Part shown: positions 1 through 64,000 of the stretch, one piece after another
Position numbering within the stretch: the first letter of the stretch is position 1
Layout: every line of letters begins with the position of its first letter
Assembly (NCBI GenBank): GCA_009841145.1
Contig: VXMJ01000062.1
Coordinates: 1 to 64,000, forward strand
Length of the DNA: 64,000 nucleotides
Reading direction: 5' to 3'
Source: Caldilineaceae bacterium SB0661_bin_34
GTDB taxonomy: Bacteria; Chloroflexota; Anaerolineae; Caldilineales; Caldilineaceae
Made by a program: the position numbers and the translations under genes
The notes under the pieces: model-generated
Told to the model about the DNA's origin: nothing
What the model saw: the letters and a program-made list of their open reading frames with translations, nothing else
Databases searched by the model: none

Positions 1-111
1 TTTTTTTTGTTGTTTTGTTTTTTGGTTTTTTTTTTTTTTATTTCTTTTCTTTTTTTTTTGTACTTTCTTCTTGGTGTGGGGCGGGGGGGGGTCCGCGGCC
101 CCCCCCCCACG
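1..111. other. Low-complexity contig-end sequence
   Basis: Bases 1-60 are almost pure T with scattered G. They are followed by G runs and then a C run ending near base 109. Normal coding sequence starts abruptly at about base 112. The reading frame stays open through this stretch but gives only a Phe/Leu-rich peptide followed by Gly, Arg and Pro. This looks like a sequencing or assembly artefact at a contig end, so it should not be translated as part of the following gene. Confidence 0.8.
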
Positions 112-963
112 GACGAGTTCCATCGGCAGTTCGGGTTCGACCTGGTAAAACTTACGCCCAGTGGTTTGTACGGAGTCCAGGATTGGGGTGTTGGTATCCA
201 GTTCGGTCGTCACGACGATGAAGCGCCGACGGTGATCGCCTCGCCGGTTGCACTGGCAGCAGACTGGAAGTCCCTGCCGGCGCTGGAACCCGAGACAGGG
301 GCCCTGGGCAGGGAACTGGAAATGTGCAGCCGCGTGCGGGAGCTGTGGGGAAACGGGGTTCCCTACATGATGACCATCTTCAGCCCGATTACGCTGGCTC
401 ACAAAATCGCCGGCGATCAGGTGTATGAGCACATGCGGCAGGACCCGACGTTGCTGCACGCGGGCCTGCGGACCATCCGCGACACGGTGGTGCAGTATGT
501 GCGGGCCTGCAATGCCGTAGGCGTGCCGGGATACTTTCTGGCGACCCAGCAGGCGAGCCGCGACATTCTGTCGCCCCAGGAATATCGGGAGTTTGGACTT
601 GCCTACGATGCCGACGTTGCGTCCGAACTGGAGGATAGTGTCATTCGCATGTTGCACGTATGCGGTTCAAACATCATGCTGGAGGAGGCCGCTCAGCTTA
701 ACGTGAATTGCCTTAGCTGGTCAGCTGGAGGCGACAATCCGGATGTGGCGGAGGCGCGTCGCCTGACCAATAAGACCTTGGCTGCGGGGTTGAATCTCGA
801 AACCATGCGGTCCGGCACGGAGGATGACAACCGGACCATGGTGGCGGCACAGGTGAAAAACCATCCCGGGCCCGGCCTGATTTTGGCGCCGGACTGTGTT
901 GTTAAAGGCGATTCGCCCGATAAAAACCTGTCCGCGGTGGTCGGCGCGGCCCGAGACCTATAG
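112..963 (+). CDS. Uroporphyrinogen decarboxylase (URO-D) family protein, 5' partial
   Basis: About 283 codons of a URO-D superfamily protein whose N-terminus is lost in the low-complexity contig end. Visible family features are a central segment around GVPYMMTIFSP, the YVRACNAVGVPGYFLATQQAS stretch and a C-terminal part with LHVCGSNIMLEE and NCLSWSAGG, typical of the TIM-barrel fold shared by HemE and the corrinoid methyltransferases MtaA/CmuA. In such catabolic neighbourhoods, members are more often cobalamin-linked methyltransferases or demethylases than haem enzymes, but the substrate cannot be read here. It converges on the peptide importer cluster with a 76-bp gap. Confidence 0.8.
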   Translation, partial: DEFHRQFGFDLVKLTPSGLYGVQDWGVGIQFGRHDDEAPTVIASPVALAADWKSLPALEPETGALGRELEMCSRVRELWGNGVPYMMTIFSPITLAHKIAGDQVYEHMRQDPTLLHAGLRTIRDTVVQYVRACNAVGVPGYFLATQQASRDILSPQEYREFGLAYDADVASELEDSVIRMLHVCGSNIMLEEAAQLNVNCLSWSAGGDNPDVAEARRLTNKTLAAGLNLETMRSGTEDDNRTMVAAQVKNHPGPGLILAPDCVVKGDSPDKNLSAVVGAARDL

Positions 964-1039
964 GAAATCCGGCGGACCGGGAGGTCGGAGGGTGACTGCC
1001 GACGTTTCGATCGCCGAAACCGACAGGTTGCCGGGGTTG

Positions 1040-2110
1040 TTAGATGGTCATCCCCTTCAGTTCAAGCTCCGCGGCAAAGTGGCATCTGGCCAGGTGGCCC
1101 GGCGTGTGCTCGGCCAAGGGCGGGGTCTCCGTTCGGCAGACATCCTGGGCGTAGGCGCAGCGCGGATGGAAGTAGCAGCCCGATGGCGGATCGGCAGGAT
1201 TGGGAACGTCTCCCTCCAGTACGATTCGGTGCCTGTCCCGGCGCGGGTCGGGTACGGGAATGGCTTCCAGCAGTGCTTCCGTGTAAGGATGCAGCGGCTT
1301 CCGGAACAGTTGCCGGGTGGTTGTCATCTCCACGATTTGGCCCACATACATCACAGCCACCGAATCACAGATGTGCTTGATGACGCTCATGTTGTGGGCG
1401 ATGAAAAGATAGGTCAGGCCGAACTCTTCGCGGAGGTCCTTGATCAGGTTGAGGATTTGGGCTTGCACCGACACATCCAAGGCTGAAACCGGTTCGTCCG
1501 CTACGATGAACCGAGGATTGAGCGCCAAGGCCCGGGCCAGGCTAATGCGCTGCCGTTGGCCTCCGCTGAAGGCGTGGGGATAGCGGTTCATGTGTTCCGG
1601 GCTTAGGCCGACCCGTCTCAGGAGTTCTGCCACCCGGTCCTGCAAGTCCTGCCCCTGGCTGACGTTGTTGATAACCAGTGGTTCCCCCACGATTTGCTTG
1701 AGGGTCAGCCGCGGGTTTAGTGACGCGTACGGATCCTGGAAAACGATTTGAATGTGCCTGCGCATGATGCGCAGGGATTCCGGATCCAGCGCTTCGATGT
1801 GGACGGGCTCATCGTCCGGCATGGTATAGACAATCTCCCCAGCCGTGGCCTTGAGCAGCCGGATCACACACCGGCCTGTGGTGCTCTTGCCACAACCCGA
1901 TTCCCCGACCAGGCCAAAGACGGTGCCGCGTTCGACCGAGAAGGTCACGTCGTCGACCGCCTTAACGTGGCCGACCACGCGTTTCAGGAATCCCTTGCGG
2001 ATGGGGAAATGCATCTTGAGGTTGCGGACCTCCAGCAACGGACTCTGGCCCGAGCCGGATTCCACAGAAGCAACCGCTGTATCGGAGGGGGATGTCGGTG
2101 TTGTGGTCAT
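1040..2110 (-). CDS. Oligopeptide/dipeptide ABC transporter ATP-binding protein (OppF/DppF type)
   Basis: 356 residues. Cytoplasmic ATPase that powers peptide import as the partner of the OppD-type subunit encoded upstream. Walker A is GESGCGKST, the signature is FSGGQRQR, and Walker B is [13 protein letters not shown]. The C-terminal extension carries the oligopeptide/nickel-type domain with a [14 protein letters not shown] cysteine cluster, diagnostic of the Opp/Dpp subfamily. It is the last gene of a minus-strand cluster (binding protein, two permeases, two ATPases), and its ATG lies one base after the stop of the OppD-type gene, so translation is probably coupled. Substrate specificity (peptide or another small solute) is not decidable. 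Confidence 0.95.
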
Positions 2111-2111
2111 C

Positions 2112-3143
2112 TCAGGGTTGGGAGGATGCCGTTTCGCCGTACAGGTGGCAGCGAACCTGATGGTCTTCGTCGATCTGGATCAGGGTCGGTTCCCGGTGTT
2201 CGCAAACTCCGGTCATGAAATCCGGACAACGCGGATGGAATCGGCACCCCGAGGGTATGCTGGAGGGATCCGGCACGCTCCCGGCAATCACCTCCAGGCG
2301 TCGGTCCTGATCGTCGTCCAAGCGCGGGATCGAACGCAAGAGCGCCTGGGTGTACGGATGTCTCGGGCTGTAGAAGGTCGTGTCGATATCCGTCTGTTCC
2401 ACGACCTTGCCAAGGTACATGACTGCCACCTCGTCGCACATCTCCGCCACAACCCCCAAGTCGTGGGTAATGAAGATGATGCTCATGTGGGTTTCGTCCT
2501 GGAGATCGCGCATCAGCGAAAGGATCTGGGCTTGCGTGGTGACATCCAGGGCCGTCGTAGGCTCGTCCGCGATCAGGAGCGTGGGATTGCAGCTAAGGGC
2601 AATGGCAATCATGACGCGTTGCCGCTGGCCGCCGCTGAGCTGATGGGGATAGCTGGCAAAGACCCGTTCGGGTTCCGGCAGCTGCACGCGGTCTAGGGAA
2701 TGGACCGCCAGTGCGCGGGCCTCCGTGCGGTCCACATCCTGGTGCAGGTTGATGGCTTCCAGCAGCTGGTTGCCGACGGTATAGAGCGGATCCAGGGAAG
2801 TCATGGGTTCCTGGAAGATCATTGCGATCTCGTTGCCCCGAATTCGCCGCATCTCCCGGCTCTTGGGTGGCAACGCGGTGATTTCAACCGCGTCCGTTCC
2901 TTGACCATTGCGCTGGTGATAGATCACCGAACCGTCGACGATGCGGCCTCGGCTTGGAACCATGTTCATGATGCACTGGGCCGTCACGCTCTTGCCGCAG
3001 CCGCTTTCGCCGACCACACCCAGCACCTGGCCCCGATTGAGGGTGAAGTCCACTCCCTCCAAGGCCCGCACCACGCCGCTTTCCGTATGGAAGTGGGTGT
3101 GAAGGTTCCTGACTTCCAGGATTGTTTCGGCGCGGTCGGCCAT
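2112..3143 (-). CDS. Oligopeptide/dipeptide ABC transporter ATP-binding protein (OppD/DppD type)
   Basis: 343 residues. First ATPase of the peptide importer. It has Walker [10 protein letters not shown] (Val replaces Thr/Ser, which is usual in OppD), signature LSGGQRQR, Walker [14 protein letters not shown] and the C-terminal cysteine-bearing segment [15 protein letters not shown]. It lies 12 bp after the OppC-type permease gene and one base before the OppF-type gene, so the cluster is tightly packed. It works as a heterodimer with the next gene product on the cytoplasmic face of the two permeases. Confidence 0.95.
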
Positions 3144-3155
3144 GTCCCGGAACCG

Positions 3156-4319
3156 TCAGAGGGCGAACGGATCCACGGCATCGCGGATGCCGTCGCCCAG
3201 GAAGTTGAAGCTGAGAACCGACACGATTACGAACGCGCCCGGCAGCATCAACCATGGCTTCTTGATCACCACACCGACGGTCTGCGCGTCCTGGAGCAAC
3301 GTTCCCCAACTTACCGCGGGCGGCAGGATGCCGAGTCCCAGAAAACTCAGGGCGGTCTCGGCCAGGATCATGCCCGGGATGGCCAGTGTTGCAATCACGA
3401 TGATGTGGCTGAGGGCGTTGGGCAGCATGTGCACCATGATGATGCGGAAGTGCGATGCGCCGGCGGCCGTGGCCGCGGAGGAGAACTCCATTTCCCGGAA
3501 GGCCAGGACCTTGGCCCGGACCTGACGCGCCAGGCTGGTCCAGCCGATGAGGGACAGGATGATGCTGATCAGAAAAAACCGCGTGACGATGGTGATATCC
3601 GCCGGCATGGCTGCGGCGAGTGCCGCCCACAGCGCAATGCTCGGGAACGACATCAACAATTCGATGAACCGCTGAATGACTGTGTCCACCGGTCCTCCGA
3701 AGTACCCCGAGATCGTCCCCATGACCGAACCGAACAGGATGGTCAACGACACCCCTATCAGGCCCACGGTTAGCGATATGCGTCCTCCGAAGATAATCCG
3801 GGAAAACAGGTCGCGGCCCAGCCGATCGGTGCCCAACAGAAAGACGGTGCCCGGTGCATCCACCCCGTACAGGTGCCGCTCCGAGGGAAACAGGCCCAGC
3901 AGTTTGTAGGGGGCTCCCTTCACGAACAGTTTCAGGGGATACATCTGGGTCGTGTCGTCCTTGTGGACCCAGTCCAGGTTGTAGGTGTCCAGTTCGGTGG
4001 TGGTTCCGTAGACGAAGGGTCGGAAGTGGAACTGGCCGGTCTCATCCCGGAATCGGGGCAGCTGGGGTGCCCGCGCCACGAAGTCCTCGTTGGAAATCAG
4101 GTGGTCATACGGTGTGATGAATTCGGCTAGGGCCACCATCAGGTAGAGCAGCAGCAGCACGAAGGTCGCGGCCACCGCCAGCCGGTTGCGCAGGAAACGG
4201 CGCCAAATCAGGTACCACAGGGACAACTGGCCGATCTCGCCGGCACTGAGGTTGATCTCGACTTCGCCGGCCTGCGGTTCCGATACGGCGGACGGCAGTG
4301 TGAGCGACTGATCGGACAT
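3156..4319 (-). CDS. Oligopeptide/dipeptide ABC transporter permease (OppC/DppC type)
   Basis: 387 residues, integral membrane. The N-terminus has an OppC_N-type first transmembrane segment (about residues 45-65, rich in LAVAATFVLLLLYLMVAL). A long extracytoplasmic insertion follows before the remaining helices, which makes the protein larger than the common ~300-residue members. The binding-protein-dependent transport domain contains the EAA-type loop around AATAAGASHFRIIMVHMLPN, where it contacts the ATPases. The gene follows the OppB-type permease by 6 bp and precedes oppD by 12 bp. Confidence 0.93.
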   Translation of the reverse strand: MSDQSLTLPSAVSEPQAGEVEINLSAGEIGQLSLWYLIWRRFLRNRLAVAATFVLLLLYLMVALAEFITPYDHLISNEDFVARAPQLPRFRDETGQFHFRPFVYGTTTELDTYNLDWVHKDDTTQMYPLKLFVKGAPYKLLGLFPSERHLYGVDAPGTVFLLGTDRLGRDLFSRIIFGGRISLTVGLIGVSLTILFGSVMGTISGYFGGPVDTVIQRFIELLMSFPSIALWAALAAAMPADITIVTRFFLISIILSLIGWTSLARQVRAKVLAFREMEFSSAATAAGASHFRIIMVHMLPNALSHIIVIATLAIPGMILAETALSFLGLGILPPAVSWGTLLQDAQTVGVVIKKPWLMLPGAFVIVSVLSFNFLGDGIRDAVDPFAL

Positions 4320-4325
4320 GGAGCG

Positions 4326-5309
4326 CTACTCGTACCGGATGCGGGGATCAATCAGACCGAGCAGGATGTCCGCCAGAAAGTTGCCCAGCACCAGCATAAA
4401 GGCCAGGAACATGAGGAACGTCCCCGCCAAGTACATGTCCTGTTGCCGCAGGGCGTTGAAGTACAGGGGGCCGGTTGTGGGCAGGCCCAACACAATCGAC
4501 ACGATCAGGGACCCGGAAATGATGGTGGGCAGGCTCATGCCCAGCAGCATGATGAGCGGATGGATGGCGTTGCGCACGGCGTGCTTGACCACCACTGTAG
4601 CCTCGCGCAGGCCGCGCGCGCGCGCGGCCTGCACGTACTGCATATTGAGTATGTCGAGCAGATTGCCGCGCATGATGCGCATCAGGCCGGCAGTGCCCGA
4701 GGTGCCCACCACCACAATGGGTACCCAAAGGTGCTTGACGAGGTCGATCACCTTGGCCAAGCTCCATGGCGCGTCCACGTACTCGCGCGAAAACAGGCCG
4801 CCGACCGTGAAGCCAAACAGTCTCTGAATCACCACCATCAGGACCAGGGCCAGCATGAAATCGGGGATGGACAACCCCGCCATCCCCACAATGGTGGCCA
4901 CGTTGTCCCCCAGCTTGTACTGGTGGGTGGCGGTGTAGATCCCGATGGGGATGGCCACAAGCCAGATGAAAAGGAGCGAGCCAGTGGCGATGGCCACGGT
5001 GAAGCCGAGGCGCTCCCAGATCAGTTCGCTGACCTCCCGGTTGAACTCGAAGGAGCGCCCGAAGTCGCCGCGTACGAAACCTCTGACCCAGATCCAATAC
5101 TGGACGGGAACCGGCTTGTCCAGCCCATAGCGCCGTTTGAGCGCCTCCAGCTCCGCCTCCGCCGTGTGTGTTCCCTGAAGCTGACGCTGTGCCTGGAAGA
5201 CGTCGATATAACTGCCCGGTGGCAGGTTGATGATGAGAAAACCCACGAAGGAAATCAGGACCAGCGTGGAGATCATGTAGACCAGGCGCCGGGCGATGAA
5301 GGCAAGCAT
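4326..5309 (-). CDS. Oligopeptide/dipeptide ABC transporter permease (OppB/DppB type)
   Basis: 327 residues with about six predicted membrane helices. It begins MLAFIARRLVYMISTLVLIS, the classic OppB N-terminal helix. The conserved loop includes AARARGLREATVVVKHAVRN, the EAA-like motif that docks on the ATPases. It forms the channel heterodimer with the OppC-type protein. It is separated from the upstream binding-protein gene by about 139 bp containing a strong hairpin. The downstream importer genes are spaced by 1-12 bp, so permeases and ATPases probably share one transcript. Confidence 0.94.
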   Translation of the reverse strand: MLAFIARRLVYMISTLVLISFVGFLIINLPPGSYIDVFQAQRQLQGTHTAEAELEALKRRYGLDKPVPVQYWIWVRGFVRGDFGRSFEFNREVSELIWERLGFTVAIATGSLLFIWLVAIPIGIYTATHQYKLGDNVATIVGMAGLSIPDFMLALVLMVVIQRLFGFTVGGLFSREYVDAPWSLAKVIDLVKHLWVPIVVVGTSGTAGLMRIMRGNLLDILNMQYVQAARARGLREATVVVKHAVRNAIHPLIMLLGMSLPTIISGSLIVSIVLGLPTTGPLYFNALRQQDMYLAGTFLMFLAFMLVLGNFLADILLGLIDPRIRYE

Positions 5310-5394
5310 CGGTCAGGGTTCAGGCTGCGGAGGGCGGCGCGGGTTTGGTCACGGGCGGGGCTGCTGTGACTTCAATTGGCTAACACCCGGAGGT

Positions 5395-5428
5395 CCCGGT
5401 GCCACGGGGCACGCCCCGTGGCACCGGG
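5395..5428 (-). promoter_or_regulatory. Perfect 16-bp inverted repeat (intra-operon hairpin)
   Basis: Arms 5395-5410 and 5413-5428 are exact reverse complements separated by two bases, giving a roughly 15-bp GC-rich stem with a 4-base loop. It lies between the binding-protein gene (ends 5449) and the OppB-type permease gene (starts 5309). No T-run follows on either strand, so it is not a textbook intrinsic terminator. Similar hairpins after binding-protein genes stabilise that part of the mRNA or attenuate downstream transcription, which raises binding protein over permease. That role is an inference here. Confidence 0.6.
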
Positions 5429-5448
5429 GTTGACAACGACAAATCAAT

Positions 5449-7497
5449 TTACTGTTTGAAATACATCTGTTCCGGATAGACCGCACCGAAGTAGACCATG
5501 ATCCAAGGGCCGGTGAAGCCGCCTAGTCCCAACTGCTCGTAAGACGGGAAGTTCCCGACGTTGTCCAAGTGGGCAACGATGGTGGGAGTGTTGGCGACGG
5601 TTCCGATGACGAACGGTCCATCCTCGACATGGACGCGAATGATGTCCTGGCTCAGTTGCAGGCGCTTGGCGTCGTCGGGTTCGACCCGGGCAGCGTTGTA
5701 CAGCTCCCAAAGCCGCCAGGTCGGATCACCTTCATTGGGTTCTTCACGTGGCGGGTTGCGGTCCAGCGGATCGACATCCAATTCCGCGTCCTCCTTCTCG
5801 GTGCCGATAACCTTGTACCAGGAGCCGTAGAGAGGCGCCCAGCGGTTGTTGTCGACCGGGATGACCCAGTTGGGGAAGACAAGGAAGTTCGGGCCGTCAC
5901 CCAGGCCCCAGCAACTGCGGATGTCGATTTCGGAGTTGTCCTGCATCACACCCAGCTGTTCGTTGGGCACTACATTGACCTGGACTCGGAGGCCCACGGC
6001 CTCCCAACCCTCCTTGACGATTTCAACGTTCTGGGCATTGGCGCTGTTGGCAATGCCCCCGGCGCTGCAGTCGATGCGCAGCGTCAATTCATCGCCACTG
6101 GGCAGGTCGCGGAAGCCATCGCCGTCGGCATCCACCGCACCGGAGGCATCCAGCAGCTCGGTGGCCAGGTCGGCGTCGTAAGTCACGGCTAGGTCGCGCC
6201 ACTGCCTATAGAGGTCCTTGCCGGTTTCGTCGGCCGTGAACTCGATGGCTTTGGGGCTCATGGTTCCGGTGGTTTTTTCACCCGTGCCGAAGTAGACGAT
6301 TTTCTGGATCTTGTCCCGATCAATCGCGTGGGAGAGACCGCGCCGGAAGTCCGTGTTGCGATACAGCTCCCGCTTCTGCGGATCGGTATGCGTCCAGTTC
6401 GGATAAAGGAGGAACGAGGCACCGCCACCCACGTCCCAGAGGTAGGTCTTGAGGCCCACGGCCGCTTCTGCATCACGGAAAACCGACAGCTCGCTCAGGG
6501 GCTGGTATCGGCACGGCCGGCCACAGATTTCCTGTTCACCGGCGATGACCCGTAGCTTGGACACCTCCAGATTCTCGACATAGGTCATGTCGATGGAATC
6601 GATGTATGGCAGCTGGTTGCCGGCAGTGTCAACGGCGTAGTAGAACGGGTTGCGATCCAGTACCAGACGCGTGCCTGGTTCGTACTGCACCGGCATCCAG
6701 GGGTTCAGGACCGGAGCGTCCGGGTTGCTGGGCCAGTTCAGCTTCTCGTCAAGCAGTTCAAAGGTCTCCTCGTCGGAATAGTCCGGGTGGAACTGTCGCA
6801 GGTAATGCTCGGGCACAAACAGCTTTTCGTTGCCCGGGATGGTGCCGTTGGGCCACATGGCCAGGCGGTCCAGGAACAGGGGCGCTGAATCGGAGAACGT
6901 GAAGGTAAGGGTGTAGTCGTCCGTCTTCGTGACTTCGGTGACCGCGTCCGCCGACTTCATGTAGTCCGGTGGGACGTCGGAATGCTCTGTGTTGAGAACC
7001 ATGTCGTTCCACCAGAACAGGAAGTCGTCGGCCGTAAAGGCATCGCCGTCGGACCACCGGGTGCCTTCGCGCAGGTACAGGGTCCATTCGGTCTTGTCGT
7101 CGTTATTGGCCCAGCTTTTGGCCAAGCCAGGTCGCTTGTCCAGGCCGTCCTTGACCCAGTGGACCGGGGAGTAGGCGTACATGGCCATCACGAGGTGGGA
7201 ACCACTGGACGAGGTGTCGAACCTGTGCCAAGTGCCACCGTACTGACCGATTTCGTTATACGGCTCGATCACAAGCGGTTCCTTGGGCAGGCGTTCGTCA
7301 ACCGGCGGGAGGGTGCCTGCAGCCACCATTTCGGCCAGCATTGGCGCCTCACCGTAAGCTCCTTCTTCGGGCATCGCCGCCGCCGGGGCCTCGGCAGGTT
7401 CAGACTCGGGTGCAGGTTCTTCGGCCGGGGCGCCACAGGCTGCTACGAGCATGGCCACCAAGGCGAGGACGAACACCCAGCGTGTGCGTTTCAACAT
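5449..7497 (-). CDS. Peptide ABC transporter substrate-binding lipoprotein (solute-binding family 5)
   Basis: 682 residues from the chosen ATG at 7497, which has a GGAGG Shine-Dalgarno sequence about nine bases upstream; an earlier in-frame start at 7539 lacks one. The N-terminus is a lipoprotein signal peptide (basic MLKRTR, hydrophobic core, LVAAC lipobox with Cys21), followed by an acidic, Ala/Pro/Glu-rich linker. The body fits the DppA/OppA (SBP_bac_5) family: it includes KSWANNDDKTEWTLYLREG and TRWSDGDAFTADDF. Anchored outside the cytoplasmic membrane, it delivers peptides or similar solutes to the OppBC channel. At nearly 700 residues it is longer than typical ~540-residue members. Confidence 0.93.
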   Translation of the reverse strand: MLKRTRWVFVLALVAMLVAACGAPAEEPAPESEPAEAPAAAMPEEGAYGEAPMLAEMVAAGTLPPVDERLPKEPLVIEPYNEIGQYGGTWHRFDTSSSGSHLVMAMYAYSPVHWVKDGLDKRPGLAKSWANNDDKTEWTLYLREGTRWSDGDAFTADDFLFWWNDMVLNTEHSDVPPDYMKSADAVTEVTKTDDYTLTFTFSDSAPLFLDRLAMWPNGTIPGNEKLFVPEHYLRQFHPDYSDEETFELLDEKLNWPSNPDAPVLNPWMPVQYEPGTRLVLDRNPFYYAVDTAGNQLPYIDSIDMTYVENLEVSKLRVIAGEQEICGRPCRYQPLSELSVFRDAEAAVGLKTYLWDVGGGASFLLYPNWTHTDPQKRELYRNTDFRRGLSHAIDRDKIQKIVYFGTGEKTTGTMSPKAIEFTADETGKDLYRQWRDLAVTYDADLATELLDASGAVDADGDGFRDLPSGDELTLRIDCSAGGIANSANAQNVEIVKEGWEAVGLRVQVNVVPNEQLGVMQDNSEIDIRSCWGLGDGPNFLVFPNWVIPVDNNRWAPLYGSWYKVIGTEKEDAELDVDPLDRNPPREEPNEGDPTWRLWELYNAARVEPDDAKRLQLSQDIIRVHVEDGPFVIGTVANTPTIVAHLDNVGNFPSYEQLGLGGFTGPWIMVYFGAVYPEQMYFKQ

Positions 7498-7750
7498 ATT
7501 CTGATTCCTCCGGATTAGGGAGTGAATGGGATGGCCCATTATACGGTAGGAAGCTTAATTGATTGCGCCGGTGGACGGTCTCCCAATCCGGTTGGCCCCA
7601 TGGTCCGCAAAAGAGGCCGTGCCGACTGCTAACAACATGGCAGGCCGCTCGGAACCGCGCGTTCAGCCCAGCCCGACCATCGGCGTCTGGACCTGAAGTG
7701 TCCTGTGACGTTGCCTTCTGCCGAATGTGCGGGCGGGGATGGTTGTAGGT

Positions 7751-8926
7751 CTACTCAAAGACCTGCTTGCCGACCCGGTAGCGTTCCACGTAGTCCCAGT
7801 TGATTTCCACGCCAAGGCCGTGGCCCTCAGGCACGGTGACGCAACCCTCTCCATCGATGGAACTCAAACCATCCGAGTAGCCAAGGTAGATTGGGGTCTC
7901 GCTTGATCCGGGTGCCTTGGGATGCACCAGACCCATTTCGTAGTAGTTCGTGTTTCTGATCGAGGCCATGCAATGCCGGGCAGCCGGTCCCGGTCCGTGG
8001 AACTCGATGTCCATGCCAATGGATTCACAGGCATGGGCCAGCTTCATGACCCCCGTAATGCCGTCGTATCCGATGTCGCCGCGCATGTAGTCGGTGGCAT
8101 CCGCCAAGGCGAAGTCCATGTGGGGTTGCAGCGTCCTGACATGCTCCGTCTGCAGGAGGGGGGTCTTGATCAGTTGCCGCAGCTTCCGATGCATGAACTG
8201 TGATATGCCGCCTTCGCGGCCCGGATCCTCATACCAGAAGAAGCCATACTCGTCGCAGGCGCGGCCCACCTTCAACACATCCGCAAACGTGTGGAACTCG
8301 CAGGCGGGATCCAGCATCAAGTCCATTCGATCGCCCACGCGCTTCCCCACTTCCCGCACGTTGGCGACTTCCTGGGAAATGGGGGCATTGCCCCAGCCGT
8401 GGATCTTGAATGCCGGATAGCCCATCTCCAGACATTGTTCTGCGAAGTCGGCGTAGGCTTCCGGCGAGGAGAGGCCATCCGGCTGTTCGTCGCCGTGGTA
8501 GGTACTGGCGTAGCAGGGGATTTTCTTGTGGTGCCCTCCCAGTAGTCGGTAGAGGGGTTGTTCATACAACTTGCCAGCCAGATCCCACAGGGCAATGTCC
8601 AGCGGGGCCAGGCCGATCCTGGCCACCTGGCGCTGGGCCCTGGAAATGTCCGAATAGAAGCGTTCCCGCTCCAGTGCGTGCCGGCCCATCAGATAAGAGG
8701 CCAGTTTTGGGAGCTGGGAATAGTCTGCGGGACTCCCGCCCACACACTCCCCGGACACGCCTGCCGCCGTGTTGATGATCAGGACATGCCCTTCGGTCTT
8801 GAGCCGCGCTCCAGGTTCGTACACCAGGTTGAACCCGTTGTAGTCGGTGCCCAGGTCGTGTTTCTCGGTGGTGAAGGTATGCAATTCGATGGATATGATG
8901 GACAGATCGCCGGCGTGGTTTGACAT
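7751..8926 (-). CDS. Mandelate racemase/muconate lactonizing enzyme family protein (enolase superfamily)
   Basis: 391 residues. It has the N-terminal capping domain and the C-terminal TIM barrel of the enolase superfamily. Visible active-site landmarks are the catalytic-lysine strand PAFKIHGW (a K-x-H pattern), the metal ligands in LMLDPACEF and FWYEDPG, and LLQTEHVR. These enzymes abstract a proton alpha to a carboxylate, and most in this group are sugar-acid dehydratases. The gene lies upstream of and on the same strand as the importer, with about 250 bp between, so the imported solute may be related to its substrate. The exact reaction is unassigned. Confidence 0.88.
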   Translation of the reverse strand: MSNHAGDLSIISIELHTFTTEKHDLGTDYNGFNLVYEPGARLKTEGHVLIINTAAGVSGECVGGSPADYSQLPKLASYLMGRHALERERFYSDISRAQRQVARIGLAPLDIALWDLAGKLYEQPLYRLLGGHHKKIPCYASTYHGDEQPDGLSSPEAYADFAEQCLEMGYPAFKIHGWGNAPISQEVANVREVGKRVGDRMDLMLDPACEFHTFADVLKVGRACDEYGFFWYEDPGREGGISQFMHRKLRQLIKTPLLQTEHVRTLQPHMDFALADATDYMRGDIGYDGITGVMKLAHACESIGMDIEFHGPGPAARHCMASIRNTNYYEMGLVHPKAPGSSETPIYLGYSDGLSSIDGEGCVTVPEGHGLGVEINWDYVERYRVGKQVFE

Positions 8927-9417
8927 GGTTTTGGCTGTGAACTGGTGGGATAGGCGGCGAGTGTAGCACAGCGCCGGACAGCCGAATCCACCGGTTTCGG
9001 ACAGGCCCCGGTCGTCATGTCAAGGGGACTTCTCTCACGGCTTCGGCGGTAACCCAGCGAACCTTTGTTTTACATAACTTTTTTGCGCTCAGAAGTGCGC
9101 CCATTACGGCAGTCTGGATGTCGATCCGTGCCTTGTGAATGCCAAGTTCCCTGAGTGCACGTCCTGCCTGGCCAACCATGAGTTCCAGAGCTGGGCATTG
9201 GTTTCGGACACCGGGGAATCAGTAGCGAGTTTGCAGGGCCGGGATGCGGTTTTAGATCGTTGAAGGCTCCAACCTTGTTGGGCTCGAGATGTCCCAACAG
9301 GAACCTTGAAAGGCATGGACGCCACCCGGAAGCTCGGAATCCGTACGGTAAGATGCACTGTCCCCTTCCTTGAGCGGGATCGGGGCAGCGGAGGATTGAC
9401 GGAGCTCTCATTCCCAC
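8927..9417. other. Intergenic stretch with no convincing gene
   Basis: About 490 bp upstream of the enolase-superfamily gene. Minus-strand frames between about 9018 and 9190 read with plausible amino-acid composition (a segment like GRALRELGIHKARIDIQTAV), but a stop and a frame change interrupt it upstream and no start or family can be assigned. It may be the tail of a decayed gene. The promoter for the enzyme-importer cluster should lie at the 8927 side, but I see no clear -35/-10 pair. Confidence 0.4.
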
Positions 9418-9687
9418 ATGACAGAAACAACGCCAAACAATCAAGGCGAAAAACCATCAGCTCGCCGCGCGCGCAAGTTGATTGAGAAGATGTCCGAGCA
9501 GGGCGAAGAATCCAGGGACGCGCCTGAACTGCAGCCTGCGAAGGACTTCCTCAACAGCGTGTGGCAGGGCAACGCCATTTCACGGATCCCGTCCGGATCC
9601 CGCCAGTTTAAGCAACCTGAGCGCGCTCCCGGGTCCCGCCAACCAGGCACGGAAGGCGACCCGGACGAATCCAATGCCAATTCATAA
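9418..9687 (+). CDS. Small hypothetical protein
   Basis: 89 residues, highly polar, rich in Glu, Arg, Ser, Pro and Gly, with no membrane segment and no domain that I recognise. The N-terminal half (ARRARKLIEKMSEQGEE) could form a basic/acidic helix; the C-terminal half is Pro/Ser/Gly-rich and probably disordered. It ends 16 bp before a VOC-family gene on the same strand, so it could be a leader gene in that transcript. The open frame may also be fortuitous, since there is no family support. Confidence 0.35.
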   Translation: MTETTPNNQGEKPSARRARKLIEKMSEQGEESRDAPELQPAKDFLNSVWQGNAISRIPSGSRQFKQPERAPGSRQPGTEGDPDESNANS

Positions 9688-9703
9688 CACTAGGACAAAA
9701 ACG

Positions 9704-10072
9704 ATGACCGACACAGCCAAGTTTCTTGTCTCAACTTGCATCGTCCCCTGCAACGACCTGCCCAAGTCCCGGGACTTCTATGTGGACCTGGGGTTTGAAA
9801 TCAGCTACGAACAGGCAGACTACGCGATCCTGCGTAAGGACGACGTGTCGCTGCACGTGACGTTCAGCGAGGGCTGGTACATCGATCCCAAGCTCAACAA
9901 CACGCAAATCCGGATCGAGACAGACAACGTCGATGCCTTGTATGCCAAGTGCCAGGAGCTTGACATCATCCATCCCAACGGCCCGTTGGCATTGAAGCCG
10001 TGGGGTTCGAAGGAGTTCACAATTTTGGACCCTGACAATGCCTGCATTGCGTTTTACCAGGAGATGGCTTGA
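9704..10072 (+). CDS. VOC-superfamily (glyoxalase/bleomycin-resistance-like) protein
   Basis: 122 residues starting MTDTAKFL, a single vicinal-oxygen-chelate module of two beta-alpha-beta-beta-beta units. Visible features are IVPCNDLPKSRDFYVDLGFE at the first unit, VSLHVTFSEGW, a second unit with IRIETDNVDALYAKCQE, and the terminal strand FTILDPDNACIAFYQE with a metal-type Glu. Such short proteins include resistance and lyase-type enzymes acting as dimers; many are of unknown substrate. An AGGA lies eight bases before the ATG. The frame extends upstream to 9482, but the MTDTAKFL start fits the family length. Confidence 0.85.
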   Translation: MTDTAKFLVSTCIVPCNDLPKSRDFYVDLGFEISYEQADYAILRKDDVSLHVTFSEGWYIDPKLNNTQIRIETDNVDALYAKCQELDIIHPNGPLALKPWGSKEFTILDPDNACIAFYQEMA

Positions 10073-10393
10073 GGCGTTGGGTTCAGCAACGTGACCACCT
10101 TGGCGTTCCAATGGCCCGCAAGAGGGTAGTCGCATGGAGCACCGTCAAGTTGGTCTCGAGGTTGACGGGTTTCTACCTTCTCCCACCGTGTTGGTGTGGG
10201 TGAACTTGCGGCGAAGGCGTGCAAGACAAAGGCCTGGCAACCCCACAAGGACACCACAGCCAAATGAGCCTGACTGACTATCCCGTCACTGGTCAAACGC
10301 AAGGGGTGCCAGAAACTGGCAGTAGCACTGAACCGACTGTTTCATCCACTGTGTTGGTGCAGGACGCTCAATGATGTGCGAGTGGTGCGCAGT
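10073..10393. other. Intergenic stretch, nothing recognised
   Basis: About 320 bp between the VOC gene and the AAA-like nuclease gene. Short open frames on both strands show no family resemblance. No strong promoter, hairpin or repeat is visible. It marks the boundary into the accessory pair that follows. Confidence 0.4.
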
Positions 10394-12211
10394 ATGAAGG
10401 AACACTTGACGGTATACAACGGTTTGCCGGCCTTATCGTTGGGATCAACGCATCTCGTGGAGATGCGCCGGGTAGGTGAACTGTACGTGGACAAGACTGG
10501 GCAAATTCAACAATTGCTGGATGAGTCCGCCAGGCAAGTCTTTGTCGCGCGGCCCCGCCGTTTCGGCAAGTCCTTGATGCTGTCAACCATCGAGTGCATG
10601 TACCAAGGCTACATGCCGGAGGTACAAACGCTGGGTGGTGACCCTATACCGGATTCTCAAATTTCCACCGTGGCTGACAGAGAGTTGTTCGCAGGTACGT
10701 CTCTCGAAGGCAAACAACCCTCCAGAGAACGCCGTCCCGTGATTCGGCTGGATCTGAGCAACGTGCTCGAGCCTGACTCCATGGCAGTGCGCCGTGCCCT
10801 CGTCCATGAAGTCTTGGATCAAGCTGGAGTTTGGAGGAGGCGCGGACTTGATCCTGGCATCCCGTTGGAGTATCTGCGTGTTCCTGGCGGATGTCCAGAC
10901 AGCCCTGGAAACCTGCTTCGGTGGATGATCGGCGCGCTCAAGGACAGGTTCGGCAAAGAACCAGTGGTCCTGGTCGACGAATTCGATGCTCCGCTGACCA
11001 TGTTCGGCAGGCAGTCTCCAATACCTCCTGAGTTGCTCAACATGTTGCGCGGGTTCTTCAGCTTTCTGAAGAGTGGCCGGCAGAGCCTGCACAAGGTTGT
11101 GCTGACGGGAGTTACCCGCAATGCCTACGCCCACCCCCTCTCGCCCTTGAACCTCGTCGTTGACCTGACATGGGATGCCAAGTTTGGGACAGTATGCGGG
11201 TTCACGGAGGACGATTTGGACGATGCGGACGGACTGGGTCCGTACATTGCACGGGCTGCAGCCGAGATGGGAATGGACGAAGATGCATTGCGGGAACGGT
11301 TGCGCGACTACTACAACGGTTATCGGTTCGATCTGGAAGGAGGCAGCGTTCCTGTCTACAACCCCTGGTCGTTGACGAGAACCCTTGCAGATCTTGGAAC
11401 CAAGGCGGGGCGGAACAGGTTCAGGCAGGGCCGATTCCCCAAGTACTGGGCAACCAGTGGTTCCTTGCAACCTCTGGTTACATGGCTGGAACAAGCTCCT
11501 CGCGAGTTGCCTGAGACCTTGAGTGCCGAGGGAACCCTTGATCACAACGCTCTTGAGGATGCCGATCCCCGGCAGTTTTTGTTGCAAAGCGGATACCTGA
11601 CCGTCAAGCCGGGGTTGGATGGTGGCCCTCCCTTCGCAGCGTTTCCCAACCGAGAGGTGGCCGAAGCGTTCCTTGAGAATTTGCGGCGACTGGGGGCCGA
11701 CTCGCAGGCCCTAGCCATTGCCTATTCCAGTGACGACCGGAACCCGGTGTTTGTTCGCCTGCGTCGGATCATGCATCGCCGGGACTATGGTGACCTGCCG
11801 ACCGAGTTGGCGACTCTCCTGTCGGGCTTTGCCGGAGTTCGCCTCAACGGACACGACCAATGCCTGAATGTCCTGCAGACCGTGTTCGCGGCCCTGGGCG
11901 GATTGGATGTACGGGCGGAACCAAAGGAAGCTGGAGGTTGGCCGGATTTGGTGCTGCGCCACCCTAAACATGCCTGTGCAATCGAGCTCAAAGTCAACCG
12001 GAGCCTTTCAGAGGCCAAACGTCAGGCTGATCGCCAGGATTACGGCCGGTCTTTGATGGCCGAGTATCTAAAGACCGAAGATGTGACGGTGATGGCAATC
12101 CATGTTGTCAATCGTTCAGGCCATGGCCTGCGGGTGGAAGGCGCCCAGCGACCTTTAGGGGGAGATTCGGGCAGTTGGCAGGAATTGAAACCCGGGGGGC
12201 GCCCAACGTAA
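10394..12211 (+). CDS. AAA-ATPase-like protein with C-terminal PD-(D/E)XK nuclease domain
   Basis: 605 residues from ATG 10394 (a GTG at 10376 is also possible). The N-terminal half matches the AAA-ATPase_like family: YVDKTGQIQQLLDE, then VFVARPRRFGKSLMLSTIE, where RPRRFGKS replaces a classic P-loop, and later VVLVDEFDAPL as a Walker B-like strand. The C-terminal half (about residues 470-580) fits the PD-(D/E)XK nuclease superfamily: GWPDLVLRHP with Asp and AIELKVNRS with the E-x-K pair. Proteins of this architecture are frequent, multi-copy and poorly characterised, with a mobile or defence-like distribution. The start of a helicase gene follows within about 90 bp. Confidence 0.85.
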   Translation: MKEHLTVYNGLPALSLGSTHLVEMRRVGELYVDKTGQIQQLLDESARQVFVARPRRFGKSLMLSTIECMYQGYMPEVQTLGGDPIPDSQISTVADRELFAGTSLEGKQPSRERRPVIRLDLSNVLEPDSMAVRRALVHEVLDQAGVWRRRGLDPGIPLEYLRVPGGCPDSPGNLLRWMIGALKDRFGKEPVVLVDEFDAPLTMFGRQSPIPPELLNMLRGFFSFLKSGRQSLHKVVLTGVTRNAYAHPLSPLNLVVDLTWDAKFGTVCGFTEDDLDDADGLGPYIARAAAEMGMDEDALRERLRDYYNGYRFDLEGGSVPVYNPWSLTRTLADLGTKAGRNRFRQGRFPKYWATSGSLQPLVTWLEQAPRELPETLSAEGTLDHNALEDADPRQFLLQSGYLTVKPGLDGGPPFAAFPNREVAEAFLENLRRLGADSQALAIAYSSDDRNPVFVRLRRIMHRRDYGDLPTELATLLSGFAGVRLNGHDQCLNVLQTVFAALGGLDVRAEPKEAGGWPDLVLRHPKHACAIELKVNRSLSEAKRQADRQDYGRSLMAEYLKTEDVTVMAIHVVNRSGHGLRVEGAQRPLGGDSGSWQELKPGGRPT

Positions 12212-12304
12212 TTCGAAGGCACTGTCCAGTTGTAACCCTTTGGCAGACACACCATGGACCTCCTTGGCGGCAAGTCTGGCAGGCGCAACCACAGGGACGA
12301 AGAG

Positions 12305-13267
12305 ATGTTCAATTTACTTGACTACCAGATCGCCGCGGCCGAGGAGGCGGTGCAGCTTCTCATGCATGAGCGCCCCCCATTCACGTTCGGGGCGGAGCCG
12401 CTGCTCGTCCTGCCGACGGGCGCGGGCAAGACGGAGATCGCCATCAGTGTGGCGTGCCGGCTGGCAAACGAGGGAAAGCGCGTCTGCTTCCTGGCGGATC
12501 GCAAGTCCGAGCTGCGCAACTTCTGCCGGCGCACCGGCGAGCTTGGGACCGTGGTTGATGCCGAGATGGTCCAGGTCATGGAATCGTCGCCCCACCGCTT
12601 CGACTACGATGTCTTCATCGTGGACGAGGCGCACGAGCTGCGCGCAGGCTTCCTGCGTATTCTTGTCGCTTCCGGCAAGCGGTTCCTGGGTCTGACGGCC
12701 ACGCCCTTCCGGCGCGGCCTGCAGAACCACTACGGCCCCATCATTTCGGGGCCGACGACCAACGACATGGTGCGGGCAGGGCGGCTGGTCCGACCGAGGG
12801 CGGTGGAGGAGAAATGGTCCGGCGACTACCGGACTGCCTTCGACAGCCTGTCCCTCCTAGGTCCGGCACTGGCCTTCGTGCCACCACGCCAACTGCAGGT
12901 GTGCGTGAGCGCCTGCCGCGAGGCGGGTTTCAGTGCCGATTACATTCGGTCGGGCCTTCCCCCCGACAAGATTGACGATGCCATATCTCGATTCGAGTAC
13001 GGGGACACGCAGGTGCTCGTGTCGGTAGCCATGCTTTCGCGGGACTACGACAACCCGGCGGTCCGGCACGCTCTGGACTTCGCCAAGCAGACTTCGTTTG
13101 GGCTCCATGTCCAGAAGCTGAGCCGCATCATGCAGACTGCTCTGGGCAAACTCGTCGCCCGGTACCACGACTTCACAGGCAATTGGCAGCGTTTCCGCGA
13201 AGCACGGGAGCGTTTCTGGGAGCACGGAGTGCGGGACTGGGCCGACGTGGCCCGCTACCAAGTGTGA
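12305..13267 (+). CDS. Compact DEAH-type superfamily 2 helicase-like protein
   Basis: 320 residues from ATG 12305, preceded by AGGGA at seven-base spacing; an in-frame ATG at 12254 is the alternative. The first RecA-like lobe is intact: a Q-like DYQ at the start, motif I LPTGAGKTEIA, motif II FIVDEAHELR and motif III LTATPFRR. The second lobe is short and divergent: motif V reads LVSVAMLSRDYDNPAV, and the arginine-finger motif VI, normally Q-x-x-G-R-x-x-R, reads QKLSRIMQ. It resembles the small helicases of phages and mobile elements. It could be a nucleic-acid translocase partner of the preceding nuclease, or a decaying phage gene. Confidence 0.8.
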   Translation: MFNLLDYQIAAAEEAVQLLMHERPPFTFGAEPLLVLPTGAGKTEIAISVACRLANEGKRVCFLADRKSELRNFCRRTGELGTVVDAEMVQVMESSPHRFDYDVFIVDEAHELRAGFLRILVASGKRFLGLTATPFRRGLQNHYGPIISGPTTNDMVRAGRLVRPRAVEEKWSGDYRTAFDSLSLLGPALAFVPPRQLQVCVSACREAGFSADYIRSGLPPDKIDDAISRFEYGDTQVLVSVAMLSRDYDNPAVRHALDFAKQTSFGLHVQKLSRIMQTALGKLVARYHDFTGNWQRFREARERFWEHGVRDWADVARYQV

Positions 13268-13513
13268 ATTTGATGGGTGCTCGTGGAGTGATCCCACCAG
13301 ACCATTTGCAAGATGCAGTGTGAGTTCGTTTCCCACAGTCTGGTGTCCCTACCGTACATTGGTTTTATACACCTTGGAAAACGAGCCGAGCGAAATGGGG
13401 TACATATGGCGGTTCTCAGTGCCTCATTTATCAAGACTTGATTCCGTTCAACTCTGTCTTGTGCCGAATCTGCTTGTTGGATAATGCTGGTGCCAATCCA
13501 GGAGACACAAGCC

Positions 13514-14632
13514 ATGACACTTGCGGCCCCGATTCTCGAGCATGGTGTAGCCCAACCGACTCGTCAGCGGATCATCGACTGCGATGTGCATCACCATACG
13601 GCTTCCCACAAGGATCTGTATCCATACCTGCCTCGGCAGTACAGGGAGCAGATGGACGACTTCGGTGCCATGGCTCCTGCAGTCGGGTATACCAACATGC
13701 CGGGCCAGGGCACGCGCCACGACCTTTGGCACGCGGTCGGCGGGGAAGAGAATCCCAACAACCAGCCTGCCGTGGCGGTCGAGCACCACGTGGAGACATA
13801 CGACATCGATGTTGCCGTCCTTACCGGTGGACCCTATGCCTACGCCGCACACCCCACTCTTGACTTCGCGGCCGCGGTCTGTCGGGCTTTCAACGACTGG
13901 ACGGCCGACCATTGGCTCGATCATGACAGCCGTCTGCGCGGCTCCATCCACATTGCACCCAACGATCCCCAGCAGGCGGCCGCCGAAATCCGCCGGCTGG
14001 GTTCCGATCCGCGATTTGTGCAGGCCTTGATGCCGGCCGGTGCCCACTTTCCGTTCGGACACCGGATGTACCACCCGATCTACGAGGCCTGCGCCGAATA
14101 CAACCTGCCGATGTGCGTGCACTTTGGCGCCGAAGGTGCCGGCACTGCATCCGCCCCCACGGCAGCCGGATTTCCGACGTACTACCTGGAAATGCGAATG
14201 GCCAGGCCCCAGATTGCCATGGCCCACACTGCCAGCCTGATTTGCGAAGGGGTCTTCGAGAAGTTCCCGGACTTCAAGTTCCTGTTTATCGAACACGATG
14301 TGTTCTGGGTGCCCGGCCTCATGTGGCACATGGACAGCGACTGGCAGAGCCTGCGCGACTACACACCCTGGGTGCGCCGCCTGCCTAGCGAATACCTGAA
14401 GTCGAACATCAGGTTTGGTTCACAGCCCTTCCCCAACCTGCCGGATGAGGAAGACATGGAAACCTTCCTGCGATGGCTGGAGGCGGACCAGACGCTCGTG
14501 TTTGCCAGCGACTACCCCCATTGGGACTGGGACGAGCCGGCAACGTTTCTGCTGGGTGAAGACCCTGAACTAAGGGACCGTGTCCTCTACCGGAATGCAG
14601 CAGAGATGTACGGACTCGATCTTGAAGACTGA
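13514..14632 (+). CDS. Amidohydrolase family (Amidohydro_2) metal-dependent hydrolase
   Basis: 372 residues; ATG 13514 is chosen because GGAG sits nine bases upstream, whereas the upstream in-frame start at 13484 has none. The first metal-binding H-x-H is in IDCDVHHHT; later landmarks are MCVHFGAEG, FIEHDVFWVPG and the C-terminal Asp in FASDYPHWDWDEP. The fold is the TIM-barrel amidohydrolase-2 group, which includes ACMSD-like decarboxylases and related aromatic-catabolism enzymes. The substrate is unknown. A Rieske ferredoxin-like gene overlaps its 3' end, suggesting co-expression in an oxidative catabolic step. Confidence 0.88.
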   Translation: MTLAAPILEHGVAQPTRQRIIDCDVHHHTASHKDLYPYLPRQYREQMDDFGAMAPAVGYTNMPGQGTRHDLWHAVGGEENPNNQPAVAVEHHVETYDIDVAVLTGGPYAYAAHPTLDFAAAVCRAFNDWTADHWLDHDSRLRGSIHIAPNDPQQAAAEIRRLGSDPRFVQALMPAGAHFPFGHRMYHPIYEACAEYNLPMCVHFGAEGAGTASAPTAAGFPTYYLEMRMARPQIAMAHTASLICEGVFEKFPDFKFLFIEHDVFWVPGLMWHMDSDWQSLRDYTPWVRRLPSEYLKSNIRFGSQPFPNLPDEEDMETFLRWLEADQTLVFASDYPHWDWDEPATFLLGEDPELRDRVLYRNAAEMYGLDLED

Positions 14633-14984
14633 GCGCCGGCCGCGCCGAGCCGTTGTGGGCGTGCCAGACGACATTCCACCCGGTGGCCGCCGGATCGTCC
14701 AGGTGGCCGGCCGGGAGATTGGAATCTTTCACTTGGACGGCGAATTTCTGGCTCTCCTCAATGTATGTCCGCACCGAGGGGCACCGCTTTGTACGGGACG
14801 CATGCGACCGTCGGTTGAGATGGGGGAACCCGAGTTCGTCTATTCCGAAACCAACGAAGTCCTAAAGTGTCCGTGGCACCAGTGGGAGTTCGACATCCGG
14901 ACGGGCAAAGCCCTGCACGGTGACTCGGCGGTCAGGACGTATCGAGTGGCCGTCGAAGGCAGCGAGCTCGTTGTCTACATCTGA
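14595..14984 (+). CDS. Rieske [2Fe-2S] ferredoxin-like protein
   Basis: About 129 residues from ATG 14595. The start is uncertain: TTG 14622 or GTG 14655 would fit the domain edge better, and a GTG at 14580 is also in frame. The two Rieske cluster-binding boxes are complete: CPHRGAPLC (Cys-x-His) and CPWHQWEFD (Cys-x-x-His), separated by a longer loop of about 35 residues. It probably ferries electrons to a partner oxygenase, or is the ferredoxin-like subunit of one. It overlaps the end of the amidohydrolase gene, so the two are likely translated together. Confidence 0.88.
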   Translation: MQQRCTDSILKTERRPRRAVVGVPDDIPPGGRRIVQVAGREIGIFHLDGEFLALLNVCPHRGAPLCTGRMRPSVEMGEPEFVYSETNEVLKCPWHQWEFDIRTGKALHGDSAVRTYRVAVEGSELVVYI

Positions 14985-15056
14985 TCGATCTGATTGATTG
15001 CGGCCTACACGCAGATACTCCGTCCATTCTGCGGATGGAGTGCTGCGCCCGTAGGT

Positions 15057-15361
15057 TCAAGGGCCCGTGGCCGAGCAATCCGCAGGGAACGCCACCAAAT
15101 CGGCACCTCCCTGCCGAACCCGTTCCACCACGCCGCGTGCCTCCAGATCCAACTTGACGGTGATCGTGTACCAGGAGACCGATCCGGGGAAGTTGTCACC
15201 GAGCCGCTCCTCGACCCGCTCGGCCAACCGCATGAACCTGCACGGACCCTCTGCCTCCAGTACGGCGAGGACGGCCTCGCGGATCGGGTCGTACTTGGCC
15301 CGATCTATGCGCACGCCCTTCTTGCCTTGGGGATGCAGGCACTGAATATCTTTTCTGACAT
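15057..15361 (-). CDS. Small winged-helix-like protein (DUF6958-like), probable frameshift at its start
   Basis: The conserved body reads IDRAKYDPIREAVLAVLEAE, then a helical segment and WYTITVKLDLEARGVVERV. It resembles, from memory, a family of ~90-100-residue proteins of unknown function with a winged-helix look (DUF6958 type). In the body frame the only upstream start is a TTG at 15446 inside the neighbouring oxidoreductase gene. An ATG at 15361 opens MSEKI, the expected type of N-terminus, but in another frame that stops after 18 codons. A one-base loss or two-base gain near 15345 would join them. Either a recent frameshift or a sequence error is likely. Confidence 0.5.
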
Positions 15362-15414
15362 GGCGGTTGGGTCCCTGTTCGCCGGATGGGGGGCGGTCAA
15401 CTTCCTTCACCGGT

Positions 15415-18400
15415 TCATTCCGGTTGAACCGGTCGCCGTGCGCCAATGCTCCGGTCGAGAAACTCGGCCAAGTGCAGGGCCCGTCGGTCCGTGAAGTGGC
15501 TGATCTGCTCTCTGCAGCTGAATCCGCTGGCCACTAGGCTGCCATTGGCTGGCATCTCCCGTATCGCCGGAAACAGCCGATCCTCGCCCACGGCCTGGCT
15601 CACTTCGTAGTGGTGGTCCAAGTACCCGAACTCCCCCGCCATGCCGCAACACCCGCTGGGAATCACGCTCGTGTTGAAACCCAGGCTGTTGAGAAGATCA
15701 GCGGTCGGGTTTCCCGGAACCAGGGCGCGTTGGTGACAGTGGTTGTGCAGCCACACGTCTTTTGATGAGGCATTCAGGTCCAGCGGCTCCACCCCCGACT
15801 CCGTCAGAAATTCCTCAAGCGTTCGGCTGTTGCTTGCCACCGTCGTGGCCAAGCCCCTGTCGGTTGCCAAGTCGGGGAACTCGTCCCGCAGCGTCAGAAT
15901 GCAGCTTGGTTCCAGGCCGACGATGGTTCGACCGCGCCCAATTGGCTCCATCAATTCCCGGCAGAGTTGATCGGCTCCTGCGCGTGCCTTGCGCAATTGG
16001 CCACCCGTAATCAAGGGCCTTCCACAGCACCCCGTGTCGTAAAGGATCTCCACGTTGTGACCCAGTTTGGCCAGCACACTGCCGGCGGCCTTCGTCACTT
16101 CGGGCTGAAAGAACCGCGACCATGTATCCACCCAGAGGGTGACCGCGCGACCCTTGGAATACGCAAGGCTCCGCGTATTCGGAGCATGCTCCAACAAGGA
16201 CTGGCGGAAGGCGGGGAAACTGCGTTCCGGGTGCATGCCCAGTCGGCGCATGCCCCATCGGCCCAGAGGCGAACGCGCCATCGCGTTCAACGCGGGAAAC
16301 AACCATCCCGCCTGTGAACTCGACAAGCGCAGCGCGCCGGGCATGAGGCCCATCAGGCGCGTGAACAGGGACATCCCGTTGTGGTCGTTGTAGGCCTGCA
16401 GGTATTCGACCTTGATCCGGGCCATGTCCACCGACGACGGACATTCGGTCTTGCAGGCCTTGCACCCCAGGCACAGGTCCATGACCTCGTACATGTCCTT
16501 GGTCCACAGCTCTTCCCTGGGGATGCGGCCGGCCATGGCATTGCGCAGGGAATTCGCGCGACCGCGCGTGGAGTGCTTCTCCTCCCGTGTGGCCATGAAG
16601 CTGGGACACATGGTTCCCACGTCGAGCTTGCGGCACACACCGGCCCCGTTGCACATTTCGATGCTGCCGTCGAACCCGTGGTCCGCGGTCCAGTCGAGTA
16701 CCGTAGACCAGTCCTGGGCCTTGTAGTCGGCACCGAACCGCAGGTTCTCGATCGGGGTCTGTGCATCCACGATCTTGCCCGGATTGAGACGACCGTTCGG
16801 GTCGAACAGATGCTTGACTTGCTGCAACGCACCGTACAGGGATGTTGTGAACAGTGACTGGTTGTAGTAGCTGCGGGCCAAGCCATCCCCGTGTTCGCCG
16901 CTCATGACACCGTTGCGCCGTCTAGCGAGTTCCAGGCTGTGCTCGCCGGCAAGCTTCAGGTTTTCGGCTCCGCGGGCTGTGTGGAGATTGATGAGGGGCC
17001 TGACATGGAGACAACCGGCTGAAGCATGCGCATAGACGGCCGTGGAAGGTACGTCCGGCAATCCGGCACAGTAGTCGAGGATGCCGTCCATGTAGTCGGC
17101 CAAGTGCTCCACCGGTACGCTCACATCCTCGATGCCGGGGAACGGCTTGTGCTGACCACGCTGCCCCATCAGGAGGTTGAGACTGCTCTTGCGCAAGTCC
17201 CACACCTGGGCCTGGGCCGCCGGGTCTTCGACTACGGTCACGGCACCTTTCCATCCCCGTCGCTGCATATGATCGCGCAACCGGTCGGCTTTGAGTCGCA
17301 CTTCCCGCTCATCCTCGCCATAAAACTCGGTTAGCAGGACAGCCGCGGGGTCGCCTTCGATGAAGAACAGGTTCCGGCCCCCGGTAAGCTGGGCTCTGGC
17401 CAAGTCCATGAGTTGGCGATCCAGCAACTCGGAGGCGCTGGGTTCCATAGCCAGCACATCCACCACGGCACTGCACGCCTCGACCACCGAGTCGAAATGG
17501 AACACCAGCAGTCCGGTATGCGCAGGGACGCGCACTAGTTTGGTTTGCACCTCGGTCACGATACCCAGGGTACCTTCGCTGCCGACCATCAGATTGCTCA
17601 AGTTGAGCCGGTGGTCAGTACGCTCCCGCACCGAGGCCGGTACCAGCGGCGAGTCGAGATACAGCTGGCGCGCCAGGGAACCGTCAACCAGTGGAGGCAG
17701 CAACCGGTCGAGGGCGTATCCGCTGGCCCGGCGCCAGTGGCGCGGCCAGTCGCTGAGGATGTCTTCCTGGCGGTCGAGCACCAGGTTGGTCAATCCCGAG
17801 TAAATCCGGCCCTCGAGACTATCCAATTCGCCTTTGCTTCGCGCCGCATCCACGTCCAAGGGCCGGAAGCGGGTAAACGTACCGTCCGAAAGGTATACGT
17901 CAGTCTCGGTCACGTTGTCGATCATCATCCCGTACAGGATGCTGTGGCTGCCGGCGGAATTGTTGCCCACGCATCCGCCAATGGTGGCGCGGTTGGCACT
18001 GGCCGGATCGGGACCGATCATCAGACCGTGCTTCCTGAGCTTCAGATTCATGCTCTGCAGATTCATTCCGGGTTGAACCCGCAGTGTTTCCTCCTCGACG
18101 TTGACCTCGATTACATTCTGCATGTAGCGGCTGAAGTCCAGCACCACGGCCGTGCCCACGGCTTGGCCCGCCAACGAGGATCCGCCGCCGCGGGGCAACA
18201 CCGGGAAACCGTATCGGTTGGCGTGTTCCAGAACGCACTGGACATCGTCCGCGGTTCTGGGCAGCACCACTCCGAGCGGCATGATCTGATAGACCGACGC
18301 GTCGGTGCTGTACAACATGCGGCTGTATTGATCAAACCGGACGTCGCCGTCAATTTGGCCCGACATCGAGTCGGCGGCGTCCGCCAGCTTTTCCGCTTCG

Positions 18401-18507
18401 CCCTGTGGCTCGGGTTCAAGCACAGTGGTCTTGGGAGGGAAGTTCTGCACTGGTTCGGACCGGTCCTTTGGTAATGTGGGGGCTCTATTGGGGAGTTCCG
18501 ACGACAA
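15415..18507 (-). CDS. FAD-linked oxidase/Fe-S oxidoreductase fusion (GlcD-GlcF-like, D-2-hydroxyacid dehydrogenase type)
   Basis: 1030 residues. The N-terminal half is a PCMH-type FAD-binding oxidase: LPRGGGSSLAGQAVG and GGCVGNNSAGSHSILYGM bind the flavin, and the FAD_oxidase_C domain follows. The C-terminal half is a GlcF-like module with ferredoxin cysteines (CNGAGVC and CLGCKACKTECP) and two CCG-type boxes (DTGCCGRP and SGCCGMAGEFGY). It likely oxidises a D-2-hydroxyacid such as lactate or glycolate and passes electrons to the respiratory chain. The apparent start is TTG; the exact N-terminus is uncertain. Its start is only 14 bp from the divergent glutaredoxin gene. Confidence 0.92.
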   Translation of the reverse strand: MSSELPNRAPTLPKDRSEPVQNFPPKTTVLEPEPQGEAEKLADAADSMSGQIDGDVRFDQYSRMLYSTDASVYQIMPLGVVLPRTADDVQCVLEHANRYGFPVLPRGGGSSLAGQAVGTAVVLDFSRYMQNVIEVNVEEETLRVQPGMNLQSMNLKLRKHGLMIGPDPASANRATIGGCVGNNSAGSHSILYGMMIDNVTETDVYLSDGTFTRFRPLDVDAARSKGELDSLEGRIYSGLTNLVLDRQEDILSDWPRHWRRASGYALDRLLPPLVDGSLARQLYLDSPLVPASVRERTDHRLNLSNLMVGSEGTLGIVTEVQTKLVRVPAHTGLLVFHFDSVVEACSAVVDVLAMEPSASELLDRQLMDLARAQLTGGRNLFFIEGDPAAVLLTEFYGEDEREVRLKADRLRDHMQRRGWKGAVTVVEDPAAQAQVWDLRKSSLNLLMGQRGQHKPFPGIEDVSVPVEHLADYMDGILDYCAGLPDVPSTAVYAHASAGCLHVRPLINLHTARGAENLKLAGEHSLELARRRNGVMSGEHGDGLARSYYNQSLFTTSLYGALQQVKHLFDPNGRLNPGKIVDAQTPIENLRFGADYKAQDWSTVLDWTADHGFDGSIEMCNGAGVCRKLDVGTMCPSFMATREEKHSTRGRANSLRNAMAGRIPREELWTKDMYEVMDLCLGCKACKTECPSSVDMARIKVEYLQAYNDHNGMSLFTRLMGLMPGALRLSSSQAGWLFPALNAMARSPLGRWGMRRLGMHPERSFPAFRQSLLEHAPNTRSLAYSKGRAVTLWVDTWSRFFQPEVTKAAGSVLAKLGHNVEILYDTGCCGRPLITGGQLRKARAGADQLCRELMEPIGRGRTIVGLEPSCILTLRDEFPDLATDRGLATTVASNSRTLEEFLTESGVEPLDLNASSKDVWLHNHCHQRALVPGNPTADLLNSLGFNTSVIPSGCCGMAGEFGYLDHHYEVSQAVGEDRLFPAIREMPANGSLVASGFSCREQISHFTDRRALHLAEFLDRSIGARRPVQPE

Positions 18508-18521
18508 GGGGCAAGTAGCGC

Positions 18522-18791
18522 ATGTCAGACCAGAAAGATTCGCAGGTTGTTGTCTACAGCACCACCTGGTGCCCGGACTGCATCATGGCCAAGAAGGTTC
18601 TCGATTCGATGAAGGTGGACTACACCGACATCAACATCGAGCAGGATCCCGACGCGGTCGAAACCGTCTTGTCGATCAACAACGGCAGCCGATCCGTTCC
18701 CACCATCGTGTTTGCGGACGGATCGACCCTGACCGAACCCAGCGTGGTAGTCCTGCGCAATCGCATTGAGGAACTCAGCTTGGCCGGTTAG
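18522..18791 (+). CDS. Glutaredoxin family protein (mycoredoxin-like)
   Basis: 89 residues, a single thioredoxin-fold domain. The redox motif is TTWCPDCIMAK (C-P-D-C), with the cis-Pro loop in RSVPTIVFADGS. It probably reduces protein or low-molecular-weight thiol disulfides in the cytosol. It is divergent from the Fe-S/FAD oxidoreductase with 14 bp between starts, and its last four bases overlap the end of the PLP enzyme gene on the other strand. Confidence 0.9.
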   Translation: MSDQKDSQVVVYSTTWCPDCIMAKKVLDSMKVDYTDINIEQDPDAVETVLSINNGSRSVPTIVFADGSTLTEPSVVVLRNRIEELSLAG

Positions 18792-20008
18792 GCCACCTCC
18801 AGTGCCTGGCGGAAGTCTGCCAGCAAATCGTCTGTGTCCTCAATTCCGCAGGCAACGCGGATCAGTCCCTTGCCGATGCCAATGGCCTTCCGTTCGGTGG
18901 ATGTCTGATCAAAGTGGGACAGCAGCCATGGCTGGTGCACGAGAGTCTCGGTGGCTCCCAGGCTCCCTCCGAGCATGGCCAACTGCAGCCGGTCGTTGAC
19001 GGCCGCCGCCGTTTCGTGGTCCCCCAGATCGAAGCTCACAACACCGCCAAATCCCTCCATGAACCGGATCGCGGTCAAGTGCTGAGGGTGCGACTCGAGG
19101 CCTGCGTACCAGACCCTGCCGACTTTGGGATGGCACTCCAGCATCTCCGCCAAGGCTTGCGCGTTGGCGTTGTGTCTTGCCATGCGCAAGCCAAACGTCT
19201 TCAAGCCGCGGATTATGCTGTAGGCCGTGTGGCTGTCCAATACACACCCCAACTGGGTTTGAACCCCGCGGAGACCCGCGATTTCCCAAAGGTCGCCGGT
19301 GATGGAGCCGGCCATCAAGTCATTGTGGCCTGCCAGATACTTTGTCACACTGTGGATGACGAAGTCGATGCCGTGGACCAGCGGTTTGCAGTTGTACGGA
19401 GTGGCGAACGTGCTGTCCACAATTGTGACCGCGCCACAGCGCCTGCCAATCCGGGCTAGGTGTTCAAGATCGGTGCAGTAGTTGAAGGGGTTCGATGGCG
19501 ACTCGACCAGGATTGCGGCGGTATCCGAGCGCACTGCTTCTTCCAGCGCATCCGGACAGCCGGTTTCAACGAGCGATACCTCCACGCCGAACCGCGTCAG
19601 CAGTTCGCAGGCGAACTGGCAGGTGACCCGGTACAGGCTGTCGCTGAGCACCAGGTGGTCGCCTGCCTTCAGCACGTACAGCAGCAGTCCGTTCACGGCT
19701 GCCATGCCGCTGGATGTCAGAATGGTATCGACGTCCAAGTCCGTGCCGGCCGCTTCCAGGTCCGTAAGCTTGCATTCGGCCGCCCGGCGCGTCGGGTTCG
19801 TGTTTCGGGCGTAGTCGGGCCGTTCGCTGCCTGCCCGGTGCCGTTCCTCCACAAACTCCGCCATTTCCGCCGTGGACGCGAACGGAAACATGACCCCGGT
19901 CACGATTGGCTCCGTGACACTGAGGGACGATCGCCTGCGCGGTTCGCCTCCATGTACGCTACGCGTGGACGGTCCTGGCCCTGGCACGCTGGAGTGTTGG
20001 CTGGTCAC
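18788..20008 (-). CDS. Cys/Met metabolism PLP-dependent enzyme (cystathionine gamma-synthase/lyase type)
   Basis: 406 residues, fold-type I PLP enzyme. The Schiff-base lysine lies in HSVTKYLAGHNDLMAG, the cofactor-stacking region in SSGMAAVNGLLL, and the Asp that pairs with the pyridine nitrogen in IVDSTFATPYNCKPL. It acts in transsulfuration or in O-acylhomoserine/cysteine metabolism; family members are hard to tell apart by eye. GTG start at 20008. It is the only sulfur amino-acid gene in the neighbourhood, though the adjacent glutaredoxin is functionally compatible. Confidence 0.88.
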   Translation of the reverse strand: MTSQHSSVPGPGPSTRSVHGGEPRRRSSLSVTEPIVTGVMFPFASTAEMAEFVEERHRAGSERPDYARNTNPTRRAAECKLTDLEAAGTDLDVDTILTSSGMAAVNGLLLYVLKAGDHLVLSDSLYRVTCQFACELLTRFGVEVSLVETGCPDALEEAVRSDTAAILVESPSNPFNYCTDLEHLARIGRRCGAVTIVDSTFATPYNCKPLVHGIDFVIHSVTKYLAGHNDLMAGSITGDLWEIAGLRGVQTQLGCVLDSHTAYSIIRGLKTFGLRMARHNANAQALAEMLECHPKVGRVWYAGLESHPQHLTAIRFMEGFGGVVSFDLGDHETAAAVNDRLQLAMLGGSLGATETLVHQPWLLSHFDQTSTERKAIGIGKGLIRVACGIEDTDDLLADFRQALEVA

Positions 20009-20252
20009 GGGTGGGATCTAACTGCGTCTGGATTCAGGGATGGCCAACAGCCGGGTGCCGCCTGCGCGGCCGCACAAAGTCTACCGTAGCACCAACGATT
20101 GAGGAGTGCATCTTCCGGCCCTTGTCTCTCGATGGGATTGGACCGACCAACGTTGCCGCCAAGTGCATGGGTAGGATGAGCTCTGGGGCCGAGCCGCCGG
20201 CACAAGGGCCGTCGAAAGTGGTATTCGGTTTCCCTTGTGTCAAGACGGTTAC

Positions 20253-20258
20253 TATAAT
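20253..20258 (+). promoter_or_regulatory. Candidate -10 box upstream of the PhyH gene
   Basis: A perfect TATAAT sits about 60 bp before the chosen ATG of the PhyH gene, within the 300-bp region divergent from the PLP enzyme gene. No good -35 lies at 16-18 bp; the best T-rich match is weak. The rest of 20009-20317 shows no gene. Confidence 0.4.
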
Positions 20259-20317
20259 TGTCGCTGCACGGCACGAACAGATGCCGCCCCACGAACAGCC
20301 AAGGGCTGCCAATTCCC

Positions 20318-21181
20318 ATGGAAATGCAAGCGGTCGGTACATTCGACGATGGTGGGCGCGAACCCTATCCCGAGGGCTTGTATGACACCATCGGTCTTGC
20401 CGAGTATGTTCCGACGATGGCGGATATCGGGCCTGATGAAGTCGCGTTCTTCAGTGAGAACGGGTATCTGGCGGTTGAGAAGTGGCTGTCCCTGTCCCGG
20501 TTGGACACGGCCTTGGACGCGCTCATGTCGTTGCTCGACGGCGCAAACCCCGATTTCAAGGGCGTGGTCTACGAAAAAATTGCCCGGGACCATGACCTGG
20601 CCGGGATGGCGGCAACGCGCAAGCAGGACTTCGTGCGCAAGTTCTGGCGCTTCGTGGAGTTCCATCCCAGCCTGATGGAGTTGGCCCTGGATCCCGAACT
20701 GCTTGGGGTGGTCAACTCTTTGATTGGCGAAACGCCACTCCTATTTCAGGACATGGCATTGCTGAAACCGCCGCGCATCGGCCGCGAGAAACCTTGGCAC
20801 CAGGATCACGCCTACTTCAACTACGACTTGGACACCCGCGTGGCAGGGGTCTGGATCGCCTTGGACGAAGCCACTGAGGACAACGGCTGCATGGTGATTG
20901 TGCCCGGTTCCCACAGGAAGGGACCGGTCATCCACTTCAAGCGGCGCGACTGGCAGATCTGCGACACCGATGCCCGCCAAGATCCTCCGGTGGCCGTGCC
21001 GCTGCCACCGGGCGGAGTTCTGTTCTTCGCAAGCCTGCTCCACCACGGCACTCCGACCAACCGATCGGATTCGCGCCGGCGAGCCGTTCAGTTTCATTAC
21101 TGTCCGGAGAGTGCTCGCAAACAGGCGCACGAAAAGCGGCTACAGGTTTTTGGTGCCGAGGGCAAGGACGTAACCTGCTGA
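20318..21181 (+). CDS. Phytanoyl-CoA dioxygenase (PhyH) family oxygenase
   Basis: 287 residues from ATG 20318; the frame is open back to 20258 but the extra residues do not look like the family. It is an Fe(II)/2-oxoglutarate-dependent oxygenase with a double-stranded beta-helix. The iron-binding H-x-D is in PWHQDHAYFNYD, and the distal His and 2-oxoglutarate-binding Arg are in HHGTPTNRSDSRRRAVQ. Bacterial PhyH proteins hydroxylate many substrates besides phytanoyl-CoA, so specificity is open. It stands alone on its strand; the next gene downstream is a decayed adenosyltransferase in the opposite orientation. Confidence 0.9.
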   Translation: MEMQAVGTFDDGGREPYPEGLYDTIGLAEYVPTMADIGPDEVAFFSENGYLAVEKWLSLSRLDTALDALMSLLDGANPDFKGVVYEKIARDHDLAGMAATRKQDFVRKFWRFVEFHPSLMELALDPELLGVVNSLIGETPLLFQDMALLKPPRIGREKPWHQDHAYFNYDLDTRVAGVWIALDEATEDNGCMVIVPGSHRKGPVIHFKRRDWQICDTDARQDPPVAVPLPPGGVLFFASLLHHGTPTNRSDSRRRAVQFHYCPESARKQAHEKRLQVFGAEGKDVTC

Positions 21182-21326
21182 AAGGTACGGCAATCGGCCG
21201 CACGACCTCCGTTTCGGAGTTCGCCGTCCCAATCTGCTGATCGCGAATTGGGCACGACAGTACTCTCATCCTTTGGTATCGGATCCGGGTCCCGATCTCG
21301 ACGGGATGGGGGTGCTCGGAGGACGT

Positions 21327-21813
21327 TCAGTGTGGCTCGGGATCCCAAAGAGTTTCAGGTTGATGTGTCTGGTTGGCCAGGCGCATCCACATGAACAGGG
21401 CATCCGACAGGCGGTTCAGGTAGTGTAGGCCAGTCTCTCGGACCGGACTCTCGCTGTCGAGTGTCACAAGTCGGCGTTCGGCCCGGCGACAGATGGTGCG
21501 TGCCAGGTACAGGTTGGCCCCGGCGACCGACCCACCAGGGAGAATGATGTTCCGCAAGGGCCCCAGCCGGAACGCAATGCGATCCATCGACTCCTCAAGC
21601 CCAAGCCGCAGCACGTCTTCGTCCCGAACCAACAGCACCCCGATGGTTGTTCCGACGGTCGGCCGAAGCCGCGGCCACACCCAAAGCCGCAATTCAGTTC
21701 GTCCAGTTCCCCCAGAAGCTCGGTTCTGTGTCCTTGGGCACGGGCATGCCGTCGCTCAGTTGCGTCCGGCTGTTGTCTCCGGACTTCGTGTAGATGGATG
21801 TCAATCTGGGCAT
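21327..21813 (-). pseudogene. Decayed cob(I)alamin adenosyltransferase (PduO type)
   Basis: Recognisable pieces of a PduO-type ATP:cob(I)alamin adenosyltransferase occur in three frames. The N-terminus MPRLTSIYTKSGDNSRTQLS (from 21813) ends in a stop. The next block GELDELNCGFG lies in a second frame. The C-terminal core, with LRNIILPGGSVAGANLYLAR and TICRRAERRLVTL, lies in a third frame to the stop at 21327. The helix between the second and third blocks is largely missing. Total span is about 162 codons against the usual 180-190. Two frame changes plus an internal loss point to a pseudogene rather than a single sequencing error. Confidence 0.75.
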
Positions 21814-21884
21814 CGGTCGGACCGATTCGCATCTGGCAACTGCCCCCGGGGCAGGCCAAGGCCTTTCGCTGTTGAACAACCCAC

Positions 21885-21890
21885 TATAAT
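21885..21890 (+). promoter_or_regulatory. Candidate -10 box for ftsH
   Basis: A perfect TATAAT lies 44 bp before the ftsH start, in a context (ACTATAAT) shared with the box upstream of the PhyH gene. The -35 position is poor. It lies just beyond the 5' end of the decayed adenosyltransferase gene on the other strand. Confidence 0.4.
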
Positions 21891-21934
21891 CGGCGATCAT
21901 ATGGAATGTCTCGCTCCGGAATGGTGAGTGCAGT

Positions 21935-23788
21935 TTGAGTGCCAAACGCAGCCGATACCTCGTTTACAGCCTGATACTGGTGGCAGCCATTGCCCTGCTG
22001 TTCAATCTGTCCGTCCGCATGCGCGGCACCACGGACGAACTGCCGCTCAGCACGCTGGCCAGCCAGATCAGCCAGGGCGCGATTGAACAGGTTGTCATTA
22101 GGGGCGACCAGATCAAGGTGGTCAACCGTTTGGAAGGCCAGTCGCGAATCAGCCGTAAGGAATCGGGCATCGCGCTTTCCGAAGCCCTCAACATTCTCGG
22201 CGTGTCGCCTGCGGACCTGCAGGATGTTACGTTCATCTCCGACGTGCCCAGTTCCGCTGGTCGGTGGCTCGGGCTTGTCTTCAATTTGCTGCCGGTCATC
22301 TTCATCGGCGGACTGTTTCTCCTGATCATGCGGCAAAGCCAAGGCGCAAACTCCCAGGCCATGATGTTCGGCAAGAGCAAGGCGCGCATGGTAATGGGCG
22401 AGACCATCCCCTTTAACTTCCAGGCCGTGGCCGGCAACGACGAGGCCAAGGAGGAGTTGCAGGAGGTTGTGGAGTTTCTCCAGGAACCGCAGAAGTTCAT
22501 TGAACTGGGTGCTCGCATTCCGGCCGGGGTTCTGCTCGTGGGGCCTCCGGGTACCGGGAAGACACTGATGGCTAAGGCGGCTGCCGGCGAAGCCAACGTG
22601 CCGTTCTTTACCATCTCCGGTTCCGAATTCGTTGAGATGTTTGTCGGGGTCGGTGCGAGCCGAGTCCGCGACTTGTTCGACCAAGCCCGCAAGGCCAGCC
22701 CCTGCATCATCTTCATCGACGAAATTGATGCCGTTGGCCGCTACCGCGGCACCGGACTGGGAGGTTCCCACGACGAACGGGAACAAACCCTCAACCAGAT
22801 CCTGGTCGAGATGGACGGGTTCGATACGGACACCAGCGTCATCATGATTGCGGCCACCAATCGTCCCGATATTCTTGACCCGGCTCTGTTGCGTCCGGGC
22901 CGCTTCGACCGACGCGTAGTCATGGACCGCCCCGATATCAAGGGCCGCAAGTCCATACTTGACGTGCACATCCGGGGCAAGCCCGTCAGCCCGGACATCG
23001 ATCTGGCCGCGATTGCACGGCAAAGCCCAGGACTGGTTGGCGCCGACCTTGAAAACGTGGTCAACGAAAGTGCAATTTTGGCGGCCCGGGCCGGACGCGA
23101 CGCCATTACCATGGCTGATTTGCAGGAAGCCTTGGAGCGCGTGGCCCTGGGCGGTCCCCAGCGCCGCAGCCGGATCATCACGGACGAGGAGAAGCGAATC
23201 GTTGCCTATCACGAGGCGGGCCATGCGCTTGTGGCCAGGCTCAGCGAACACGCCGATCCCGTGCACCTGATCACCATCATGGCCCGGGGTATGGCTGGCG
23301 GGTACACGATGATGGTGCCCGAAAACGACCGGTTTCTCGTGCCCCGCAGCTGGTTCCTCAGCCAGCTGGACGTGAGTTTGGGGGGGCGCGTTGCCGAGGA
23401 AATCGAATTCGGCAGCATAACCAACGGAGCATCCGGCGACATCCAGCAGCTGACTTCCATGGTTCGGGCGATGGTAACGCGGTATGCGATGACCGACGAC
23501 ATGGGCCAAGTTCAATATGGCCAGCAGCAGGAACTTGTGTTCCTGGGCAGGGACATGGCCGAACAGCGCAGTTACAGCGCAGCCACCGGCGAGACGATCG
23601 ACGGAAGGATCCGCACGATTGTCCAAGAGTCCCATGCCCGGGTGGCCGAGTTGTTGAAGCAGCACAAGGAACAGCTTGACGCTGTTGCCGCAGCGCTGCT
23701 GACCCACGAAACTCTCAACAGGGAAGAGTTTGAAATCGTCTTCAGCGGCGATGCACTCCCGGAACCTGACTTGGAGGCCATGACTTAG
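21935..23788 (+). CDS. ftsH: ATP-dependent zinc metalloprotease FtsH
   Basis: 617 residues, normal length. TTG start with a GGTGAG-like sequence five bases upstream. Two membrane helices (about residues 9-26 and 110-130) flank the short extracytoplasmic domain. The AAA+ module has Walker A GPPGTGKT at 203-210, Walker [10 protein letters not shown] and the second region of homology with RPGRFDRR. The zinc site HEAGH starts at residue 426, with the third ligand Asp further on in the SGDIQQLT region. It is a membrane-anchored hexameric protease for quality control of membrane and regulatory proteins. gcvT follows after 40 bp on the same strand. Confidence 0.97.
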
Positions 23789-23828
23789 GTCTGGCCTCAG
23801 CCGTTCAGCCATCCACTTCCGGCCATCG

Positions 23829-24914
23829 ATGTTGCAGACAGGCCTGTACGACCTGCACGTTGCGTTGCAGGCCCGCATGGTTGCCTACTCCGGGTGGTCG
23901 ATGCCCGTGCAGTATGCGGCGGGCCCCATCAAGGAGCACTTGGCCGTCCGCAAGGCGGGAGGGTTGTTTGATGTCTCTCACATGGCGCGGTTGGAATTGC
24001 GCGGCACCGGGGTTGCAGACTTTCTCCTGCGTGTTCTGACCCGCAGTGTGGCGCGACGCAAACCCGGAGACGCCGTCTACAGTCTGATGACCTACGGCGA
24101 CGGGACCGTAATCGACGACCTGATCGCGGTAAGGAAGGAAGATGGCTGGTTGCTGGTGGCCAATGCCGTCAACCGGCACAAGGACCTGGAATGGTTGCGA
24201 CGACAGGCCAACGGACATGAAGTCGACATCGTTGACGTCACGGAACAAACCTCGATGCTCGCGGTTCAGGGTCCAGATGCGGTGCGGTTGGTTTCGCAGG
24301 TTCTGAGGATCGATGCGGGAAGCCTTCGCCGGTTCAAGGCCCGGACCACAACCTGGGAATCGAAATCGGTTCTCATTACCCGGACCGGCTATACCGGGGA
24401 GGATGGATTTGAACTGGTCCTTCCTCGCACTGTGGGAAGCAGCCTGTTTCAACACCTGCTGGAGACGGGGAGCCCGCGAGGTTGGCTACCCTGCGGACTG
24501 GCGGCACGGGATTCCCTCAGGTTGGAGGCCTGCCTGCCGCTCTACGGGCATGAAATCAGCCAGGACATCAACCCGGTGGAGGCGGATCTGGCATGGGCCG
24601 TGTCCTTCCGCAATCCCAGGTTCATCGGCCGGGATGCGTTGCTCAAGGCATGGCTCGAACCACCCACACGCAGGCTGTGCGCCTTCCGGATGGAGGACCG
24701 AGGCGTGCCGCGCGCCGGTTACGCCGTTTATGATCAGGAGCGGCGGATTGGTACGGTTACATCCGGAAACAAGAGTCCGACCCTTGATCAATTCATCGGC
24801 ATGGCGCTGTGTGATGCCTCGGCAACCCAAATGGAAGGGTTTACGGTGGAAATCCGAGGGCGGCGCCTGTCCGCGTTGGTAGTACCCAAGCCTTTCTACT
24901 CCCGGCCTGCCTAA
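23829..24914 (+). CDS. gcvT: Aminomethyltransferase (glycine cleavage system T protein)
   Basis: 361 residues. T protein transfers the aminomethyl carbon from the lipoyl arm of H protein to tetrahydrofolate and releases ammonia. Family features are YSGWSMPVQYAAGPIKEHLA near the N-terminus, FDVSHMARLEL, TSMLAVQGP, the TRTGYTGEDGFELVLP block and LEACLPLYGHEI. It sits 43 bp before gcvH; gcvP is about 18 kb away in this window, on the other strand. No clear ribosome-binding site is seen. Confidence 0.95.
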   Translation: MLQTGLYDLHVALQARMVAYSGWSMPVQYAAGPIKEHLAVRKAGGLFDVSHMARLELRGTGVADFLLRVLTRSVARRKPGDAVYSLMTYGDGTVIDDLIAVRKEDGWLLVANAVNRHKDLEWLRRQANGHEVDIVDVTEQTSMLAVQGPDAVRLVSQVLRIDAGSLRRFKARTTTWESKSVLITRTGYTGEDGFELVLPRTVGSSLFQHLLETGSPRGWLPCGLAARDSLRLEACLPLYGHEISQDINPVEADLAWAVSFRNPRFIGRDALLKAWLEPPTRRLCAFRMEDRGVPRAGYAVYDQERRIGTVTSGNKSPTLDQFIGMALCDASATQMEGFTVEIRGRRLSALVVPKPFYSRPA

Positions 24915-24956
24915 GCGGGTCGGCAACTGGAATCCCAGCAAGCGCATCATCTCACC

Positions 24957-25343
24957 ATGACCGGTTTTTCAGTTCCCTCCGATTTGCTGTATGCATCCAC
25001 GCACGAGTGGTGCGACCGACAGGACGATGTAGTTACCGTTGGCATCACCGACTACGCCCAAGACCAGCTCAGCGACGTGGTGTTTGTCGAATTGCCGGAG
25101 GTGGGCGAGGATTTCGAAACTGGGCAAACCATGGCCACAGTCGAGTCGGTGAAAGCCGCGGCGGACATCTACGCGCCCGTGGCGGGCAGGGTGACCGAAG
25201 TCAACGGGACCCTTTTGGACAACCCCGAGGAGATTAACTCCGATCCCTATGGCAGTTGGTTCCTCAAGCTGGAGGTTGCGCCCGGTCCGGGCAATCCGGA
25301 CCTTTTGGATGCATCCGGGTACCGGGATCTGACCGAGACCTAG
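24957..25343 (+). CDS. gcvH: Glycine cleavage system H protein (lipoyl carrier)
   Basis: 128 residues, normal length. The lipoylation lysine is K66 in TVESVKAAADIY. It has the usual beginning STHEWCDRQDD and GITDYAQDQLSDVVFVELP. It shuttles the aminomethyl group and reducing equivalents among the P, T and L proteins. It lies between gcvT and the J-like membrane protein, all on the plus strand. Confidence 0.96.
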   Translation: MTGFSVPSDLLYASTHEWCDRQDDVVTVGITDYAQDQLSDVVFVELPEVGEDFETGQTMATVESVKAAADIYAPVAGRVTEVNGTLLDNPEEINSDPYGSWFLKLEVAPGPGNPDLLDASGYRDLTET

Positions 25344-25364
25344 AGGCTGCGGGCCAAATATGCC

Positions 25365-26573
25365 ATGTTCGGACATGGCCAAGCCATGGCGACAGTCCAC
25401 AAGGTGCCTCCAAAGAAGTTGGCGACAGAGGCGGACGTTGATCAGCTATGGGCCAGGATCCTTCGAAAGCGCCACGCAGGCCACGCATTCCACTACGATG
25501 TGCTGGAGGTGCCGTTGGACGCCTCCCATGAAGAGATCAGGGTTGCCTATCGCTCATGGATGATTCGGCTGGACCGGTTCGAGACCAAAGACCCAGACGT
25601 TGAGAGTCTTCGCCGGAAGGTAGAAAACGCTTGGGCTGTCCTGTCCGATCCCGTCCGGCGGGAACGGTACGATGCCGGTGTCCGCGGAATGCGGGAGACC
25701 GGCCGTCGTTTCGCACCATCGTCGGAGATCGGCCGCGCTGCCGACCGGTGGACACCGGAATCACCAGACTACCTTGGTCTCAGGCAGACATCCGAGCGGC
25801 TGGAAGTTCTCGATGTGCTGAAAGTGGTGAATGGATCGATTGAATTCCGACCGGTTCCGAGCCGCACCAACCAGGTTCTTCTGCACCGGAAATTGCTGGC
25901 GGTTTTGCCGGCGGAGGAACTGCGATTCGATGCCCTGCGCCAACTCTGGATGGTACCCGCCCATCGATTGGCGGCGTTGCGGAGCGTGTTCCAGAATGTG
26001 GATTCTCTTCTGGAACAGGCAGGTCGCGACAGGATCGGCTTCAAGCTCCCGGATTACACGGTTCCGCAGAAAACCACTGAGGTTCAAGAACGTCCGCCCA
26101 AGCCTACTTTCCGCGTTCCAGAGCAGGTCGCACCAACAGGTCAACAGCCGTTCTATACCATCATCGTAGTTGCGCTGGTATTGCTGACGGGCTGGAACCT
26201 CTACGTGGCCGCGGACAACAGCCGGACGGCCGCGGCCGAAGCCACTGCGCAAGCATCGGTACCGGTGCCGGTTATCACACCAATTCCGATTGTCCAGCCA
26301 ACTGCAGCACCCGTTCCGGAACCGACCCCGGTTGTCTTGGCGGCTCGCACTGCCTATCCTCGGGTGCACCTCCGGCGCAGACCGGATCTCAATGCCTACT
26401 CCCTGACCTTGCTCCTGGCCGGAGAGGAATTGGAAGCGCTGGGCCGGTCAGCTGACACAAACGGCAACGCATGGATTCGCATCCGCCGGGGCGACTACCT
26501 GGGATGGTCCGCTGCCTGGACTCTCGAATTGGAAGGCGAAGCAGGTCAGTTGCCGGTTCTGGAGGCGCAGTAG
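25365..26573 (+). CDS. Membrane protein with J-like domain, one TM helix and a C-terminal SH3-type domain
   Basis: 402 residues (395 from the second ATG at 25386). Residues about 43-105 resemble a DnaJ J domain: HYDVLEVPLDASHEEIRVAY, then AWAVLSDPVRRERYD, but the HPD tripeptide that stimulates DnaK is absent (the loop reads RLDRFETKDPD). A mixed central region of ~150 residues of unknown fold follows, then one membrane helix (~262-283, FYTIIVVALVLLTGWNLYVA), a Pro/Val/Thr-rich linker, and a C-terminal bacterial SH3-type domain with VHLRRRPDLNAY and GDYLGWSAAW. This predicts an inside J-like part and an outside SH3 part, perhaps contacting the cell wall. The convergent neighbour encodes a cell-wall synthase. 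Confidence 0.8.
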   Translation: MFGHGQAMATVHKVPPKKLATEADVDQLWARILRKRHAGHAFHYDVLEVPLDASHEEIRVAYRSWMIRLDRFETKDPDVESLRRKVENAWAVLSDPVRRERYDAGVRGMRETGRRFAPSSEIGRAADRWTPESPDYLGLRQTSERLEVLDVLKVVNGSIEFRPVPSRTNQVLLHRKLLAVLPAEELRFDALRQLWMVPAHRLAALRSVFQNVDSLLEQAGRDRIGFKLPDYTVPQKTTEVQERPPKPTFRVPEQVAPTGQQPFYTIIVVALVLLTGWNLYVAADNSRTAAAEATAQASVPVPVITPIPIVQPTAAPVPEPTPVVLAARTAYPRVHLRRRPDLNAYSLTLLLAGEELEALGRSADTNGNAWIRIRRGDYLGWSAAWTLELEGEAGQLPVLEAQ

Positions 26574-26593
26574 TCCCTGTACCCGGGATCGGA

Positions 26594-29500
26594 TTATTGG
26601 TTCGGTTCCGAGTGGTGGACGTAGAAGTACTGTGTTTCCGTTTCGGTTTTGTTACCGGCCCTATCGTACACCTTGATTTGCAGTGCCACCCGTTCCAAAT
26701 AGAAACCATCGGCCGTGTAAATCGCGCCAAAGCCGCTGTCAAACCGACGCATGCGGCCGCGCTTGATGCGGGAGTCGTCGCTGTCGAAGTCGGGTAGCCA
26801 ATCGACGGTTTCCTCCAGAACGACCTGTACCTCCCCCAGAATCTGGCCGGTATCTTCATCGGTCACCTGCTTGACCCCTTGGACCGGCGGGTTGCTCAAC
26901 TGTGCCGAGGGAACATCCCGCATTTCAATCTTCCACCGTTCGTTGAAGGGCGCCACCGCGCTGGTCTTGACCAACTCGTCGTTGATCCAGAACTCGACGC
27001 GATCGATCGACCCCTCGTCAAAGGCAGTGACATGAATGTTGACCTGCTCGTCCTCCCCTTCGACAAAGACCGCATTGGGCTCAGGAGCGGCTGTGGCAAC
27101 CTCGGGCCGGGTGTTGTCCAGGACCAAGGGCACGGCCACGCGTTCCACGATGCCGTTGCGGTACCGGGCCACCAGCGCCAAGTTGTAGAGACCGTCCGGC
27201 CAATCCCAGGAATGCACATGGGCAAGGGCATCGTGGAGGGTTCGCCCGTTGCCGTTGGCCAGCACGGATGCCGGTGTGCTGAAATCGGCAGGTCCCAGTT
27301 CCAGATGCCAGTCGGTTACGTTGGCATCCGAGACGAAGCCGGTGACCGGAAAATCCTGTCGCAAGTACAGTGCAGAGCCGGGTGACGTGATGGCCAGGGT
27401 GCCGGCTGTGTTCGTGCGGACGGTTGGCAGATTGGCGGTAGGCGGCTGGGGCAATCCGCTCTCCACGACCCAGTCATGGGCCTCCAGGGGCAGGATTTGG
27501 AAGAAACGCGTCTCCCGGTTCTCGGGAGGTGTCGAGGCATCCGCCAGTTCTCCGGACTGCCTGTTGATCTCAAACCCTTGCCAGATGTTGTCCGGTCGTG
27601 TGGGTTCTGTTCCCTCGACGAACATTTCCCAGCGCTGTGCCTGGCAAGCATCGGTGGGTTTCAGGCCGCTGGGAGTGCAGACCAGACTGCGCACAATACC
27701 GGGAGGCAGTTCGTACCACCGGACTGGCTTGTCCTTGTGGTACTCGTTCATGACTGCGTTCCAAATGGGCCCGGCACCGGTCAGGCCCGACAACTCCTCC
27801 ATTGGTGTGTTGTCCGTGTTTCCGATCCAGACCCCGATCGCCAACTGCGGAGTGTAGCCAAGGGCCCACGCGTCCCGAATGTTGTTTGTCGTGCCGGTCT
27901 TGGCTGCCACCGGCCGGTCGCGCAGGGTCAAATCGGACTGGTAGCCAAATGCCAGGGCCCGTGACTGGTCGTCGGAAAGGATGTCGGTGACAATGTAGTG
28001 GATTTGGGGTGACAACACGGTGGCCTTGGTTGGTTCTCCCATGGAGTGGAGCACGTTGCCGTCGGCGTCGGATACCTCCAGGATGGATACGGGATCGATC
28101 GTGCGAAAACCCGCCTTTTGGTCTGCCACCGGAACTGGTTGTCCAGCCATCACGCCGCGGTTGCCGAGCACGCTATAGGCATACGTATGGTCCAGAAGGG
28201 CAATCTCGCCACCTCCCAGAACCAAGCTCAGGCCATAGAACTGCGAGCCGCGGTTCAACCCGGTGATACCGAGTCGGTGCGATGTGCGAATGGCGTCCCC
28301 CACCCCGACCTTGTCCATGATTTTGATGCTGGGAATGTTGTAGGACCTGGCCAGAGCCGTACGCAGCGAAACTGGGCCGTGGTATTGCCGATCGAAATTC
28401 TCAGGTACGTAAATGCTGCCGTTTTCCAATTCGAACGGGGTGCGCACGTCCAACAGCATTTCAGCAGCAGTCATTCCGTTTTCCAATCCTGCGATGTAGA
28501 CATACGGCTTGAAGCTTGAACCGGGTTGCCGATCGGCCAGGGATACATTGACCTGTCCGTCGATGGTTCGGTCCTCGTAATCCAGGGAACCCATCATGAC
28601 CAGGATTTCGCCCGATTCTGGTTCAATGGCCACTACCGACGCGTTCGATACGTTCTTACCGGTGTTGGCCAGGCGCCGGACAGTGTCGCGGCTGGTCTCT
28701 TCGGCAAACCTGTGCAGGTCCAGGTCGAGTGTGGAGCGGACCGACAAGCCGTGTTTCCATATATAGAACGGCTCGGCCACGGTGTTGAACTTGCGCTGGA
28801 GTTCCTCCAACACGTAGATACTGAAGTGGGGAGCCAGGCGCAGGTCGAACCGCTCGGCGGCCCCGCTAGCGTAGACAAGCTCCTCGGCGAAGGCGTCATC
28901 CGCCTCCGCTTGGGTGATGTAGCCTGCATCCACCATGCCGTTGAGCGTGATGCCCTGCCGTTCCTTGGCCCGTTCCGGGCTGAAATAGGGATTGAGTGCC
29001 TGGTACTGGGGGATCAGGGCCAGCATCGATGCCTCGGCCAGTGAAAGATCCGAGCTGCTCTTGTCGAAGTAGACATGGCTGGCGGCTTCGATGCCGTACG
29101 CAAGATTGCCGTAGAAGTTGAAGTTCAGATACCACTCGAGGATCTGTTCCTTGCTGTGGCGGCGCGTCAGCTCCATTGCCAGGATCAGTTCCTTGATCTT
29201 CCGCGCATAGCTGCGCTGGGCCCGCTGTTCTACCGGAATGGCCACGTTTTTGATTAGTTGTTGCGTGATCGAGGAACCGCCCTGTACTTCGCCACCAGTC
29301 AGGTTGGACAGGAATGCCCTCGTGATGCCACGCAGCGAAATGCCGGGATTGGTCCAGTAAGTGCGATCTTCCATGGCGATCGCCGATTTCCAAATCCACG
29401 GGGACATGTCCTCCAGCGCGACGTACGTGCGATCGCCACTAAAGGGTCTTGGATCGAGGCTGATCAGCAGCAGGTGCTCCCCGGTTCGATCGTAGATCCG

Positions 29501-29821
29501 CACCGACTGGAATTCCTCTTCCCATTCGGTGAGCGAACCGATGTCGGTCAGTTGGTCCGCGTAGTACGAATACATCCGCAAGCCGGCTCCGGTCATGGCC
29601 ACGGACAGAACCATGGTAAATGCTGCAGACAGTATGAACAGCCAGAATCCGGTTTGCATTCCGGTCGCCACATGGCGTGGCCGGTTCCGTCTTGCGCGGG
29701 CGCGGCGCCGGCGCTGCAGTAGAACCAGGGATGCAGGGGACAGGGTGCGCACGGTTCGCCTAACCCTCGCCAGTCGCTTCGCAATCGATGCGCGTGTGGG
29801 ATGAAAGGGCCATCGGGTCAA
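26594..29821 (-). CDS. Class A penicillin-binding protein (transglycosylase/transpeptidase)
   Basis: 1075 residues. A very basic cytoplasmic N-terminus precedes one membrane helix (about residues 58-78). The GT51 glycosyltransferase shows AMEDRTYW with catalytic Glu151 and GGSSITQQL. The transpeptidase has SSFK with catalytic Ser435, SYN within ARSYNIPS, and KTGT at 641-644. A C-terminal extension of over 300 residues carries beta-rich, Ig-like segments and ends in YFYVHHSE. It polymerises and cross-links peptidoglycan at the outer face of the membrane. It overlaps the start of nothing downstream; upstream it shares 4 bp with a methyltransferase gene, which suggests translational coupling. 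Confidence 0.94.
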   Translation of the reverse strand: MTRWPFHPTRASIAKRLARVRRTVRTLSPASLVLLQRRRRARARRNRPRHVATGMQTGFWLFILSAAFTMVLSVAMTGAGLRMYSYYADQLTDIGSLTEWEEEFQSVRIYDRTGEHLLLISLDPRPFSGDRTYVALEDMSPWIWKSAIAMEDRTYWTNPGISLRGITRAFLSNLTGGEVQGGSSITQQLIKNVAIPVEQRAQRSYARKIKELILAMELTRRHSKEQILEWYLNFNFYGNLAYGIEAASHVYFDKSSSDLSLAEASMLALIPQYQALNPYFSPERAKERQGITLNGMVDAGYITQAEADDAFAEELVYASGAAERFDLRLAPHFSIYVLEELQRKFNTVAEPFYIWKHGLSVRSTLDLDLHRFAEETSRDTVRRLANTGKNVSNASVVAIEPESGEILVMMGSLDYEDRTIDGQVNVSLADRQPGSSFKPYVYIAGLENGMTAAEMLLDVRTPFELENGSIYVPENFDRQYHGPVSLRTALARSYNIPSIKIMDKVGVGDAIRTSHRLGITGLNRGSQFYGLSLVLGGGEIALLDHTYAYSVLGNRGVMAGQPVPVADQKAGFRTIDPVSILEVSDADGNVLHSMGEPTKATVLSPQIHYIVTDILSDDQSRALAFGYQSDLTLRDRPVAAKTGTTNNIRDAWALGYTPQLAIGVWIGNTDNTPMEELSGLTGAGPIWNAVMNEYHKDKPVRWYELPPGIVRSLVCTPSGLKPTDACQAQRWEMFVEGTEPTRPDNIWQGFEINRQSGELADASTPPENRETRFFQILPLEAHDWVVESGLPQPPTANLPTVRTNTAGTLAITSPGSALYLRQDFPVTGFVSDANVTDWHLELGPADFSTPASVLANGNGRTLHDALAHVHSWDWPDGLYNLALVARYRNGIVERVAVPLVLDNTRPEVATAAPEPNAVFVEGEDEQVNIHVTAFDEGSIDRVEFWINDELVKTSAVAPFNERWKIEMRDVPSAQLSNPPVQGVKQVTDEDTGQILGEVQVVLEETVDWLPDFDSDDSRIKRGRMRRFDSGFGAIYTADGFYLERVALQIKVYDRAGNKTETETQYFYVHHSEPNQ

Positions 29822-30579
29822 TCCACGGAGTACGGCCTGGGTGCCGGTTGCAAAACCACGAAGTGGCTCAGGCCCAGCAGATCAAAGGGTGATTGGGACA
29901 ACCGCATCATTGTCTGAGGAAGGGTGGCCGGTAGCCACGGCAGCGTGTGGCCGAGCGCGTCCAAGGCCGGGGGCACGATTTGCCAAGTGGCGATCCGCAG
30001 AGGCAGGTCGGACCACAATCGGCGAAGGTCGTGCCGATTGTAGGTCCGCACGTGTGGAGCAAGGAAGTCCCGGTACTGCCGCGGCAAATAATTGACGAAC
30101 GGAATGTTGCCGAAGTAGTAGTGGCCTTGCCACCAGCAGCCGTGCGTCTCGAACGGGAACCATCGATTGGGTACGAACAGGACGATGTATCCGTCGGGCC
30201 GCACGACGCGGGCCATCTCGCCCATGGCCCGGCTGTCATCATCCACGTGTTCCAACACTTCATGGCTGAACACCACGTCGAAGTGTTGACTCGGAAACGG
30301 CAATCTCTCGCACTGGGCCAGGATGCAGGCTAGGTCTGCTTGACTTGCACGGGCCTGACTCAGGTAGGACGGCTCGATGTCCAGCGCGTCCACGCAGCGG
30401 AAGTACGGGCTCATATGTTTTGCATATGCACCGACTCCGCAGCCGTTGACCAACAACCGCCGGCGTGGCTGGTCGGCATCAAGTTTCAGGGCATTGACGA
30501 CCAAGTCGAGCCGGCGCTGCTGGCCGACACCCCAAACCAAGCTCGGAATCCCCCTTTTGGAGGCCAATTCACGGCTCAA
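29818..30579 (-). CDS. Class I SAM-dependent methyltransferase
   Basis: 253 residues from a TTG at 30579, chosen because it gives a TTGA overlap with the stop of the upstream ubiE-like gene; a longer frame to 30645 would overlap that gene by 70 bp. SAM-binding motifs: LLVNGCGVGAYAKHM (motif I), ALDIEPSYLSQA (motif II) and FDVVFSHEVLEHVDDD (motif IV region). The acceptor is unknown. Membership in a run with a menaquinone-type methyltransferase and a PBP suggests envelope lipid or cofactor work, but this is inference only. Confidence 0.85.
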   Translation of the reverse strand: MSRELASKRGIPSLVWGVGQQRRLDLVVNALKLDADQPRRRLLVNGCGVGAYAKHMSPYFRCVDALDIEPSYLSQARASQADLACILAQCERLPFPSQHFDVVFSHEVLEHVDDDSRAMGEMARVVRPDGYIVLFVPNRWFPFETHGCWWQGHYYFGNIPFVNYLPRQYRDFLAPHVRTYNRHDLRRLWSDLPLRIATWQIVPPALDALGHTLPWLPATLPQTMMRLSQSPFDLLGLSHFVVLQPAPRPYSVD

Positions 30580-31388
30580 GATAAGTGCTCGTCGGCCAGG
30601 GTTGGCTTGCGGCCATGGTGGATCGAAATGGTGTTCGCCATGCACGTGGCAAAAGCCGTCTGCCTGAGGCCCGCATTCCTCAGCATGCTCAACATCTCAA
30701 ACGGAGACTCGTACACCTGTGTGCTCGAGGGCAAATAGGAGTAGGCAGTTGCGGACCCCGAGAGCAGGCGGCCCAGACGGGGAACCACCGAAAACATGAA
30801 GAACTTGTAGGCGTTGCCCAGCCACGTGAATTCGGGAGGCACGATCTCCAGGAACACAAGCCGGCCTCCCGGTTTCAATAACCGCACCTGCTCCCGCACG
30901 GCCGCCACGGGATTCGGAAGATTCCGCATCAGAAATGCAGAGACCACGACATCGAAATGGTTGTCCTGCAACGGCAGCTGGAGTGCATCCGCCTGGAAAA
31001 ACCGTATCGTTGCAGCTCCGGGTTTGGGTTGGGCCAGGGACATCATCTCCATCGATACGTCGGATGCCCAGATGTCGAGTCCGGAGGCGGCTCGACCAAA
31101 CGTCAGTGCCAGTTCGCCGGTCCCGGTCCCCAAGTCAAGTATTCGCTGTCCCGGTTTGGGATGGCAAAGATCGACTACGCGCCGGCGCCAATCCCGATCC
31201 TGGCCCCCGGTCATGATGGCGTTCATCAGGTCATACCTGTCCGCGATCGCCGAGAACATGGCTCCAATGTCCTCCGCGCGTCGTTCGTGCAGTGTCCGCA
31301 TCGGGTCCGTGCCGTGGCCTGCCTCGTTCGGCAAGGGCAACCTGCCGTTCCCGTCCGCCGGGAAAGTTTGTTTCGTCATTGGGCCCAT
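30576..31388 (-). CDS. UbiE/MenG-type methyltransferase (demethylmenaquinone methyltransferase-like)
   Basis: 270 residues. It contains the ubiE-type opening AMFSAIADRYDLMNAIMTGG, SAM motif ILDLGTGTGELAL, FFQADALQLPLQDNHFDVVV, and the late block PGGRLVFLEIVPPE followed by FFMFSVVPRLGRLLSG, which are characteristic of menaquinone/ubiquinone C-methyltransferases. It probably performs the last methylation of menaquinone. The start is taken at 31388; a later ATG is possible (MRTLHERR). A HAD gene lies 18 bp upstream and a second methyltransferase gene overlaps its stop. Confidence 0.9.
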   Translation of the reverse strand: MGPMTKQTFPADGNGRLPLPNEAGHGTDPMRTLHERRAEDIGAMFSAIADRYDLMNAIMTGGQDRDWRRRVVDLCHPKPGQRILDLGTGTGELALTFGRAASGLDIWASDVSMEMMSLAQPKPGAATIRFFQADALQLPLQDNHFDVVVSAFLMRNLPNPVAAVREQVRLLKPGGRLVFLEIVPPEFTWLGNAYKFFMFSVVPRLGRLLSGSATAYSYLPSSTQVYESPFEMLSMLRNAGLRQTAFATCMANTISIHHGRKPTLADEHLS

Positions 31389-31406
31389 TCGGCTGGCACC
31401 GACTAG

Positions 31407-32228
31407 TCAGACAGGTGCCTGGGGTTGCAGTTCAAGAACAGCGGACAAAACGCGCTTGACCCCCTGCGCGTCATGGTTGGGTGCGCACAGGTCGGCTGCA
31501 GCCAGTAATTCGGGGTTGGAGTTTGACATGGCGATGCCGATACCGGATCGGGACACCATGGTCAGGTCGTTGGTTTCGTCACCCAGCGCCATGCAACGGG
31601 AAAGATTCAGGTTCCATTGATCCAGCAGCCAGGCGGCTCCCACGGACTTGTCCGCCCAGACTGCATCCTCAAACTGCACTACATCATAGTCATCGGAGAT
31701 CCAAAGGCATGTACCCGGCGGTACCGATGTCCGAACGCGGTCCGCCTCATTGGACGACAGATGGCTCTTGGGACAGAACACCTTGAAAGCTTCGGCGTGG
31801 ATGGTGGTCGGATCGGTGGCGATCGCGTCGCCCCAACGACCAAGCGGTTTCGGGGCATACAGCCGATCGTCTATCTCCAAGCCAATCCAGGTGTTCGGAT
31901 TCGTCCGCCGAAGGCATTCGATTGCAGATCTGGTTAGGTCACGGGACATCGGCCGGGTGTACTTGACATCACCAAGATGTTCGATCCAGGTGCCGTTGTA
32001 GCAAATCAAGGGACACTGGTCCAGAACCGGGGAAAGGTTGCGGGCACGGCGAGGCTCCCTGCCCGTGGCAATGACAAATCCGTAACCGGCCGACAACCAC
32101 CGATCCAAAAGGCCATCGGTATCGGGAGGAACCTGCCGATCAGCGTCGAGCAATGTGTGATCAAGGTCGCACAGGACCACCTTGATTTGAGCCAAGCGAT
32201 CAGCCAGTCCAAGCAGTTGCTGCTTCAT
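31407..32228 (-). CDS. HAD-superfamily Cof-type hydrolase (copy 1)
   Basis: 273 residues from ATG 32228. The HAD nucleophile motif is VVLCDLDHTLLDAD, motif II lies in FVIATGREPRRA, and the C-terminal metal motif is in MALGDETNDLTMVSRSG. The cap is of the Cof (C2) type. Such enzymes dephosphorylate sugar phosphates and other small phosphoesters in the cytosol. It is clearly homologous to the next gene (32441-33328): both share the CYNGTWIEH/CYNGCWIEH block and the same cap layout. The two are separated by about 210 bp without an obvious terminator. Confidence 0.9.
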   Translation of the reverse strand: MKQQLLGLADRLAQIKVVLCDLDHTLLDADRQVPPDTDGLLDRWLSAGYGFVIATGREPRRARNLSPVLDQCPLICYNGTWIEHLGDVKYTRPMSRDLTRSAIECLRRTNPNTWIGLEIDDRLYAPKPLGRWGDAIATDPTTIHAEAFKVFCPKSHLSSNEADRVRTSVPPGTCLWISDDYDVVQFEDAVWADKSVGAAWLLDQWNLNLSRCMALGDETNDLTMVSRSGIGIAMSNSNPELLAAADLCAPNHDAQGVKRVLSAVLELQPQAPV

Positions 32229-32440
32229 GACGCCGGTTGCCGGATGATGCAAAGTTGATGGCCCCTGCAGATCAAAACGCGAAATCAACAATCATGAGTC
32301 TGGAAGGAGGGTTGTTTTGACTGTTGTCGTGAGGATGACACCAAGCGGAAAACCTGTCCCAACTACCTATACAATGGCCATGCGGAGATCTTTCCAAACC
32401 TGTTTTCGCATAGTGAATACAGTGGGGACTCACAGTCAAA

Positions 32441-33328
32441 CTATCCTGCCGTTGGGAAACGCGCCGGTCCCGCTAGTTCAAGTATGGTAGTCAGGGCGAC
32501 AGCAACGCCCTCTGATTCTGAATTCCGAACGGTGATGTCGGATGCGGCAATGGCATCCGGCACCGCATCCGACATCGCTATGCCGATGGCAGCCTCGGAC
32601 AACAGGCGGACATCGTTGGTATCGTCCCCAAGGGCAATGCAATTTCCCATGTCCTTGCCGTTTTGGTCCAACCACCACGCGGCGGCAACTGCCTTGTCGG
32701 CTGACTGATCCATGAACTGGAGAAGGTTGTACTTGGCGGATTCCATCAGTCGGGTGCCTGGTGGTGCAGTCAACCGGATGGCCTGCAGCTGGGTTTCGGT
32801 GAGGTGGCTGAGGCGGCAGAAGATTTTGGCGGCTTCGACATCCAAGTCCGCGGGATTGCACAGAATGGCATGAGGCCAACGTTCCTGGGGTTGAGCGGCA
32901 TAGAGCACGTCGTGGGATTCGATGCCCATCCACAATTCAGGACAGGCGTCCAACAGGCAACTGATCACAGCTTGTGTAGTCTCGGGTGACATCTGTCGAC
33001 GGTACTGAACATGCTCCCGGTGCTCGATCCAGCAGCCGTTGTAGCAAATCATGGGCCGCAAGTTGAGCCATTCCGAGACTTCGCGGGCTCTTCGGGGAGG
33101 CCTGCCCGTGGCCAGAACCAGTTCGTACCCGGCATCCAGCCATTGTCGCACGGCCTGCTCGGTGCGGCGCGGAAACTGCTTTCGGCCATCCAAGAGCGTG
33201 TCGTCCATGTCGCAGAACGCGATCCTGACATGGCGCAGGTGGTCCTGGAATCCATCCAGTTGCCTTGCGATGACGGGATCGAAACACGTGTGGTTCGTTC
33301 GGCGAGTCGCCAATGCAGGCGCCATCAT
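32441..33328 (-). CDS. HAD-superfamily Cof-type hydrolase (copy 2)
   Basis: 295 residues. Nucleophile motif RIAFCDMDDTLLDGRK, motif II LVLATGRPPRRA, and C-terminal metal motif IALGDDTNDVRLLSEAA. It is a paralogue of the gene at 31407, presumably from tandem duplication, and the two have diverged substantially. Its ATG overlaps the stop of the sulfatase gene by four bases, so a sulfatase-phosphatase pair is probably co-translated. Substrate not assignable. Confidence 0.9.
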   Translation of the reverse strand: MMAPALATRRTNHTCFDPVIARQLDGFQDHLRHVRIAFCDMDDTLLDGRKQFPRRTEQAVRQWLDAGYELVLATGRPPRRAREVSEWLNLRPMICYNGCWIEHREHVQYRRQMSPETTQAVISCLLDACPELWMGIESHDVLYAAQPQERWPHAILCNPADLDVEAAKIFCRLSHLTETQLQAIRLTAPPGTRLMESAKYNLLQFMDQSADKAVAAAWWLDQNGKDMGNCIALGDDTNDVRLLSEAAIGIAMSDAVPDAIAASDITVRNSESEGVAVALTTILELAGPARFPTAG

Positions 33329-34767
33329 GGCCGACTCCGAAACGTGTGGCCGCGTGGATTCTCGTCGAACGGTGTGACATCGCTGGTGGTCAAGTACCAG
33401 TCCAGCAGCACTAGTTCTAGCTCCCGTTGGATGCCTTGGTATTCGGGCTGGTCAATCAGATTCACTGTCTCCAGCGGATCGCGGACCAAGTCATAGAGCT
33501 CCGAGAGGTCTGCGTTGCGACGGGTCAACTTATAGGTGGGAGTCCTGACCGTAGCTGTTCTGCCAATCGTTCCGGCATCCCGCTGTTGCAGCGTCAACTT
33601 GGGCCAATATGGATGAAGTTTTCCCCAGTCCTCGTTGCGTCCCTCGAAACAGTGGGGTTCATGCGGATCGTAACCCCCTTCGGTGAATACCATCCGATCG
33701 GGATCACCCGGCCGGCCGTGAAGCTGCGGGGTCAGATCCCGGGCAAAGTGGGTATGTCTGGCTTCCGCTCCCGCCAACCCCAGTATGGTGGGCATGATAT
33801 CGAATAATTCGACCTGTTCGGCTACGACGTGGCCCTCCCGGCCGCCCGGTGTGCGGATGATAAGAGGTACGCGGGTGATCACATCCTCGGCCGCGCTTGG
33901 CCATTTTTCCACCAGACCGTAATCGCCCGCGTAGTCTCCATGGTCCGAGAAGTACAACACGGTCGTGTCGTCCCGGAAAGGCGACGATTCAAGCTCGTCC
34001 ATCAACTTGCCGAACAGGTGGTCGTTGAACGCCGTCATACCCAAGTAGACGGCATTGACCTTGGCGAACAGGTCCTCCGGGCACTGGTCAAGTCGTCGAA
34101 GCTCCCGCATGCCGCTATGGAAGGAGGGTTTCCGAGGGAGATTGGCGGGCCGAAGGCCGTCCATCACTTGTTCCGGTTGAAATCGGCTATGCCACGGTTC
34201 GGGAGCCGAATAGGGACAATGGGGGTAGATCAAAGGGAGGTACAGGACGAACGGCCTGTTGGTCGTTCCGGATCTATTCCGCAGAATGTCGATCGCCGCC
34301 TGCACGTTGGCCTGGTCCGAATGGTGGTCCAGGGAATCGGCCCATGGCTCGTGCAGGAAACTGTAGTATTGAGGGTCTTCCGGACTCCAGGGTGAAGGCC
34401 CGAACGGGTAGCCACGACCTTTGGAGCCGGCTTCGTTGACACTGGCAGCGAAGCTCTCCGGGCTCAACGCGTCATTTTTGCCGAACCAATGCACGTCATA
34501 GCCGGTTTCCCGCAGGTAGCGGAACAGGTTGGGTTCATCGGGCCGCAGCAGGTGCCACAGTGTGCGATGTCCCCTTACGTGGGGATACCATCCCGTCAGC
34601 ATGCTGCAGCGGGAAGGCGAACAGACGGTGTGCTGTACGTGGCACTGGTCGAATCGGGTGCCCTGGGCCGCGAACGCGTCAAGATTGGGAGTGACATCCA
34701 ACGGATGCCCGTAGCAACCCATGCTTTCAGCCCGGAGTTCGTCCGGCATGAAGATGATGAAGTTCAT
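33325..34767 (-). CDS. Sulfatase family protein (formylglycine type)
   Basis: 480 residues. The sulfatase signature C-x-P-S-R is present as CSPSRCSMLTG with Cys49 as the residue converted to formylglycine. The metal ligands near the N-terminus lie in FIIFMPDELRAESMGCYG. The mid-domain has TTVLYFSDHGDYAGDYGLVEKW, the alkaline-phosphatase-like core. No signal peptide is visible, so a cytoplasmic location is likely unless it is exported otherwise. Many such enzymes remove sulfate from sugars, but phosphonate and choline sulfate hydrolases share this fold. A formylglycine-generating enzyme gene is not in the window. Confidence 0.9.
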   Translation of the reverse strand: MNFIIFMPDELRAESMGCYGHPLDVTPNLDAFAAQGTRFDQCHVQHTVCSPSRCSMLTGWYPHVRGHRTLWHLLRPDEPNLFRYLRETGYDVHWFGKNDALSPESFAASVNEAGSKGRGYPFGPSPWSPEDPQYYSFLHEPWADSLDHHSDQANVQAAIDILRNRSGTTNRPFVLYLPLIYPHCPYSAPEPWHSRFQPEQVMDGLRPANLPRKPSFHSGMRELRRLDQCPEDLFAKVNAVYLGMTAFNDHLFGKLMDELESSPFRDDTTVLYFSDHGDYAGDYGLVEKWPSAAEDVITRVPLIIRTPGGREGHVVAEQVELFDIMPTILGLAGAEARHTHFARDLTPQLHGRPGDPDRMVFTEGGYDPHEPHCFEGRNEDWGKLHPYWPKLTLQQRDAGTIGRTATVRTPTYKLTRRNADLSELYDLVRDPLETVNLIDQPEYQGIQRELELVLLDWYLTTSDVTPFDENPRGHTFRSRP

Positions 34768-34900
34768 GTTCGGCCTACGGTGAGTTCCCCTGATTGTGGA
34801 GTGGCCAAGCGAGTACTTGGACCGTGTCGGCTAACTCTACTACCTGGTGTCCCCGTAGTGTTCCTCACAGCTGGGGCGGACAACATCTGCACCTTACATA

Positions 34901-35995
34901 ATGTCGCTTAGTGTTGGCCTGATCGGGCTTCCCAATGCCGGGAAGAGCACCACGTTCAACGTCTTGGCCGGTGCGCCTTTGGCCCAGACGGCCGCCTATC
35001 CCTTTACCACGGTCGAACCCAACCGGACCCTGGTGGAAGTTCCGGATGACCGGCTGGCAGTTCTAGGCGATCTGACCGGTCAGCGGCGGCGAATTCCCGT
35101 GCGCTTCGAAGTCTTGGATATCGCCGGTCTGGTCAAGGGCGCTTCGCGGGGTGAAGGCCTCGGAAATCGATTCCTCGCGCAGGTAAGGGAATGCGATGCC
35201 CTGCTGCAAGTGGTGGGGTATTTCGACAGGAGCGGAGAAACGATGAAGGGCGATCCGCTATCAAGTCTTGAGGTGGTGCATCAGGAGCTGATTCTCTCGG
35301 ACTTGCAGATCCTGGAAACCCGCATTGGCAGTTTGACACGGGAAGCCAAGGGGGATCGATCGCTCGGACCCGTGTTGGCGATGGCCATGCAATTGCGCGC
35401 CTGGTTGGAGGACGGCCGTCCTGCGAATCGTCACAGCCAGTGGGAGTCCCAGGAAGCCGCGCAGCTGGATCAGGGACTGGGCCTCGCCAGCGGCAAACCG
35501 GAACTGGTGCTGCTCAACCACGGGGACCCGGCGGATGGGGTGATCCGCGGAATGCGTCCAGAGGATGTTGCAGCCAGCATGGAACTCCAGGGACACCGAA
35601 CGGTTCTGTTGGATGCTGCGGTCGAGTCCGAACTACTGGAACTGCCGGAGGAGGACCGGGCACTGTTTCGGCAGGAACTGGGATTGGTAGATTCCGGCTT
35701 GGACAGGGTGGTTACAGGCTGTTTTGGCCTGCTTGGCCTGATCCGGTTCTACACCCTTGGAGATGCGGAAGTCCGGGCATGGGAACTTCCGAGCGGGAGC
35801 ACGGCAGTCGAGGCGGCGGGTCGCATCCACACTGATTTTGCTCGTGGATTCATTGGCGCCGATGTGGTGGACTTTTCTTCCTTGCGGCAGGCGGGAAGCG
35901 AGCGCCGAGCGCGCGAGAAGGGGATCGTTCACACGGAAGGCCGGACATACCAAGTTGTGGATGGAGATGTGATTCGTTTCCGGTTCAACGTGTAG
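34901..35995 (+). CDS. ychF: Redox-regulated ATPase/GTPase YchF (OLA1 family)
   Basis: 364 residues, normal length. P-loop GLPNAGKSTTFNVL, switch II region LDIAGLVKGASRGEGLGNRF, a base-recognition strand around ELVLLNHGDPAD, and the C-terminal TGS domain (FYTLGDAEVRAWELP to the end, with VHTEGRTYQVVDGDVIRFRF). It is a ribosome-associated Obg-family ATPase conserved in nearly all bacteria. It is divergent from the sulfatase gene and converges on the sugar permease genes. Confidence 0.95.
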   Translation: MSLSVGLIGLPNAGKSTTFNVLAGAPLAQTAAYPFTTVEPNRTLVEVPDDRLAVLGDLTGQRRRIPVRFEVLDIAGLVKGASRGEGLGNRFLAQVRECDALLQVVGYFDRSGETMKGDPLSSLEVVHQELILSDLQILETRIGSLTREAKGDRSLGPVLAMAMQLRAWLEDGRPANRHSQWESQEAAQLDQGLGLASGKPELVLLNHGDPADGVIRGMRPEDVAASMELQGHRTVLLDAAVESELLELPEEDRALFRQELGLVDSGLDRVVTGCFGLLGLIRFYTLGDAEVRAWELPSGSTAVEAAGRIHTDFARGFIGADVVDFSSLRQAGSERRAREKGIVHTEGRTYQVVDGDVIRFRFNV

Positions 35996-36317
35996 GTCCA
36001 TCCTCAGCCGCGATGGCGGGTCCATCCTTGGGGATCATGGATTGCAAACCATCCCTTGCGAAATTGCGGCAACGATTGTCCCGGCCACAAACGCAGTCGA
36101 AAGATGACGGTCCACACAACACGCCGGAAGCAACGCGCAGAGTGCGATTTGTGGAAGCCATCCACCCATCGGTCCGAGTTGCGGTTCTGCGGGGCATTGG
36201 GCTACGGAACCCAGGCATGTTGTGGGCACCGCGACCTCGACATCCGGATTGTGGACTGGCGGGAATGCCTTCCCGGGTTTCAGCAGCAACACCGCTCCGC
36301 ATGGCGGAGGTGTTGGT
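35996..36317. other. Intergenic stretch between convergent genes, nothing recognised
   Basis: About 320 bp between the ends of ychF and the sugar ABC permease gene. Short overlapping frames in several phases show no family resemblance. I see no strong stem with a T-run, although a terminator is expected here. Confidence 0.4.
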
Positions 36318-37251
36318 CTATCGTCCAGCCAAGCCGGTCAGCTGAATGCCTTGGATGAAGTGACGCTGAGCCATCAAGAAAAGACAGATGGTCGGCAGAA
36401 TGAACGTGGCCGTGGCCGCCATCATGAGCGGCCAGTCGTTGGTGTAGGTTCCCTGGAACATCCGCATGCCGAGTGCCATGGGGAACTTCTCAACCGCGTT
36501 CAGGTACAGCAACGGGCTGAGAAACTCGTTGTAGTGCTGCAGAAAGGAGAAAATCGATACCGTGACAATGGCCGGGCGCGACAGGGGAACGACGATTCCC
36601 CACAAAATTCGCAGCGAATTGGCGCCATCGATGCGTGCTGCCTCTTCCAGTTCGGCAGGCAGGCCTAGGAAGAACTGCCGCAGCAGGAAGATATAGAACC
36701 CCTGCACGGCAAACCAGAACGGCACAATCATGGGCATGAACGTGTTGAGCCACTTGAGGTCTCGGAACAGCAGGAACGTGGGAATCAGGATGACCACCGA
36801 GGGCAGCATCATCGTGGCCAGACTTAGGGAGAACAGGAAATTGCGTTCCGGCCACTGAAGTCTGGCGAAGCTGTAGGCGACCAGGATAGAGGACACAAGG
36901 GTTCCCACGGTTGCCAGGATGGAAATGAAGAACGTGTTCCTGAAAAAGAAGACGATGCCGGGCCATCCCGAAAACGTGAGCACGTTCAGCAACCGAGGGT
37001 AGTTGGACCACACGATGGGGTCCGGAATCCATTCGATGGGGTAGGTGAAGATCCCTCCCTGTCCCTTGAACGATGTGGTAATAACCCATAGCAATGGGAT
37101 TGAGAACACAAAACCAAGCGCCAACAAACAGACGTGGATGAGTGATCGGACCGAAAAACCTCTTCCCAATCTGCCACGGACACGGCGGGAAGGTTTGGGT
37201 TCCGGTTGCCTGGCTGAAGATGTATCCGCGTGTGCCGTCATGGCGGTGCCG

Positions 37252-37274
<23 letters not shown>
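36318..37274 (-). CDS. Carbohydrate ABC transporter permease (MalG/UgpE type)
   Basis: 318 residues. After a basic N-terminus the first helix is LIHVCLLALGFVFSIPLLWV. The EAA loop ELEEAARIDGANSLRILWG contacts the ATPase. It ends close after the last helix with LMAQRHFIQGIQLTGLAGR, typical of MalG-type permeases (carbohydrate uptake family 1). It pairs with the MalF-type subunit, whose gene it overlaps by 23 bp; ATG 37241 would avoid the overlap. No ATPase gene is present here, so a shared MsmK/UgpC-like ATPase encoded elsewhere probably drives this importer. Confidence 0.93.
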
Positions 37275-38210
<936 letters not shown>

Positions 38211-38214
<4 letters not shown>

Positions 38215-39002
38215 CCATCGGTGGCTTTGCGTTCAAATTCGTCGGCACGAGACTGCCGTGCCGTCTGTTGGATTCGTTGCCAATAGAAATCCCGGGGTTC
38301 GTCGCGCGTCTGCGTGCGCAGGCCGAACGTCTGAATATAGGCGCGCCGCGGCTCCGCCGTCAGGTTGGGGCCTGCGTAGTGCAGGGTTCGGCAGTGGTGC
38401 ACCGTCACGGCCCCGGCAGGAATCGGACACGCGACGACCTCCTCCTGGTTGAAGTTGTCCACTTCCAGACCATGGACGCGCGGATCGTTGTTGATGGGGT
38501 GGTGCGGCAAGACTCCTTGGCGGTGGCTGCCGGGTACGAACTGCATGCATCCCGACTCCACCGTAGCGTCCTGCAGCGGCATCCAAATGCTGAGGGAGGA
38601 ATAGATCAGCGACGGATTCCAGTAGGCCTCGTCCTGGTGCCAGGGGGTGTCCGAACCAATGTACGGAGGTTTCAGGATGGCGTGATCGCCTCCTTCAGCT
38701 TCGCCCCCCAGCAGCTGGCGGGCGCAAGAAGCCCCCATCTTCTTGAACGCCATGTCATTGAGCTCGGGGGCAAAACGGGTAGGCCCCAGGATTTGCGGGA
38801 GGGTTGCTTCTGCACCCTCTTCGTCGGCGCCCGCCAAGTCAAACTGCGCGCCTTCCTCTCGTCCCGCCCGACGGGCAAACAGTTCGTCATAGATGCGCTT
38901 CAGCGTTTCCAGCTCCTCTTTGCTAGCAATGGGATCCAGGACAACGTAGCCGTTGTCCCGGAAAAACTCCAACTGTTCATTGGACACCTGCATCGGTTCC
39001 AT
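38211..39002 (-). CDS. Phytanoyl-CoA dioxygenase (PhyH) family oxygenase within a sugar ABC cluster
   Basis: 263 residues from ATG 39002, which has AGGA about nine bases upstream; the frame extends to 39077 but the extra part is unlike the family. Iron ligands: TPWHQDEAYW (H-x-D) and the distal His in TLHYAGPNLTAEPRRAY, with the 2-oxoglutarate Arg nearby. It lies between the binding-protein gene and the MalF-type gene, with a 4-bp overlap to the latter. The placement suggests that it oxidises the imported solute, such as an alkylated or sulfonated compound, rather than a fatty acyl-CoA. That is inference. Confidence 0.9.
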
Positions 39003-39077
39003 CTTGCATTTCCTTGGCTGTATGACAGACCGGAGCGGCAACCCTGGTTGCCGCTCCGCCGGACGGTTCCTTAGCAA

Positions 39078-40454
39078 TTAACCTTGGCTGGCCCAGTACT
39101 CGTCCAATAGGCTCTGAATCTTTGCGTTCAGCTCCGGGACTACCTCGAAGGCATCGGCGTCGCCCGCGACCATGCGGTCACGTGCGGGACCGTAGGCTTC
39201 CGCCGTAATGTAACGGTCGTCCACTTCGCCGGCTAGGTGAAGGATGCCCGACTCAAAGGCGTCGATCAGTGGCTGGGGATTTTCAAGGCCCCATTTTTCG
39301 ATCGTGGACGGTTTCCATAGGCGTTCGTTGAAGTCGGGCGTGACCGGTTGGCGTCCGGACTGAGCCACGTACTGCTGTGCTCCTTCCCCGCCTGCGAACT
39401 TGAGGAATTCCCAAGTCTCGTCCGGGTGTTCTGTGCGGGAATTCATGAGCAGCACATGGCCGAACACCATGTGGGCGCGCGTGCCATTGGATGCCTTGGG
39501 CAGTTGTGCAACGCCGAACGGCACATAGTTCTCGGCCATTGCCTCTTCGGTGCAGGACCACTCCCGGCAAGCCATCTTTGGGAAGAACCATGGTCCTTCC
39601 ATCTTCATGGCTACGTTGCCGGAGTCAATCTGATTGTTGCCGCCTTCCATCATGGCAGGAGTGGGGCTGACCCCGAACTCGTTGATGCAGGCATATAACT
39701 GGAAGTTGATGAAGTCCATTATGGCCGGTGTGTCCCAGAGTGCCTCCTTGGGTTCGATCTCCTGGTCCCATTCCTTGTCGCCGTTGAGCCGCATCCAACA
39801 GGCCAGACGTTCATACGATGAGTTGGTCTGGTATCCGAACTGCTGCTGGCCGTCGACTTCCCCGGTCAGGTTGATGGTCAGCTGGACAAAGTCCTCGTAA
39901 GTCCAGTCGTCAGTGGGATAGTCCAAACCCATGTTGTCGAAGGGTTTCTTGGAGTAGAAGATGACCATGGAGTTCATGTTCCATGGTATGCCGTACAGTT
40001 CACCGCGGAAGCGCGTCTGGGTCTCGTACACACTGTCCCAGGCATCCGGGAAGGGCGTGTCATAGGAGTCCCGGGCCTGCAGTTCGTCGAGGGGTTGGTA
40101 GACCCCCTTGGCGGAGAAGCTCTGCCACAGCCATGTCTGGTTGTTGATGATGTCTGCGGCGGTGCCGCCGGCCAGGGCGGCCTGAAGCTTGTCGTAATAC
40201 TGGCCAGGGGCCTGTTCCAGCCGGACTTGAATGTGGGGATTTTCGGCCTGGAAGTCCGCGATGGATCGATCGGCAATGTCCTTGTCTAGCACGTCGCCCC
40301 ATTCGTACCAGGCGATCTCAACCGTCTCCATGGCCGCGCCGGCGTCGCCCGAGGCCGGCGCACCGGCGGGAGCAGCGCAGGCCGACAACGCGCCGAGTCC
40401 CAACGTTGCGGCCGCAGCACGCAAGAAAGACCGTCTGGTCAATTGTATGTTCAT
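39078..40454 (-). CDS. Sugar ABC transporter substrate-binding lipoprotein with a twin-arginine signal
   Basis: 458 residues from ATG 40454, preceded by a GGAG Shine-Dalgarno sequence. The signal has R7-R8 in TRRSFLRAAA (Tat-like) followed by LSAC with Cys26 as the lipobox, so a Tat-exported lipoprotein is likely. The body is of SBP_bac_1 type: PHIQVRLEQAPGQYYDKLQA, MEGPWFFPKM and TWEFLKFAGG fit carbohydrate-binding proteins. It is the first gene of the minus-strand cluster with PhyH and two permeases. Ligand unknown; neighbouring sulfatases hint at a sulfated or otherwise modified sugar. Confidence 0.92.
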   Translation of the reverse strand: MNIQLTRRSFLRAAAATLGLGALSACAAPAGAPASGDAGAAMETVEIAWYEWGDVLDKDIADRSIADFQAENPHIQVRLEQAPGQYYDKLQAALAGGTAADIINNQTWLWQSFSAKGVYQPLDELQARDSYDTPFPDAWDSVYETQTRFRGELYGIPWNMNSMVIFYSKKPFDNMGLDYPTDDWTYEDFVQLTINLTGEVDGQQQFGYQTNSSYERLACWMRLNGDKEWDQEIEPKEALWDTPAIMDFINFQLYACINEFGVSPTPAMMEGGNNQIDSGNVAMKMEGPWFFPKMACREWSCTEEAMAENYVPFGVAQLPKASNGTRAHMVFGHVLLMNSRTEHPDETWEFLKFAGGEGAQQYVAQSGRQPVTPDFNERLWKPSTIEKWGLENPQPLIDAFESGILHLAGEVDDRYITAEAYGPARDRMVAGDADAFEVVPELNAKIQSLLDEYWASQG

Positions 40455-40819
40455 GGATATCTCCTGGAAGGTGATCCTGTCGCCAAGTTGTGCGACCAAC
40501 AAAACGCCAGTGTAACAGGCCCCGCGCACATGCCGCTTCCGGGCCGGTTTTGACCGGTGCTGTCTTCTTCAGAAAGCTTGCAGCATGTTTGCCGCAGTGC
40601 GTTTGGGTCTGGCGCTGCCGTTGAAGAAGCAGTCGGGCAGGGAATCAACAGGTTTACCTTGACACAGGACTTGACCGACAACTGTCGGACCAGAACGGGC
40701 AGAAAGGCATCTCCTTCCTGCACTGTTCTGGGGCCGCGCGACCGGACCCGCAAGTATGATGTTATGCACAGACCGGTGGCAGTGCCGGACGGCATGTTAC
40801 GCAACCACAGCAGGTGGGC
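40455..40819. other. Divergent intergenic region between SBP and sulfatase genes
   Basis: About 365 bp that must carry the promoters of both divergent clusters. A TATGAT at 40755-40760 on the plus strand is the best -10 candidate for the sulfatase gene, without a good -35. A short minus-strand frame inside (about 40569-40769) shows no family. An operator palindrome was not evident by eye. Confidence 0.4.
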
Positions 40820-42184
40820 ATGAACACCAACCCCAACGTCGTTGTGCTTGTTGCCGACGACCATCGCGCCAGTGCTCTTGGATGCACAGGACGCGAACCC
40901 GTAAGGACTCCCAACCTGGATCGGCTGGCAGCCGACGGCCTCCGATGTACCCGTGCCTACACCATGGGGGGACTGACCCCGGCCGTGTGCGTACCCAGCC
41001 GCGCCAGTCTGCTCACTGGGCTGTCCACCTTCGACGCGGTTGTCGGCAAGACCGACAACGACTACCCGGGGCTTCAAACCCTGCGCACGGACAAGCCACT
41101 GCTGCCCGAGCACTTCCGTCAACATGGCTATGCAACCTACGGCATCGGCAAGTGGCACAACGATGCCGCGAGCTTCAACCGGTGTTTTGCCGGTGGCGAC
41201 CGGATTTTCCTGGGAGGGATGTCCGACCACGATGCGGTTCCCGTCCACCGCTACGACGCGACCGCGTCCTATCCGGCCGAGTCCGCGCAAGTGGGTCGGG
41301 AACATTCGACCGATCTCTTTGCGGATGCCGCCATCAATTTTCTTGGGACCCGCTCGGGCGAAGAGCCATTCTTCCTGTATACCGCGTTTACGGCTCCCCA
41401 TGATCCGCGGACGCCACCCAACGGCTGGGAACCGGCTTACGGACAGACCACGGCAACCATGGAACTGCCACCCAACACCTACCCCGAACACCCATTCGAC
41501 ATCGAGGTTGCCGAAATCCGGGACGAATTGCTGGAGGGGACCCCGCGGCCGCCCCACCGCATCAGGGGCCACCTCGCCGACTACTATGACATGATCACCC
41601 ACCTGGACCTGCGGGTCGGCGATATCCTGAATGTGCTTGAAGCAACCGGACTCGCAGACAACACGTTGGTGTTGTACCTAGCGGACCATGGCTTGTCCAT
41701 TGGACAGCACGGACTGATGGGCAAGCAAAACATGTATGAGCACAGCCTGGGCATTCCCTGTGTACTGCGAGGTCCAGCTGTGGCATCGGGGACCACGGTC
41801 CCGGGTTTGGTGACCCATACCGATGTTTTTCCCACCCTTTGCGAGTTGGCCGACCTGCCCGTGCCCGCGGGACTTTCAGGTCACAGGTTGTGGCAGGGCC
41901 GTTCCGGGGCCCTCAACGACCCAGATGCATGCCTCATGGCCGCGTACCGTCACTTGCACCGGTGTGTCATTGCCGACGAGTGGAAACTGGTTCGCTACTA
42001 CCGGCAGCGCAGGCGAGGCATCGTGCCCGGCTATTGCCAGCTGTTCAATCTGATTGAGGATCCGTTCGAGACCCGCAATCTGGCCTACTTTCCGGAATTC
42101 GAGAGACTGGTCCGGGAGATGGCGGAGGTGCTCAATGAGCTCCAAACACGCCACGCAGACCCGTTGCTCGAACTGCTCGCCTAG
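40820..42184 (+). CDS. Sulfatase family protein (formylglycine type), second copy
   Basis: 454 residues from ATG 40820; GTG 40814 in the same frame is an alternative. Core signature CVPSRASLLTG with Cys57 as the residue converted to formylglycine. Metal ligand Asp pair in VVLVADDHRAS, and the later core TLVLYLADHGLSIGQHGLMGK. No signal peptide. It differs greatly from the sulfatase at 33325, so this is not a recent duplicate. It precedes a PfkB kinase gene by about 30 bp and is divergent from the sugar importer, fitting a pathway for a sulfated sugar: uptake, desulfation, phosphorylation. Confidence 0.9.
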   Translation: MNTNPNVVVLVADDHRASALGCTGREPVRTPNLDRLAADGLRCTRAYTMGGLTPAVCVPSRASLLTGLSTFDAVVGKTDNDYPGLQTLRTDKPLLPEHFRQHGYATYGIGKWHNDAASFNRCFAGGDRIFLGGMSDHDAVPVHRYDATASYPAESAQVGREHSTDLFADAAINFLGTRSGEEPFFLYTAFTAPHDPRTPPNGWEPAYGQTTATMELPPNTYPEHPFDIEVAEIRDELLEGTPRPPHRIRGHLADYYDMITHLDLRVGDILNVLEATGLADNTLVLYLADHGLSIGQHGLMGKQNMYEHSLGIPCVLRGPAVASGTTVPGLVTHTDVFPTLCELADLPVPAGLSGHRLWQGRSGALNDPDACLMAAYRHLHRCVIADEWKLVRYYRQRRRGIVPGYCQLFNLIEDPFETRNLAYFPEFERLVREMAEVLNELQTRHADPLLELLA

Positions 42185-42216
42185 CAGGATTCGCCCGAGG
42201 TCTTCAGGAGCAAGTC

Positions 42217-43116
42217 ATGTTGGTTACTGTTGGATCACTGAACATCGACCATGTCTACCAGGTCGAGGAAATCTCCCGACCTGGAGAGACAATCCACATC
42301 CTAGACTATGCGAAGTTCAGTGGCGGCAAGGGTTTGAACCAGTCGGTGGCAGCCGCACGGGCCGGTGCTGAAGTGAAGCATATGGGTTGTATCGGGCAGG
42401 AAGGGCAGTTCCTGTCGGACCTGTTGGCGGAGAGTGGAGTAGACGTGTCAGAGGTACTGGTTCGTGAAAATATTGCCAGTGGACATGCCATCATCCAAGT
42501 CAACCGGACGGGTGAGAACTCGATATTCATCTACGGTGGCGCAAACCAAACGGTCAAGGCTGCACAGCTGGCTGGTGTGTTGGATGGCCAGGCACAATCA
42601 GGATGGGTCCTGTTTCAGAATGAAACCAGCGAGGTTCCCGAGATGATGCGCCTGGCGGCGGAACGCGGCTGGTCGGTGGCGTACAACCCCGCACCCATGG
42701 CCGACGACCTATACGCCAACTTCCCGTTGGACAAGGTGTCCGTCCTGTTCGTAAACCAACTGGAAGGGGAGGAGTTGACTGGATTCAATCAAGCGGAACG
42801 GATTACCGGCCACCTGCTGAACCACTATGCGGACATGACTGTGGTGGTCACCAGGGGAGCGGATGGAGCCTACTGCGGTTCGGCACAAGGCACCATCGCC
42901 GTCGACGGCATTTCCGTTCGTCCGGTCGACACGACAGGTGCCGGTGACACCTTTATCGGCTACTTCATGGCCGGGTTCATGAAATCGGGATCCGCCGCAA
43001 CAGCTCTTGCGCTAGCCAATCGTGCGGCTGCCCTGTGCGTCACGCGTCCCGGAGCCGCCGCCTCCATCCCCTATGCGGCCGAACTTGACAATCCGGAGGC
43101 TCTTCCCTGGGAGTGA
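42217..43116 (+). CDS. PfkB-family sugar kinase (ribokinase-like)
   Basis: 299 residues. The N-terminal substrate-binding motif is FSGGKGLNQSVAAARAGAEV, and the C-terminal catalytic motif is VDTTGAGDTFIGYF, with the conserved Asp of G-A-G-D as the general base. AGGAG lies seven bases upstream of the ATG. Ribokinase-like enzymes phosphorylate sugars or nucleosides with ATP in the cytosol. It follows the sulfatase gene on the same strand and converges on gcvP. Confidence 0.92.
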   Translation: MLVTVGSLNIDHVYQVEEISRPGETIHILDYAKFSGGKGLNQSVAAARAGAEVKHMGCIGQEGQFLSDLLAESGVDVSEVLVRENIASGHAIIQVNRTGENSIFIYGGANQTVKAAQLAGVLDGQAQSGWVLFQNETSEVPEMMRLAAERGWSVAYNPAPMADDLYANFPLDKVSVLFVNQLEGEELTGFNQAERITGHLLNHYADMTVVVTRGADGAYCGSAQGTIAVDGISVRPVDTTGAGDTFIGYFMAGFMKSGSAATALALANRAAALCVTRPGAAASIPYAAELDNPEALPWE

Positions 43117-43132
43117 ATTGCATCCGACTGTG

Positions 43133-45973
43133 TTACCGATATTCGGACAGCGGCGGACAGACGCAGACGAAGTTGCGATCGCCCCAGACATTGTCAATCC
43201 GGCCGACGGATGGCCAGAACTTTGATTCGGCACTCCCCTGTGCAGGGAAGACAGCCTGTCTGCGACTGAATCGATGGGGCCATTCTTCGGTCGCGAGGCT
43301 CTCCGCTGTGAAGGGCGCGTGCCGCAGCAGGCTGTCTTCGACTGCGAAACGGCCTTCCAGCACGTCCTGGATTTCCCCGTGGATCCGGATCATGGCATCA
43401 CAGAACCGGTCCAATTCCCGCAGGCTTTCACTTTCGGTCGGTTCGATCATCATCGTGAAAGGAACCGGCCAGGATACGGTCGGTGCGTGGAACCCGTAGT
43501 CGATGAGGCGTTTGGCAACGTCATCCACCGTGAGGCCTGCCGGTTTCAGCCACTCAAGATCGATGATGCATTCGTGGGCCACACGTCCGTTTTGACCCTT
43601 GAACAATATTGGGTAGTGGCCGCCAAGTCGGTCGGCCACATAGTTGGCTGCCAAGATGGCCGTCTGCGTGGCCTTGGTCAGCCCGACTGTCCCCATCATC
43701 CGGATGTAGGTCCACGAAACCGGCAGGATGGCCCCGCTGCCGCAGTCCGTGGCTGCCACCGCACCCGTGGTTTCCGTAGCCGGTTCACCGACGGGGTCCG
43801 ACGGCAGGAACGGAACCAGATGGTCGGCTGCGCAAACCGGCCCCATGCCCGGTCCTCCCCCGCCATGCGGAATGCAGAACGTCTTGTGTAGGTTCAGGTG
43901 GCAGATGTCGCCGCCGATCGCGGCGGGGGACGACAGGCCAACCATGGCATTCATATTGGCGCCGTCCACATATACCTGGCCGCCACAACCGTGGATCAAC
44001 TCCGTGACGGTTTTGACCGATTCCTCGAATACTCCGTGGGTGGAGGGATAGGTAATCATCAAGGCAGCGATGCGCGGTCCGTGCTCGTCGAGCTTCCGCT
44101 GGAGGTCCTCCAGATCGATGTTCCCATGCTTGTCGCACGCGACCACCACTACATGGAATCCGGCCAGTTGGGCGCTGGCCGGGTTGGTGCCATGGGCCGA
44201 CGCGGGAATCAGGCAAGCTGATCGATGGGATTGACCAATGGAATGGAGATACCATCGAATAGCCAACAGGCCGGCCAGTTCCCCTTGGGACCCTGCATTG
44301 GGCTGCAGGGACACCCCTGCGAAACCGGTGATTTCGGCCAGCCAGGCACGCAACTGTTCCGTCAACGCACGGTATCCCTCCTGGTTGCGGGAAGCATCGA
44401 AGGGGTGCGTCTCGGCGAATTCCGGCCAGGTCACCGCTTCGAGCGAAGCGGCCGGATTCAATTTCATCGTGCACGAGCCCAACGGAATCATGGCGTCGGT
44501 CAAGGACAGATCGCGCTTTTGCAGACGCGCCATGTACCGGGTCAGTTCCGCCTCCGACCGGTACAGGTGGAAGACCGGGTGAGTCAGAAAGTCCGATGTC
44601 CTGCAAAGGTGTGCCGGAACCTCAGGCGCATCCGAGATACTCCGGTACGGTGCCACTCCCAGGGCAGCATGCAACCTGTCGAGCTCGTCCGGCGAGACAC
44701 CCTCGTACATGGATACACCCAGCGCACCGTCGGCATATCTCCGTAGGGAGATTCCTTGCCTCTGAGAGTCTTCCCAGACGGCATCCAGGCATCGGTTGGG
44801 CATATCCAGGATCTTGACCGTATCAAAGATCGGCCCCCGGCATACCCGGGCACCTGCCACTTCCAACTGCCGTCGGAGTGTGCAGGCCTTCCGGTGAATC
44901 TCCGCTGCAATGGAGGCAAGGCCTTCCGGTCCGTGATACACCGCATACATGGAGGCAACGACGGCGGGCAGGACCTGGGCCGTGCAGATGTTGCTGGTGG
45001 CCTTCTCGCGTCGGATGTGCTGTTCACGCGTCTGCAAGGCAAGGCGCAAAGCCTGACGACCGGTGGCATCGCGGGCAACCCCCACCATGCGCCCCGGCAT
45101 CAGCCTCTTGAGTTCGTCCCTTACGGCGATGAAGGCGGCATGCGGACCGCCCAAGCCGGGTCCCATGCCCAGACGCTGGGTGGTGCCGTACGCCACATCA
45201 GCACCCATCTCTCCCGGCGGAGCGTACATGGCCATCGCCAACGGATCGGTGGCCGCCGCCACCTTGGCCCCGACGGCGTGCGCAAGCTCAACGAGTTCCC
45301 GGTAGTTGTGGACCATGCCGTCCGTGTCGGGAGACTGAACCAGTACTCCGAACACATCCGCAGTCGGGTCCATTTCAGACAGCGGTGCCGTGGCGACGCG
45401 GATGTCCAACGGGCGCGCCCTGGTTTCGAGCACCTTGAGGACTTGAGGATGGACCCGGTCCGTGACCAGGAAGATGTCGGCCTGGGACCGTCTGGACCTT
45501 GCGCGCCAACAAACCGTCATGGCCTCCGCGGCAGCCGAAGCTTCGTCCAACAGCGAAGCACCGGCCACCGGAAGACCTGTCAAATCGGCAATCAGGGTCT
45601 GAAAGTTGAGCAGGGCTTCGAGTCGTCCCTGGGCGATTTCGGCTTGGTATGGCGTGTACTGCGTGTACCAGCCGGGATTCTCAAGAATGTTGCGTCGAAT
45701 GACCGAGGGGACAACACACGGGTGGAAACCCTGACCAATGAAGCATGTTGTACGGCGGTTGGCAGCCGCCATGCTACGGAGTTCCTTCAGGGCTTCCGGC
45801 TCGTCGAGGGGTTCGGGCAGCCTCAGCGGTTGGGACAGGTGAATGGATGCGGGAACCGTCTGTTGGACAAGCGCCTCAAGGCTGTCCACCTTGAGCGCTG
45901 CCAGCATCGTCGCCTCGTCCCGAGTGCCGGGTCCCAAGTGGCGACTTAGGAACCTTCCTGTTGTCTGGACCAT
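43133..45973 (-). CDS. gcvP: Glycine dehydrogenase (decarboxylating), glycine cleavage P protein
   Basis: 946 residues from ATG 45973; a longer frame to 46051 adds a non-conserved leader. It is the single-chain form with both P halves, as in many bacteria. The PLP lysine lies in HLNLHKTFCIPHGGGGPG. The N-terminal half begins RFLSRHLGPGTRDEATMLAA and includes LLDEASAAAEAM. It decarboxylates glycine and loads the aminomethyl group on H protein. It is about 18 kb from gcvT-gcvH here and on the opposite strand, so expression may be coordinated from separate promoters. Confidence 0.96.
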   Translation of the reverse strand: MVQTTGRFLSRHLGPGTRDEATMLAALKVDSLEALVQQTVPASIHLSQPLRLPEPLDEPEALKELRSMAAANRRTTCFIGQGFHPCVVPSVIRRNILENPGWYTQYTPYQAEIAQGRLEALLNFQTLIADLTGLPVAGASLLDEASAAAEAMTVCWRARSRRSQADIFLVTDRVHPQVLKVLETRARPLDIRVATAPLSEMDPTADVFGVLVQSPDTDGMVHNYRELVELAHAVGAKVAAATDPLAMAMYAPPGEMGADVAYGTTQRLGMGPGLGGPHAAFIAVRDELKRLMPGRMVGVARDATGRQALRLALQTREQHIRREKATSNICTAQVLPAVVASMYAVYHGPEGLASIAAEIHRKACTLRRQLEVAGARVCRGPIFDTVKILDMPNRCLDAVWEDSQRQGISLRRYADGALGVSMYEGVSPDELDRLHAALGVAPYRSISDAPEVPAHLCRTSDFLTHPVFHLYRSEAELTRYMARLQKRDLSLTDAMIPLGSCTMKLNPAASLEAVTWPEFAETHPFDASRNQEGYRALTEQLRAWLAEITGFAGVSLQPNAGSQGELAGLLAIRWYLHSIGQSHRSACLIPASAHGTNPASAQLAGFHVVVVACDKHGNIDLEDLQRKLDEHGPRIAALMITYPSTHGVFEESVKTVTELIHGCGGQVYVDGANMNAMVGLSSPAAIGGDICHLNLHKTFCIPHGGGGPGMGPVCAADHLVPFLPSDPVGEPATETTGAVAATDCGSGAILPVSWTYIRMMGTVGLTKATQTAILAANYVADRLGGHYPILFKGQNGRVAHECIIDLEWLKPAGLTVDDVAKRLIDYGFHAPTVSWPVPFTMMIEPTESESLRELDRFCDAMIRIHGEIQDVLEGRFAVEDSLLRHAPFTAESLATEEWPHRFSRRQAVFPAQGSAESKFWPSVGRIDNVWGDRNFVCVCPPLSEYR

Positions 45974-46161
45974 CATGCCTCGTTCCCTGATCGACTGCGT
46001 ATGTGGCCGTGCCGGCTGCCGGGTTTCGTTAGGTTTCGCTATTGACGCCAATCAGCCACGATACGGCGGCACCCCATCGGGCTCATTAACCGGCGCGGAA
46101 TCCGGATGGATCCTTCCGATGCAGCTTGCCACGCGCTTCCGGCTTCTGCCAACGTCCCGGT

Positions 46162-47133
46162 TTAGCCTTCGTTGTCACCGGGCGCATCGTCATCCTCTTC
46201 GCCCTCCTCGAAGAGCAGATGTACCCATCGCTCCCAAGGCGCGAGTTCAAACTTCAGACCGAGCGAAGCGAGGGATTCACGGCTGGCATGGAGGTGGGCC
46301 AGACTGAACGTGCGCAACCGGACCCGTCGTTGTTTGCGAGCCAGCTGCGTACAGAAGGCAGTCACGGCCAAGCGTTCCAACGGCGAGCCCCACAGTCCCG
46401 GATCCAGCGCGTACAGGAAGCGGGCTTCCTCGTTGTGGGATGAGAACTGGACGAATCCCTTGGGATCCTCTCCCTCGAGAATCTCGTAGGTGACGGTTCG
46501 CAAGGGCAGCGCATTGTGGATGGGGAGAACGATGGCCGCCTTTCTCTTGTCGCCCTGATAGTCCATTCGGATCCAGTCCTCCATGGCATCGCCGAAGGAA
46601 TGCGCGTTGCGCAGCGCGAGGTGGAGATCCATCTCGCCGCGGGGCTCGTTGTGCACCAGCGGCAAGTCGATCACCATTTGCGCAATCTGGTAGTCGAGAG
46701 GTTCGAAATCGCTCCGTTCCAGTGCCGCGCGCACGTCGTGTTCATGGCGCTCCGTGCCGATGACCAGCGATTCGGTGTCGTCGTTTCGCTCGTAGACGTC
46801 GTCAAGAATATGTTCGACCATCAATCCGAAGACATTCAGACCCTCGGTGCTCCAGTCGAGATCCAGTCCCCAGTCGAAGATGCTCATGGTGTCGGCTGCC
46901 GCCTGCAAACCATAGTATCCGCACAGGTTGCCGTCCTTGAGCACGACCGCGGTTTCCATGTCCTGCTGGAAGATTTTGCGGCCAGCCACATACCGGAACA
47001 GGAGGCGCTTCCACCAAGTGTTGGCAATCTGATCAATGGCGACGCGGTCGCTGGATACGCCCCGCATCCACAAGTCGATGACTTTCCCGTAGTCGGCACC
47101 CGCGGCCGAACGAAACGCATAGGTACTGGTCAT
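46162..47133 (-). CDS. Uncharacterised protein, possibly GNAT-like
   Basis: 323 residues, acidic C-terminus (EEGEEDDDAPGDNEG). No transmembrane segment. The opening YAFRSAAGADYGKVIDLWMRG and the later FQQDMETAVVLKDGNLCGYY have the alternating strand-helix look of the GNAT acetyltransferase fold, and the second half (PKGFVQFSSHNEEARFLYAL) could be a second half-domain. A clear acetyl-CoA loop (R/Q-x-x-G-x-G/A) is not visible, so the assignment is weak. It lies between gcvP and corA on the same strand; 28 bp separate it from its upstream neighbour frame start region. Confidence 0.7.
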   Translation of the reverse strand: MTSTYAFRSAAGADYGKVIDLWMRGVSSDRVAIDQIANTWWKRLLFRYVAGRKIFQQDMETAVVLKDGNLCGYYGLQAAADTMSIFDWGLDLDWSTEGLNVFGLMVEHILDDVYERNDDTESLVIGTERHEHDVRAALERSDFEPLDYQIAQMVIDLPLVHNEPRGEMDLHLALRNAHSFGDAMEDWIRMDYQGDKRKAAIVLPIHNALPLRTVTYEILEGEDPKGFVQFSSHNEEARFLYALDPGLWGSPLERLAVTAFCTQLARKQRRVRLRTFSLAHLHASRESLASLGLKFELAPWERWVHLLFEEGEEDDDAPGDNEG

Positions 47134-47179
47134 GAAGTGGGAGCTCCGAGGGCCAACAGGCTGGTTCCATGGGGCAATG

Positions 47180-48169
47180 CTACAGCCACCGCTTGCGTCT
47201 GAAGAACAAAAGCATGCCGATGGTGAGAATCAAGCAGGCGGAAACCACCGCCACCAAAGCGTACGGCGACTGTGTCCCGGGCAAGTGCGCGAAGTTCATT
47301 CCAAAGAGTCCCGTCACGAATGTCAGCGGAATGAACACGGTCGCGATCATGGTCAGGACCTTCATGACCTCGCTTAGCCGGTAGTTGGAAAGGTTCAGAT
47401 GCGTGGTCATGGTGCCGTTGGCCAGTTCCACGAGGAGGTCCGCCAAGGACTCCTGATGCACGGACTCCTCCAAGGTCACCTGGAAGTAGGCCCGTTCCTG
47501 GGGATTGATGGACGCCCGATGTTCAACCGCCAGCCTGCGAAGGAGATCCGCTTGCGGGCCCAGGATCCGTTGCAGTCGCAGCGCGGTGCCCTTGGCCTGC
47601 AGGATGTCTTCCATGATTTCATGCTCGCTGGCCGCAGACAGATTGCGGGTGAAAATCACATCCCCCAGAGACTCAAGCGATCCGACCAAGTTCTCGATCA
47701 AGCCTCTGGCCTGGCCCACTTGATGGTCGAGGAGTTCGTGAAACAGCCGTACCGTCCCCAGTGCCAGACCGTCGGACCTGTGGTGGGCCGGATCGTGCAT
47801 TTCCGCGAAATGGGACCGGTCATCGTACGTGAACGTCATGAGGAGGTTGTGGCCCAGGACGGCTACGTGCTCGACGGTGGTCAGGCCCGCCGGATCCGTT
47901 CCCAACGCCTCGACGGAATGGAACACGACGACCAGGCAGTTGGGATACTCCGCCAGCCTGGGGGTGCCTTCCTGGTCCTGGACATCCTTGCGTGCCAGTT
48001 CGTGCGCGGGGAGAACCTCCTCCAAGGCGAAGCCCAGTTCCGCATCCGTCGGGTTGTTGAAGTCGAGCCAAGCCCGGTACCGGCCCTGGCGCAGACGCAT
48101 CAGAACCGTTGCGGCATCGACGCCGCACGACACGCGACCTTCGGCGTCAAGCACAACCGTGTCGATCAT
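47180..48169 (-). CDS. corA: CorA-family divalent cation transporter
   Basis: 329 residues from ATG 48169 (the frame extends to 48214). The long cytoplasmic N-terminal funnel region is followed by two C-terminal membrane helices, with the signature G-M-N in GLFGMNFAHLPG between them. The last helix is followed by a basic tail FFRRKRWL. It forms a pentameric Mg2+/Co2+ channel in the cytoplasmic membrane. It is divergent from the RNase D-like gene across about 200 bp. Confidence 0.93.
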   Translation of the reverse strand: MIDTVVLDAEGRVSCGVDAATVLMRLRQGRYRAWLDFNNPTDAELGFALEEVLPAHELARKDVQDQEGTPRLAEYPNCLVVVFHSVEALGTDPAGLTTVEHVAVLGHNLLMTFTYDDRSHFAEMHDPAHHRSDGLALGTVRLFHELLDHQVGQARGLIENLVGSLESLGDVIFTRNLSAASEHEIMEDILQAKGTALRLQRILGPQADLLRRLAVEHRASINPQERAYFQVTLEESVHQESLADLLVELANGTMTTHLNLSNYRLSEVMKVLTMIATVFIPLTFVTGLFGMNFAHLPGTQSPYALVAVVSACLILTIGMLLFFRRKRWL

Positions 48170-48374
48170 CTTGAAGCAACATTGGCAATGATTGTCAGAG
48201 CTGCTGCGAGGCAATTCAAACCTTGCGGTCTAATCGTATCCGGAACAGTGATTTTGGTTTTCAGGACCGATTTCGGAAAGACTCTCGCATTCGACCTACA
48301 CAGACTGCGTCGATCGTCTATACTTGGTGAAAGCATCCCACTGCGTCGCTTCGCCACTTTTCGCTACAGCATTC

Positions 48375-49595
48375 ATGTCAGATATCCAAGTAAGCCTTGC
48401 TACGCGCAACAGGCGTACGCGCACCCTTGGCTGTGTTCTGGTGGATTCAGAGCCGGATCTCCAGCGGTTCGAGCATGCCTTGTCCGCCCACACACTGGTT
48501 GCCCTGGACACTGAAAGCAATTCCGCGCACAGCTATGCATCGCGCATTTGTTTGATGCAGTTTGCCATGACCCGTCGCTACTGGGACGGTCGCGACGGTG
48601 AACTTGAACTTTGGCTGTTGGATCCGGACCGGGTCGACGTCCGCCGTCTGGTTCCGTTGTTTGCCGATCCAAATCGCCGGTTCGTGATGCACGGTGCCCA
48701 GAGCGAGCTGGGGTATCTCCACAAGGAGTTCCGCATCCGCGTCGCGAATCTGTTCGACACCCAAATCGCTGCGCGCCTGGCCGGTTGGACTTCCACCTCC
48801 ATCGGCTCGATTCTGGCGGACGAGTTCCAGGTTCATCAAAGCAAACGGGTTCGCATGTCCGATTGGGGCAAGCGGCCGTTTACGGCAAGTCAGCTTACCT
48901 ACGCTTGCGGTGATGTCGCCTACCTTGTGCCACTGTATCGAAAACTGTTCCACTGCCTGTCGGACTGTAATCGGCTTGCGGAAGGGTTGGCCCACATGGA
49001 GGAGGTCGCGTCCGCCGACTACTCCAGGGTTGGTTCGCGGGACAAAACCTTCTGGGATCACCAGACCACCAAGCAGGTCTCCTTGAAGCACATGGGAGTG
49101 TACAAGTCCTTGTGGGAGTGGCGCGAGCAGATTGCGCTGGCTTGGGACCGGCCGCGCAGTCGAGTGGTGACTGACAAGGTACTGTTGTCGTTGGCTCGCA
49201 ATCAACCTACTACGCGCCGGTCGCTTGAACAATGCAAATGCCTGGATCGCAGACAGGTACGCCTACTGGGGGACGACATTCTGGCATGCATCGAGCAAGG
49301 GCAAAGGCAACGAGTGGCGGTGCGTCCGTTCAAACCGTCCACAACGTCCATCACCGATCGCCGCGAACTTGGGCTGTTCAACGCGCTTCGCAGGTGGCGT
49401 CTGGGCAAGTCCAATGAACGGGGCGTTGATCCGGACATTGTCCTGAGCAAGCACTCGCTCAGGGCCATCGCCGCGGAAGCTCCCATGTCCGTCACCGCCC
49501 TGGCCGGATACCACATCCTGCCGGATTGGAAGCTGGAACAGTACGGACAGGAAGTGGTGGAAATCGTCCAGGGGTTCAGCCAAGTATCCGGCTGA
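48375..49595 (+). CDS. rnd: Ribonuclease D-like 3'-5' exoribonuclease with HRDC region
   Basis: 406 residues from ATG 48375; the frame is open to TTG 48324, but a TATACT box at 48319-48324 overlaps that start, so the later ATG is preferred. DEDD exonuclease motifs: LVALDTESNSAH (Exo I, D-x-E), MHGAQSELGYL (Exo II) and TYACGDVAYLVPLYRKL (Exo III region). The second half has HRDC-like helices (VVTDKVLLSLARNQPTTRRS). RNase D trims tRNA precursors and other RNAs. It is longer than the minimal catalytic fold. Confidence 0.9.
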   Translation: MSDIQVSLATRNRRTRTLGCVLVDSEPDLQRFEHALSAHTLVALDTESNSAHSYASRICLMQFAMTRRYWDGRDGELELWLLDPDRVDVRRLVPLFADPNRRFVMHGAQSELGYLHKEFRIRVANLFDTQIAARLAGWTSTSIGSILADEFQVHQSKRVRMSDWGKRPFTASQLTYACGDVAYLVPLYRKLFHCLSDCNRLAEGLAHMEEVASADYSRVGSRDKTFWDHQTTKQVSLKHMGVYKSLWEWREQIALAWDRPRSRVVTDKVLLSLARNQPTTRRSLEQCKCLDRRQVRLLGDDILACIEQGQRQRVAVRPFKPSTTSITDRRELGLFNALRRWRLGKSNERGVDPDIVLSKHSLRAIAAEAPMSVTALAGYHILPDWKLEQYGQEVVEIVQGFSQVSG

Positions 49596-49720
49596 CAGTG
49601 GCACCATCCCGGATATAGGGTTTCTGCTTGCTTGTCGGCAGGCACTCGGCCCACACCATTGCACCGGAACCCGAGCCTGCAGGGACAAGGTGGTTGTTGG
49701 CTGTCCAGGACGAAACAGCC

Positions 49721-50719
49721 GTGGATTTTGAGATTCGCTCCTTCCATCCTGTTGACGAAGAGTATCAGGCATGTCTGGCTGTCCAGGCGTGCTACCCCGA
49801 AGACCGGCAGGACACTCTGGACGAGTGGAAGTACGTTGACAAAACTGCACGCAAGGACGCGTTGCGTGTCAGGTTCGTACTTGTGTTGGACAGTGCCATC
49901 ATCGGTTACGGCGTCGTTGCCGACCCCTATTGGTTGGATGTGAAGGACCGCATCCAGTTTGCTCACACCGTGCATCCCGACCACGAAGGATTGGTCGCGG
50001 AACGCAAGCCGATCCACGACCATGTGGAACGGTATGTTCTGAGTGTTGTCTCCGACCGGCCGGTCAAGGTTCTGTTGACCCATGCGCGTGAGGACAACAA
50101 GGTCAAGGTTGGCTGGTTGACGGACAACGGCTATCGGACCGTGAGGCGGTCTCCGTCTTCGTCACTGGACGTGGCCGCCTTCGATTTTGGGAAGTGGGGA
50201 GGTTGCGTCGAGAACGTTGAGGCTTCAGGGATTGTGTTCCTTTCTCGTGCCTACTTGCAGAAGCATGATCCTGACTGGCATGCAAAACTGTATGGGGCAT
50301 GGGTGGAAATCAAACTTGACGCGCCCACCGCAAACGAGCGAAGGCCTATTTCGGTTGACGAATTCGACAGGATGCTGAACAGCCCTGCCATGTGCCCGGA
50401 GACCAACCTGATTGCCGTGGACAACGGTGCACGCGCGGCAAGTTGCTCCGGGTTTGGACCTTACGCAGGACTGACGTTCGCCAATCCCTCGCTGCACAAT
50501 TCAACGATCTGGGGGACTCGGTATACCGGTGTCCGACGTGCTTGGCGCCGCAGGGGGATCGCCACGGCGATCAAGTTGAAGTCGATTGCCCAGGGACGCG
50601 ACATGGGGTGTGTTCGGATGAGGACCAGCAATGAAGAGAACAACCCCATGTATGGCATCAACAGCGCGTTGGGATTCGAATCCGGGCCGGCTTGGAAGGA
50701 GTACAAAAAACTCCTGTAA
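49721..50719 (+). CDS. GNAT-like acetyltransferase, copy 1 of a tandem triplet
   Basis: 332 residues from GTG 49721, chosen because the product then starts like its two paralogues and an AGGA lies ten bases upstream; the frame itself opens at 49628. It begins FEIRSFHPVDEEYQACLAVQ and ends with the acetyl-CoA-binding block VRRAWRRRGIATAIKLKSIA and SNEENNPMYGINSALGFES. The length suggests two GNAT-like halves, with the N-terminal one lacking a clear CoA loop. It is strongly similar to the genes at 51145 and 52782. Acceptor substrate unknown; tandem copies suggest duplication under selection or drift. Confidence 0.85.
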   Translation: MDFEIRSFHPVDEEYQACLAVQACYPEDRQDTLDEWKYVDKTARKDALRVRFVLVLDSAIIGYGVVADPYWLDVKDRIQFAHTVHPDHEGLVAERKPIHDHVERYVLSVVSDRPVKVLLTHAREDNKVKVGWLTDNGYRTVRRSPSSSLDVAAFDFGKWGGCVENVEASGIVFLSRAYLQKHDPDWHAKLYGAWVEIKLDAPTANERRPISVDEFDRMLNSPAMCPETNLIAVDNGARAASCSGFGPYAGLTFANPSLHNSTIWGTRYTGVRRAWRRRGIATAIKLKSIAQGRDMGCVRMRTSNEENNPMYGINSALGFESGPAWKEYKKLL

Positions 50720-51144
50720 CCGACCCGACAATGGACGCTCAAGGAGAACTCGCCGGCCGAAAGCCAGCGCCGATGGATCCATCGCAACTGTTCAACCTTT
50801 CAGCAACGTACGGCCCGACTGCCGTGAGCCGGGGCCTTCCAACACTGCCAAGTTGGTGTCGGGGGTAGTCCGCAATGCCGAGAGCCGATCCGGAAACGGT
50901 CCCGGGCATGCATTCAGGCAAGGGAATCACTGCATCCGGCTCTGGCTGGATCCTGACTCACAACCGGAAGGGCACGGACATCGCCCAGGGGTTTTGCCTA
51001 AAGTCCCGCGGGCAAAGACCGCATTGTTGACACCACTGACCACCCGGTTATAGAGTCGGCGCCCTTTGGCAGGCTTGGGATCCCGATGCGTCAAACCGAG
51101 CCACCAAAGCAAGTCGGTATTCGGCACTCTGGAAGGAGACAGTC
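50720..51144. other. Intergenic stretch between GNAT copies 1 and 2, nothing recognised
   Basis: About 425 bp. Open frames through it show no family and the composition is similar to the surroundings. It may hold a promoter for copy 2 near its end, where AAGGAG precedes the GTG. No inverted repeat of note is seen. Confidence 0.4.
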
Positions 51145-52146
51145 GTGGAATTCGGAATCCGCCCGTTCAATCCTGTTGACGAAGAGTATCTGGCGTGCCT
51201 CGCGATCGGGAATGCATGCTGGCCGGAGTATCCGCCCAATACGCTGGAACAGTGGAAATACAGGGACGAGACGGTGCGCAAGGACAAGTTCAGGGCCAGG
51301 TTTGTCCTCTTGTTGGACGGTGTCATCATCGGTTGGGGTGATGTCTCGGACCCTTATTGGCTGAAGGTGGAGGGCCGAATCCAATTCAGCCACAACGTCC
51401 ATCCGAATTACGAAGAGTTGGTTGTAGATCGGCTTCCAATCCACATCCACGTTGAACGACATGTCCTGAAACTCATCTCCGACCGGACGACCGAGGTCCT
51501 GTTGACAGGTGCACGCGAAGACAAGACGGCAAGGGTCAACTGGTTAATTGACAGCGGTTATGCGGCGGTGATGCGTTATCCCTCCGCGTCGCTGGACGTG
51601 GCCACCTTCGATTTTGGTGCGTGGGAAGGCTTTGTCGAAAAGGTCGAGTCTTCCGGCATCGAGTTCCATACGCTTGCCCATCTGCAGGAACATGACCCGG
51701 ACTGGCATGCCAAGTTGCACGAAGCATGGGTGGAGATTGACCTTGATGTCCCCGGTCCCAACGAGCCGAAACCCGTACCGATCGACGAATTCGACAAGAT
51801 GCTGAAGAGTCCGAGCCTGTGCCCGGAGACCAACATGATCGCCGTGGACAACAGCTCGTTGCCCGAAGGCGGTTCCGGGTTCGGGCCCTACGCGGGGTTG
51901 ACCTGTGTCAATCCCGCTGTAAGTGATTCATCGGTTTGGGACATTTGGCTGACCGGCGTCCGCCGGGACTGGCGCCGCAAAGGCATTGCCACGGCCATCA
52001 AACTGAAGTCGATTGCCCAAGCCCGCGACATGGGCGGCGCACGGTTCGAAACCGGCAACGAAGAGAACAATCCCATGTACGACATCAACCTTAAGTTGGG
52101 GTTCAAGCCCTCTCCGGCTTGGCAGGACTACGAGAAGCAGCTGTAA
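51145..52146 (+). CDS. GNAT-like acetyltransferase, copy 2 of a tandem triplet
   Basis: 333 residues from GTG 51145 with AAGGAG about eight bases upstream. It opens MEFGIRPFNPVDEEYLACLA, and its acetyl-CoA block is VRRDWRRKGIATAIKLKSIA, followed by NEENNPMYDINLKLGF. It is a close paralogue of copy 1: equal length and the same block order, with scattered replacements throughout. It is followed by about 630 bp containing a TnpB remnant before copy 3. Confidence 0.88.
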   Translation: MEFGIRPFNPVDEEYLACLAIGNACWPEYPPNTLEQWKYRDETVRKDKFRARFVLLLDGVIIGWGDVSDPYWLKVEGRIQFSHNVHPNYEELVVDRLPIHIHVERHVLKLISDRTTEVLLTGAREDKTARVNWLIDSGYAAVMRYPSASLDVATFDFGAWEGFVEKVESSGIEFHTLAHLQEHDPDWHAKLHEAWVEIDLDVPGPNEPKPVPIDEFDKMLKSPSLCPETNMIAVDNSSLPEGGSGFGPYAGLTCVNPAVSDSSVWDIWLTGVRRDWRRKGIATAIKLKSIAQARDMGGARFETGNEENNPMYDINLKLGFKPSPAWQDYEKQL

Positions 52147-52513
52147 CCAACTCCGGTTGTCAACAGCCGTCCGGATCGAGTCGACTGTAGCCGCCGCGCT
52201 CCTGTAGGATCGTCACCGGTTGTACAGAAATTGTCGGGCAAGACACAACCGAGGGGCCGGATCATCGACTGCACCATGTGCTTGGCCTACCTGCGAACGC
52301 AGGGAGTTCCGAAGGGTTCGCAGGTTTAGGAGCAAGGGATGTGCCCAAACCGGAAAACTGTCTCCGGTGCCAAGCCGGGCCGACATGCCTGCAAGGGGAA
52401 AGTAACTGCTCGTTGCAATCCGTGGATATTTCTTGGAAATTGGTACAATTGAACCATCTTCCGCGCGGTACCATGCGCTCCCTGAAGCACGCGGACCCGG
52501 TGCAACGGACCCC

Positions 52514-52762
52514 ATGCTCAGCGCCTTCCTTCCTGCAACGATCCAGGCCGACGGCACTCCCCGCGGCCTGATCAAGGGGCACCGCATTGCTCTGTGTCCC
52601 AACGACCGGCAGGCCTCCCTGATGGCCGAGCACGCGGGCTGGGCGCGGGTGGCCTCCAACTGGGCCATCGACCGCTTCGCCGAAGCCTGGTTCACCGGCG
52701 AGGGCAATGACAACGAGTGGCTCTCGGACATGGATCTGCGCAGGCAGTTGAGATTGCCATAG
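52514..52762 (+). pseudogene. Truncated TnpB/IS605 OrfB N-terminal remnant
   Basis: About 82 codons ending in a stop. The segment LIKGHRIALCPNDRQASLMA followed by EHAGWARVASNWAIDRFAEAW matches the helix-turn-helix beginning of IS200/IS605-type OrfB (TnpB-like) proteins, which normally continue for 350-400 residues with RuvC motifs. Nothing of the nuclease domain remains, and the frame stops 20 bp before GNAT copy 3. The 370 bp upstream (52147-52513) contain no gene. It is probably the scar of an insertion between two GNAT copies. Confidence 0.7.
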
Positions 52763-52781
52763 GTTCTGGAGATCGGAGTGT

Positions 52782-53789
52782 ATGGGATTCGACATTCGGG
52801 AGTTCAAGCCGGTTGACGAAGAGTGCCGCGAGTGGCTTGCGGTCGGTGCTGCCTACGTGCCCGACCGTCCCCCAGACACCCTGGAGCACTTTCGAGCCCG
52901 TTTGGCAACCGGGGGCAAGGACCGGTTGCCGCACCTGTTCGTGGCAACCATGGACGCAAAGGTTGTCGGATGCGGCCAGGTGTACAAACCGAACTGGATT
53001 GGAATCCAGGATTGCATGACGTATGACTTCATGCTCTACCCCGCTCTGGAAGACCTTATGGTTGGCGGACAGGCGATTCACTCGCACGTGGAGGCCTATG
53101 TCCTGAAGCAAATCGCGGGCCTGAAGGGCGGCGTGCTCAGTCTCAAGGTGCGCGGAGATCGGCAACCGCGCGTTGACTGGCTTGAGGTGAACGGATATGT
53201 GTGCCTCCAACGCGAACTGAACTCCACCTTGGATGTTCAGGGATTTGACTTTGGTCCTTGGGCGGGACGAATCCAGGCGGCGGAGAAAGCAGGTTTTGCA
53301 TTCCATTCCCTTCCGCACCTTATGCAGAGCGACCCGGCGTGGTGCTCCAAACTGCACTGCGCCTGGCTCGACGTCGACGCGGATGTTCCACGTCCGTATG
53401 GCCCTCCTGCGATGACGGAGGCCGGATTCGCAAGCGGTTTGAGCGGTCCCGGCAAGTCGTTGGACACGTGGATGATCGCGGTCGACTGCACCCAGTCCAA
53501 CGGAGGCGGTGACTTTGGACCGTATGCGGCCTTCACGGCAGCCAATAGATTTCCCGGCACGCCAACCGTCTGGGACATCCGCCTGACCGGGGTCTGCCGC
53601 GCTTGGCGCCGGAGGGGTCTGGCGTTCGCGCTGAAACTCAAGTCGATTGAACAGGCTCAACGGGAAGGAGCAACCATGATCGTGACCGGCAACGAAGAAA
53701 ACAACCCGATGCTGGCTATCAACCAGCGGCTGGGCTTCGTACCCGCAGTGACGATCCTGCAGTATGAAAAGCGAATATCCGTATCCTGA
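52782..53789 (+). CDS. GNAT-like acetyltransferase, copy 3 of a tandem triplet
   Basis: 335 residues from ATG 52782 with GGAG five bases upstream. It opens MGFDIREFKPVDEECREWLA and has the acetyl-CoA block VCRAWRRRGLAFALKLKSIE, then NEENNPMLAINQRLGF. It is the most divergent of the three: the interior differs more from copies 1 and 2 than these do from each other. It directly follows the TnpB remnant. A formamidase-like gene with a strong ribosome-binding site follows after 30 bp, so the two may share a transcript. Confidence 0.87.
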   Translation: MGFDIREFKPVDEECREWLAVGAAYVPDRPPDTLEHFRARLATGGKDRLPHLFVATMDAKVVGCGQVYKPNWIGIQDCMTYDFMLYPALEDLMVGGQAIHSHVEAYVLKQIAGLKGGVLSLKVRGDRQPRVDWLEVNGYVCLQRELNSTLDVQGFDFGPWAGRIQAAEKAGFAFHSLPHLMQSDPAWCSKLHCAWLDVDADVPRPYGPPAMTEAGFASGLSGPGKSLDTWMIAVDCTQSNGGGDFGPYAAFTAANRFPGTPTVWDIRLTGVCRAWRRRGLAFALKLKSIEQAQREGATMIVTGNEENNPMLAINQRLGFVPAVTILQYEKRISVS

Positions 53790-53819
53790 AGCATTGTCTG
53801 ACACCAAGGAGGGATCCAC

Positions 53820-54773
53820 ATGGCACTGGTTGAATATGCTCCATCCCGGTGGTTCAATACCATCGGCACACACGAACCCGTGTGTCATCTGAAACCCGGA
53901 GACGTAGTGCGGACTCGCACCGTCGATGCCGGCGGCACGGACCATCGCGGTGAAACCGTGGCCGGCCGGCCCAATCCGATGACCGGACCGTTCCATGTCG
54001 AGGGGGCAGAGCCGGGTGACGCGCTAGTCATGCACCTGATCGCCATCAGGCCGGACCGCAGCACGGGGTGGACCAGGAACATACTGGCCGGAGACGTACT
54101 TGATCCGGACTATCTTCAGGGGCTGCCGGTGCCTTCTCCTGCCCTTACGGTTTGGGACGTCGACGCGGCGGCCGGCCTGGTTCGCGTGTCCGATGGCGAA
54201 GCCTTCCCGTGGCAGTCAATGGACCCCATGCTTGGATGCTTCGGCGTGGCACCGGCAGGAGGGGAGGCAATCAGCACGGCCACTCCCGGACCTCATGGCG
54301 GAAACATGGACTACCGCGGATGGCGTGACGGCGTCACGGCACTGTTTCCGGTATCGGTACCGGGGGCTCTGCTCTACCTGGGTGATGTGCATGCCCTCCA
54401 GGGCGACGGCGAGATCGTGGGGACCGGCATCGAAATTTCCGCCGAAGTGGAGTTCAGTGTTGACGTGGTCAAGAACCAGGGCCTGCGTTGGCCGCGCGGG
54501 TACAACGATACCGACATCTTCGTGGCCGGCAGCGCCCGGCCCCTGGATCAGGCCACACGGCATGCCACCACCGAAGTGTCTCGTTGGCTTGTTGACGAAT
54601 GCGGCTACGATTTGGAGCGGGTCCATCTGATGATGGGGCAGCAGGTCAGATACGACCTTGGCAACATCTACGATCCGGCCTACACCATGGTCTGTCGGTT
54701 GTCACGCGCCATGTTGGCGGACTGGAACCTGGACCCGAGCCGGACGGGGCTGTTGCCGGCCTACACCGGATGA
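53820..54773 (+). CDS. Acetamidase/formamidase family protein
   Basis: 317 residues. An AAGGAGG precedes the ATG at 53820. Family features are a first half with PGDVVRTRTVDAGGTDHRG, HLIAIRPDRSTGWTRN, the HGGNMDYRGWRDGVTALFPV block in the centre and GDVHALQGDGEIVGTGIE. It hydrolyses formamide, acetamide or a related short amide to ammonia and the acid. Some family members act on other amides, so the substrate is unconfirmed. It may share a transcript with GNAT copy 3. Confidence 0.9.
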   Translation: MALVEYAPSRWFNTIGTHEPVCHLKPGDVVRTRTVDAGGTDHRGETVAGRPNPMTGPFHVEGAEPGDALVMHLIAIRPDRSTGWTRNILAGDVLDPDYLQGLPVPSPALTVWDVDAAAGLVRVSDGEAFPWQSMDPMLGCFGVAPAGGEAISTATPGPHGGNMDYRGWRDGVTALFPVSVPGALLYLGDVHALQGDGEIVGTGIEISAEVEFSVDVVKNQGLRWPRGYNDTDIFVAGSARPLDQATRHATTEVSRWLVDECGYDLERVHLMMGQQVRYDLGNIYDPAYTMVCRLSRAMLADWNLDPSRTGLLPAYTG

Positions 54774-55352
54774 TGCCATTGCCCAGTGCGGACGGTGTGG
54801 CTGGCCTTGACCACGACATCTCACTCTGCGCACTGTGCCCGGCAGGCTGGATTGCCCCTTCGCCGAACTTGTGCAGTCCGCTCCAGTCCCAAGGCTCGCC
54901 GATCTTCCACGCGAACACCGGGAACCGACGGTCACGGCCTTTGGCACTGCTCAGGATGCTATTCGCTATGCGCATTGCACTGTTGATTCGTTGGCTGGAG
55001 TTCACTCCCTCCGTGTGTTTCGGAGTACTCCTTACTGATGCCAAAGAGGCAGCCAATTCCCGTATATCACCTTTGATCAATCCTAATACAAGCTTGTGAG
55101 ACCATTGGAACAAGCAAGTTGTATTGGGGCTGGTTATACCAACTCGATTGGTTCGCATAAATTTCATGCAGGTTTCGGAGTTTGCATGATGCATCTTGGC
55201 CTGTGACGCATCCATGAGCGCATACGCGAGCAAGACACCATACGGATGGCAGGCTTCCGGGATCGGGCTTGATCGGATGTCAAGGTGTCCCAATCCCGCC
55301 ACACGGAGGCCTGCACCGTCTCCTCTTGGGCATGCAACCAGACCGTCCGGGT
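54774..55352. other. Gene-free intergenic stretch, partly AT-richer
   Basis: About 580 bp between convergent genes. From about 55050 to 55190 the sequence is more AT-rich than its surroundings. A minus-strand frame running to about 55533 overlaps the dehydrogenase and has no family support. Nothing assignable; a terminator is expected but not evident. Confidence 0.4.
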
Positions 55353-56351
55353 TCAAGCCTGCATGCGGCAGTTGCCCCTGCCCAGAACCTCCGGGTTGAC
55401 GACGCTGTCCGGCACTTGCCCCATGAGAACGGATGCAACATTTTGGGCGGTTCGGGTAGCCAGGGTTCGGAGGGATTCTTCGGAGAGGAACGCGGAGTGT
55501 GGCGTCATCAGCACATTGGGATGGTCTCTCCACGGGATGTCGGCGACTGGAGGTTCGATGGTCAAAACGTCCAATACCGCTCCGGCAATGGAACCGGACA
55601 TCAGTGCGCGGTTCAAGGCCGGTTCGTCAATGATGGCACCGCGCGAGGTGTTGATCAGGACCGCGGAATCCTTCATGGCCGCAAAGGCGCGGTCGTCGAA
55701 CAGTCCCGCTGTTGCCGGGGTCAGCGGCGCGTGGATGGAAAGCCAGTCGGACCGTTCCAACAGGTCTTGGAAGGACTGGGCTAGGGCCACGCCATCGGGC
55801 AAGGCCGCGGCCGCCAGGCGTGGGGTATAAGCAAGCACTTTCAGGCCAAAGGCCTGCGCTTTTGGCACAAGGTGCTGGGCCGTGTTGCCAAATCCCAGCA
55901 AGCCCAGTGTCTGGCCGCGCAGCTGCCTTAGGGGAATAGATGTGGCCCGAGACCACTCGCCCCGTTTGACCGAGTTGTCGAGGGCGGGAAGTTGGCGTGA
56001 GAGAGCCAGGATTCCTGCCATCACCTGGTCTGTCAATTCGTCCAGGCAGAAGTCGGGCACGTTGGCGACCACGATACCCAGTTCCGTGGCCAGGGCAATC
56101 GGAATGTTGTCCAATCCGATTCCATACCGGGCAATCGTGCGGCATTGTTCCGCTGCCGACACCACTTCCGGCGGAATCGTCCTCCAACACGTCATAATCG
56201 CATCGGCATCCCGGACGTGGTCCACCATCTGATCGTCCGAGCAGCCCGGTGCAATTTCCAGGACGGCGTCCAGAGGATCCAGAACCTCGAGTTCAGCCTC
56301 CAGGGAGGACCATCCGATATCCGTGACGTAAACTTTGAACTGTGGTGACAT
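55353..56351 (-). CDS. D-isomer-specific 2-hydroxyacid dehydrogenase family protein
   Basis: 332 residues from ATG 56351. NAD-binding motif TLGLLGFGNTAQHLVPKAQA (G-x-G-x-x-A-type), catalytic Arg in INTSRGAIIDE, the Glu in DVLTIEPP and His in LMTPHSAFLSEES. The N-terminal catalytic lobe has IARYGIGLDNIPI. This is the family of phosphoglycerate, glyoxylate and related 2-ketoacid reductases; it lacks the C-terminal ACT domain of most SerA proteins, so serine synthesis is unlikely. It is divergent from lysZ, whose promoter overlaps its start. Confidence 0.9.
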   Translation of the reverse strand: MSPQFKVYVTDIGWSSLEAELEVLDPLDAVLEIAPGCSDDQMVDHVRDADAIMTCWRTIPPEVVSAAEQCRTIARYGIGLDNIPIALATELGIVVANVPDFCLDELTDQVMAGILALSRQLPALDNSVKRGEWSRATSIPLRQLRGQTLGLLGFGNTAQHLVPKAQAFGLKVLAYTPRLAAAALPDGVALAQSFQDLLERSDWLSIHAPLTPATAGLFDDRAFAAMKDSAVLINTSRGAIIDEPALNRALMSGSIAGAVLDVLTIEPPVADIPWRDHPNVLMTPHSAFLSEESLRTLATRTAQNVASVLMGQVPDSVVNPEVLGRGNCRMQA

Positions 56352-56364
56352 CAAACCGTATAAT
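56335..56364 (+). promoter_or_regulatory. Sigma-70-type promoter for lysZ-lysJ
   Basis: TTGAAC at 56335-56340 and a perfect TATAAT at 56359-56364 with an 18-bp spacer. This is the best promoter match seen in the window. The -35 and the spacer overlap the first codons of the divergent dehydrogenase gene (start 56351), so polymerase at this site could interfere with the divergent start. The predicted leader to lysZ is about 120 bases. Confidence 0.55.
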
Positions 56365-56488
56365 CGCCGTCGGATGGCTCTGGCGGTGCCGACCCAACCA
56401 GGATGTGTGAGTATAGCAACGGGCGGTTCCGCAGCATGACTGGGCGTTTGAACCTACGACGGTGCGGGCCTGGCTTGGATTCGGGACC

Positions 56489-57295
56489 ATGTTGATCGTC
56501 AAGGCTGGCGGTGGGTTGTCCATCTCGATGGAAGCCGTAGCCGACGACCTGGCAAGAGTGGTGAACCAGGGCGAACAACTCGTGTTCGTCCACGGGGCCG
56601 CGGAACACACAAACGCAGTATCCGAAGCGCTGGGCCATCCTCCAGAGTTCGTTGAAGGCCGTAACGGATTGACCAGCCGACGTACGGACCGGAGGACACT
56701 GGAAATCTTCCTCATGGTCTACTGCGGCCAGATCAACAAGCTGTGGGTCGAGGCATTGCAGAAGCGTGGGGTAAATGCGGTCGGCTTGAGCGGGTTGGAC
56801 GGTCGGCTTGTCCGCGGCACGCGCAAGAGTAGGATACGGGTACGCAAAGGCAATCGCTGGGTAATGATCCGGGACGACTGGACCGGAACCGTAGACCATG
56901 TGGACACCCGTCTGGTTCAGCTGCTCCTAAGAGAAGGGTTTATTCCGGTGCTGACTCCGCCGGCCCTCTCCCACGACAACGAGGCCATCAATGTGGACGG
57001 TGATCGGATCGCAGCGCACATGGCCGTCTCCTTGCAGGCGGACATACTGCTCTATCTCAGCGATGTGGCGGGGCTTTTGCGGTCGTATCCTGATGAGTCA
57101 ACCTTGATTTCGTCAATCAAGCCGAATCAGATCGACCAGTTCATCGATCTTGCCGAAGGGCGCATGAAACGGAAGGTGATGGGTGCCAAGGATGCCCTGC
57201 AACAAGGGGTTGGCGAAGTTGTGATCGCGGATGGACGGGTGGAAGACCCAGTCACCAAGGCGTTGGTCGAGGCTCACGGAACCCATATCGGATGA
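56489..57295 (+). CDS. lysZ: LysW-aminoadipate kinase (LysZ; may act as ArgB-like LysW-glutamate kinase)
   Basis: 268 residues from ATG 56489 (MLIVKAGGGLSI), preferred over the earlier in-frame GTG at 56462. Amino-acid kinase fold: VFVHGAAEHTNAV near the N-terminus, LLLREGFIPVLTPPALS, NVDGDRIAAHMAVSLQADIL, and the C-terminal GRMKRKVMGAKDAL. In the LysW pathway it phosphorylates the side-chain carboxyl of the carrier-bound aminoadipate (or glutamate). Its stop overlaps the lysJ start by four bases. Distinction between the lysine and arginine role is not possible from sequence by eye. Confidence 0.85.
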   Translation: MLIVKAGGGLSISMEAVADDLARVVNQGEQLVFVHGAAEHTNAVSEALGHPPEFVEGRNGLTSRRTDRRTLEIFLMVYCGQINKLWVEALQKRGVNAVGLSGLDGRLVRGTRKSRIRVRKGNRWVMIRDDWTGTVDHVDTRLVQLLLREGFIPVLTPPALSHDNEAINVDGDRIAAHMAVSLQADILLYLSDVAGLLRSYPDESTLISSIKPNQIDQFIDLAEGRMKRKVMGAKDALQQGVGEVVIADGRVEDPVTKALVEAHGTHIG

Positions 57296-58500
57296 ACCAC
57301 CAGCCGTCAGTCATGTCGGAGGACATCTCCGATCTCAGAGAAATCGAACTGCGAATGTCAGGGGGGGTCATCCCCAAACGGGCGGAAATCACCTTCGCGC
57401 GCGGTGAGGGAGCCTGGTTGTTCGATACCGACGGCAATCGTTTCCTGGACTTCACTTCCTCTCAGGGCATCGCGATGCTGGGGTACTCGCATCCCAACTT
57501 GGCGGCAGCCTTGTCCAGGCAGGCAGAAACGCTCACTTCGCTGTCTTCGTTTCTCTATGGGGAAATTCGAGGCCGGTTCTACGCCAAGCTGTCGGAGGTT
57601 CTGCCCGATCACCTGCCCTACGCGTTTCTGCTCAACAGTGGCACGGAGACCATCGAAACGGCGCTCAAGCTGGCTCGGATCACCACCGGTCGCGCGAACC
57701 TGGTTGCCGCGTCAAAAGCATTTCATGGCAGAACCTCAGGTTCTCTGGCGCTGACTTGGAATGCCCGCAACCTAGATGTCTTCGGTCCGCTATTGCCCGG
57801 GGTCAGCCACATGCCCTACAACAATGTGGATGCCCTTCGGGATGTGGTGACCGAGGAGACCGCCGGCGTGTTCCTGGAAGTGGTCCAGGGCGAGGGAGGC
57901 GTCAATCTGGGCACTCCGGAGTTTCTTCAAGCTGTCCAACAGCGTTGTCGGGAGACAGGGGCACTACTCATTGCCGATGAGATTCAGACCGGCCTCGGAC
58001 GGACCGGCAAGTGGTTTGCGATCGAGCATCATGGCTTGAAGCCGGACATCCTGTGCACCGCCAAGGGATTGGGCGGAGGATTCCCGATTGGCGCCGTGGC
58101 GTTTAGGGACCGAGTACAAGAACACATCTTCGTAGGAGTCCACGGCAGCACCTTTGGCGGCAACCCGCTTGCCTGTGCCGCCGGTCTGGCCGCGCTCACC
58201 ACCTATCACGAACACGACCTGATCGGCCACAGTGCCAGAATGGGTGCTTATCTGCTGGACAGACTGAAGGACGCACTCCGCGGTATCCGGATCGTCCGCG
58301 AAATTCGCGGACTGGGACTAATGATCGGAATAGAGTTGCGTTCCCGGGCAGCGCCGATCCTCCGTGCCTTGCTGGAGGAACACAGGATTCTGTTGCTCAA
58401 CGCCGGACCGCGTGTGCTGCGACTGCTCCCGCCCCTGATCATCACCCGACAACAGGCGGACATGGTCGTGTCCGCGCTGGCCACCGTGCTCAAGGCCTGA
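57292..58500 (+). CDS. lysJ: LysW-aminoadipate-semialdehyde/LysW-glutamate-semialdehyde aminotransferase (LysJ/ArgD-like)
   Basis: 402 residues. Class III aminotransferase: GTETIETALKLARITTGR, FHGRTSGSLALTWN, the Asp in LLIADEIQTGLGRTG that contacts PLP, and the Schiff-base lysine in CTAKGLGGGFPIGAVAF. It converts the carrier-bound semialdehyde to the amine in lysine (and possibly arginine) synthesis. It overlaps lysZ by four bases, and a GDPD gene starts six bases after its stop. A plain acetylornithine aminotransferase is the alternative reading; the lysZ neighbour and the nearby lysX-lysY favour the LysW form. Confidence 0.87.
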   Translation: MNHQPSVMSEDISDLREIELRMSGGVIPKRAEITFARGEGAWLFDTDGNRFLDFTSSQGIAMLGYSHPNLAAALSRQAETLTSLSSFLYGEIRGRFYAKLSEVLPDHLPYAFLLNSGTETIETALKLARITTGRANLVAASKAFHGRTSGSLALTWNARNLDVFGPLLPGVSHMPYNNVDALRDVVTEETAGVFLEVVQGEGGVNLGTPEFLQAVQQRCRETGALLIADEIQTGLGRTGKWFAIEHHGLKPDILCTAKGLGGGFPIGAVAFRDRVQEHIFVGVHGSTFGGNPLACAAGLAALTTYHEHDLIGHSARMGAYLLDRLKDALRGIRIVREIRGLGLMIGIELRSRAAPILRALLEEHRILLLNAGPRVLRLLPPLIITRQQADMVVSALATVLKA

Positions 58501-58506
58501 CTTCGC

Positions 58507-59289
58507 GTGCTTGCCGACCTCGACCTCAGGCACTTCACTGAAGTACGGGAAGCGCGTCTGGCCCGCGGGGTTCCGTTTGTCATCGCCCACCGGGGCTCTT
58601 CGGCGACGGCACCCGAGAACACCTTGCACTCCTTCGCCCTGGCAATCGAACAGGGAGCGCACCTCATCGAGACGGATCTTTGGTTTTCCAAGGACCGTGA
58701 GTTGATCCTGTTGCATGACCGCAATCTGAAGCGTACGACCGGCCGGGAAGTACATGTAACCGACCTGTCCACGGCCGAAGCGGTGTCGGTGCCGGTGGAC
58801 ATGCCGGAACGAGATGCACCGGAGCCGCAGTTTGTTCCGCAACTGGTTTCGCTGCTGGATCTGGCCTCGACGGCAGATGTAGCACTGCTGTTGGAGTTGA
58901 AGGATCCCAGGTTTTCGATCCCTTCCTGGGCACGGATCTTGGTCGAAGTCCTCGTCAAGCACGAGTTCTTGTCACGCGTATTGGTGACATCCTTCAAACC
59001 CCGCAGTCTGTTGGCGATTCGCGAGGTGTGTCCCGAACTGCCAGTTGGACCGGTGGCAATGAACATGCTGTTACCGGAACCCGAGTGGGATTTCGTCGGT
59101 CCGGCATGGCCGAACCTCGCCGCAAATCCGCTGTTTGTGTGGCATGCCCACCGAAACCAGGTGCTGGTGGCACCATTGGATACGGATCCGACGGCGCGAA
59201 TGTCCAAGCATGCACGGCAGGGAGTGGATGCTGTCTTGACGGACGACGTTGTGGCCACGGTTGCCGCATTGTCAGCCGCAGAGGGATGA
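58507..59289 (+). CDS. Glycerophosphodiester phosphodiesterase family protein
   Basis: 260 residues from GTG 58507. GDPD motifs: FVIAHRGSSATAPENT with the catalytic His and Arg-Gly, HLIETDLWFSKDRELILLHD (acidic metal ligands and second His), then LLLELKDPRF. It hydrolyses deacylated phospholipid diesters to glycerol 3-phosphate and an alcohol in the cytosol, since no signal peptide is visible. It is attached to the lys genes only by position; its role in lysine synthesis is not expected. Confidence 0.88.
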   Translation: MLADLDLRHFTEVREARLARGVPFVIAHRGSSATAPENTLHSFALAIEQGAHLIETDLWFSKDRELILLHDRNLKRTTGREVHVTDLSTAEAVSVPVDMPERDAPEPQFVPQLVSLLDLASTADVALLLELKDPRFSIPSWARILVEVLVKHEFLSRVLVTSFKPRSLLAIREVCPELPVGPVAMNMLLPEPEWDFVGPAWPNLAANPLFVWHAHRNQVLVAPLDTDPTARMSKHARQGVDAVLTDDVVATVAALSAAEG

Positions 59290-61435
59290 TCTTCCGAGCA
59301 CAGTACGCCTTGCCATCGAGTTGATCGCCCCCCCCCCCAAGCCGCAGCGGCCACGATCCGGAGATCGTTGTCGCCATGCATACCCCGCACCACAAGCGGT
59401 TTTTCACGGTAGCGTCACGAACCCGGCATCTACGACGACATCAGATCAATTACCAGCGGGACACCGCCTGTTGCCGACAACTGGAGCACCTGAACCCCAG
59501 GTCTGTAGTTGGAACCCACTCTGGTCAGCCGTAAGTCTGACCACGGCAGCAATCCAGCCGTACAGCAGATGGAGTACGCCACGCGGGGCTGGGGCCATCA
59601 AAAAGGATCAGCATTGGCCCGGCAGGCGATGGGGGTTATGAGCCCTCGACGCTTCCGAGAGCCTCACGGTGGTCCGCCTTGGTGCGCGATCGACCGATTG
59701 CTTTGGAAGTGTGGATTTGGAAATTATAATCTATTTTATATTGATAATAAGATTTGTTTTACATATTCACAATTGACCACTGTTCCCGGGTCGGAGGTCC
59801 CCGCCCACCAACTCGCCATCCCCAGCGCGTCTCCCTTCTGCCATTGTCCGGAAATCACCGGAGGCCATTCCTGGCTCCCACCGTTGCAGGTGCTCACCGC
59901 GGGTTCACCCTTCAGTGAACCGGCTCTTCTCCCAGAAGCTGCAGGCGGCAATCCTTGGTTGCAACCGGCACCATGTGTTTTTTCGGTAAGATGCTACGAA
60001 GAACATACAAAGGCGATGCGCTTCGGCAGATGGCATTCAACTTGGCCACAATCCAAGTTTCGAGAACCAGGCAACCGTTCAGAAAAATGGAAGTTTCAAC
60101 ATCATCGATTCTGAGTTGCAGCAAAATTTTCAAGTCAAAGCCAGTCGTCATCGATACCGGTATCATCCAACATTCTTGGAGTGAAACTGGCAGATCAGTC
60201 CAAGGGACCGCTTCACCAGTCAATCTCAAAATCAGTTACTCGGGAACCACATAATTCAGATAATCTACTTTTATGAGATCAATTGAACTTGCGGCTGCAA
60301 CGAGGGTATGTCGAACTCTGATGCAAGCAGCTTTGCAAATATAGTGACCGTCAGTTCGAAGGATCTTGTGAGGGTGGATTGGGCTTGTTGACATCAAATA
60401 CCGATGAGCAGTGCCCTGCCGCAGTCTCTGAAAGGCGGATTGGAGACTCCTCTGCGTCGTTCAGGCCATCCCCAACATCCAACCTATCGCCAGCCTCCCC
60501 TTCCAGATGCCAATCTGCATCCGGGCGGATGATAATGAGGTTTTGTCGGTTTGTGAGTTTCATGCTTTGGAACTACCATTTTATCACCTTAATCACTTGG
60601 CATCAAAACGGCTTGATTGATGTCCAAGAACTGATCAGGTGCCTTACTAACGAACTTTGGATGTTTCATTGGGTAAGGAAGAGTGGGTATTGCACTTGGA
60701 GTCATAATCATATGTCTTTCTTCTTGATCAGTTGATTGCGACAGATCACGATGCCGATGGCAACATGGATGGATGTAATGCCACCGACGAGCATGACTAT
60801 GATCCGCTTACCATGGGATATCCGTACCCAACTGTCGTTCGCGTGCTTGGCGCGGAGACCGTGGGTATCTGTATCCGCTGTACTGCGCTGTGTCCAGCGA
60901 CCAGGAGGGCATTTGTCGGGCGCTGTTGTTTGGGTTGCTTGGGTTGGGGCACCGGACGCCGAGCCGGTGTCTGGCAAGGCGGACGGTCTTGGACAGGCCC
61001 AAAGTGGATGTCCTGCCAATTCAGAGTGCACCGCTTGTGGTCGCACCGGAGGATTCGATGAGCGCAGTCTGACAATGTAATCGTGAAAATAGTGATAAAA
61101 CAGAATTATATTCTGTATTGAGTTCCACTGGATTGTCGAGGGTTGGGGCTGGCAGGGCCGGACTGTCGGCAGGAATCGACCGCTAGGCAACTGAAGTTTC
61201 CGCCCGGTCTGCAGCTGGCCGCGCGTCGGAGATGGTGGCTTTGCCGCGCGGCTACAGTCGAACCCGACAACCATGGGGATGTGCACGTAGCAGTTGGGTT
61301 GGCAAGGTGCGGGCATGAATCAGTCATCCTCCTCGCGCCGGCCCAACCTTGGTTGGCAGGTTGTCGCGACATGCGGATAGGGCTGTTGGGCGGACTTGAT
61401 CGCAGGCTGCATGATGAATAACATTAGGGCAGTAA
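59290..61435. other. About 2.1 kb without a convincing gene, upstream of an integrase
   Basis: No frame above about 200 codons here has recognisable family features; longer ones on opposite strands overlap with no codon signature that I can defend. Several patches (about 59715-59775, 60240-60340, 60540-60730 and 61081-61120) are clearly AT-rich compared with the rest of the window. An 11-C run lies at 59328-59338. It may be eroded foreign DNA belonging to the integrase-bearing segment, or long regulatory/noncoding sequence. No tRNA was found in it. Confidence 0.55.
61100..61116. repeat. 17-bp palindrome (7-bp arms, 3-base centre)
   Basis: Reads ACAGAAT-TAT-ATTCTGT, a perfect inverted repeat in an AT-rich patch about 360 bp before the integrase start. 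It could be an operator or part of a recombination site, though a tyrosine-recombinase core usually has a 6-8 bp spacer, so a core site is unlikely. Confidence 0.4.
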
Positions 61436-61444
61436 TGGTATACT
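61436..61444 (+). promoter_or_regulatory. Extended -10 promoter for the integrase gene
   Basis: TGG-TATACT is an extended -10 element (TG-n plus TATACT at 61439-61444). With a start near 61451 the leader is about 24 bases and includes a GGAG at 61464-61467, seven bases before the ATG at 61475. The -35 region is weak, as is common with extended -10 sites. Confidence 0.5.
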
Positions 61445-61474
61445 TTGCCCTATTGGTCCGCTTGGAGCGCCGCC

Positions 61475-62485
61475 ATGACCGACACAACCCTGGTTCCCGT
61501 CCCGGAACCGGTGGATCGGACCGAAATCGACGAACTGCCGGTCCCGACCGTCCCACCCGAGGCACAACGGGCCGCCGCCCTGGTGGCAATCGAGCTGGAC
61601 AGGATCCAGCAGGCGGCACGCAATGTGGATCGGATCGCCTCCGATCCGGAGATGATTGCGGTTTGGTTGAGCAACCAGGTCTCCCCCCATACCCGGACTT
61701 CCTACGAGCATGCCTGGAACACATGGCAGGCGCACAGCAGGGGCCGACCTCTGGCCGACACCACCCTCGCCGATCTGCAGGACTTCCAGGCGGCTCTGGC
61801 ACAGGAGCGCAAGCCCGGCAGCGTCAACACCATGATGAGCGCTCTCCGTTCCGTCTTTGCCATGGCCCATCGCAAGGGCTACATACGATCCAACCCCTGC
61901 GCCGAGATCAACGATCTGCCCAACCCCAATCGGAGCGGTGCCGCCTCCGCTCTCAACCGGCGCATCCTGACCCGCACCGAAGTGGCGCGCCTGCTTGAGG
62001 CGGCTCGGCCGGGCCGCGACTTCGCGCTGTACCTGATGCTCTATCACACGGGCTGCCGCGTGTCCGAGGCGCTGGCCCTGCGCTGGGAAGACCTGAATCT
62101 AGAAGGTCTGCTGCCCACACTCACAGTCCTGCAGGGGAAGGGCGGCAAGGGCCGAGTGATCCGCCTCTCGGAGCGCTTGAGGGAAACACTGATCGAGCTG
62201 CGGCCGCAGGACGCGGTGCCAGATGGTATTGTGTTCGCCACGCGCACGGGGAGGCCCATGGCCCGCAACAACGCCTGGACGTCCCTGCGCCGTGCGGCAC
62301 GGCGGGCCGGCATTGACCGCGACATCAGTCCCCACTGGTTCCGGCATGCCCATGCCAGTCACGCCCTCGACGGCGGTGCACCCGTCCAATCTGTCAAGGA
62401 GACACTGGGCCACGCCTCGTTGGCCACTACTTCGGTATACGTTCACGCCCGCAATGGCGGGGACAGCGGTCTGTGGCTGGATTGA
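61475..62485 (+). CDS. Tyrosine recombinase/integrase (XerC/XerD-like)
   Basis: 336 residues from ATG 61475, chosen by its GGAG; a longer frame to 61445 overlaps the promoter. The N-terminal SAM-like core-binding domain includes SPHTRTSYEHAWNTWQAH. Catalytic residues are visible: Arg in HTGCRVSEALALRW, Lys in GKGGKGRVIRL, His-x-x-Arg in SPHWFRHAHASHAL, the second His in LGHASLATTSVY, with Tyr as nucleophile in SVYVHA. It cuts and rejoins DNA for integration or resolution. It separates the lysZ-lysJ half from lysX-lysY on the other strand. Confidence 0.92.
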   Translation: MTDTTLVPVPEPVDRTEIDELPVPTVPPEAQRAAALVAIELDRIQQAARNVDRIASDPEMIAVWLSNQVSPHTRTSYEHAWNTWQAHSRGRPLADTTLADLQDFQAALAQERKPGSVNTMMSALRSVFAMAHRKGYIRSNPCAEINDLPNPNRSGAASALNRRILTRTEVARLLEAARPGRDFALYLMLYHTGCRVSEALALRWEDLNLEGLLPTLTVLQGKGGKGRVIRLSERLRETLIELRPQDAVPDGIVFATRTGRPMARNNAWTSLRRAARRAGIDRDISPHWFRHAHASHALDGGAPVQSVKETLGHASLATTSVYVHARNGGDSGLWLD

Positions 62486-62599
62486 AAGGCAAGCCGGTTC
62501 ACGGAAGGGCATGGGATACGCCGTTCGAGCTGGCGGGTTGGTCTCAAACCGGCCTGCAACGTCCCAGCTTGGGGCGAGCTTGTGATCTCGGCGGCATCA

Positions 62600-62624
62600 G
62601 AATCCCTGGGATCTTCCGGGATTC
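62600..62624. terminator. Weak hairpin between convergent integrase and lysY
   Basis: Arms GAATCCC at 62600-62606 and GGGATTC at 62618-62624 form a 7-bp stem, extendable by two pairs, followed on the plus strand by CGTTTC. It sits between the stops of two convergent genes, so it may serve both, but there is no true T-run. Confidence 0.35.
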
Positions 62625-62699
62625 CGTTTCCCGAGTTCCACTGTAGCAATCCAGGATGTGGGCCATGTCCTTGCCGGTTGCCCACCACCGTATCGGATT

Positions 62700-63755
62700 T
62701 CAAATGGGATGCAGGCCGGGAAACATCAACCCGGCGGTCTCGTCCAGTCCGAACATCAGGTTGGCCGACTGGACCGCTGTGCCGGCGGCGCCTTTCATGA
62801 GGTTGTCGATTGCACAGATGCAGACAAGCCGGTATGTGGCACTGTCCAACGCAAACCCAACGTCGGCCCAGTTGCTTCCGGCCAGGATTTTGGGTTCCGG
62901 ATACCGGTAGTTCCCCTTTGCTTCCTTGACCACTCTGACGAACGGCTCAGCCTTCCAGGTCGTGCGAAACGCCTTCCAAATGTCGCGTTCTGTGGTGCCG
63001 GCTGGTACGAAGAGATGAACCGTCGCGAGGGCTGCACGCACATTGTCTACGGCAGTTCCGCTCATGTGGACCTTGGAACGGATCCCGTTGGCGGCAAGGA
63101 GTTGGAGGACCTCGGCCGTATGCCGATGCCCAACCGGAGCGAAACTGCGCACGGCACCGGCGCGTACGGGGTGATGGGAGGCATCGCCGGCCTTGTTGCC
63201 CGCCTCGCTGCTGCCCACCTTTACTTCGCCAATCAGTTCCGATTCAGCGTCAATCAGTCCAGTCTGCACCACCGGCAGGATGGCCAGATTGATGGCTGTC
63301 GCATTGCACCCGACACCGGACACATATCGCGCTCCCCGGATTTGGTCGCGATTGAGCTCGGGCAACCCATAAATGAATCGTCCAAGCCACTCCGGCGCGG
63401 TATGCGGCCGCCCGTACCATGCAGCGTACAGGTCGGGATCGCCGAGCCGAAAATCGGCGCTGCAATCCACAATGCTCTCGGCCAGATTCTGGAACCGGTC
63501 GATCTGCTGCATCGCCTGTCCGTGCGGCAGGCAGAGAAACAGGAGTGGCACAGGCTCCAGTTCATCCAGGCCGGTGAACTTGAGCCTGGTTCGCGAACGA
63601 AGATTGGGATGGGTGAAGTGAACAAACGATCCCTTGTGCCGTTCGCTGGTGATCTGGACTACTTCAAAGGCCGGGTGATCCACCAGCAAGCGCAGCAGTT
63701 CGCCGCCCACGTAGCCGGACCCTCCGGCTATGGCCACTTGGATGCGATCGCTCAT
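62700..63755 (-). CDS. lysY: LysW-aminoadipyl/glutamyl-6-phosphate reductase (LysY/ArgC-like)
   Basis: 351 residues, ArgC/LysY fold. The Rossmann motif is VAIAGGSGYVGGELLRLL, the catalytic Cys lies in VSGVGCNATAINLAIL, and conserved parts include DCSADFRLGDPDLYAAWYG and DNLMKGAAGTAVQSANLM. It reduces the carrier-bound acyl phosphate to the semialdehyde with NADPH. It lies 93 bp downstream of lysX on the minus strand, so lysX-lysY form a unit opposite to lysZ-lysJ. ArgC is the alternative; the adjacent LysX supports the LysW form. Confidence 0.87.
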   Translation of the reverse strand: MSDRIQVAIAGGSGYVGGELLRLLVDHPAFEVVQITSERHKGSFVHFTHPNLRSRTRLKFTGLDELEPVPLLFLCLPHGQAMQQIDRFQNLAESIVDCSADFRLGDPDLYAAWYGRPHTAPEWLGRFIYGLPELNRDQIRGARYVSGVGCNATAINLAILPVVQTGLIDAESELIGEVKVGSSEAGNKAGDASHHPVRAGAVRSFAPVGHRHTAEVLQLLAANGIRSKVHMSGTAVDNVRAALATVHLFVPAGTTERDIWKAFRTTWKAEPFVRVVKEAKGNYRYPEPKILAGSNWADVGFALDSATYRLVCICAIDNLMKGAAGTAVQSANLMFGLDETAGLMFPGLHPI

Positions 63756-63848
63756 GGGCTCAGGGACTCAGGACACTGAAGCTAGAACTTGGGGATTTGG
63801 CCAACGGCGGCACGGAACGCATTGCCGCTGTGCCTTCCGGTGGAATGC

Positions 63849-64000
63849 CTACCCGGCTGCCGTCTCCAGGGCAAAGTCGACAATTCGGCCCGGGATGTCG
63901 ACGCCCGTCGGCTTCACACTGTTGCGGAACTCCATCGTATGGTTCACCTCGTTTACCAACAGTCCCCGTTCTGGATCCTCTAGGACATCAACAGCCACTA
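63849..64000 (-). CDS. lysX: LysW-ligating enzyme LysX (RimK-like ATP-grasp), C-terminal part only
   Basis: The stop TAG complement is at 63849-63851, and the reading frame runs off the window end with about 49 codons of the C-terminus: [20 protein letters not shown], then [20 protein letters not shown]. This is the ATP-grasp end of LysX/RimK proteins (N-E-V-N-H-T metal/ATP site). LysX joins LysW to the amino group of aminoadipate (or glutamate), the first protective step of the pathway. Most of the gene lies outside this window. Confidence 0.85.

Follow-up and report, generated by a model that had tools for sequence, protein, structure and literature searches.

The window analysed here, a 64,000-nucleotide stretch of contig VXMJ01000062.1 from Caldilineaceae bacterium SB0661_bin_34, contains a 402-aa open reading frame located between two glycine cleavage genes and a gene for a class A PBP. 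The encoded protein combines, in this order, a J-like domain, a putative HARP/DRD-like middle domain, a transmembrane (TM) helix, a linker and a bacterial SH3 domain. The features at the locus are as follows.

23829-24914: gcvT, upstream of the 402-aa gene
24957..25343 (+): gcvH, 21 bases upstream on the same strand (Pfam GCV_H, 6.6e-37)
25365..26573 (+): whole gene, 402 aa (ORF list)
25491..25700 (+): J-like domain, residues 43-112 (Pfam DnaJ, model, fold match, dN/dS 0.21)
25572..25580 (+): site of the HPD tripeptide, Asp70-Arg71-Phe72 (alignment with HPD-bearing J domains, DNA read)
25797..26030 (+): suggested HARP/DRD-like domain, residues 145-222 (alignments, models, sub-threshold PF07443 and non-significant Foldseek matches)
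26148..26210 (+): transmembrane helix, residues about 262-282 (hydropathy; helix 263-295 in the model)
26211..26330 (+): Ala/Thr/Pro-rich linker, residues 283-322, probably outside (sequence, charge)
26331..26534 (+): bacterial SH3 domain, residues 323-390, probably outside (Pfam SH3_3, fold match)
26594..29821 (-): class A PBP, downstream and convergent (Pfam Transgly and Transpeptidase)

Homologues in the genus that begin with M-V-G-[HR]-G-Q at the same position support the start of the gene. A Pfam scan of the protein at E values up to 1 returned DnaJ and two SH3 families and nothing else, with PF00226 (DnaJ) covering residues 43-103 at 42.4 bits against a cut-off of 27.8 (E 7.5e-11) and PF08239 (SH3_3) covering residues 334-387 at 28.8 bits against a cut-off of 27 (E 1.4e-6; 32.5 for the same protein in the genome scan). 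An AlphaFold model built with 22 homologues had a mean pLDDT of 66.8 and a pTM of 0.28, its J, middle and SH3 domains being of fair to good quality and its linkers poor. The J-like domain is modelled with helices at residues 55-70, 77-94 and 96-112 (mean pLDDT over ten residues 71-87), and beta strands lie within residues 325-389 (pLDDT 86-95). Among the 50 fold matches listed, solved J domains superpose on residues ~37-120 (Z 8-10) and solved SH3-type structures on residues 323-392 (Z 8-12, best 11.7).

The protein has a single hydrophobic stretch (best 19-residue Kyte-Doolittle mean 2.05). Because the linkers flanking it carry net charges of +2 before and -2 after, the N terminus is probably inside the cell, which would place the outer linker and the SH3 domain outside. 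An initial annotation of this locus had described a J-like domain without HPD joined to TM and SH3 regions, and Pfam, hydropathy, alignment of the HPD site and fold matches all bear this out; structure prediction, which it had proposed as a check, recovered the J and SH3 folds. The conserved domain between the J-like domain and the membrane was absent from that account. PMC7159879, which describes systems other than this protein, counts bacterial SH3 among peptidoglycan-binding domains. SH3_3 is common in the whole genome (30 hits, 20 above the cut-off), so its presence here says little about a specific function.

Absence of HPD in a conserved family

The 402-aa protein carries the fold of a J co-chaperone with Asp-Arg-Phe (DRF) between helices II and III, where HPD belongs, and a J fold without HPD is what characterizes type IV J-like proteins. 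DRF is no sequencing slip, since three other members of the genus read DQF, DQL and DQF at the same site. A search of the whole genome returned three J-domain genes, namely two canonical ones with HPD and the gene described here. As HPD is lost, the J-like domain should not drive ATP hydrolysis by Hsp70; its helix II keeps several basic positions, and a weak contact with Hsp70 is therefore possible.

Full-length homologues with the same domain order, which the initial annotation had suggested looking for, occur in 31 of 46 genomes of the Caldilineaceae (family f1) and in 6 of its 17 genera (g1, g2, g7, g9, g13 and g16), while the family profile at E 1e-20 finds matches in 33 of the 46. In the remaining 13 genomes, some of them 98-100% complete, nothing matches at E 1e-20, so what the protein does is dispensable or replaced there. 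HPD is present in none of the 31 full-length homologues (30 read in one alignment, L043 in a separate J comparison), and no copy is disrupted, a single TAG in three genus rows being the normal gene end. Alignment A3 comprises the rows of alignment A2 minus 3 of its 25 (L019, L022 and L027).

Of 59 distinct J stretches, 30 lack HPD, all from this protein, and 29 keep it; the latter belong to other proteins and include both canonical DnaJ-type genes of the genome as well as the relatives L096, L131 and L051 (L051 and L098 being one gene). The sample is not random, its loci having been recruited because they matched either the protein or the profile built from it. Fourteen extra stretches had been added to the comparison by choice, 12 of them from the class-search list and two from another list; one of these two, L153 (100 bases), yielded nothing, and the J domain of L132 fell below the script's threshold, yet HPD is present there by eye. 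The residues at the HPD site are D[RQ][FL] in g1, TRS in g2, QGE in g7, TGE in g9, QSG in g13 and ETA or ESA in g16, where the alignment of g7 and g9 may be one residue off (a His precedes) and HPD appears in no register. The initial annotation had proposed conservation of this replacement loop as a check, and the loop proves to be fixed inside genera and to differ across the family. It had also held that homologues with an intact HPD would tell against it; such relatives exist, one in the same family (L096) and two in another (L098 and L131), but all 31 full-length homologues lack the motif.

These relatives vary in composition. L096 (genome G008) has a J domain with HPD, the HARP-like domain, one hydrophobic helix and the start of an SH3 domain (21.2 bits, below the cut-off and clipped by the contig end), and L097 (G010, f1) has no J domain and retains the HARP-like domain, one helix and SH3. 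L098 (G199) and L131 (G167), both of family f49, join a J domain with HPD to a HARP-like domain and have no SH3, L098 having two hydrophobic helices. Other Anaerolineae families have membrane J proteins (L140, L143, L147, L148 and L098) that resemble the 402-aa protein in J sequence type and in their hydrophobic helices but have HPD intact and no SH3, the HARP-like domain being found only in the f49 proteins. HPD is thus kept both by the relatives and by J proteins of other families that contain hydrophobic helices, so the motif was most simply ancestral and was lost, one or more times, inside this lineage. A tree of 30 HPD-less and two HPD rows (L043 left out) has long branches and requires two changes of the HPD label, with a single change in 9% of bootstraps.

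At E 1e-8, a search of the class with at most 6 candidates scored per genome found some match in 298 of 298 genomes; among the matches listed outside f1, coverage was confined to one end of the protein, J or TM-SH3, the exception being G199 with J plus the middle domain. No relative of the protein occurred in the viral contigs searched, and viral spread was dismissed. Three variants were recorded along the way: L097 (6839-8047, -) unites a HARP-like domain, a hydrophobic helix, SH3_3 and a staphylococcal-nuclease-type (SNase) domain in one protein; L132 (1246-1764, -; G122), from another Anaerolineae family, has the swapped order, HARP-like first and J with HPD last; and L150, of family f46, has J with HPD, a hydrophobic helix and a large C-terminal part, and is another protein combining J with a possible envelope domain.

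Within the genus (four genomes, simple counting method), dN/dS is 0.21 for J, 0.23 for the HARP-like domain, 0.17 for TM and 0.27 for SH3, and is higher in the inner linkers (0.72 directly after J, and 0.43) and the first 42 residues (0.56). The domain scores, the 31 full-length homologues and the 0.17-0.27 range of these segments together mean that the domain set is more than chance. The value for J indicates that the disarmed domain is being maintained within the genus, with the caution that the outer linker also scores low (0.23). The J part might instead be a decaying remnant, with TM and SH3 alone mattering, in keeping with the loss of HPD, the differing loop between genera and the existence of a version without J (L097); given the low dN/dS of J within the genus and the intactness of all 31 copies, we regard this as quite improbable.

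A candidate HARP/DRD-like domain

The middle domain is predicted (pLDDT 84) to consist of strands at residues 149-155 and 158-163, a helix at 170-180, strands at 187-189 and 194-198, a helix at 199-208 and a further helix from 212. Pfam assigns no family to residues 145-222 of the window protein. HARP and DRD are one fold, and likeness to it is suggested by sub-cut-off matches of PF07443 (HARP) in 3 of 7 proteins, all remote homologues (21.4, 19.1 and 17.1 bits against 25), and by a Foldseek search in which the SMARCAL1 HARP domain (4o66) ranked 12 and archaeal XPB ranked 5, 7 and 8, none of them significant. That list is mixed, with ParC on top and topoisomerase subunits, aminotransferases and others among its entries, and had no row at E 0.001 or better. 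HARP received no Pfam hit from any of nine family or middle-domain queries, PF07443 was found in none of 100 class genomes, and the best VIA fold match was CASTOR1 (Z 5.2), HARP being absent among the best 50 listed. Kelch-like PDB matches of the middle-domain profiles were discarded as the product of a short repeated motif, YDPERNEW, each copy of which scores <5 bits in the alignments listed. We therefore call the domain HARP/DRD-like as a lead, suggested by sequence profile and predicted fold, with all matches to the HARP domain (PF07443) and the XPB DRD lying below curated or significance limits; unlike those domains, that of the 402-aa protein sits in no helicase.

In the class set of 298 genomes, the middle-domain profile matches 21 at E 1e-4 (18 from f1, the window's family, two from f49 and one weak match from f26); among 400 genomes of the phylum it matches 8 at E 1e-3, one of which is the genome that contains the window. 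The small proteins L134-L138, from two other Chloroflexota families, have a conserved Cys-containing N-terminal stretch (CPVVGQPIC.. in most) and a HARP-like domain, and 3 of these 5 match PF07443 below its cut-off.

PMC6422496 describes the XPB DRD as binding DNA in repair enzymes and chromatin remodelers, and the middle domain could by extension bind DNA or RNA and tie nucleic acid to the envelope. The three sub-cut-off HARP matches, the presence of SMARCAL1 HARP and archaeal XPB on the Foldseek list and the joining of the same module to an SNase domain in L097 all point that way, while the mixed list, the failure of any fold or family match to pass its limit, and the empty HARP and PF07443 searches point away from it. 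The domain has a net charge between 0 and +3 in each of the four genus members, whereas of the 15 full-length family members counted outside the genus, 14 have a negative value (-1 to -8) and one has 0 (six 70-residue segments in this comparison gave 0, +2, -1, 0, -5 and -4). As the charge is negative there, DNA binding is disfavoured outside the window's genus, and a nucleic-acid tether seems very unlikely.

Neighbouring genes

In the genus, gcvH directly precedes the gene in three of the four genomes (in the other one the contig begins 214 bases upstream, without gcvH), and the PBP is downstream and convergent in all 4. In other genera the homologue of the 402-aa gene sits elsewhere, so that the placement between glycine cleavage genes and a PBP pointed out in the initial annotation holds for the genus and not for the other genera compared. 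No neighbour is common to all genera, and thus no partner can be named. Neighbouring ORFs were picked by length, which could hide a gene; antisense ORFs masked the J-like gene in L099 and L105.

The neighbourhood had led the annotation to suggest that the protein senses or scaffolds cell-wall work, and a scaffold acting with the class A PBP would fit the adjacency of the two genes throughout the genus, the PBP of the same cluster ~4.5 kb from the J-like gene in G015 (L101) and the naming of bacterial SH3 as a peptidoglycan-binding domain (PMC7159879). The gene pair is convergent rather than an operon, and around the other 11 full-length genes compared from outside the genus, no such PBP appeared among the length-picked ORFs of the flanking DNA. 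Support from the neighbourhood hence stops at the genus, with none that is general, and we consider a wall scaffold of this kind highly improbable.

Other neighbours are restricted in range. Cluster c3 (sugar-kinase-like by eye) adjoins the gene in seven loci, in g9 and g16 only, and one neighbour was named aldolase-like by eye. Cluster c4, at L104 (6610-7956) and five further loci of g9, is a membrane protein near the J-like gene with apparent LysM repeats joined to a cytochrome c motif, as judged by eye from the L104 copy. In g16, a divergent Hsp70-family ORF of 609 aa lies ~3 kb from the J-like gene (L102:12197-14026 and L103:12291-14120), and the L102 copy matches PF00012 (HSP70) at E 2.3e-16 in Pfam. 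A defence system was dismissed as a candidate: the only PADLOC hit of the window protein was at chance level (E 0.048), and two relatives gave no hit at all.

Precedents and a possible role

A survey of listed titles and the beginnings of abstracts found no description of this protein. The closest known systems include HPD-less and J-type membrane proteins. Pam16/Magmas, a type IV J protein of the mitochondrial TIM23 motor, is alike by description in having a membrane-associated J-like domain with HPD replaced, and differs in being mitochondrial and peripherally associated rather than single-pass. We know of no HARP-like or SH3 domain in Pam16/Magmas. Magmas has Asp-Lys-Ser for HPD, cannot stimulate mtHsp70 and acts in complex with J proteins, as stated in PMC8605242. 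By analogy, the HPD-less J domain described here might pair with an HPD-bearing J protein and modulate DnaK at the membrane; the two canonical DnaJ-type genes with HPD in the genome are candidate partners, and the Hsp70-like gene ~3 kb away in the two g16 loci would suit such a regulator. A gene of that kind is near in only 2 of the 17 loci compared, however, and we hold a Pam16-type regulator to be unlikely.

Chloroplast CJD1 is likewise a membrane protein with an HPD-less J-like domain and no Hsp70 co-chaperone activity in published tests: the domain failed to complement an E. coli dnaJ/cbpA mutant, and in two-hybrid assays it bound ARC6 but not Hsp70, although mutants revealed no functional tie to ARC6 (PMC3196505, in excerpt). 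CJD1 differs in its three TM helices, and that excerpt reports no SH3 or HARP-like domain. Closest in outline is ZipN. In chloroplasts and cyanobacteria, ARC6/ZipN (Ftn2) starts with a J-type domain inside, followed by a further inside region, one TM helix and a C-terminal part beyond the membrane, an order that the 402-aa protein shares, the agreement being one of order with topology inferred. The membrane protein ZipN of Anabaena tethers FtsZ, and the authors of PMC6391411 call the assignment of its N-terminal J-type domain unclear; it differs in having 798 residues and, apparently, other middle and C-terminal regions. The genome studied here yields a single FtsZ/tubulin-family match and three to the FtsA family, of which one lies ~400 bases from the FtsZ match, and SepF was not found in it. 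With FtsZ- and FtsA-family genes present, no substitute ZipN-type tether is called for, which weakens the case for a ZipN-like tether of the divisome.

The locus thus encodes a real, conserved and unusual membrane protein that is a new domain combination on a known kind, the HPD-less J-like membrane proteins. Our preferred reading, at a probability of about 0.45, is that the protein crosses the membrane once and acts as a tether or scaffold: its disarmed J domain would bind a protein partner rather than drive Hsp70, and SH3 would hold it at the envelope. With the N terminus inside, the J fold kept without HPD would offer a docking surface for a protein partner, a role suggested by analogy, since known HPD-less J proteins serve in this way. 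The adjacent HARP/DRD-like domain may provide a second docking surface, and the Thr/Pro-rich linker and SH3 outside, through whatever ligand SH3 may bind, would hold the complex to the cell envelope or read it. Several observations count against this tether: no gene adjoins it in every genus, the replacement loop varies across genera, 13 family genomes do without the protein, helix II retains basic positions, L096, with J, HARP-like, TM and SH3 regions, keeps HPD, SH3_3 is widespread in the genome, and the CJD1 and ZipN precedents have the weaknesses given above. More speculatively, and as a long shot, the protein could be a lineage-specific pseudo-J, an Hsp70-driving membrane J protein turned envelope-to-cytoplasm tether, with the HARP/DRD-like domain gripping nucleic acid or a nucleic-acid machine and so linking wall and nucleoid.

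In the papers cited, HPD-less J proteins come from mitochondria, chloroplasts and, less surely, cyanobacteria, and here they occur in a bacterial family. Relatives with and without HPD that share an unusual domain set would form a natural series for the role of a J domain once it is unable to drive Hsp70, and the middle domain points to an undescribed HARP-like module in proteins of the Chloroflexota.
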